33,376 nt of DNA, taken from NCBI GenBank assembly GCA_029262255.1, contig JAJCZT010000057.1, positions 1-33,376 of the forward strand, in the 5' to 3' direction. The translations under genes were made by a program, and so were the position numbers. Positions 1-33,376 of this stretch are shown here, one piece after another (position 1 is the first letter of the stretch; each line of letters opens with the position of its first letter). The DNA is from Deltaproteobacteria bacterium (GTDB lineage: Bacteria > Desulfobacterota_D > UBA1144 > Nemesobacterales > UBA2774). Under the pieces are notes generated by a model that did not search any database, had not been told where the DNA came from, and worked only from the letters and a program-made list of their open reading frames with translations.

Positions 1-365
1 TCTACATAGGCACGCCTCTTAGTAGGGTGTACTTTCACAGACTTCATGCCTGAGAGATCAATCATTAATCCGCCATCAGAGACAGCGTTACCCGCAATGT
101 TATGTCCCGCACCCTTAATAGACAAAAGGATGTTATTGTCGCGCGCGAAATTAACCGCCTGCACAACATCACTGGTTCCGGCGCACTGCACAATAAGACC
201 GGGTTTTTTGTCGACCATCGCATTCCAAATCGACCGTGCCTCGTCATATCCCGGGTCCCCGTTAAGCAGTACTTGGCCCTTGACTGCGGCTTTCAGTTCT
301 TCGACAGGATCTGAGGTAATATTCCCCACATCTCCATCTAAAGTGGTAACTTCGATATTAGACAT
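1..365 (-). CDS. FAD-binding oxidoreductase (berberine-bridge-enzyme-like), 5' part only
   Basis: This is the N-terminal 121 codons of a gene that runs off the left edge; it has no stop in the window and so is missing from the ORF track. I translated it by hand: it begins MSNIEVTTLDGDVG and contains VVQAVNFARDNNILLSIKGAGHNIAG at about residues 67-92. That is the PCMH-type FAD-binding fold of the BBE-like family. The His at about residue 88 in GAGHNIAG sits where family members attach FAD through 8-alpha-histidyl linkage. The start at 365 is preceded by GGAGG with a 5-nt gap; an in-frame ATG 12 nt upstream overlaps that Shine-Dalgarno and is less likely. It has its own promoter (416-444) and lies downstream of, but well separated from, the propeller lipoprotein gene. 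The substrate cannot be told from this half; the second flavin-linking Cys would lie outside the window. Confidence 0.85.
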   Translation of the reverse strand, partial: MSNIEVTTLDGDVGNITSDPVEELKAAVKGQVLLNGDPGYDEARSIWNAMVDKKPGLIVQCAGTSDVVQAVNFARDNNILLSIKGAGHNIAGNAVSDGGLMIDLSGMKSVKVHPTKRRAYV

Positions 366-415
366 AATTCCCTCCATAGTGAATAGATTAATTAGGTTTA
401 CCAATCCCAATTTTT

Positions 416-444
416 ATCATATAACATAATTGGATATATCTCAA
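416..444 (-). promoter_or_regulatory. Sigma70-type promoter for the flavin oxidoreductase
   Basis: On the minus strand TTGAGA is followed after 17 nt by TATGAT, each 5/6 to consensus. Transcription would start near 409, about 45 nt upstream of the chosen ATG. It lies in the 146-bp gap after the lipoprotein gene. Confidence 0.6.
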
Positions 445-511
445 TATGTTTTGTAGACTGCACTGCTCCCCGCCATTTCTGTAGGATTTCTAAAGTAATT
501 ACGTAGACAAA

Positions 512-2635
512 TTATTGTTGCGGAGGACCGATTAACGGGGTCCGAACCGGCTTTGCCAATCCAATAAACACAACAAGTTCATGACCGCCCGGGTTTTGTT
601 GTACAGCGAAAATCTCCCAGTTATTAGTTAGCCAAACATTTCCCGAAGGGTCGATCTGCACCCCGGTATTGCGTTTCAAACCGTCAAAGAAATAACCGCC
701 GTCTGGTGAAATGGGGTCTCCGGTCTCAAAACCGGGCGGGCAGTTCTCTTGAGCCGCACCGCATATCTGAGACACCGCACTGCCCTGGAAGTTCGCCACC
801 CACACATTGTCATTGCCGTCCACGGCTATCCCCCATGGGATCAGAAGACCGCCTCCTTTAAATGGCCCGATAGGTGTCCCGTCAGGTTCGATCATAGTGA
901 CTGAGGCATTAACGCCAGTGAAATTCGGATCCTCTGTTAGAACTATTATATCAAATAGTGTAGGGACTGTTGAACCGTCACACGGGATTTGAATTTCGCC
1001 GGAGTTAGAGACCCAAACGTTTCCGAGGGTATCGCTAGCTATGCCCATTGGCAGGAAAATCCCGGCATCGCTTGCGAGATCTCCAGTAACCGTCCGGATC
1101 AGGTTGCCGTCTTTATCAAAAGCAATAACGCTGTTACTTTCATTCCCGGTAACCCATGCATTCCCATCAACATCGATTGCAATATCAAACGGTTTTATTA
1201 CAAGAGAATTATCCATGTCGTCAAGCGGCTGCAATTTAAATGCCTGATTCGGATTACCCTTCGGGAACTGTGTCACGCTGTCGGTGCTACAACTGGCAAT
1301 CCAGATATTTCCATCTCTGTCTGATACGGTACCTTGCGGTTGCCTGAGAGTGTTTCCAGCCCCTTGAAAACCGCCGTGATCCTCTCCTATTTCGTTCCCC
1401 TGACTGTTTGGTGAAATAGGCGTGCCGTCAGATGCAAATTTTGAGACGGTCTGAGACAATTCTTCTATACTAAAAGGACAATTCGTACCCTGAAAACCGA
1501 AGTTGCCTACCCAGACATTTCCGTCCGGATCAAGCGTGATGCCGTAACCGGCGCCATATAGTCCGCCTCCCTGATAGGGCGCACCGGGAAAATCTTCACC
1601 CGTCGGCGTGAACTTAAGCAGGTGATCGTCCCCGCATACCCTGCCCTCAGGATCAAGGGGGTCTAATTGAAAGACGTAGTTGTTGCAAACCCAGGCGTTT
1701 CCATCCTTATCAAAAGCTATATTGCCCGGTCCATCGAGCTCTGAGCCGTTCCCCTGATATCTCAGCGCAAGCGTCCATGCGGTGAGCCCCGCGTCTGAAG
1801 TTAGCGCAGGCTCGTAAAGTATTTGCTCTTGTGACAATGCAAAAAGCTCTGTTACATTCTGCCAGGGGAAGTGGGCGATATTCACAGCAGCCCGAAGTGT
1901 ATTAACGGGTATAAACCCCTCAGGGGGAGTTGCCAGCTCAAACAGAGAATCGCAATTGCTTTCCGTACGGACGCAGGAGGCCAGCATGTTGGCAAGGGAA
2001 TTCAAAGTAGCGCGAGTCGAAGTGCTCCCCCCATTTGGAAAACTGTCGAGCACCCCTCCGATACCTCCGTTTGAAAGATCAACCAGATTCTGGGCGATTG
2101 CGGCTGCGTTCTGGAGGCCCGGATATGTTCCATCGATTCCACTTGGGGTAAAGAACTGAGCCATTGTGTAGGCTACAGCTACTGTTGTCCTCTCGTTGAT
2201 GACAATCTCGGACTCTACAGGCAACTGACCAAGGACTGTGGCAAGTTGAATAAGAGTTAAATTAGGCAAGTCTATGCGCTGGGAAAAATTAAGTAAATCC
2301 CTGTCTGCGGTAAGATACAAAACAGCGTTGGGATCTGACGGAGCAGTGTAGGAAATGCTGAAGAAACCGCTTGAATCACTTAGTGCACTACCCAATATCT
2401 CAACTCCCCGCACCGTTCCCGTTCTGTAAAGAGTTACCGTGGATAATTCGATAGGTTGAGTATCGCTCAAAACAAAACCGCTTATCTTCTCTGAGTTATC
2501 ATCTTCTGAGCAAGACAATAGAAGCCCCAAGGTTAGCAGAACAAACAACAGGGAAAATCGCAGGATTGACCGTTGAAAAGAACCAAAGATAAGAAAAGTT
2601 GCTACAAATAATGAGAGTCTATTTTTAATCATCAT
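512..2635 (-). CDS. Exported lipoprotein with Ig-like domain and seven-bladed NHL/Vgb-type beta-propeller
   Basis: 707 residues. The N-terminus is hydrophobic and ends in LGLLLSC, a lipobox with the lipidated Cys at 42, so it is probably anchored in the periplasm or outer membrane; the signal is unusually long. Residues 50-112 resemble a carboxypeptidase-regulatory/Ig-like domain (ISGFVLSDTQPIELSTVTLY). Residues 120-265 are mixed and unassigned, with two Cys (221, 228). From about 305 onward seven repeats of the form D-x-x-G-N-x-W-V-x-N occur (DKDGNAWVCNN, DPDGNVWVGNF, DRDGNIWIASC and four more), as expected for a seven-bladed streptogramin-lyase/NHL/SMP-30-like propeller. Function is unknown; such proteins are binding scaffolds or lyases, and no catalytic residue can be named here. 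GAGG lies just before the ATG. Apparently monocistronic. Confidence 0.82.
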   Translation of the reverse strand: MMIKNRLSLFVATFLIFGSFQRSILRFSLLFVLLTLGLLLSCSEDDNSEKISGFVLSDTQPIELSTVTLYRTGTVRGVEILGSALSDSSGFFSISYTAPSDPNAVLYLTADRDLLNFSQRIDLPNLTLIQLATVLGQLPVESEIVINERTTVAVAYTMAQFFTPSGIDGTYPGLQNAAAIAQNLVDLSNGGIGGVLDSFPNGGSTSTRATLNSLANMLASCVRTESNCDSLFELATPPEGFIPVNTLRAAVNIAHFPWQNVTELFALSQEQILYEPALTSDAGLTAWTLALRYQGNGSELDGPGNIAFDKDGNAWVCNNYVFQLDPLDPEGRVCGDDHLLKFTPTGEDFPGAPYQGGGLYGAGYGITLDPDGNVWVGNFGFQGTNCPFSIEELSQTVSKFASDGTPISPNSQGNEIGEDHGGFQGAGNTLRQPQGTVSDRDGNIWIASCSTDSVTQFPKGNPNQAFKLQPLDDMDNSLVIKPFDIAIDVDGNAWVTGNESNSVIAFDKDGNLIRTVTGDLASDAGIFLPMGIASDTLGNVWVSNSGEIQIPCDGSTVPTLFDIIVLTEDPNFTGVNASVTMIEPDGTPIGPFKGGGLLIPWGIAVDGNDNVWVANFQGSAVSQICGAAQENCPPGFETGDPISPDGGYFFDGLKRNTGVQIDPSGNVWLTNNWEIFAVQQNPGGHELVVFIGLAKPVRTPLIGPPQQ

Positions 2636-2679
2636 CTTACATCCTCTTTAAATGGTATATTTGTGAATTGGTTAGCAAA

Positions 2680-2709
2680 ATCCTATCACAAGTTCGAAAT
2701 ATATTTCAA
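2680..2709 (-). promoter_or_regulatory. Possible promoter for the propeller lipoprotein
   Basis: Minus strand TTGAAA, 18-nt spacer, TAGGAT. The -35 is good and the -10 is 4/6. It lies 45-75 nt upstream of the ATG at 2635. Assigned by eye only. Confidence 0.35.
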
Positions 2710-2905
2710 GAGTGCATAAAAGAACACTTGTTCGGTATTTTTTGAGTTAGAACTAAACTATAAGCTGTCTATTACGTTGAATTTAACACGTTACAATTTC
2801 CACAATTTATAGATATTATAACGATCTCTTACAAAAACCCCACCAAATCCATAATAACTTATATAGACCACTCTGATGTCGGTTTTAAAGACTTTGTGTT
2901 TTCTA

Positions 2906-2955
2906 AAAGAAGGGATAAAAATTAGTGGTATTGTGACCACATCGTAAGGGTGATG
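2906..2955 (+). repeat. Direct repeat copy 1 flanking the IPTL-CTERM gene
   Basis: Fifty bases starting aaagaagggataaaaattag, identical at 49 of 50 positions to 4477-4526. Weaker similarity continues on both sides (for example ATTAACT then GAA..TT.TTG on the right), so the full unit may be about 100-120 bp. In this copy the right arm of the hairpin seen in copy 2 has diverged: GATG is followed by cactctat instead of tggtcacaat. Confidence 0.85.
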
Positions 2956-3008
2956 CACTCTATATTAACTGGCTGGAATTATTGACTATTTGTCCTACTA
3001 CATATTAC

Positions 3009-3058
3009 AAAAAAGGGAGCTTGATGCCTATAGTTTTTTGAAATTTTATACTGCTCCC
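3009..3058 (-). terminator. Orphan terminator-like hairpin, leftward
   Basis: Read on the minus strand, GGGAGC and GCTCCC arms are separated by 32 nt and followed by TTTTTTGT. The arm plus T-tract (GCTCCCTTTTTTGT) is the same as in the terminator at 4412-4433, but inverted. No minus-strand gene lies upstream for it to serve, and the loop is too long for an efficient terminator, so it may be a displaced or interrupted copy. Confidence 0.35.
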
Positions 3059-3236
3059 CATTAAGAAGCTAGTAGAGTTAAGCTAGTAAAAACTCAATAC
3101 GGGTACCTTCATTCTGCACATGGGTACCGCATACCGATTCAGGTGGAAGAGGAATATTGCAAAAATCGTGCTTCATATTTAAACGCTGTTGGAATAAAAG
3201 GGTGCTGAAAATAATCTATAAAATATTTTTCAATTA

Positions 3237-3245
3237 TGATATAAT
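3237..3245 (+). promoter_or_regulatory. Extended -10 promoter for the YVTN/IPTL gene
   Basis: TGATATAAT is a perfect TATAAT with the extended TGn element. No good -35 lies 16-18 nt upstream. Transcription would start near 3252, giving a leader of about 48 nt. Confidence 0.45.
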
Positions 3246-3299
3246 GTTTTAAGTTAGTGATAAATACGGCCTAGCATTTGTCTTTAATGGGGGATAGAC

Positions 3300-4379
3300 A
3301 TGAGAAATTACCTTTTAGTCTCAATATTAGTTCTAGGTTTTGCTACGTCAGCGCTAGCACAGCCCATTGCCTACATCGGGGGACGGGACGAAAACATAAT
3401 TTCTGTAATAAATGTTTCCACGAATCAAGTGATTTCGATATTCGAATCCCCGTTACCAGGTTCCCTGGAAGGTTCAACCGTATCTCCTGACAATAAATTC
3501 ATTTACTATACAGGAAACGGAGCAATTATTAAGATCGACACATCCAATAACAGTATTGTAAACCAGACAACCCTACCCAATAATACGTTCGCAATACAGA
3601 TATCCCCGGACGGCAACACTCTTTATACCGCTGACGTATTAGCGAACACAGTTACCGTGCTAAACGCCGTGGATCTGTCGGTTATCACTACCATACCCGT
3701 AGACACCAATCCCCAGGCAATCACCATCACACCTAACGGAAGCAAAGTATATACCGCGAATCTTAACAACGCCTCGGTCTCGATAATCGATACAGCCACA
3801 AATACACTTATTACGACAATCAACCCTCCGGGGGCATCAGGTACGCGCGGTATCTGCGCACACCCGGGTGGGCAGTTTGTGTATGTCGCAAACGCCTTTA
3901 GCAATAATATCTCTGTGATAGACACGGCAATAGACACCGTCGTAGATACAATCGCATTAGGAAACTCGGTTAACAGCATTGCGTTCACTCCAGACGGCGC
4001 CTTTGCCTATACAGCTAACGGTACTGATCAAAGCTCCTCAGTTATTCGAATTTCAGATAATACCGTTGTTGATACTATAGACAACGGAGGTCAATCACTC
4101 GCATGGGGTGTGGATGTAACACCTGACGGGGAGTTTGTATATGTAACCAATGTACTTTCCGACTCTGTAAGCGTGATGAGAACGTCGGATAATACCCTTA
4201 TCGATGTAATAACCCAGAAGATATTCGACGGTCCGATTGCAAGAGGGAGGTTCATTGTCAACGCTCCTCCACCACAATTCCAAATACCTACACTCAGTTG
4301 GTGGGGTCTCCTAGCTATGGCGGGAATTTTGGGCATAGTAGGATTTATGGTTATGAGAAGAAGGAAAGTAACTGCTTAA
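3300..4379 (+). CDS. Secreted YVTN-family beta-propeller protein with IPTL-CTERM sorting signal
   Basis: 359 residues. A Sec signal peptide (MRNYLLVSILVLGFATSALAQP) is followed by repeated units such as SPDGNTLYTADVLANTVTVLN and TPNGSKVYTANLNNASVSIID. This is the YVTN/YncE-like pattern of a seven-bladed propeller. The last 31 residues are IPTLSWWGLL, a hydrophobic helix and the basic tail MRRRKVTA. That is the IPTL-CTERM tripartite signal, related to PEP-CTERM and taken to direct exosortase-like sorting to the surface or extracellular matrix. No exosortase-like gene is in this window. GGGGG precedes the ATG. The gene stands alone between direct repeats (2906 and 4477), and a strong terminator follows. 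The propeller may bind partners; no enzyme activity is evident. Confidence 0.88.
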   Translation: MRNYLLVSILVLGFATSALAQPIAYIGGRDENIISVINVSTNQVISIFESPLPGSLEGSTVSPDNKFIYYTGNGAIIKIDTSNNSIVNQTTLPNNTFAIQISPDGNTLYTADVLANTVTVLNAVDLSVITTIPVDTNPQAITITPNGSKVYTANLNNASVSIIDTATNTLITTINPPGASGTRGICAHPGGQFVYVANAFSNNISVIDTAIDTVVDTIALGNSVNSIAFTPDGAFAYTANGTDQSSSVIRISDNTVVDTIDNGGQSLAWGVDVTPDGEFVYVTNVLSDSVSVMRTSDNTLIDVITQKIFDGPIARGRFIVNAPPPQFQIPTLSWWGLLAMAGILGIVGFMVMRRRKVTA

Positions 4380-4411
4380 ATCTAAAAATACTTCAATTTA
4401 AATACTTCAAG

Positions 4412-4433
4412 GGGAGCTTCGGCTCCCTTTTTT
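4412..4433 (+). terminator. Rho-independent terminator of the YVTN/IPTL gene
   Basis: GGGAGC-TTCG-GCTCCC followed by six T. A textbook UUCG tetraloop hairpin 32 nt after the stop codon. Confidence 0.9.
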
Positions 4434-4476
4434 GTTAAACTCGATTTAAGCTTCTATATGTTTTCCTAACACTAGT

Positions 4477-4526
4477 AAAGAAGGGATAAAAATTAGTGGT
4501 ATTGTGACCACATCTTAAGGGTGATG
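4477..4526 (+). repeat. Direct repeat copy 2 flanking the IPTL-CTERM gene
   Basis: 49/50 identical to 2906-2955 and in the same orientation, 1,571 bp apart. It lies between the terminator of the YVTN gene and the stop codon of the convergent methyltransferase gene. Confidence 0.85.
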
Positions 4527-4536
4527 TGGTCACAAT
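4501..4536. repeat. Perfect 14-bp inverted repeat (hairpin) within copy 2
   Basis: attgtgaccacatc, an 8-nt loop (ttaagggt), then gatgtggtcacaat: all 14 arm positions pair. No T-tract follows on either strand, so it is not a standard terminator. It could be a recombination or protein-binding site, a REP-like element, or an RNA 3' stabiliser for the methyltransferase transcript. Confidence 0.75.
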
Positions 4537-4557
4537 TAACTTGTAGAAATTGTTGGC

Positions 4558-5409
4558 TTATTTTTTTGCCATAATAAACCAGGTACTCGAAGGAAGATAC
4601 ACGCCGTCTGCTCTTTCATGTTTTTTAAATGAACTCTCCATATCCTCACGAATTGTAGGGAGTTTCTCCTGTCCAAGCTCCGCAGCTTCCCGGATTATTT
4701 CCCCTGAAGGGCCGACTAATATTTGAAAGTCTATCGCTTCCTCCATGCTGGTACCTATAGGTATATCCGCATCGTTTCGTTCAAAGAGCACAATATTCTC
4801 AAATCCCGCCGCATTCATCATCGCCCTGGTAGTTTCTTCATCCGCTAATGCAAAAGGACCCGGGCCGCAGGTTTGCGCGCTTTCACCCGGAGGCGGCAGA
4901 TGTTTCAATGCAATGTCTTTTCCCATGCCCCAGCACGGATTATCGGCTATTGTTCTCCAGACAATCATGCATAGCTTACCGCCGGGTTTTAGCGTTTTAT
5001 GGGCGTTTTTGAGGGCGTAAACAATATTTTGGAAAAACATTACTCCAAAGCGCGAATAAACTACGTCGTAGTAATTCTCAGGGAGCTCGTAAGTTTGGGC
5101 ATCGCCCAGAACAAACTTTACATTCTCAAGCCCGGCTTCATCTCTCTCCTTATTGGCTATATCTAAAAATGCCTGGGTGCAATCAAGTCCTAATACCTCA
5201 CCCTCAGGGCCAACTAGTCTGCCGATATCAAGGCACGTTTCACCATAGCCGCAGCCTATATCCAAGACCTTGTCGCCCGGTTGAATTTGAAAGTAAGCAT
5301 GCGCCATTCCACTATGCACAGCTCCGTTTCCGGATAGTATATGACGAAACGTATTCCATTTTGGAACTAGTATTTCATTCCAACAGTTAATAAAATCATT
5401 ATTGTCCAT
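4558..5409 (-). CDS. Class I SAM-dependent methyltransferase
   Basis: 283 residues from the chosen ATG. The ORF-track start at 5427 is a TTG inside the Shine-Dalgarno (GGAGGGAG), so the ATG at 5409 is preferred. The Rossmann methyltransferase core is clear: motif I VLDIGCGYGETCLDIG at about residues 47-62, an acidic loop (LGLDCTQAFLDIA), motif II-like FVLGDAQTYELPENYYDVVYSRFGVMFF and motif III-like LKPGGKLCMIVWR. It resembles UbiE/Methyltransf_11/25 proteins that act on small molecules. The substrate cannot be assigned. The gene is convergent with the YVTN propeller gene and divergent from the exported protein at 5619. Repeat copy 2 ends just past its stop codon. Confidence 0.82.
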   Translation of the reverse strand: MDNNDFINCWNEILVPKWNTFRHILSGNGAVHSGMAHAYFQIQPGDKVLDIGCGYGETCLDIGRLVGPEGEVLGLDCTQAFLDIANKERDEAGLENVKFVLGDAQTYELPENYYDVVYSRFGVMFFQNIVYALKNAHKTLKPGGKLCMIVWRTIADNPCWGMGKDIALKHLPPPGESAQTCGPGPFALADEETTRAMMNAAGFENIVLFERNDADIPIGTSMEEAIDFQILVGPSGEIIREAAELGQEKLPTIREDMESSFKKHERADGVYLPSSTWFIMAKK

Positions 5410-5441
5410 TATTGTTTCTCCCTCCAATTATTATAGATTAT

Positions 5442-5470
5442 ATATCAATCTATTGTGACCCTTTTGTCAA
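5442..5470 (-). promoter_or_regulatory. Likely promoter of the methyltransferase gene
   Basis: A perfect TTGACA on the minus strand with TGATAT 17 nt downstream; a better TATAAT lies at 22 nt. The spacer contains GGTCACAAT, the same 9-mer that forms the arm of the hairpin at 4501-4536. Confidence 0.45.
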
Positions 5471-5546
5471 GATGCTTTTGATAGCTTAATTCTACAAGCT
5501 TCTTAAGGGGGAGCGGTATAGTTCTCATATCTTAATACAGTCTTCA

Positions 5547-5578
5547 TGATAGTCAGATAAGATGACTATCAGTTTTTT
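5547..5578 (+). terminator. Terminator-like hairpin in the leader of the small exported protein
   Basis: TGATAGTCA, 7-nt loop, TGACTATCA, then G and six T. It has the shape of an intrinsic terminator but lies upstream of the 5619 gene, where no rightward gene needs termination. It may be an attenuator, or the 3' end of a short transcript from the divergent region. Confidence 0.45.
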
Positions 5579-5618
5579 CTAAATCTACTGAGATCGATCT
5601 CGTTTGGAGGTTATAACT

Positions 5619-6134
5619 ATGTATAAATACTGTTTAATTACGGGGTTGGCTGTTGTCATGTCGGTGCTTCTAAATCCCGGCTATTCCCTTTGTCAAAGCG
5701 CTGACTCTGAGGTAAATACTTTAAAGGGTCTTCAGGGTATTGGGGTTGCTGTTGAAGGCATAGACGCTGATGCAGCGGCAGATGGGCTTAATAAAGCTAA
5801 ATTGCTTTCTGCAGTTACCCAAAAACTGAAAAAGGCTAAAATAAAGGTCTTTACTAGTATGGAGCTGCAAACGGTTAGCGGTCAGCCTACTCTGGTAGTG
5901 AATATAAATGCCATAAAGCAGCCTGGCCCTATATATATTTTTACAACCGCTTTGGATCTTAATCAGATTGTACTACTCTCAAGAAATAAAGGACTCACAT
6001 CTGTATCTCCTACCTGGTCGGTTTTAACTACGGGCGGATCATTGCCGGGGGACTTAACAGACAATGTCCAATCTTCCCTTGACCCAATGCTCGATAGCTT
6101 TATTGCGGATTACAAGAAAGCCAATATCAAATAA
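5619..6134 (+). CDS. Exported protein of unknown function, 171 aa
   Basis: The start was moved from the track's TTG (5604) to the ATG at 5619, since GGAGG lies 8 nt before it. Residues 1-26 form a signal peptide (CLITGLAVVMSVLLNPGYSLCQS). The mature part has LKGLQGIGVAVEGIDADAAADGLNKAKLLSAVTQKLKKAKIKVF, then a central GQPTLVVNINAI strand, and ends with a helix (LDPMLDSFIADYKKAN). I associate this pattern with a widespread but uncharacterised family of small exported proteins in Gram-negative bacteria; I cannot give a Pfam name. No lipobox is seen. It stands alone, with a hairpin in its leader and another after its stop. Confidence 0.75.
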   Translation: MYKYCLITGLAVVMSVLLNPGYSLCQSADSEVNTLKGLQGIGVAVEGIDADAAADGLNKAKLLSAVTQKLKKAKIKVFTSMELQTVSGQPTLVVNINAIKQPGPIYIFTTALDLNQIVLLSRNKGLTSVSPTWSVLTTGGSLPGDLTDNVQSSLDPMLDSFIADYKKANIK

Positions 6135-6445
6135 TCACTTTTATTAATCTATATTGGTTCTTCTTAGATAATAAAATCTATAAAAAAAGGGGTGGGCCGT
6201 TTAGGACTCACCCCTTTAAAGAGCACGGAGTTGATAGGGTATGCTCAACATAATATTCCCTGATTGTTAATCCTATGTTAGATTTAAATTAAGAGGGTGT
6301 AAATTCGTATTTTTTCTAATAATACATAAATACCTCTTTATTAATTGCGTGAGATAATGTTTTTATCGCCTTCGGGCGACAGGCAAGTCAGAATATATAG
6401 ATTCTACTTCCTCATACTAACCAGGAGCCTTTGTTTCTTATAAAA
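6135..6445. other. 311-bp intergenic region before the metallo-hydrolase gene
   Basis: Contains the terminator at 6186-6217, an AT-rich stretch that probably holds the promoter, and a small TCGCC-TTCG-GGCGA hairpin (6366-6379) in the likely leader. No ORF or RNA gene is recognisable. Confidence 0.5.
6186..6217. terminator. Hairpin terminator after the 171-aa exported protein
   Basis: AAAGGGGTG and CACCCCTTT arms around a 14-nt loop, with A's before and T's within the right arm. It could act in either direction. The T-tract is short. Confidence 0.5.
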
Positions 6446-7204
6446 ATGAGAGTTTGCACACTAGCTAGCGGGAGTTCAGGGAACTCTCTTTATATAGAGA
6501 CTGAAAATACGAAGATTTTAGTTGATGCTGGCATAAGCAGGAAACAGCTTACACTCAGGCTTGAGAAAATCGGCGTCGGGCTGTCTGAAATTGATGCCGT
6601 AATTATTACACACGAGCACTCTGATCACACCCACGCTATTAAAAGATTAGATATTCCGACGTATGTTACCTCTGCTACAGTACATCTTTGGAAAGATAAG
6701 GTAGCGCACCTTGAGGAATTCGAGAGTGACTCGCAGTTCACAATAAAGGATTTATTGGTAACGCCGTTTTCGGTCCCTCATGACGCTCTTGATCCGGTAG
6801 GATTCACCCTTGAGTCCTCGGATGATCAGAAAATAGGTATAGTTACCGATATAGGTTCTGTCACGGCTTTGGTAAAGGAAAGGCTCAAGCACTCCAATAT
6901 CCTTTTGATTGAGTTTAATCATGATAGTGAAATACTTCTTTATAGTCATTACCCTTGGGATTTAAAGCAGAGAATAAAAGGACGTCTCGGACATTTATCT
7001 AATAATCAGGCGTCTGAGCTTCTACATGATCTGATCCACGGGGGGTTACGTCATGTGATTCTGGGGCATTTGAGCCAGGTAAATAACAGACCCGAAGTTG
7101 CTCTTGAGTGTGCCAAAAGAGTGGTCAAAAAAAACGGTGCCGAGTCCGGGGTGAATGTCTCGGTTGCGCCGAGGAAAACGATAGGGGAGGTACTAAGAAT
7201 TTGA
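6446..7204 (+). CDS. MBL-fold metallo-hydrolase (YycJ/WalJ-like)
   Basis: 252 residues from ATG 6446. MRVCTLASGSSGNS is the usual start of the family; the TTG at 6431 is only 3 nt after AGGAG and is less likely. The metal-binding HEHSDH is at residues 56-61. FSVPHDALDPVGF and YPWDLKQRIKGRLGHLSNNQASELL match the YycJ/WalJ subgroup, whose members resemble DNA- or RNA-processing MBL nucleases. The true substrate in this lineage is not known. It is the first gene of a two-gene unit: its stop overlaps the TTG start of purB (TTGA), which implies translational coupling. Cytoplasmic. Confidence 0.85.
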   Translation: MRVCTLASGSSGNSLYIETENTKILVDAGISRKQLTLRLEKIGVGLSEIDAVIITHEHSDHTHAIKRLDIPTYVTSATVHLWKDKVAHLEEFESDSQFTIKDLLVTPFSVPHDALDPVGFTLESSDDQKIGIVTDIGSVTALVKERLKHSNILLIEFNHDSEILLYSHYPWDLKQRIKGRLGHLSNNQASELLHDLIHGGLRHVILGHLSQVNNRPEVALECAKRVVKKNGAESGVNVSVAPRKTIGEVLRI

Positions 7205-8493
7205 TTACAAGATATTCAAGACCTGAAATGTCATCAATATGGTCCGATGAAGCTAAATATAAAAACTGGCTCCGTGTGGAAATTGCCGTATGTGAGGCAT
7301 GGGCGGAGTACGGGCGAATACCCGAAGAAGCGTTAAAAGTGATTAAAGAGCGTGCCGCATTTGATGTGGAAAGAATTGGTGAGCTTGAGAAGGAATTAAA
7401 ACATGATGTCATCGCATTTCTAACTTCAGTTTCCGAACATGTGGGAGAGAATTCCAGGTTTATTCACCTTGGACTGACTTCTTCTGATGTTTTGGATACA
7501 GCGTTTGCCCTCCAATTAAAAGACGCTTCGGAAATAATGATAAAGGATTTGGTTTTGGTATTAGAGGTCTTAAAGCGCCAAGCGTTTGAGCATAAAGATA
7601 CGGTAATGATCGGGAGAACCCATGGAATTCATGCCGAGCCCAAAACCTTAGGGCTTGTCTTTGCCTTATGGTATGACGAGATGAAAAGGAATTTAGAGCG
7701 TATGCATAGGGCAAGCGAGATTATAAGTGTAGGGAAAATTTCAGGAGCAGTTGGTACATATGCCAATGTGCCGCCTCATGTTGAAGAATTTGCTTGCCGG
7801 AGGTTGGGACTTAAGCCGGCTACTATCTCCACACAAGTAATCCAGCGCGACATACATGCGGATTTCTTCCTTACTTTATCCATAATAGCGTCTACAATTG
7901 AAAAAATTGCCGTAGAGATACGACATTTCCAAAGAACGGAAGTACTTGAACTGGAAGAGCCCTTTGGTGAAGGCCAGAAAGGCTCCTCGGCAATGCCTCA
8001 CAAAAGAAATCCGATCCTTTCTGAAAACCTATGCGGTCTTTCAAGACTTGTTCGCTCTTATGCTATCTCGGCCCTGGAGAACATTCCCCTTTGGCATGAG
8101 CGTGATATAAGCCACTCCTCGGTAGAGAGAGTGATAGGTCCTGACGGTACGATACTCGTTGATTTCATGCTGGATAGGCTTCATTTCCTTCTTGACGGGC
8201 TACAAGTTTATCCTGAGAACATGGAAAAGAACCTTTGGCTCACCCGTGGGCTTATCTTTTCACAGAAGGTTTTATTAAAGCTGATTGATAAGGGCTTCTC
8301 ACGAGAGGACGCATACAAAATAGTGCAGAACAACGCAATGGAAACATGGAAAGGCACCTCTGATTTCAAGGAGCTTCTACTTAAAGATAAGGATATAAAG
8401 GACTCTTTATCACCCCAAGAGGTAGAAGAATGTTTTGATGTTAAAGCTGATTTAAAGAACATCGACAGCATATATGAGCGTGTATTTAATTAG
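7201..8493 (+). CDS. purB: Adenylosuccinate lyase
   Basis: Fumarate-lyase superfamily enzyme that releases fumarate from SAICAR and from adenylosuccinate in purine synthesis. The ORF track extends it upstream, but the conserved N-terminus (ITRYSRPEMSSIWSDEAKYKNWL) shows that it starts at the TTG at 7201. That TTG overlaps the stop of the preceding gene by TTGA and has GGGGAGG about 10 nt upstream. This gives 430 residues, the usual length. Visible motifs are HLGLTSSDVLDTA, GRTHGIHAEPKT with the catalytic His at about 141, and the signature GSSAMPHKRNP at about 261-271. No other pur gene is adjacent. Confidence 0.95.
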   Translation: MITRYSRPEMSSIWSDEAKYKNWLRVEIAVCEAWAEYGRIPEEALKVIKERAAFDVERIGELEKELKHDVIAFLTSVSEHVGENSRFIHLGLTSSDVLDTAFALQLKDASEIMIKDLVLVLEVLKRQAFEHKDTVMIGRTHGIHAEPKTLGLVFALWYDEMKRNLERMHRASEIISVGKISGAVGTYANVPPHVEEFACRRLGLKPATISTQVIQRDIHADFFLTLSIIASTIEKIAVEIRHFQRTEVLELEEPFGEGQKGSSAMPHKRNPILSENLCGLSRLVRSYAISALENIPLWHERDISHSSVERVIGPDGTILVDFMLDRLHFLLDGLQVYPENMEKNLWLTRGLIFSQKVLLKLIDKGFSREDAYKIVQNNAMETWKGTSDFKELLLKDKDIKDSLSPQEVEECFDVKADLKNIDSIYERVFN

Positions 8494-8571
8494 CTTAAAT
8501 TAAAGGAATTTTGTTTAATTCCATGCAGTTGTACCGGCCCATTTTTTTGTTGCTTTCTAAACATTCAGTGG

Positions 8572-8577
8572 TATAGT
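8572..8577 (+). promoter_or_regulatory. Possible -10 box for the DsbA-fusion gene
   Basis: TATAGT (5/6), with TTGCTT 16 nt upstream or TTGTTG 19 nt upstream as weak -35 candidates. Transcription would begin about 25 nt before the TTG start. Confidence 0.35.
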
Positions 8578-8609
8578 TTTAGCTAATCAAAAACATGGAG
8601 GCGAGCAAA

Positions 8610-9875
8610 TTGAGAGTTAAATTTTTAGCAACGGCAATACTAGCATTATGCTTTTTTATAGTCGGGAGTTCAACTTTTGCAGAACCAATATCAAAAGACG
8701 AATCTACAAGGCTGCAGTCATTTTTTAAAACTAGGTTTGGGACTACTCTTCCACCTGGATCCGAGGTAGAGGTCCAGGGATTTGAAGCAAGCCCAATTAA
8801 AGGTTTTAAAGAAGGTGTTTTTGTTCTAAGTACTGAGGGCGGAGATCAGGAACTTCCCTTTATTATAAGTGACGACGGCAAACATGTATTAGTTGGTAAA
8901 CCCACAAGTATGCAAAGCTTTAAGCCAACTGATGTAAAAGGGCTTAAAGAGGGCACTCTTCCTTACGGGAAGAGCACAGTTCCGGTATTGGTAAGTGAAG
9001 ACGGTCAGTATTTAATGATAGGTGCTCCATTAATTAGTACCAAGGATTTTAAAGATACAGGTTTTGCAGGGCTGAAACAGGGCACCATACCAGCTGGCAG
9101 AAACCAAGTTCCCTTCTATATAGTTGGGGACGCTCAGTATGTGATTTTAGGGGCTGAAATTATAGATACCAAAGATTTTAAAGATACAGGTGTAGCCGGA
9201 CTTAAGAAAGGCAACATAGGTGGCGGTCGTCAGCAAATACCGCTATTTGTAAGCGCGGACGGCAAGTATATGGTATTGGGAACACCTGGTTTGGGTACCG
9301 ATATTCTGGATTCAACTGTAGATCCTAATAAAGAGGTTGTGGAAAAAATTTCTCTTGACAACGTGCCGACCAAAGGAGCAAAAGATGCTCAGGTTACAGT
9401 AGTTGAATACTCGGATTTTCAGTGCCCGTTTTGTAAAAGAGGTAAGGACATGCTTCCTGACATCTTAAAAGAGTATGACGGTAAAGTTAAAGTTTCGTTT
9501 AAGCAGTTACCGCTACAAATCCATGATTGGGCCATGAAAGCTTCCATTGCTTCATTATGTGCATACGAGCAGGGAAATGATAAATTCTGGGCTTTTCATG
9601 ATGAGATATTCGACAATCAGAGCAAAATCAAATTGGCAAATGCTGATGAGACCTTTGCAGGATATGCTAAAAAAATAGGATTAAATACTAAAGAATTTGA
9701 CAAGTGTATTAAATCACCTGAGGTTGCCGCTAAAGTTCAAGAAGAGATGAAAGAAGCTCAATCAATTGGGGTGCGTTCCACGCCGACATTTGTTATAGAG
9801 GGCATGATAGTGCCCGGTGCAAATCCTGATGGTGTAAAGTCAGCTATTGATCTCAAACTGTCTGAAGGTTCATAA
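8610..9875 (+). CDS. Exported DsbA-like thioredoxin with four N-terminal tandem modules
   Basis: 421 residues from TTG 8610, which has TGGAGG 8 nt upstream. The ATG at 8595 overlaps that Shine-Dalgarno and is rejected. The signal peptide is RVKFLATAILALCFFIVGSSTFA. Four modules of about 43 residues follow at about 60-226, each running GLKxG(T/N)-x-x-G-x-x-x-(V/I)P-x-x-V-x-x-DGxYxxLG, with linkers repeating TKDFKDTG. The C-terminal 170 residues form a DsbA/Thioredoxin_4 domain: VVEYSDFQCPFCKRG with the redox CPFC at 272-275, an inserted helical part, and the cis-Pro loop RSTPTFVIEG. Such domains oxidise or shuffle disulfides in exported proteins. The modules recall the N-terminal dimerisation domain of DsbC/DsbG but are repeated; I do not know this architecture. 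Monocistronic, with its own terminator. Confidence 0.85.
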   Translation: MRVKFLATAILALCFFIVGSSTFAEPISKDESTRLQSFFKTRFGTTLPPGSEVEVQGFEASPIKGFKEGVFVLSTEGGDQELPFIISDDGKHVLVGKPTSMQSFKPTDVKGLKEGTLPYGKSTVPVLVSEDGQYLMIGAPLISTKDFKDTGFAGLKQGTIPAGRNQVPFYIVGDAQYVILGAEIIDTKDFKDTGVAGLKKGNIGGGRQQIPLFVSADGKYMVLGTPGLGTDILDSTVDPNKEVVEKISLDNVPTKGAKDAQVTVVEYSDFQCPFCKRGKDMLPDILKEYDGKVKVSFKQLPLQIHDWAMKASIASLCAYEQGNDKFWAFHDEIFDNQSKIKLANADETFAGYAKKIGLNTKEFDKCIKSPEVAAKVQEEMKEAQSIGVRSTPTFVIEGMIVPGANPDGVKSAIDLKLSEGS

Positions 9876-9896
9876 TTAATTTAAATTAACAATTTC

Positions 9897-9938
9897 AAAC
9901 TGCGCCTAATCCTTTTTTTGGGTTAGGTGCAGTTTTTT
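9897..9938 (+). terminator. Rho-independent terminator of the DsbA-fusion gene
   Basis: AAACTGCGCCTAATCC pairs with GGGTTAGGTGCAGTTT (16 pairs, two of them G-U) around a T7 loop and is followed by further T's. Confidence 0.9.
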
Positions 9939-10109
9939 ATGATACAAAAAAACATTCTTTTCCATTCACCTGTGCTTTAAAATTGATTTGTGAAGTAATA
10001 TATTATGAGAAGTAATGTATTAAAGGACGTTACGGTCTTAACGGTAACTGAATTTGTTGGGCTTAATACATAAGCATCTTCCTTGTCAATTAATGCATCT
10101 AAAGAAAAA

Positions 10110-10658
10110 ATGTCTAATATAGAAACACCTCCCGATAAATTTATAGAAACTGATGCTTTGGATTCGCATGCTGTTTCTGGGAATGAAGGCCCTCTTGGTG
10201 AAATGGACATAGAAAATAATGATACTGAGTCAATATCTTTTAACTTGGCTGGATTAAATTCAAGAGCATTAGCATTCTTTATTGATCTAATTCTAATCTC
10301 CGTAGTTGCATTACTTGCCTTTGGAGCTGGTACATTTTTTTTAGGCGATTCCAGTCTTGAGCCCTTGGATATAGAAAGAGTTTTCGTTCCAATTTATTTG
10401 CTGCTGTTTTTTCTGGGGTCCGCCTACTTTGTTATCCTTCATGGTTATGGTGGGAAAACAATCGGTAAAATGTTGTTAGGTATAAGATTGATAACAGAAC
10501 AGGGGGATAGCGTAGGGTTTTGGAAGTCCTTCGTCAGATGGATTGGCTATTACATATCAACTGCATTTCTGTTTATCGGCTTTATTTGGCCAATATTCGA
10601 TTCACGCGCTCAGTCGTGGCACGATAAAATTGCAGGCACATTCGTTGTGAAGGACTAA
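10110..10658 (+). CDS. RDD-family membrane protein
   Basis: 182 residues from ATG 10110 (MSNIETPPDKF). The track's start at 10083 is a TTG without a ribosome-binding site; neither start has a strong one. An acidic N-terminal tail of about 50 residues precedes the RDD domain. The domain has LNSRALAFFIDLILI with the signature Arg and Asp, then a second segment (VPIYLLLFFLGSAYFVI), GKTIGKMLLGIRLI, and finally FLFIGFIWPIFDSRAQSWHDKIAGTFVV. There are three or four membrane helices. RDD proteins are poorly characterised, and some are linked to ion or compatible-solute transport. It lies 3 nt upstream of gshA, so the two are probably co-transcribed. Confidence 0.85.
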   Translation: MSNIETPPDKFIETDALDSHAVSGNEGPLGEMDIENNDTESISFNLAGLNSRALAFFIDLILISVVALLAFGAGTFFLGDSSLEPLDIERVFVPIYLLLFFLGSAYFVILHGYGGKTIGKMLLGIRLITEQGDSVGFWKSFVRWIGYYISTAFLFIGFIWPIFDSRAQSWHDKIAGTFVVKD

Positions 10659-10661
10659 CTA

Positions 10662-11924
10662 ATGAAGCATCTTCAAGATTTAACTTTAAAGATATCACAG
10701 AACAAAGATAAACTGGATTCCTGGTTAAATAACCAAATTGAAAAAGTTTTTATACCTCTGTATACCTCAGTTGATATAAGGATTTCCGATCATAAGGTCG
10801 TCCCTGTTGATACAAACGTTTTTCCCGCGGGTTTTAACAATCTTTCTGAAATATTTAGAAAACGCGCGTCTTCTCTATTTAAGGATTACTTCCGTCGGGA
10901 ATATCCAAATGTTAATGATATTCTTATAATTCCCGAGTTTCATACCAGAAATACTTTTTACTGGGAGAATATTTCAGTTCTCAAATCAATTCTTGAGAAT
11001 GTCGGTTTTAGAGTGGAGGTAGGAATAATAAGTGACCATAATCTTCCGGACGAGATGGAGTTTGAAGCTGCCTTCGGGAAATCGATAAAAGCCTACAGAG
11101 CTACGAAAAAAGATAACAAGGTAACTATTCCAAACTATACGCCGGAGCTTTTATTAATTAACAATGACTTTTCTGAGAAATGCCCCAAGACCATAAGAGA
11201 CGTCTCTCAACCGGTTGAGCCACCTGTGGAGATCGGATGGCACACGAGAAAAAAGAGCGTACACTTTGAATTTTATAATAAGCTGGCAGCAGAGGTTGCA
11301 GAGATACTGGGAATCGATCCCTGGGTAATTTCAATTGAAACAGTATCGGAGCAAGGAGTTGATTTTGATAACCGGGAAGACCGGGAAGAAGCTGCTCAAG
11401 TTGTAGACTCAATTCTAAGAAGACTAAAAGGGGAATATGAGCAAAGGGGGGTTAAAGAAGATCCTTATTTGTTTATAAAGAGTAATTCGGGAACCTATGG
11501 AATGGCTGTAGTAAATGTGTCGAGCGGTGATGATGTAAGGGGATTCAACTCTGAAAAACGTAAGCGCATGAGGGTTAGCAAAGGTGGACAACCAGTAAGG
11601 GACGTGGTAATTCAAGAGGGTATTCCAACTTCATTAAAATTTGGTTCAGACATTTCCGCGGAGCCGGTATTTTATCTTATCGATGCTAAAGTTGCAGGCG
11701 GTTTTCTAAGGCTCAATAAGAGCCGAAATGCTTTAGAAAATCTAAACTCAAGAGGTATGGAATTTGCGCATATCGACCCTTGTGATGAAACGGCTTTGTC
11801 TAAGGACGTTGAGACTCTGTGTTCTCCCGCCCTTGAATTGATATCCCGTATTGCGACAATAGCGGCGGGACACGAAATAGAGAAGATACTTGAAGAGGGC
11901 GGCTGCAAAGAAGAAGTGGCTTAA
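10662..11924 (+). CDS. gshA: Glutamate-cysteine ligase (PF08886 type)
   Basis: 420 residues. It ligates glutamate and cysteine, the first step of glutathione synthesis, in the cytoplasm. The sequence does not resemble E. coli GshA but fits the separate family first annotated in Acidithiobacillus and other proteobacteria. Landmarks are SDHKVVPVDTNVFPAGFNNLSEIFRKRA, IPEFHTRNTFYWENI, VEIGWHTRKKSVHFE, the ATP-grasp-like PYLFIKSNSGTYGMAVV and IDAKVAGGFLRLNKSR. It follows the RDD gene by 3 nt. No gshB is in the window; in many genomes of this type gshB lies elsewhere. The glutathione-using YqjG homologue 1.6 kb downstream fits a glutathione-making cell. Confidence 0.88.
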   Translation: MKHLQDLTLKISQNKDKLDSWLNNQIEKVFIPLYTSVDIRISDHKVVPVDTNVFPAGFNNLSEIFRKRASSLFKDYFRREYPNVNDILIIPEFHTRNTFYWENISVLKSILENVGFRVEVGIISDHNLPDEMEFEAAFGKSIKAYRATKKDNKVTIPNYTPELLLINNDFSEKCPKTIRDVSQPVEPPVEIGWHTRKKSVHFEFYNKLAAEVAEILGIDPWVISIETVSEQGVDFDNREDREEAAQVVDSILRRLKGEYEQRGVKEDPYLFIKSNSGTYGMAVVNVSSGDDVRGFNSEKRKRMRVSKGGQPVRDVVIQEGIPTSLKFGSDISAEPVFYLIDAKVAGGFLRLNKSRNALENLNSRGMEFAHIDPCDETALSKDVETLCSPALELISRIATIAAGHEIEKILEEGGCKEEVA

Positions 11925-11965
11925 AATTATTTCCTGTAAACGATCAACAAAGTCCGATATAGATC

Positions 11966-13345
11966 CTATTTCTCAGGCATAAGCATATTGCCGGATTTCT
12001 TAACCAGCTCTAAAGTCCTTTTTAAAAGTACGGTATAAATAGGCTGACCGCCGAGACCCTGTGCAACAATCGTAGAAGTAAGACATGTGAGGATTAGTGG
12101 TAATATCATCAGATAATTACCGGTCATTTCAATCGTTAAAGCTATTCCTGTAAGGGGTGCCCTAACCGTAGCGCAAAACAGTGCCGCCATTCCCGCCACG
12201 GCAAATACTTCGGGTTGAACTACTAGATCGGGGAGTAAGAAATGGGCAAAATGTCCAAACCACATTCCGAATAAGGTGCCTAATGCCAGCATTGGGGCAA
12301 AAATGCCTCCAATTGCTCCCGAACCATAACTTACCATAGTCGTTCCGAACCTTACAGCAAACAGTAATAACATTATCATTACTGGAATTGAGCCGCTCAG
12401 CGCTTTTGGTATTACTACATAACCACCGCCCACAGTGTCCGGAAAAAGCCATACAAGCGCACCAATCAACGCACCTACTATAAGCCCGGTCAAAGTAAAA
12501 GACCATCCGGTTAGACCGGAGAAGAAGTTAAGCGTTTTTACCAGTAAGAGATTAAATACATAGCCGAAAAGTCCAAATACACATCCGAATATAAGGAAGA
12601 TAAACAGTGACGCTAGAGGGGGGGTGGTGAGCATGTGCATTGGAATGGCGAGGGTTTGTCCTACCATTATTCTGAGCACTATGTCGGCTGAGGCCGAGGC
12701 AATTATTACAGCCTGAACAGAGAGGAAATTGTACTCAAATTCAGGCCGCATTTCTTCAAACACAAACAGGATGCCGGCCAATGGGGCATTAAAAGCCGCC
12801 GAAAGCCCGCCCCCTGCTCCTGCCGCAACAAGAGCATGGGTATCTTGTTTGTTGGCTTGAAATAGATCGGATATCATCTTCCCGATGTTTCCGCCAACTT
12901 GAATTGTCGGTCCTTCACGTCCCAATACCATGCCGCTTCCAAGAGACAGCAAACCGCCGAAGAATTTGATAGGGATAACCCTTTTCCACCTAAGCGGTCT
13001 TACATCATCTAAAGCGCCTTCAATTTCCTGTACCCCGCTTCCACCTGTTTCCGGAGCAACTCTTCGAACTAGTAAGAAAGCTAAAAAGACCATGATACCC
13101 GAGAGTACTATGGATCCGATTAAAGGAAGGCCGGGCATTACCTCAAGGTAATTCATGAGCATGTCCTTTAATGTGGCTATCTGGGCCAAAGCGATTTGGA
13201 AAAGCGCGCCTACAAAACCTGTCAAAGACCCTACAAAGAGGGCCCATAGTAAAACCATGGAGCTACCCTTTTCGGCTGCTGAGAATCTGGAAAATAACCT
13301 GCTTATATTTGAGGGTTTAAAAGGTCTCTCGGAATGGACCTTCAT
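11966..13345 (-). CDS. clcA: ClC-type H+/Cl- antiporter
   Basis: 459 residues with about ten or more hydrophobic segments. The three selectivity motifs are GSGVQEIEG (102-110), GREGP (142-146, gating Glu144) and GAIGGIFAPMLALG. The pore-lining Tyr is in GQPIYTVLL. Glu198, in AAFNAPLAGILFVFEEM, corresponds to the proton-pathway Glu203 of E. coli ClcA, so an exchanger rather than a passive channel is expected. GSGVQ replaces the usual GSGIP, a small deviation. No CBS domains. AGGAG lies 6 nt before the ATG. It is convergent with gshA with only 41 bp between, and no terminator is obvious there. Likely roles are acid resistance or electrical shunting at the inner membrane. Confidence 0.92.
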   Translation of the reverse strand: MKVHSERPFKPSNISRLFSRFSAAEKGSSMVLLWALFVGSLTGFVGALFQIALAQIATLKDMLMNYLEVMPGLPLIGSIVLSGIMVFLAFLLVRRVAPETGGSGVQEIEGALDDVRPLRWKRVIPIKFFGGLLSLGSGMVLGREGPTIQVGGNIGKMISDLFQANKQDTHALVAAGAGGGLSAAFNAPLAGILFVFEEMRPEFEYNFLSVQAVIIASASADIVLRIMVGQTLAIPMHMLTTPPLASLFIFLIFGCVFGLFGYVFNLLLVKTLNFFSGLTGWSFTLTGLIVGALIGALVWLFPDTVGGGYVVIPKALSGSIPVMIMLLLFAVRFGTTMVSYGSGAIGGIFAPMLALGTLFGMWFGHFAHFLLPDLVVQPEVFAVAGMAALFCATVRAPLTGIALTIEMTGNYLMILPLILTCLTSTIVAQGLGGQPIYTVLLKRTLELVKKSGNMLMPEK

Positions 13346-13470
13346 CCATTGCTCCTATAATCTGTGCATTAACCTGTTTATAATGTACTAAAATCAAAGG
13401 AAAATCCAATAGCGCCATTAAGAATAATTATCATTACAAACTTATATTTGTGCAATAGTGAATTTCGGTA

Positions 13471-13489
13471 TAGAGAATCTTATTCTCTA
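13471..13489. terminator. Short hairpin just past the glutathionyl-hydroquinone reductase gene
   Basis: TAGAGAAT-CTT-ATTCTCTA begins 3 nt after the stop codon of the leftward gene. There is no T-tract, so it is a weak terminator or an mRNA-end structure. Confidence 0.35.
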
Positions 13490-13491
13490 AA

Positions 13492-14445
13492 TTAAGCCCT
13501 GTTATGGGGGGTTGATAGATCAAGCTCAGGGCCTGCTGGGACAATTCCGGTTGGATTAATAGCTCTGTGGCTTTTAAAGTAATGCTCCTTAATATGTTTG
13601 AAATTTACCGTTTCTGCCACTCCGGGGTACTGGTAGAGCTCTCTTAAGTAATTGGACAAATTCGGATATTCTTCAATCCTGCGCAGGTTACATTTAAAGT
13701 GATTGTAATAGGCGGAATCAAACCTGAGAAGAGTTGTAAACAGGCGCCAATCGGCAATAGTTATTTTGTCACCGACAAGATAGCGCCTTTTACCAAGCAT
13801 GCCCTCAATCTGATCAAGTGTTTCAAATAGATTACTAAGAGCCTCATCGTAAGCTTCCTGGGTTGTGGCAAAGCCGCATTTGTATACTCCATTATTAATA
13901 TTGTCGTATACGAGGGTATTTATTCTATCAATTTCATCTCTTAATTCAGGAGGATAAAAATCCACGCTCCCGTCTGCGAATTCGTTAAATTCGGAGTTAA
14001 AGATAAGCATAATTTCTGCAGATTCGTTATTAACGATTGTCTTTTTCTTTTTGTCCCATAGAACGGGCACGGTGGCCCGGCCAGTGTACTCAGGGGCTGA
14101 AGCCGTATAGATTTCGTGGAGGTAGTTAGCTCCGTTTATCATATCCGGTATAGAGCCCGGGTAGCTGCTGAATTCCCAGCCGTTCTCCGCCATCAGAGGG
14201 TCAACAATAGAGATTGAAATCACGTCCTCTAATCTCTTAAGCTTCCTTAATATCAATGTTCTATGAGCCCATGGACACGCTAACGAAACGTATAGATGAT
14301 AACGGTCAGGTTCTGCTTTAAAGCCCGAGGACCCATCGGCAGTAACCCAGTTTTTGAATTTGCTTTCCCCCCGTACAAACTTTCCTTTAGTGGACTTGGT
14401 ATCATACCAAGTATCCTGCCATTTGCCTTCTACTAGTAGTCCCAT
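13492..14445 (-). CDS. yqjG: Glutathionyl-hydroquinone reductase (YqjG/ECM4 family, Xi-class GST)
   Basis: 317 residues. It reduces glutathionyl-hydroquinones to hydroquinones using glutathione. The N-terminal thioredoxin-like domain has the active site YVSLACPWAHRTLI with catalytic Cys57, and the family-typical SIVDPLMAENGWEF follows. The C-terminal helical GST domain includes VYKCGFATTQEAYDEA and LVGDKITIADWRLFTTLLRFD. Length and motifs match the family. It lies 11 nt downstream of the PPOX gene, so the two form an operon. The glutathione requirement fits gshA nearby. Confidence 0.93.
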   Translation of the reverse strand: MGLLVEGKWQDTWYDTKSTKGKFVRGESKFKNWVTADGSSGFKAEPDRYHLYVSLACPWAHRTLILRKLKRLEDVISISIVDPLMAENGWEFSSYPGSIPDMINGANYLHEIYTASAPEYTGRATVPVLWDKKKKTIVNNESAEIMLIFNSEFNEFADGSVDFYPPELRDEIDRINTLVYDNINNGVYKCGFATTQEAYDEALSNLFETLDQIEGMLGKRRYLVGDKITIADWRLFTTLLRFDSAYYNHFKCNLRRIEEYPNLSNYLRELYQYPGVAETVNFKHIKEHYFKSHRAINPTGIVPAGPELDLSTPHNRA

Positions 14446-14456
14446 AATTTATCTTC

Positions 14457-14885
14457 TCACCATGCAGTCACATTTTTATGTGCTATAACCTTTGTGGGGG
14501 TTATTCTCACAAGTATTTCTTCTTCTGATGCATTCCTTTCCCCAAAAGCTTCAGCCTTATCCTCTCCCATGTATCTTCCTCCTATGCGTGTTGCCCAATA
14601 TAGCAATTCTTCTGGATCTTTGGAGAAAGATACGGTGCCTTCGATAGTAACGAATGAATAGGGCGGGGTTTGGTCATCAACGCTCAGGCTTACCCTCGGA
14701 TCACGTTTCATGTTTTTGGCTTTAACTGAGGGCTCAGATGTTGTGAAAAGTAGATTGTCGCCGTCTAGCACAAACCAGATAGGGACCACATGCGGACGCC
14801 CGTCTTCTCTCACAGTGGCGAGCTTTGCAGTTTTCGTACCTTCAAGGAGAAACTCTTTATATTCCTCTTTGGTCATTTCAGCCAT
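14457..14885 (-). CDS. PPOX-class (pyridoxamine-phosphate-oxidase-fold) flavin/F420-binding protein
   Basis: 142 residues of split-barrel fold: TKTAKLATVREDGRPHVVPIWFVLDGDNLLFTTSEPSVKAKNMKRDPRVSLSVDD, then FVTIEGTVSF and RITPTKVIAHKNVTAW at the end. This is close to the PPOX-class F420-dependent oxidoreductase group (TIGR03618-like). Such proteins bind FMN, F420 or haem, and nothing here shows that the cell makes F420. GGAGG stands 7 nt before the ATG. It is first in the operon with the glutathionyl-hydroquinone reductase, which suggests shared work on quinones or other redox-active small molecules (inference). Confidence 0.85.
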   Translation of the reverse strand: MAEMTKEEYKEFLLEGTKTAKLATVREDGRPHVVPIWFVLDGDNLLFTTSEPSVKAKNMKRDPRVSLSVDDQTPPYSFVTIEGTVSFSKDPEELLYWATRIGGRYMGEDKAEAFGERNASEEEILVRITPTKVIAHKNVTAW

Positions 14886-15019
14886 TATTTGACCTCCTTT
14901 TACACGGTATTATGTGAGTATATCTGAAAAAAGTAGCCGATAAACTTCACAAAAAACTTGCATCCTTCTTTTCCGGCATTTGGGACCAATTGACTATCAG
15001 AGGGCAATACCTAAATTAA

Positions 15020-15048
15020 TTGACTTTCCCAACTGAAAGTTCTAATCT
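15020..15048 (+). promoter_or_regulatory. Possible promoter of the 22-Cys protein gene
   Basis: TTGACT, 17-nt spacer, TAATCT. The -35 is 5/6 and the -10 is 3/6. The octamer AATTGACT that includes the -35 also occurs exactly 30 bp upstream (14988-14995). Confidence 0.35.
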
Positions 15049-15082
15049 TCCGTTAAAGCTTTTCCAGATAGGGGGGAATATA

Positions 15083-15952
15083 ATGAATAAAATAGTGACG
15101 GTGTTTATATTTGTCTTCGCATGTTTTGCGATTCTATTAAGTGGAAGTTTGTCATGGGCGCAATCTGATAAATGCGAACCGGCGCAGGGTGGTTTTTTGA
15201 TTTTGAATAAGCAAAGTTATGCTCTTTGCGCCACAGCCGATTGCTTCAGCTTTAATCAGCTCGCTTACTGCAAATGTGATGTTTTGAGAGGCGACAGCAT
15301 AAGTGAGCCCTTCGAATACGGTATCAATCAAAATATTTGTACATTAAACCAGGACGGTAAGAGAAACGGCTATAGGGCCAGCACTTTTAGTTATCCTGAA
15401 GATGTGGCGTCCCCTGATGGCAAAAAGGCTCTTTACACATGCCCGGGAGAAGCCAATAAAAGTCAATTTATTCCCTTCGGACACCCGGCGCGCGGTACCT
15501 ATAGCCAATGTGACGGAGGTCTATGCTTTACTAGTACCAGGGGTAGATCGTTTCCAGGCTTTGCAGGCAGGCTTCGCAAAAATGAAATTATGTGCTCATG
15601 TCCATTCTCGACCATTTGTGAAAATTTATCAGTAAGTCCTACAGGATATCAAATTTCCGGGGCTTATAATGGACAATGTAATGTACAGGAATGTTCCAAG
15701 TGTAATGCGGGCGCTTTATCCAAAATCGATTGTAATTTAGAGAACCCTATAATGCAAATAGCTAATGGAGAAGATATACCAGTCGGAGCTCCAACTGGAA
15801 CTCCCGAAATATTGTCCTGTCTGCTGCTGGACAACAATGTGCCTGATTCCAATAGTTGTGTCTGTCAATGCGAAACGGTTGATACGGATGGAATTTGTAC
15901 AAAGTGGGCGGTATTTGATGAGTCACCGCTACCGGCTGTCTGTAATCAATAA
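15083..15952 (+). CDS. Secreted cysteine-rich protein (22 Cys), unknown function
   Basis: 289 residues from ATG 15083, with GGGGGG as Shine-Dalgarno; the track's upstream extension has none. The signal peptide is IVTVFIFVFACFAILLSGSLSWAQ. The mature part of about 260 residues has 22 Cys by my count, several in C-x-C or C-x-x-C spacing (YCKCD, MCSCP, ECSKC, SCVCQC). An even number and export suggest up to 11 disulfides. I recognise no domain. The end (PAVCNQ) is followed in the same frame by TELKVATA and another stop. Together with the bases beyond, that resembles the 3' end of the IPTL-CTERM gene at 3300, so a C-terminal sorting tail may have been lost. Monocistronic and convergent with argH. 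Confidence 0.75.
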   Translation: MNKIVTVFIFVFACFAILLSGSLSWAQSDKCEPAQGGFLILNKQSYALCATADCFSFNQLAYCKCDVLRGDSISEPFEYGINQNICTLNQDGKRNGYRASTFSYPEDVASPDGKKALYTCPGEANKSQFIPFGHPARGTYSQCDGGLCFTSTRGRSFPGFAGRLRKNEIMCSCPFSTICENLSVSPTGYQISGAYNGQCNVQECSKCNAGALSKIDCNLENPIMQIANGEDIPVGAPTGTPEILSCLLLDNNVPDSNSCVCQCETVDTDGICTKWAVFDESPLPAVCNQ

Positions 15953-15960
15953 ACAGAACT

Positions 15961-16031
15961 GAAAGTAGCCACTGCTTAAAAATTAGATACTTCAAATTAA
16001 AAACTAAAGGGAGCTGAAGCTCCCTTTAGTT
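15961..16031 (+). repeat. Partial repeat of the 3' end of the IPTL-CTERM gene
   Basis: GAAAGTA..CTGCTTAAA..ATACTTCAA.TTAAA.AC..AAGGGAGCT..GCTCCCTTT aligns with 4364-4430 with small gaps. Both segments cover the last codons (KVTA/KVATA), the stop, an AT-rich spacer and the terminator stem. Confidence 0.6.
16002..16031. terminator. Bidirectional terminator between the 22-Cys gene and argH
   Basis: AACTAAAGGGAGC-TGAA-GCTCCCTTTAGTT is a perfect 13-bp stem. On the minus strand it is followed by TTTAATT, which together with the arm gives a T5 run, so it suits argH best. Confidence 0.85.
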
Positions 16032-16065
16032 CATTTGTTGTAGAAAATAAAAATCTTAAACGCCA

Positions 16066-17448
16066 CTACCAGTCGGCAATTTCTTTTTTCGCGGATTTAA
16101 TCATTCTAACCACATTTTTTTTAGCGGTGCCGCCGTGGGATTTTCTGCTCTCAATGGATCCGTCCAGTGTAATAAAATCATAGAGGTCTTCTTCAAAAAG
16201 CTTTGAGAACTTCTGAAACTCTGAAATATGGAGATCCATAAGCTCTCTTCCTTTTTCCTCGGCGTAGCCAACTATTTTTCCTGTAACCTCATGGGACTGC
16301 CTAAAAGGCAACCCCTTTCTGCTCAGGTAATCGGCCACATCAGTGGCTGTAATGAACCCCTCATCAAGCGCCTTTTTCATATTCTTGTCTTTAAACTCTA
16401 TCACCTTTAACATTTCAGAAAGCACTTCAAGACATGACTTCACAGTATCCACCGTATCGAACATGGGTTCTTTGTCTTCCTGCATGTCCCGGTTGTATGA
16501 AAACGGCAGGCCTTTCATAATCGTTAGAATTGTTACCAGATTCCCGTAGACTCTCCCGGTCTTCCCTCGTATTAGCTCCGCCATATCGGGGTTTCTTTTC
16601 TGAGGCATAATGCTTGAGCCGGTAGTAAATTCATCTCCTAGGTCTACAAAATCAAATTCCTTTGTTGACCAAAGGACAAACTCCTCTGATATTCTGCTTA
16701 AGTGCATCATTAATGTTGCGGAAGTGGAGATAAACTCTATTATAAAGTCCCTGTCACTTACAGTGTCGACACTGTTATTCGTAACTTCCGGGAAATCCAG
16801 AAGCTTGGCTACCAACTTTCTATCTATAGGAAATGTCGTACCCGCACCGGCGCCTGCCCCTAGAGGCAGGACATTGACTCTTTGCATACAGTCTATGTAC
16901 CGCGCCCTGTCGCGTTTTAACATCTCATAGAGCGCCATCAGTTGATGCGATAGTAATATGGGCTGTCCCCTTTGGATGTGAGTATATAAAGGAATTACAG
17001 CATTGATGTTCGTATCGGATAAGTCGATCAACCGCTCTGTAATTGTTTTAATGAGCGAGAGGATTTCTTTAATTTCCCCTCTAAGATATAGGCGCATATC
17101 AAGCGCAATCTGATCGTTCCTGCTTCTTGCCGTGTGAATTTTGCCGCCCACATTCCCAATCTTCTCAATTAACCGTTTCTCAATATTAAGATGAATATCC
17201 TCAAATTCCTCTCTAAAAGGGAACTCCCCTGATTCAATTTCTTTTTTTATCTGCTTAAGCCCCTTTATGATCTTATCGGATTCTTTTTTTAATATAATCC
17301 CTTTCTCGGCCAGCATTGTTGCATGCGCAATACTGCCCTCAATATCCTCTTTGTATAATCTCTGGTCAAAGTCTATAGAAGCCGAAAATTTCTCCGCCAC
17401 TTTATGAGTTCCTTTTTTAAATCTTCCGGCCCAAGGTTTCTTTATCAA
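16066..17448 (-). CDS. argH: Argininosuccinate lyase
   Basis: 460 residues, the standard length. It cleaves argininosuccinate to arginine and fumarate, the last step of arginine synthesis. Motifs are the N-terminal PWAGRFKKGTHKVAEKFSASIDFDQRL, HTARSRNDQIALDMRLY (105-121), YTHIQRGQPILLSHQ, and the fumarate-lyase signature GSSIMPQKRNP (277-287). The start codon is TTG at 17448, supported by AGGAGAG 7 nt upstream and the conserved N-terminus. No argG or argF is adjacent; argC is at the right end of the window. Confidence 0.96.
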   Translation of the reverse strand: MIKKPWAGRFKKGTHKVAEKFSASIDFDQRLYKEDIEGSIAHATMLAEKGIILKKESDKIIKGLKQIKKEIESGEFPFREEFEDIHLNIEKRLIEKIGNVGGKIHTARSRNDQIALDMRLYLRGEIKEILSLIKTITERLIDLSDTNINAVIPLYTHIQRGQPILLSHQLMALYEMLKRDRARYIDCMQRVNVLPLGAGAGAGTTFPIDRKLVAKLLDFPEVTNNSVDTVSDRDFIIEFISTSATLMMHLSRISEEFVLWSTKEFDFVDLGDEFTTGSSIMPQKRNPDMAELIRGKTGRVYGNLVTILTIMKGLPFSYNRDMQEDKEPMFDTVDTVKSCLEVLSEMLKVIEFKDKNMKKALDEGFITATDVADYLSRKGLPFRQSHEVTGKIVGYAEEKGRELMDLHISEFQKFSKLFEEDLYDFITLDGSIESRKSHGGTAKKNVVRMIKSAKKEIADW

Positions 17449-17602
17449 TTTATCTCTCCTGTAAATCCCAATATACTACCAAAATTTTCCTTATGATAGA
17501 ACTTTATATCTAAGAACTTTATCATGTAGGGAGAATATATATAAGAGGGTCGGACAATAAAATAGCAAAAATCTGTAATAAAGAGAGGAGCTGTTTTTTG
17601 GT

Positions 17603-18064
17603 CTACATTGATTTCAGGGCTGAGAGCGCCTCTTTGATATGCGCTTTATAGTTTAGTTGAGAAGAGAATATGTGCCGGATTACTCCTTGTTTATCTATAA
17701 CGTAAGTAACCCTTCCCGGCACTATACCAAGAGTCTTTGGCACTCCGTATAGTTTTCTTGCTTCCTCATCCGGATCGCTCAACAGCTTAAAAGGCAGATT
17801 GTTTGCCTCTGAAAACCGTTTGTGCAAATCTACGCTGTCCGAGCTGATTCCGAGAACTTCGGCATCATCAATTTTTTGAAATTCATCAAAGTTATCTCTA
17901 AAGTGACACACTTCTTTGGTGCAGATAATAGTATTGTCCTTCGGATAGAAAAATAAAACAATAGAACTTGTGCTTATGAAGTCTTTAAGCTCTACGGTTT
18001 GAGCAGTCTGGGAATAAAGCCTGAAGTTTGGAGCTAAGTCACCTATTTTTACAGATTTTCCCAA
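17603..18064 (-). CDS. bcp: Peroxiredoxin, Bcp/PrxQ type
   Basis: 153 residues if translation begins at the TTG at 18064, where GGAG lies 8 nt upstream; the ORF-track extension has no ribosome-binding site. It reduces hydroperoxides in the cytoplasm, with thioredoxin as the usual donor. KIGDLAPNFRL opens the thioredoxin fold. The active site YPKDNTIICTKEVCHFRDNF has the peroxidatic Cys48 in P-x-x-x-T-x-x-C and a resolving Cys53 five residues on, the atypical 2-Cys arrangement of Bcp. The usual TPGC is TIIC here. It lies 69 bp downstream of treT on the same strand and may be read through from it. Confidence 0.92.
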   Translation of the reverse strand: MGKSVKIGDLAPNFRLYSQTAQTVELKDFISTSSIVLFFYPKDNTIICTKEVCHFRDNFDEFQKIDDAEVLGISSDSVDLHKRFSEANNLPFKLLSDPDEEARKLYGVPKTLGIVPGRVTYVIDKQGVIRHIFSSQLNYKAHIKEALSALKSM

Positions 18065-18133
18065 GTTTAGTTCTCCGAGTAGGCAGTATCTTCTTAGCAA
18101 GCTTACCTAAAAATTACACTTAGCTTCGTTTAG

Positions 18134-19360
18134 TTATGACTTGGACTGGTTATCCAGAATTGTAAATAGGCTGAGGATTTCTCTTAGGTGGCGGGTGCTA
18201 AGGAAGTTTTCACGAACATATTCTTTAGCTTGCTTTCCCATCTCCTTCATTTTGTCAGGATTTTGAAGAAGCTCTTGAATCCTAAGTGCTGCACCCTCGG
18301 GAGTGTCGACAAGAAACCCTGTATGGTGGTTGATTATCTGGAGGCGAATTCCACCGGTGTTGCCTCCTATAACCGGTTTCCCCTTCCACATGGCCTCGGT
18401 TACGGTAAGTCCAAACCCTTCTTTTAGGGATTTCTGAAGCACAATGTCCGACAGCCTCTGAAGAGCATTGATCGTTTTATGCGCATCGGGGGGTAAAAGG
18501 AGTATGTGTATATCCGTGTCATTCCCCGCAGAGTCCCTTACTTCTTTGAGGACTTCCTCTCCCTCAGGATCATCAGTTGCTCCCCCTCCGGCTAGTACCA
18601 GTTGAATCTCGGGAATTGATTGCTTTACCAGCTTATATGCCTGTATAACACCAATAGGGTCTTTGAAGCGGTCATATCGGGAAACCTGAAGCATTATGGG
18701 GCGAGTACGGTCTAAATTGAACTCTTCATAAGTAGAATCAATTTCAGCTTGACTGAGCTCCATGTTCTTTTCCCTCAGCGGATCGATGCTTGGAGGAATA
18801 AGATACTGAGTATGCGGTAGCTGCTGTGCAAAATCTGCCAGGGAAAAGAAGCTCGCATCGTAATCTTTAACGTACTGACTCAAATAGTTCCATACCGGGG
18901 GATAAGGTTTACTTGCATCGATATGGCAGCGCCAGACCCATTTCCCCTTCCTATTCGGACAAAGGCTTAACAGCGGAGCCGGCTGAGGGTCATGTATGAT
19001 GACATAGTCGGCGTCCTCTAATATTGGACGAAGCGTTTCAGCGTTTTTAGCGTTAGTCTCTTCATATGCTTTAAGTAAGTCAGAGGTAATATTGACCGGG
19101 TCTCCCTGAAGGGCGTTATGCATACTTTTTGTGCATTGATAAAATTTATCCTCCCCCGTTATCACTTCCCAGCTTGTCTCTATCCCAAGCTCGTTCATAA
19201 GAGGGACCATTTTCATGAGTATCTCTGCCACCCCTCCGCCTACACGTGTGGAATTCACATGAACAAACTTGGCTCCTTTTAGTGGAGCCGAGAGTTGTTG
19301 GAGATGATCCACGGCATCCTTTCCGGCAACTCTTTGGTAAGCGTTCAGGAGATCACTCAT
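18134..19360 (-). CDS. treT: Trehalose synthase TreT-type GT4 glycosyltransferase
   Basis: 408 residues. TreT enzymes form trehalose from an NDP-glucose and glucose, reversibly. The N-terminal domain has AKFVHVNSTRVGGGVAEILMKMVPLMNELGIETSWEVITG, diagnostic of this group, then IHDPQPAPL and WRCHID.S. The C-terminal Rossmann domain has QVSRYDRFKDPIGVI, LVLAGGG and the GT4 nucleotide-sugar motif KSLKEGFGLTVTEAMWKGKPVIGG. Its ATG overlaps the upstream gene's stop as ATGA, with GGAG 8 nt before, so it is translationally coupled to the duplicated-domain protein. It occurs in thermophilic archaea and scattered bacteria. Trehalose synthesis for stress protection is likely. Confidence 0.87.
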   Translation of the reverse strand: MSDLLNAYQRVAGKDAVDHLQQLSAPLKGAKFVHVNSTRVGGGVAEILMKMVPLMNELGIETSWEVITGEDKFYQCTKSMHNALQGDPVNITSDLLKAYEETNAKNAETLRPILEDADYVIIHDPQPAPLLSLCPNRKGKWVWRCHIDASKPYPPVWNYLSQYVKDYDASFFSLADFAQQLPHTQYLIPPSIDPLREKNMELSQAEIDSTYEEFNLDRTRPIMLQVSRYDRFKDPIGVIQAYKLVKQSIPEIQLVLAGGGATDDPEGEEVLKEVRDSAGNDTDIHILLLPPDAHKTINALQRLSDIVLQKSLKEGFGLTVTEAMWKGKPVIGGNTGGIRLQIINHHTGFLVDTPEGAALRIQELLQNPDKMKEMGKQAKEYVRENFLSTRHLREILSLFTILDNQSKS

Positions 19361-20019
19361 TGGTTAGCTCCTTTGAGAAAGTCCTTAAATATTTGAGAAA
19401 CTTTTCTCTCTAGTTCTGTCAATGTAAAAAAGTATGGGTCTAATTTAGAGAGCTGGTCGGCTAATTTAGAATACTCATCCCCAAATTGTAAAAGCCATGA
19501 GGATATGTCCCCTGAGCTATTTTTGGAATCGATGAAATGAAAATATATGCTGCCTGGCGCGAGATTGGGGAGTAATTTCTTTAGCTCCTCTGGGTTGGAT
19601 ATCATATGTTGTGTGTCAAATACAACAACTTCTGAGCGGATGAATTGGAATTGTTCACCTTCTTTGGTATTTAGGTTTGAATTGTTTTCTTCCAGGCTTA
19701 ACTCTACGACTTCTATTAATTTTACTCTAAGGCCTTGTGTGTCAAATGTTCCCGGATTAATTAGACTGAGCCGCTCGGCTAACTTAATATCATGAAGATT
19801 GCTATAAGCCCAGGTGGCAAAATCGTTATTGTATTCAGGTTCCTCAAAGCCTGGGCGAAGCTTTTTGGCCCAGAAATGATACAAGATAGATTCAGGGTGT
19901 ATGGTAAGCAGTTTATCTCTTAGCTCTTTAAGATTTTTTGCGCGCACTCCTGTAGCAATGTTCAAAATCGCGCAGTCTTTTATATTAAAAGGCTGTATAT
20001 TTTCATTTTTGGAAGTCAT
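19357..20019 (-). CDS. Partner protein of TreT with two copies of one domain (possibly DUF5752)
   Basis: 220 residues from ATG 20019 (MTSKNENIQPF); the track's start at 20073 is a TTG, and neither has a clear Shine-Dalgarno. The protein is two tandem copies of a domain of about 90 residues. Both copies contain ELr/kkLL...P.SI.yHF....k, then a D..sW....gdE/hD.kLAerLS.L.P..F....LR/ER.Kv..I pattern. I know proteins of this look as a family beside trehalose-type glycosyltransferases (DUF5752, from memory and unverified). No catalytic motif is evident. The overlap with treT means stoichiometric, coupled synthesis, so a subunit or regulator of TreT is likely (inference). Cytoplasmic. Confidence 0.7.
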   Translation of the reverse strand: MTSKNENIQPFNIKDCAILNIATGVRAKNLKELRDKLLTIHPESILYHFWAKKLRPGFEEPEYNNDFATWAYSNLHDIKLAERLSLINPGTFDTQGLRVKLIEVVELSLEENNSNLNTKEGEQFQFIRSEVVVFDTQHMISNPEELKKLLPNLAPGSIYFHFIDSKNSSGDISSWLLQFGDEYSKLADQLSKLDPYFFTLTELERKVSQIFKDFLKGANQ

Positions 20020-20117
20020 AATTAGAGACGTAAGTATAGAGACTTTTTGCCAATACTCAATGGTTTCTTTCAAAAAGTTAAGCAGTTTAACTAAAAAATG
20101 TTTTCAGGAGAGAAAAG

Positions 20118-20633
20118 ATGGATGTGTTTGAATGTGTATCTACTTTAAGCTCTATCAGGAGTTACATAAAAAAAGAGGTGCCTGATGAGGTTATGATGGA
20201 AGTGCTTGAGGCCGGGAGGCTGGCCCCGAGTGCGCATAACGATCAGCCCTGGCAATTTGTTTTGGTACGGGATAAAGCCAGGTTGAGTGATCTGAAAAGA
20301 TATTGCAAAAGCGGAGGGTTCATATCTCAGGTTGATTTCGCAATTGTTGTTGTCACCGATCCCTCGTCCAAATGGCATGAGATAGACAGTACTCGCGCGG
20401 TGCAGAATATGGTTTTAACGGCTTGGAGCCATAAGCTCGGCTCTTGCTGGATCGGGAGACTTGATAAGACAGGGCTGATGGATTATTTGCATATTCCTGA
20501 GAACTTAAATGTTTTGACAGTACTGCCATTTGGATACTTCGATGAAAATTTAGCTGGTGGTGTGAAATATAGAAAAGGCAGGGATGAGATATTTCATCTG
20601 AATACTTTTGGGAACACCGGTAAGTTTGCTTGA
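20118..20633 (+). CDS. Nitroreductase-family FMN oxidoreductase
   Basis: 171 residues. SIRSYIKKEVPDEVMMEVLEAGRLAPSAHNDQPWQFVLVRD is the FMN-phosphate-binding N-terminal motif of the family. AFD-like VDFAIVVVTD, AVQNMVLTAWSHKLGSCWIG and VLTVLPFGYFDE complete the fold. It is at the short end of the family. These enzymes use NAD(P)H to reduce nitro groups, quinones or enones; the substrate is not predictable. AGGAGAG lies 5-8 nt before the ATG. It is divergent from the treT operon with a gap of less than 100 bp that must hold both promoters. Confidence 0.88.
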   Translation: MDVFECVSTLSSIRSYIKKEVPDEVMMEVLEAGRLAPSAHNDQPWQFVLVRDKARLSDLKRYCKSGGFISQVDFAIVVVTDPSSKWHEIDSTRAVQNMVLTAWSHKLGSCWIGRLDKTGLMDYLHIPENLNVLTVLPFGYFDENLAGGVKYRKGRDEIFHLNTFGNTGKFA

Positions 20634-20772
20634 AATTTATATTTACCCCGCCGGATTTCTTATTTGTAATTCATTAGACTGTAGTTTCTTTAATCTGGAG
20701 GGGTGTTTTCTTCCCATTAGTGATTATTATATCTATTAAAAGTATTTCAATTTTAATCTTGAGGTCTAATCA

Positions 20773-21645
20773 ATGGATCAGCTAGTAGAACAAATTAAGA
20801 ATCTTCTTCCTCAATTAACGGACTCGCTCTTAATTGATGTGGTAGCGACAGTACTTCTTCTCCTGGGAGTAATTTTATTCAAAGTACTTTTGATCCGGCT
20901 TTTCTCCTCTGATACACGCCTTGCGTTTGAGATAAGGAAGAGAAGGTCCATCCATATCAGAAACTTAATGATTTTCATTTTTATAGTGGGTGCAATTTTC
21001 ATCTGGTCAAAAGAGATACACGCACTTGCCCTTTCTTTTGTGGCACTGGCTTTTGCAATAGTTTTTGCTTTTAAAGAAGTGATATCCAGTGCAAACTGGG
21101 AAATATTCAGAGCTACTACAAATGCATATACCGTGGGAGACTATATAGAAATTAACGGTATGAGAGGGGTTGTTCTCGACCATAACTTTTTATCGACTAC
21201 AATACAAGAACTTGGACCGGGTCAGAGATCAAACCAATTCTCAGGCCGCTCTATAACAATCCCCAATAATGCCTTTTTCGCCTCGCCCTTAATTAACGAA
21301 TCCTTTATGAAAGACTATATTCTTCACACGTTGACGATTCCTCTGTCAGGTGATGACGATTGGGAGAGGGCGGAGGAAATTTTGCTTAAAGCCGCCCAAG
21401 ATGAATGTGAAGGTTATCTGGAAAGCGCCCGGAGACATTTCGACTCCCTTCGCTACAAGCTTAATATAGGGATTTCATCGGTAGAGCCGCGGGTGACTAT
21501 TGAGATGCCTGAGCCTAAAAAACTTAACCTTATACTGAGATTTCCAACTCCGTTTGCAAGAAAATGGGTAAGAGAGCAGGCAATTTTGAAGCGGTTTCTA
21601 AGAAATTACAGCTCGTCTAATCCAGGTGACAGTAGAGGCTCTTAA
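20773..21645 (+). CDS. Small-conductance mechanosensitive channel (MscS family)
   Basis: 290 residues. Three hydrophobic segments lie at about 20-45, 64-82 and 85-105, followed by the MscS beta domain: FRATTNAYTVGDYIEINGMRGVVLDHNFLSTTIQEL, then SITIPNNAFFASPLIN, and an alpha/beta C-terminal domain. These channels release osmolytes on hypo-osmotic shock at the inner membrane. The pore helix (FVALAFAIVFAFKEVISSANWEIF) lacks the Gly-rich face of E. coli MscS, so gating could differ. GAGG precedes the ATG. Its stop codon interlocks with that of the convergent gene. Confidence 0.88.
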   Translation: MDQLVEQIKNLLPQLTDSLLIDVVATVLLLLGVILFKVLLIRLFSSDTRLAFEIRKRRSIHIRNLMIFIFIVGAIFIWSKEIHALALSFVALAFAIVFAFKEVISSANWEIFRATTNAYTVGDYIEINGMRGVVLDHNFLSTTIQELGPGQRSNQFSGRSITIPNNAFFASPLINESFMKDYILHTLTIPLSGDDDWERAEEILLKAAQDECEGYLESARRHFDSLRYKLNIGISSVEPRVTIEMPEPKKLNLILRFPTPFARKWVREQAILKRFLRNYSSSNPGDSRGS

Positions 21646-22541
21646 ATTACGGAATAATCTAAAAGTCTAAATTGTGGTATAAATGAGCTTTTATCCCCGC
21701 AGCTTTTGATAATTTTTACAGCGTTTTTGTCCTGTCTCAGTTTGATTTTATACGTTGTTTCATCGGATTGTGAAAGGAATTTGATAGTAGACTTTTTGTC
21801 AGCTTTCTGAGAGTTTTTGAGTGTAAATTCTGAGATTTCAAAAATATCGGTCTCTTTTCTGAGATAATATTCCGCCGCCTGAACCTCGCTATTGTGACAC
21901 GAGCGCCCCCTGTAGCTTGATAGATTAACCCTCCCCGCTTCATATTGTTCCATCAACTCTTCGGCAACCCTGCCTTCTCTAACACGTCCGTAAAATAAGC
22001 CGTGCGGCAGGCATACAAAAGTTGAGGCGAATCTATGCCCCCCTAAATGTGTTGTCTCCCATGTCCGTGACCCATATTTGCCCTCCGCAATGTCCAGATA
22101 AACAGGCATGCCAAACTTGCCGCAGCATGTGTCGTACTCACCGTTTGTACAAACTATAAATATTCTCTCATCAGACATATGCTTTTTGGATTTTAGGACT
22201 TTCCTGATTTTAAGTGACAGCAAATCTTCATAATCGTTAAGTTCGAACTCGTAGAGCCTGGGTTTAGTCTCATCAGATACGGCCAGATAAAACTTTAGGC
22301 GCTCGTCTGAGTTTTTGTGTTTTTTAATCAGCTGGAGACGGGAATTGGGTATAGCTTTAAGCTCTTTATTTAAAAAGGATTTTACAGCTTTGGGTATTTT
22401 ACTGTCTTTAAACGCTTTGCCGGACCAATGCCCTCTGTATTCAAGCAAAAACCATACGTCTACCCTCGGAGCCGTTCCATACATCTCCTCATTTGCGTTG
22501 AGTGAGTCTTCATAGCAGAGTATCTTGTTTTTTGTTGGCAT
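21642..22541 (-). CDS. Sucrase/ferredoxin-like (Apd1-type) thioredoxin-fold [2Fe-2S] protein
   Basis: 299 residues. The central part, IFIVCTNGEYDTCCGKFGMPVY then WETTHLGGHRFASTFVCLPHGLFYGRV, identifies the sucrase/ferredoxin-like family (PF06999). Cys131 and Cys140 are 9 apart, and His165 and His169 are 4 apart. This is the Cys2His2 spacing described for the yeast Apd1/Aim32 bis-histidinyl, non-Rieske [2Fe-2S] cluster. The N-terminal third (RVDVWFLLEYRGHWSGKAF) is typical of the family. The role is electron transfer or redox sensing; the partner is unknown. No good Shine-Dalgarno is seen. It is convergent with mscS and divergent from the ROK kinase gene, with an 80-bp gap. Confidence 0.85.
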   Translation of the reverse strand: MPTKNKILCYEDSLNANEEMYGTAPRVDVWFLLEYRGHWSGKAFKDSKIPKAVKSFLNKELKAIPNSRLQLIKKHKNSDERLKFYLAVSDETKPRLYEFELNDYEDLLSLKIRKVLKSKKHMSDERIFIVCTNGEYDTCCGKFGMPVYLDIAEGKYGSRTWETTHLGGHRFASTFVCLPHGLFYGRVREGRVAEELMEQYEAGRVNLSSYRGRSCHNSEVQAAEYYLRKETDIFEISEFTLKNSQKADKKSTIKFLSQSDETTYKIKLRQDKNAVKIIKSCGDKSSFIPQFRLLDYSVI

Positions 22542-22621
22542 ATTTTTTTGTTATTGTTTAGTCTTGCGGCATTTAGTGATATTTTACAGAGAAGGAAATT
22601 ATAACACGAAAAGGAATAACT

Positions 22622-23593
22622 ATGGTTGATAAAGTAATCGGTATAGATATTGGGGGTACTAACCTAAGGGGCGCTTTGGTAAATAAGGACGGGAATATTC
22701 TCAAACGAATGAAAATCTCATCTCGGGCGGATCAGGGAATAGATGAGCTTGTCGACAATTTAGCGGGTTTTATTAAGGAAATAAGTGAAGGAGAAAGCGT
22801 GAGTAATATAGGAATAGGAATTCCGGGAATAATAGATTCTAAAGAAGGGGTAATAACTCAGGCCCCAAATATATTAAACGTGGATGACTATCCGTTAAGA
22901 GCGGTGCTCAATGAGAAGCTAGGTCGTGATATTCATTTTGTTATAGAAAACGATTCCAATAGCGCCGCGGTGGGAGAGTGGTGGATGGGAGCCTCTAAAG
23001 ACGTAAATTCAATGATAATGCTCACTATGGGTACAGGTGTCGGAGGGGGGATTATTCTAAACGGCAAGCTTTGGACAGGGGACGACGGTATGGCCGGAGA
23101 GATCGGGCACATCACCATATATCCCGATGGGGCCAGGTGTAACTGTGGTAATTACGGCTGTCTCGAGAGCTATGCTTCCGCAACGGCGATCAGGAGGATG
23201 GTAAGGGAGGGACTTGAGGATAAAAGTCTGGATACAACCTTAAGAGAAAGCACTAAAAATGTAGAGCCGGAAGATATCCCTCAGATTGTTATGGAAGCTG
23301 CAAGCGCCGGGGACGATTTTTCGCTCAGTATTTGGCTGGAGGTTGGAAAGGCTTTAGGGATCGCAATAGCGAGTCTTGTGAATCTGCTAAATGTAGAGAT
23401 GGTTGTTATAGGCGGCGGGGTTTCAAACGCATGGGATTTGTTCATAGACGCTACTTATAAAGAGGCGCACAGAAGAGCCCTCCGCGCTCCTATGGAGAGG
23501 GCTGAGATAAAAAGGGGCCTTCTTGGAGATGATGCGGGAATCCTGGGATCTGCATATTTAGCTTTCAAGAGTGACAATGAGAAAAAATCCTAA
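22622..23593 (+). CDS. glk: ROK-family glucokinase
   Basis: 323 residues, the normal length. It phosphorylates glucose with ATP in the cytoplasm. Motifs are the phosphate-binding IGIDIGGTNLRGALV (6-20), GIGIPGIID, the catalytic-base segment ENDSNSAAVGEWWMG (Asp111), TMGTGVGGGIILNGKLWTG, and the ROK zinc site H153 with C163-x-C165-x4-C170 (GHITIYPDGARCNCGNYGCLE). The zinc site and EIGH make glucokinase the best call; another hexose or N-acetylhexosamine kinase is possible. AAGGAA precedes the ATG. The link to TreT (trehalose and glucose) is plausible, but the two are not in one operon. The last 4 bp overlap the end of tilS. Confidence 0.88.
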   Translation: MVDKVIGIDIGGTNLRGALVNKDGNILKRMKISSRADQGIDELVDNLAGFIKEISEGESVSNIGIGIPGIIDSKEGVITQAPNILNVDDYPLRAVLNEKLGRDIHFVIENDSNSAAVGEWWMGASKDVNSMIMLTMGTGVGGGIILNGKLWTGDDGMAGEIGHITIYPDGARCNCGNYGCLESYASATAIRRMVREGLEDKSLDTTLRESTKNVEPEDIPQIVMEAASAGDDFSLSIWLEVGKALGIAIASLVNLLNVEMVVIGGGVSNAWDLFIDATYKEAHRRALRAPMERAEIKRGLLGDDAGILGSAYLAFKSDNEKKS

Positions 23594-24960
23594 AACCATC
23601 TCGGGCGGATCAGCTTCATCATTAATAGCTCATTTTTTTTATTTACAACTTTGAATCTGTTGTCTATCCTTATACCGCCGAGCCACATAATTTCACCGCT
23701 ACAGGTGAAAATCGGGACTCTCGATCTTAGGAATTTCGGTAACTTTATATCGGTAAAATAGTCCTGGAGTTTTTTAGAGCTTGTCATTCCGAGCGGGCAA
23801 AACCTGTCCCCCGGTTTAAAGCTTCTAACTTCAATTGGGAATCCGAGTGTTTGAAGATCAAAGTAAGCTACGCTCTCATCCCCTTCATCTAGGGTATCAG
23901 TTTGAAGAATTGATACCTCAACCTCAAATTCAGGAAAGCTCCATTTTCCGGGTGCTTGAATAGTATATGAAAACTCGCGTTCAAGCTCGGACTTGCTGGT
24001 CAGCAGAAAGCTGTCATAACCCTTCGCCATTACCGCTTCTCCGGGAAGCTCGATTTCGCCGGACGGCGTCTCGGATAGTAGAGAATCATCAGCGGAAACG
24101 ATATGGATTGAGGATATGTTTTTTAGACCGTTGTTTAGCCTCTCGATTGCGAGTCTAAGTAAAGAAAACCTTATAGGTTTTTCAATGTTTCTATAATGTT
24201 TTAGATCCCCGATTAATTCTGATTTGTTTGCGCTGAATATGTTGTCAAAATGTTTAAGAGCTTCTCTTGTAATAAACTCATCTTCTGATCTTAAGATATC
24301 AGCCGTTCGTGACAGTGTTTCTTTTATCTGAGGATTGTAGTTCTCAAGCTCAACTAACAGGTCTTGCCTGATCCTGTTTCTTAAAAATTCAGGCGACTCG
24401 TTTGTCGAATCCTCTACCCAGTTGATATCTTTAGATCTGAGGTATTCCTCAATCTCAGAGCGACTGGTTTCGATGAGTGGTCTTATGATGGAGTTTGAGA
24501 CAGGCGGGATGCCGGATAGCCCCTTTGAGCCGCTTCCTCTTAAGAGTCTCATTAAAACAGTCTCCGCCTGGTCATCCAGAGTATGAGCCGTGGCTATCTT
24601 TGTCGCGTAGTGTTTGTTCAGCACCTGATTGAAAAATTTATACCTTAGAGTTCTCGCCGCATCTTCAAGGGAAAGTTGGGATTCTTCTTTATACTTTAAT
24701 GTATCAACTTCACCGTATACGAATGTAAGTCCGAGCGACTTTGCCGTTTCTTTTACGAAGTCCGAGTCCCTTTTTGCCTCATCTTCCCTGATGCCATGAT
24801 TTAGGTGAGCGACAATAAGCTCAAGCCCGTAGTCGATTAATTCGTTTAAGGCGTAGAGCAGTGCAATTGAGTCTGCGCCCCCTGAGACTCCGAGCACTAC
24901 TTTCTCACCCTGGGTGAGCATCTTATATTTTTTAAGTGTCTTTTTTACTCTGGCCAGCAT
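23590..24960 (-). CDS. tilS: tRNA(Ile)-lysidine synthase
   Basis: 456 residues. It attaches lysine to C34 of tRNA-Ile(CAU) so that AUA is read as Ile; an essential enzyme. The PP-loop VVLGVSGGADSIALLYAL (SGGADS at 26-31) binds ATP. HLNHGIREDEAKRDSDFV, TAHTLDDQAETVLMRLLRGSG and the substrate-binding and C-terminal domains (SFKPGDRFCPLGMTSSKKLQDYFTDIKLPKFLRSRVPIF) are complete. The start overlaps the DUF502 gene by 29 bp. It is the last gene of the pheT-ihfA-DUF502-tilS cluster, and its stop overlaps the convergent glk stop. Confidence 0.95.
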   Translation of the reverse strand: MLARVKKTLKKYKMLTQGEKVVLGVSGGADSIALLYALNELIDYGLELIVAHLNHGIREDEAKRDSDFVKETAKSLGLTFVYGEVDTLKYKEESQLSLEDAARTLRYKFFNQVLNKHYATKIATAHTLDDQAETVLMRLLRGSGSKGLSGIPPVSNSIIRPLIETSRSEIEEYLRSKDINWVEDSTNESPEFLRNRIRQDLLVELENYNPQIKETLSRTADILRSEDEFITREALKHFDNIFSANKSELIGDLKHYRNIEKPIRFSLLRLAIERLNNGLKNISSIHIVSADDSLLSETPSGEIELPGEAVMAKGYDSFLLTSKSELEREFSYTIQAPGKWSFPEFEVEVSILQTDTLDEGDESVAYFDLQTLGFPIEVRSFKPGDRFCPLGMTSSKKLQDYFTDIKLPKFLRSRVPIFTCSGEIMWLGGIRIDNRFKVVNKKNELLMMKLIRPRWF

Positions 24961-25600
24961 TTTCGCTATTATTTGTGGCGAGACCCGCGGACATTATTAT
25001 TCTAAATGCGTCCTCTACCGAAATTGACAACTCCTTTATATCCTGTTCCGGGAGCATAATATAATACCCGCTGGTGGGGTTGGGTGTGGTGGGGACGAAG
25101 ATACTGACCAGTCTTTGCCCCGACTGGTTATGGTGTGCCCCGTCTTCTATTGTGCTGGTTATAAATCCAATTGAATAAATTCCCTTCCGGGGGTACTCAA
25201 ACATCGCCACCCTCTTTAAGTCTTTCATGCCTGAGCCCATAAAGAGTGTCTCAATTACTTGTTTTGTCGCGATATAAATAGTTCTGGCTAAGGGAATTTT
25301 GATGATTAGGTATTCGCCAAACGCAACAAACTTTCGGCCTAAAAAGTTTTTTGCTATTGCTCCGATAATAAGAACGATCAACAATGTTCCTACTAGTCCA
25401 ATTGCGAATATTATTGTTTGAGAAACTAAGGGGTTAAGTTGATCAAGAAGGCTGCCTATAAATCTATTTGGGGCAGCGCTTACAAGTCCTATTATCCAGC
25501 TTCCCAGCTTGAATAATACCAATAGGGTAAGCGCGAAAGGGACTGTAACTAGTACGCCGGCAAGTATGTTGTTTCTGAAGAAGCTATAGAGTTGTTTCAT
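24932..25600 (-). CDS. DUF502-family inner-membrane protein
   Basis: 222 residues. It has two membrane helices (NILAGVLVTVPFALTLLVLFKLGSWII and TIIFAIGLVGTLLIVLIIGAI), followed by the conserved IPLARTIYIATKQVIETLF and a soluble part with VSIFVPTTPNPTSGYYIMLPEQDIKELSISVEDAFRIIMSAGL. This matches DUF502 (PF04367). Function is unknown. Its ATG begins 3 nt after the ihfA stop, and its 3' end overlaps tilS by 29 bp, so it is firmly inside the operon. Confidence 0.9.
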   Translation of the reverse strand: MKQLYSFFRNNILAGVLVTVPFALTLLVLFKLGSWIIGLVSAAPNRFIGSLLDQLNPLVSQTIIFAIGLVGTLLIVLIIGAIAKNFLGRKFVAFGEYLIIKIPLARTIYIATKQVIETLFMGSGMKDLKRVAMFEYPRKGIYSIGFITSTIEDGAHHNQSGQRLVSIFVPTTPNPTSGYYIMLPEQDIKELSISVEDAFRIIMSAGLATNNSENAGQSKKDT

Positions 25601-25603
25601 TCA

Positions 25604-25888
25604 TTAAGCAGTTTGTTTATCGATAGAATCGCGGAGGAACCTGCTTGGTTTAAAAACAACAGCCTTTCTCTCTGCGATTTCAATCGTTTCACCGGTTGCA
25701 GGATTCCTTCCCTTCCTGGATTTCCGGTTTTGCACTCTAAAGCTGCCGAATCTGGGAAGTTTGATTCCCTCACCTTTAGCCAACTTCTCTTTGGTAACAT
25801 CAAAGAAGAACTCAACTATCTCAGCCGACTCCCTTTTTGATAGCCCTATTTTTGTGTGGATCACATCAGCTAGTTCTTTTTTCGTCAT
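25604..25888 (-). CDS. ihfA: Integration host factor alpha / HU-family DNA-bending protein
   Basis: 94 residues: MTKKELADVIHTKIGLSKRESAEIVEFFFDVTKEKLAKGEGIKLPRFGSFRV, then the DNA-binding arm signature GRNPATGETIEIAERKAVVFKPS. The place directly after pheT, 22 bp away, is the classic location of ihfA, which favours IHF-alpha over HU. It bends DNA at specific sites as a heterodimer with IhfB. The last residues (SIDKQTA) are followed at once by the DUF502 gene. Confidence 0.9.
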   Translation of the reverse strand: MTKKELADVIHTKIGLSKRESAEIVEFFFDVTKEKLAKGEGIKLPRFGSFRVQNRKSRKGRNPATGETIEIAERKAVVFKPSRFLRDSIDKQTA

Positions 25889-25910
25889 CGCTCTACCTCG
25901 CTTTTATCTT

Positions 25911-28322
25911 TTATATTGTACGTAATTCTGCGCCAAGAGCCAAACCCAGCTTTTTCAGTGTTTTTTCCTGCACCTTGTTTATCTCTTCTTCGGTTAAAGT
26001 TTTGTCCGCCGCTCTTAAATGCAGCGATACTGCAACGCTCTTTTTTCCCTCTTCCACAGGACTTCCGGTAAACACGTCAAATATGGCGGCATTCTCTATT
26101 AAACCTGACTCCATCTTCTCTATCTCATCCAGTATTCCACCCACCGGTGTTGATTCATCAATAATTAAAGCAATGTCCCTTCTTACAGACGGGAATTTGG
26201 GAAGGGGCTTAAATACTTTACCTTTTTCTTTTGAGATAGCCGTAGTCTTATCCAGATCAATTTCCAGTACATATAGCTTTTTTGAAATTTCTAGTTTTTC
26301 GCTCAAGTTCGGGTGAAGCTCCCCCATGTATCCGATTTCTACGTTGTCAATTAAGAGCTTCGCCGATTTTCCGGGGTGAAGAAATCCAATTTCCCGAGCA
26401 TCCTGAAATGCAATATCGTCCGATATCTGCAGGGCTTCAAAACCCTTTTCCAAGATGCTTTTAAAGTCAAAGAAATCAAATTCCTCCTTGCCCCAGAACT
26501 CCGGCGTTCTCTTTCCGGTTGCCGTCGCGGCTATTTTTGTAATTTCGTTGGGTAATTCACTGTTTTCTATTGGCAGATAGGCTTTGCCAATTTCAAAGAG
26601 TCTTATGTCTTGCGCCTGGTGGTTTAAATTTAGAATTGCGTTTTTTATAAGTCCGGGCACAAGGCTTGTTCTCATTACGGAGCTTTCTGTCGTCAAGGGG
26701 TTCAATATCTTAAGCGCGTCAGTTTTGTTAAAGAGATTAAGCAGCTCCTGGTCTTCAAAGCTGTAATTAATTGCTTCATAAAATCCGCTCGATATGAGTA
26801 TTTCTTTTAGTTTGTTTTGAGCGGATTTATGGATATTCACCGTATCCGACTTCATTGTGACGGCGGGAAGAGTGGTGGATATGTTGTCATAACCATAAAG
26901 TCTCGCCACTTCCTCGATTAAATCGATTTCTCTAGTGATATCTACTCTAAAGGTTGGGATGCGGAAAGTGAATTCTCCCTCACTAGAGTCAAGGTTTTCA
27001 AATTCAAGACCTTGTGCTAATTTGATTATTTCTTCGGTACTAATTTCGGTGCCCAGCACTCTGTTTGCGCGGTTAAGCGAGAGCTTTACTTCTATGGGTT
27101 TAATTGGAGTCGGGTATTCGTCAATGGCCTTTGCCGCCATCTCCCCCTCAGCCAATTCTCTTATCAGCTCCGCCGCTCTATCGAGGGCTTTAACTATAGC
27201 GTTTGGGTCAACGCCCCTTTCAAACCTGTACGAAGACTCCGATCTGAGCCCTGTAGCTTTAGAGGTTTTTCTTACCGTTACGGGATCAAAGTAGGCGCTT
27301 TCTAGAAGCACGTTTTTTGTTGTTTGAGAAACTTCTGTGTTTGATCCTCCCATTATTCCGGCAAGAGCAACGGGTCTTTTCCCGTCACAAATAAGTAGAT
27401 CGTTTTTTGTAAGTTTTCTTTCAACATCGTCAAGGGTTTTAATTGTTTCCCCGTCTTTAGCTGCTCTAACTATAATTTTATTCCCTTCAAGCAGATCATA
27501 ATCAAAGGCGTGAAGCGGCTGTCCGAGCTCTAGAAGTACGAAGTTGGTCACGTCAACAACGTTATTAATCGATCTTATGCCGGAGGACTCCAGTTTTGTT
27601 TTAAGCCAGCTTGGGGACGGGCCGATTTTTACGTTTTGTATTACTCGGCAGGAGTATCTGGGACATTTCTCTGGGTCAAGCAATTCTACTTTCGCAATGT
27701 TATTTATATCCTCACCTGATTCCGTAACACTAGAATCCGGGTGGTTAACTGTTTTTCCTAATAATGCGGCAACTTCCCTTGCAACACCGACAACGCTCAG
27801 GCAATCAGGACGGTTAGGTGTGATACCAACTTCAAATACAACGTCATTTAAACCAAGCTCATCCACAATTGCATTGCCCACGTTAGCTGACTCTGAAAGG
27901 ATTAATATCCCGTCACTTTCTTCCCCAAGTCCAAGCTCGTTCTCGGCGCAGAGCATGCCCTCTGATACTTCTCCTCTGATCTTGGCTTTTTTGATTTTAA
28001 GTCCATCTTCAAATTTTGGCCCGGGAGGTAGATTAGCTCCAATCTTGGCAAGAGCGACTTTATCGCCAGCTTTCATATTATTTGCGCCACAGACAATTGG
28101 ATATGTAGTTTTGCCGTCTGTAACAGTGCAAAGCGAAAGCTTCTCAGCATTGGGATGGGGTGTCTGCTCAGTAATCTGGGCAACAACAATATTATCTAGG
28201 CCTTGGCCCTGATATATCACGTCTTCTACCTCAAGACCGCCCATAGTGAGGTTGTGGGATAGTTCTTCAGGAGATAGATCAAAGTCTATGTAATCTCGTA
28301 ACCAATTTAGAGTGAATTTCAT
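25911..28322 (-). CDS. pheT: Phenylalanyl-tRNA synthetase beta subunit
   Basis: 803 residues, full length. With PheS it charges tRNA-Phe as an alpha2beta2 tetramer; the beta subunit binds tRNA and edits mischarged Tyr. Domains in order: EMAP-II/OB tRNA-binding domain (about 40-150, NIVVAQITEQTPHPNAEKLSLCTV), B3/B4 editing domain (about 210-380, SGIRSINNVVDVTNFVLLELGQPLHAFD), B5 (about 400-475), catalytic-like core, and the ferredoxin-fold anticodon-binding domain (from about 710, PLPKFPSVRRDIALIID). pheS, normally directly upstream, is absent; a GC-rich katG stands there. A possible independent promoter lies at 28345-28373. Confidence 0.96.
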   Translation of the reverse strand: MKFTLNWLRDYIDFDLSPEELSHNLTMGGLEVEDVIYQGQGLDNIVVAQITEQTPHPNAEKLSLCTVTDGKTTYPIVCGANNMKAGDKVALAKIGANLPPGPKFEDGLKIKKAKIRGEVSEGMLCAENELGLGEESDGILILSESANVGNAIVDELGLNDVVFEVGITPNRPDCLSVVGVAREVAALLGKTVNHPDSSVTESGEDINNIAKVELLDPEKCPRYSCRVIQNVKIGPSPSWLKTKLESSGIRSINNVVDVTNFVLLELGQPLHAFDYDLLEGNKIIVRAAKDGETIKTLDDVERKLTKNDLLICDGKRPVALAGIMGGSNTEVSQTTKNVLLESAYFDPVTVRKTSKATGLRSESSYRFERGVDPNAIVKALDRAAELIRELAEGEMAAKAIDEYPTPIKPIEVKLSLNRANRVLGTEISTEEIIKLAQGLEFENLDSSEGEFTFRIPTFRVDITREIDLIEEVARLYGYDNISTTLPAVTMKSDTVNIHKSAQNKLKEILISSGFYEAINYSFEDQELLNLFNKTDALKILNPLTTESSVMRTSLVPGLIKNAILNLNHQAQDIRLFEIGKAYLPIENSELPNEITKIAATATGKRTPEFWGKEEFDFFDFKSILEKGFEALQISDDIAFQDAREIGFLHPGKSAKLLIDNVEIGYMGELHPNLSEKLEISKKLYVLEIDLDKTTAISKEKGKVFKPLPKFPSVRRDIALIIDESTPVGGILDEIEKMESGLIENAAIFDVFTGSPVEEGKKSVAVSLHLRAADKTLTEEEINKVQEKTLKKLGLALGAELRTI

Positions 28323-28344
28323 ATTTGCCCCGGATTAATATGAA

Positions 28345-28373
28345 ATAGTTACATATTCTTAAGAGAGGGTCAA
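28345..28373 (-). promoter_or_regulatory. Possible promoter for the pheT operon
   Basis: Minus strand TTGACC, 17-nt spacer, AACTAT. The -35 is good and the -10 weak. It lies between the katG terminator hairpin and pheT, so pheT may not depend on katG transcription. Confidence 0.3.
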
Positions 28374-28414
28374 TACCGTGGAACAAATACAAAGATTATA
28401 TTGGATTAGGGAAA

Positions 28415-28447
28415 GCAATCAGGCCCTATGGAAAAGAGCCTGATTGC
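28415..28447 (-). terminator. Terminator hairpin downstream of katG
   Basis: GCAATCAGGC and GCCTGATTGC are perfect 10-bp arms around 13 nt. Read leftward the stem is followed by TTTCCC, a weak T-tract. It begins 41 bp after the katG stop. Confidence 0.6.
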
Positions 28448-28488
28448 TTGTTCAGAATTAAATTTAGCATTTTTTCTAATAACTGAAA

Positions 28489-30777
<2,289 letters not shown>

Positions 30778-30829
30778 TTACTTCTTAGCCTGAACCTTTA
30801 TATTTGAAACCCAGACACCCCTCCACAGA

Positions 30830-30859
30830 ATGATAAATTCAAATAAGGTTAATTTGCAA
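30830..30859 (-). promoter_or_regulatory. Predicted katG promoter
   Basis: Minus strand TTGCAA, 18-nt spacer, TATCAT (5/6). The start site would be near 30823, giving a leader of about 78 nt. Confidence 0.45.
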
Positions 30860-30864
30860 CCTTA
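30844..30864. promoter_or_regulatory. Dyad operator candidate over the katG -35
   Basis: TAAGGTT, 7 nt, AACCTTA: a perfect 7-bp inverted repeat of 21 bp total that covers the predicted -35. A further AACCTT half-site lies at 30793-30798 in the leader. Position and symmetry suit a dimeric peroxide- or metal-responsive regulator, but the sequence is not a clear PerR, Fur or OxyR consensus. Confidence 0.5.
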
Positions 30865-31068
30865 ATATAACATATCGTGATTTTATTTATAACTGCCGAG
30901 AGGCAAAAGTATATCCTCATAAGCCATTGCTATTTTGGTTAAATTTTTAGAATTAAAGAGCAAACGCATCATTTGATCACACTTCCTAATGCGGCTTGGA
31001 TTTAGAATATGAGTATACTGATGTAAACTACAATCCTATATTTATAAACTGAGCTGCACCTTAATTCT

Positions 31069-32229
31069 ATGAAAAAAGTATATTTGGACTACAACGCAAC
31101 AACTCCAATAGACCCAAGAGTTCTTGAAGAGATGATGCCGTATCTAAGTGAGCACTACGGAAACCCTTCGAGCATTCACTCCTTTGGAAGAAAGGGAAAA
31201 GAGGCTCTGGATAAGGCAAGAGAGCAGGTATCCCAACTACTCTCCGCAAGTCCCAAAGAGATCATATTTACTTCAGGGGGTAGTGAAGCTGCAAACTTTG
31301 CCATAAAAAGCACGGCCCTTAGCGGTTTGAAGGAAAAGGGCAATCACCTAATAACAACGAAGGTTGAACACGAATGTGTGCTCGAGTCGTTTAAGTTTTT
31401 AGAGAGACAGGGATGGCAGGTTACTTATCTAGGAGTTAACAGTGAGGGGATCTTAGATTTAGATGAACTTAGAGACAGTCTATCTCAAAATACTGTCCTT
31501 GTTTCATGCATGTACGCCAACAATGAAACCGGTGTGATTTTCCCAATAGATAAAATTGCCGAAATAGTAAAGGAAAGGGGGGCTGTCTTTCACACTGACG
31601 CTGTTCAAGCCGCCGGCAAGATCGATATCAATCTTAAACAAATTCCGGCCGATCTGCTTTCAATTTCCGCCCATAAGTTCTATGGGCCAAAATCAGTAGG
31701 CGCTCTTTTTATAAGGGATAGCTTCTCGCAGCAAACCCCGCTTCCGCCCCTAATCCACGGAGGCGGTCAGGAAAGGGGCAAGCGCTCCGGCACGGAAAAT
31801 ATCCCGGGCATAGTCGGCCTTGGTGCCGCCAGTAATATTGCTTCCAGTGAAATGCAGAAGGACGAATCTAGAATAAGGGTATTGAGAGATAAGCTTCTAA
31901 GCCGGATTACCCAGGATATAGATGGTATAAAGTTAAACGGGTCAATCGAAAAAATGCTGTGGAATACCCTAAATCTCAGCATTGAAGGGGTGCAGGGGGA
32001 ATCGCTGGCAATGAACCTCGATGTAGAGGGCGTGGCAGTATCAACCGGGTCCGCCTGTTCTGAAGGAACTGTTGATCCTTCTCATGTATTATCGGCAATG
32101 GGTTTGTCCAGAGAGGATGCGGCTTCTTCAGTCAGAATTAGTCTGGGCAGATTTACAGAAAGAGAAGAGATAGATTACGTGGCTTCCATTTTCCCCGGGA
32201 TTGTAGAGAGGATAAGGGGTGTTAAATAA
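31069..32229 (+). CDS. Cysteine desulfurase (NifS/IscS class I)
   Basis: 386 residues. A PLP enzyme that takes sulfur from cysteine for Fe-S clusters and thio-cofactors. MKKVYLDYNATTPIDPRVLEEMMPYLSEHYGNPSSIHSFGR is the class I start. The PLP Lys203 is in SISAHKFYGPKSVGALFI. GGGQERGKRSGTEN and the catalytic Cys330 in STGSACSEGTVDPSHVLSAMG follow. The loop and overall length are more like NifS than like E. coli IscS. No scaffold gene (iscU/nifU) is adjacent in the window, so nif or isc cannot be chosen and the symbol is left empty. The ribosome-binding site is weak. It is convergent with argC with 32 bp between. Confidence 0.93.
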   Translation: MKKVYLDYNATTPIDPRVLEEMMPYLSEHYGNPSSIHSFGRKGKEALDKAREQVSQLLSASPKEIIFTSGGSEAANFAIKSTALSGLKEKGNHLITTKVEHECVLESFKFLERQGWQVTYLGVNSEGILDLDELRDSLSQNTVLVSCMYANNETGVIFPIDKIAEIVKERGAVFHTDAVQAAGKIDINLKQIPADLLSISAHKFYGPKSVGALFIRDSFSQQTPLPPLIHGGGQERGKRSGTENIPGIVGLGAASNIASSEMQKDESRIRVLRDKLLSRITQDIDGIKLNGSIEKMLWNTLNLSIEGVQGESLAMNLDVEGVAVSTGSACSEGTVDPSHVLSAMGLSREDAASSVRISLGRFTEREEIDYVASIFPGIVERIRGVK

Positions 32230-32261
32230 TCCCAATGGAGTTATTGGCGAATTTCTTCACG

Positions 32262-33299
32262 TCAAGGAAAAACAGGCGGCATTTCAAGCGCTGTTGTTTC
32301 CTCATAACCCATCATCACATTCATATTTTGAACAGCCTGTCCTGAGGCGCCTTTCACAAGGTTGTCGATCACGGATACTATTACGGCGGTATTGTTTGAA
32401 TTAACCTTAATTCCTATATCGCAGTAATTAGAACCCCGGACTTGATTCGTAGACGGGTACAGCTTCTCAGGCGATATCCTGACGAATTTTTCGTCTTTAT
32501 AATACTCTTGGTAGATATCTAATAGCTTTTTAGTTGTAACTCTTTTGTTCAAATTTACATATATGGTCGATAGAATTCCTCTATCCATAGGTATAAGGTG
32601 TGGTGTGAATGACACCTGCACCTTGAGTCCCGAATAATTGGAAAGAGCTTCCTCAATTTCGGGCATATGACGGTGCTCCCCTATTTTATATGCTTTTAAG
32701 CCTTCATTAACCTCACAATAATGATAATCAAGCGAAGGAGATCTTCCTGCTCCCGACACACCGGATTTAGAATCTATAATTATTGAGGCCTGGTCAGCAA
32801 TTTTATTTTTAAGAACCGGAGCCAGACCTAGTATGGAAGATGTAGGATAACAGCCGGGATTAGCTACGAGCTTTGCTTTTTTAACCTTATCTCTATTTAG
32901 CTCCGTTAGTCCGTAAACAGCTTTTTTAATTAATTCAGGACAAGGGTGCTCACCATACCATTTCTTGTAATTCTTACTGCTGAGCCTGAAATCCGCTCCT
33001 AAATCAATAATTTTTATATCTCTCTCAAATAGCTCGCTAATTACCTGTGCAGAAGTTCCATGCGGAAGAGCTGCGAATACTATATCTATATCCTTAGGAA
33101 TTGATTTGGACTTAAGCGGTTTAAGTTCCAAATCTAAAAAACCCTTTAAGTGAGGAAAGACATCTGAAATCATCTTTCCGGCATGTTTCTCCGCAGTTAA
33201 GTGAGTTACCTCGACATTGGGATGTACAAGCAAAAACCTCAGCAGGTCACTGCCCGTATATCCGCTTGCTCCTAACACTGCTACCTTTTTCTTTCCCAT
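32262..33299 (-). CDS. argC: N-acetyl-gamma-glutamyl-phosphate reductase
   Basis: 345 residues, full length. The third step of arginine synthesis: NADPH-dependent reduction of N-acetylglutamyl phosphate. VAVLGASGYTGSDLLRFLLVHP binds NADP. FAALPHGTSA, DLGADFRL and the catalytic Cys150 in VANPGCYPTSSILGLAP follow, then SKSGVSGAGRSPSLDYHYCEVNEGLKAYKIGEHRHMPEIE. The C-terminus ASGQAVQNMNVMMGYEE is typical. No clear Shine-Dalgarno is seen; TTGTAA-17-TATTTT about 10-40 nt upstream is a possible promoter, which would leave a very short leader. argH is 15 kb away, so the arginine genes are scattered. Confidence 0.96.
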   Translation of the reverse strand: MGKKKVAVLGASGYTGSDLLRFLLVHPNVEVTHLTAEKHAGKMISDVFPHLKGFLDLELKPLKSKSIPKDIDIVFAALPHGTSAQVISELFERDIKIIDLGADFRLSSKNYKKWYGEHPCPELIKKAVYGLTELNRDKVKKAKLVANPGCYPTSSILGLAPVLKNKIADQASIIIDSKSGVSGAGRSPSLDYHYCEVNEGLKAYKIGEHRHMPEIEEALSNYSGLKVQVSFTPHLIPMDRGILSTIYVNLNKRVTTKKLLDIYQEYYKDEKFVRISPEKLYPSTNQVRGSNYCDIGIKVNSNNTAVIVSVIDNLVKGASGQAVQNMNVMMGYEETTALEMPPVFP

Positions 33300-33376
33300 G
33301 GAAGTTGAAAATATCAGGGAATATTCTTAATTACAAGTATTAAGTAAATTTTTGTTATATACATTCTGCTTAGAAT

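Follow-up and report, generated by a model that had tools for sequence, protein, structure and literature searches.

Two near-identical direct repeats of 50 bp enclose a single surface-protein gene in a 33,376-nt stretch of contig JAJCZT010000057.1 (hereafter "the window"). Do they delimit a mobile or recombination-excisable unit carrying one gene, as the initial annotation proposed, or do they belong to something more widely distributed? The genome of origin (G000) is a 2.1-Mb Candidatus Dadabacteria MAG (187 contigs, 93% complete), and Candidatus Dadabacteria is also the label of most MAGs in which the closest relatives of the methyltransferase are encoded.

The propeller gene and its flanking repeats

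A repeat search of the window confirmed that positions 2906–2955 and 4477–4526 match in the same orientation at 49/50 positions (sole mismatch G2944/T4515). The match widens to 82 nt at 84% identity. A 23-nt core pattern matched twice in the window vs 0 times in 100 dinucleotide shuffles, even with 3 mismatches, and the window holds no further copy, as had been claimed. Copy B also contains a perfect palindrome, with fold z-scores of −5.4 (RNA, + strand) and −6.5 (− strand), vs +0.4 and −0.5 for copy A, which lacks the stem. This palindrome, present in copy B only, resembles a quasipalindrome corrected to a perfect one.

The enclosed gene was likewise borne out as a YVTN/IPTL-CTERM propeller with its own terminator (Table 1). 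Both the YVTN repeat (TIGR02276, 108 bits) and the IPTL-CTERM tail (TIGR04174, 27.5 bits for a cut-off of 20.5; PF18203 also matched) exceeded curated cut-offs. The interval 4391–4558, which ends at the methyltransferase stop codon, consists of this terminator and copy B, the right end of copy B overlapping that stop codon. The cognate exosortase XrtH is encoded in the same genome, along with seven IPTL-CTERM genes above cut-off, the propeller included. Like other IPTL-CTERM/exosortase H substrates, the propeller is an ordinary surface protein of a genome with XrtH, with nothing unusual about it except the two repeats that surround it. None of the other six IPTL-CTERM genes in this genome had a copy nearby. 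One copy (G003:C1) adjoins an IPTL-CTERM gene and another (C85:560) comes after a sub-threshold IPTL-CTERM remnant; despite these, an IPTL-CTERM-specific element was rejected on account of the six genes without a copy.

Table 1. Mapped features at the left end of the window
Feature	Position	Strand	Evidence
FAD-oxidase gene, 5' part	1..377	-	tblastn, G004 FAD478 residues 1-125 at window 377-3, 94% identity
NHL-repeat protein, 707 aa	512..2635	-	Pfam NHL; synteny
Dispersed repeat copy A, core 2906-2955	2902..3014	+	Sequence model R1, E=1.2e-28; direct repeat D1
Second dispersed repeat (TACTGCTCCCC type), left inverted arm	3047..3091	+	Inverted repeat I1; other genome copies; G004 homology
YVTN beta-propeller protein with IPTL-CTERM sorting tail, 359 aa	3300..4379	+	TIGR02276, TIGR04174, PF18203
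Intrinsic terminator of propeller gene	4409..4430	+	Terminator scan: 9-bp stem, 4-nt loop, T tail
Dispersed repeat copy B, core 4477-4526	4471..4579	+	Sequence model R1, E=3.1e-24; direct repeat D1
Perfect 14-bp stem, 8-nt loop (ATTGTGACCACATC/GATGTGGTCACAAT), within copy B	4501..4536	+	Strand folding
SAM methyltransferase	4558..5427	-	Pfam Methyltransf_25
Second dispersed repeat, right inverted arm	5476..5520	-	Inverted repeat I1; on synteny break before orf176
Right edge of lineage-specific block, mapped	5489..5530	.	Methyltransferase homology stops at 5488; conserved synteny from 5517-5530

A family of dispersed, modular repeats

Both repeats turned out to be members of a larger family with a core of ~110 nt, the 50 bp being its best-conserved part. 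Seven clear copies were found in the genome by DNA search, and a sequence model (R1) built from 13 copies yielded 11 matches there, nine of them outside the window. Beyond this genome, R1 picked up matches in congeners and in genus g5, which belongs to the same family, with weaker ones at greater distance; copies in genera g1 and g5 also lie beside unrelated genes. Neighboring genes include those for an OprB porin, a FAD oxidase, CorA, a ChlI-like protein, a bifunctional nuclease (BFN), TetR, PNPOx, DUF1254 and more, with no function in common. The initial annotation had allowed that its 50-bp unit might prove to be widespread in intergenic DNA next to genes of unrelated kinds, or its locus fixed in relatives: the genome-wide search bore out the former, and the latter does not apply (see below).

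The copies are MITE-like in being short, non-coding, multicopy and intergenic. They end raggedly, and neither transposon ends nor target duplications were found at them, including a 240-nt double unit common to C21 and G004:C19 that has no evident target duplication. A phage or plasmid origin was rejected after zero matches in IMG/VR (two exact patterns), PLSDB and INPHARED. A structured RNA was also rejected: RNAalifold returned no consensus base pair over 13 copies, Rfam gave nothing above gathering score in 2600–4700 and no relevant family, and the strong hairpin of copy B was not seen as a feature of the repeat family. A coding remnant was rejected as well, the in-frame reading of copy A being interrupted by stops in other copies (by eye).

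The family is built from two modules, ~57 nt on the left and ~50 nt on the right, to which longer common flanks are sometimes added. These modules are separable and occur in varying combinations, as in BOX-type elements, with right-only copies as well as left-only copies, which often adjoin the stop codon of a neighboring gene. Pairwise identities of the left (50 nt) and right (~40 nt) halves were uncorrelated over 13 copies (r = −0.11): copies A and B are 0.98 identical in the left half vs 0.59 in the right, and copy A and C85:560 are 0.50 identical in the left half vs 0.90 in the right. Because the two halves vary independently, the 49/50 patch represents an identical half, not a duplicated element. 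A recent duplication of the whole repeat was rejected, copies A and B being no closer outside the 50-nt patch than unrelated copies. In addition, synteny or homology breaks off sharply within the element or at its edge in several places: C85:23484 and G006:C65 have 415 nt in common, with homology stopping at model position 1; G006:C214 and G001:C72 share 93% identity over 251 nt, with homology stopping at model position 37; and C159 and C85:560 are 86% identical over 220 nt, starting from model position 58. A mosaic of other repeats also occurs after genes, with CCTGAATCGAGTTCAGGGTGACG, CCTAACCCCCCTTTTTCTAAGGGGG and GGGGAGCTTCGGCTCCC terminators (86% identity, L107:400-619 vs L105:3423-3642).

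The placement of copies is biased with respect to genes. Copies tend to be reversed and just past a stop codon, with the next co-directional gene 100–270 nt downstream; most copies have their right side facing the stop codon of an opposing gene, i.e., they lie reversed between two co-directional genes. Neighboring copies on the same contig were co-oriented in 11/11 cases, two of these pairs (C21 and G004:C19) being homologous, and copies clustered above chance, with three neighboring pairs within 2 kb in the G000 genome (simulated P about 0.00025). The gene-relative orientation bias accounts for part of the shared orientation; it does not explain the clustering.

Among known systems, the family can be compared to the BOX elements of Streptococcus pneumoniae (PMC3049150), likewise small intergenic repeats with separable modules and unrelated neighbors, although here there is no tandem boxB-like array, no conserved RNA fold and only about 11 copies per genome. 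The MITE-like ERIC, YPAL and RU-3 units of enterobacteria (PMC2759123) are similarly non-coding, roughly 100–170 nt long and present at many intergenic sites, but no terminal inverted repeats, TA target duplications or long conserved hairpin were evident in the present family. REP/RAYT palindromes share the extragenic placement and, for copy B alone, the perfect hairpin, yet no palindrome is conserved across this family.

A lineage-specific, rearranged locus

We next considered the locus itself. Between ~5.5 kb and 24.9 kb, gene order in the window largely follows that of congeners, and left of that collinearity is lost. There, the NHL, propeller and methyltransferase genes each have another context in relatives. 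In five congeners (G002–G006), the NHL gene has a LuxR-type gene on one side and a DprA gene on the other, and the methyltransferase belongs in G004 and G006 to a FAD-oxidase/MFS/methyltransferase operon; the repeat is absent at these methyltransferase and NHL loci. The G004 propeller (G004:C12) shares DNA with the window over 3047–4390 only, the 50-bp repeats lying outside, and its neighbors are an AhpD-like and a DUF2092-like gene (named by reading the proteins). Neither repeat stands alongside it, only a right half in opposite orientation. Two of these genes are damaged, each in one congener: the NHL gene of G006 is truncated, with residues 528–707 left beside DprA (L070:1385-2359, G006:C82), and a frameshift near residue 264 splits the orthologue of the propeller in G004 (L103:1311-2398).

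In G003 and G004, orf176 directly follows a glycosyltransferase gene, representing an empty site for the block. In the G000 genome, MFS follows the same glycosyltransferase at the end of contig C27, and the window opens inside the FAD-oxidase gene (an ORF at 46–429 on the + strand is antisense to the latter). Linking C27 to the window across the contig gap, we infer the order glycosyltransferase–MFS–FAD–NHL–propeller–methyltransferase–orf176. This block would be a circular permutation of the G004/G006 FAD–MFS–methyltransferase operon with the NHL and propeller genes added; window 1–5530 and G000:C27:1-983 look as if a circle had been opened between the MFS and methyltransferase genes, the contig gap, expected to span about 1.4 kb of MFS and FAD-oxidase sequence, being unsequenced. 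A different gene set of ~8.6 kb occupies the site ahead of the MBL-fold gene in G002 (L219, G002:C8:73500-86000), and the site may therefore be an insertion hot spot.

The right edge of the block could be mapped, with homology to relatives starting at 5517 (G004), 5521 (G001) or 5530 (G003), i.e., about 0.9 kb away from the 50-bp repeat. Copies A and B occupy the NHL/propeller and propeller/methyltransferase joints, and the orf176 joint carries the right arm of another dispersed repeat in place of a 50-bp one. This second repeat runs TACTGCTCCCC...TTAAGAAGC and has other copies at G000:C28, C184, C111, C17 and C133 and at G001:C37. Its two arms in the window form an inverted pair (45 nt, 87%) that encloses the propeller and methyltransferase genes, its left arm beginning at 3047, where the DNA common to the window and the G004 propeller locus starts. 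In G001, a 193-nt copy of this second repeat takes the position of the missing orf176. Across the window, copies of the 50-bp family lie at 2/4 non-syntenic vs 0/about 20 syntenic junctions (P about 0.02), a weak, suggestive link between copies and synteny breaks.

Overall, the locus is lineage-specific and rearranged, giving the earlier suspicion of mobility a real basis, and what moved was a larger unit than the propeller alone. What stands of the proposed one-gene cassette is thus the variability of the locus and its empty site in G003 and G004; a one-gene unit delimited and moved by the 50-bp repeats is not supported, given an edge that lies elsewhere and a family that is dispersed. A site with one repeat and no propeller was sought in congeners and none was found: the known empty site has no repeat and has other edges.

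Explanations for the repeats

With a probability of roughly three in four, we interpret copies A and B as BOX/MITE-like dispersed modular repeats located at rearrangement joints, the propeller being an ordinary gene that lies between two of them. In this lineage, the NHL, propeller and methyltransferase genes were united from separate contexts and inserted between the glycosyltransferase gene and orf176. Repeat copies may have provided passive homology that aided ectopic recombination, or may be marks left at repair joints, and the 49/50 patch could stem from a short gene-conversion tract between copies 1.6 kb apart. Insertion alone, however, does not predict the observed clustering or the 11/11 co-orientation.

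Direct excision of the propeller is possible, and the hypothesis of an excisable cassette, in which the propeller and one repeat entered or could leave through direct-repeat recombination, leaving methyltransferase–repeat–NHL, has several observations in its favor. The repeats are direct and match at 49/50 positions, the G004 propeller is found in another context, and excision would yield the commonest layout of the family (gene stop, reversed repeat, next gene). On C85, moreover, a 200-aa gene lies between two co-oriented left modules, and the same upstream gene is followed in G006 by a single module; the outer flank of that C85 locus (BFN site, C85 vs G006:C65) is, however, not shared with G006. 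We nevertheless consider this hypothesis unlikely, since the mapped edge of the block falls outside the repeat, the G004 propeller has neither repeat, six other IPTL-CTERM genes lack one, and beyond their left halves the copies are merely 59% alike. An integron-like array, with the repeats serving as attC-type sites of an integron integrase, would similarly account for directly oriented, clustered copies with single genes in between, and integron cassettes resemble this arrangement in places. Yet 0/14 genomes exceeded the TIGR02249 cut-off (the G000 genome being a 93% complete MAG), matches remained at the level of ordinary Xer-like recombinases, as in all 14 control genomes, RYYYAAC/GTTRRRY boxes were not seen in the copies read, no fold is conserved over 13 copies, and the copies are scattered among ordinary chromosomal genes on both strands. 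The missing integrase and attC boxes largely refute this explanation, to which we assign a very small probability.

Selection on a regulatory element without any mobility, i.e., a 3'-end or promoter-proximal motif, would fit the bias in placement past stop codons and upstream of the next gene, as well as positions kept in two species each, beside BFN in one case and upstream of a TetR gene in the other. Set against this, neighboring genes have no function in common, modules recombine freely, and the methyltransferase and NHL loci of congeners lack the repeat, making such a role improbable. An assembly artefact, with contigs mis-joined through repeats, comes to mind for a MAG of 187 contigs with repeats at joints, but seems scarcely credible when two independent contigs agree on one insertion, C27 ending in glycosyltransferase–MFS and the window running from FAD-oxidase to orf176. 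A more speculative option, on which we would place only slim odds, is that an unrecognised Candidatus Dadabacteria recombination system acts on the repeat and swaps single genes, with co-oriented copies on either side of unrelated genes, halves reshuffled near the middle, between model positions 37 and 58, and multi-locus blocks turning up at new sites, circularly permuted as if via a circle.

Taken together, these results describe an apparently unreported family of small repeats in an uncultivated phylum, and tie this family to the reshuffling of surface-protein genes among closely related species. If the repeats merely mark joints, this would reflect ordinary genome plasticity; if a recombinase does work on them, they would represent a new route of gene exchange.
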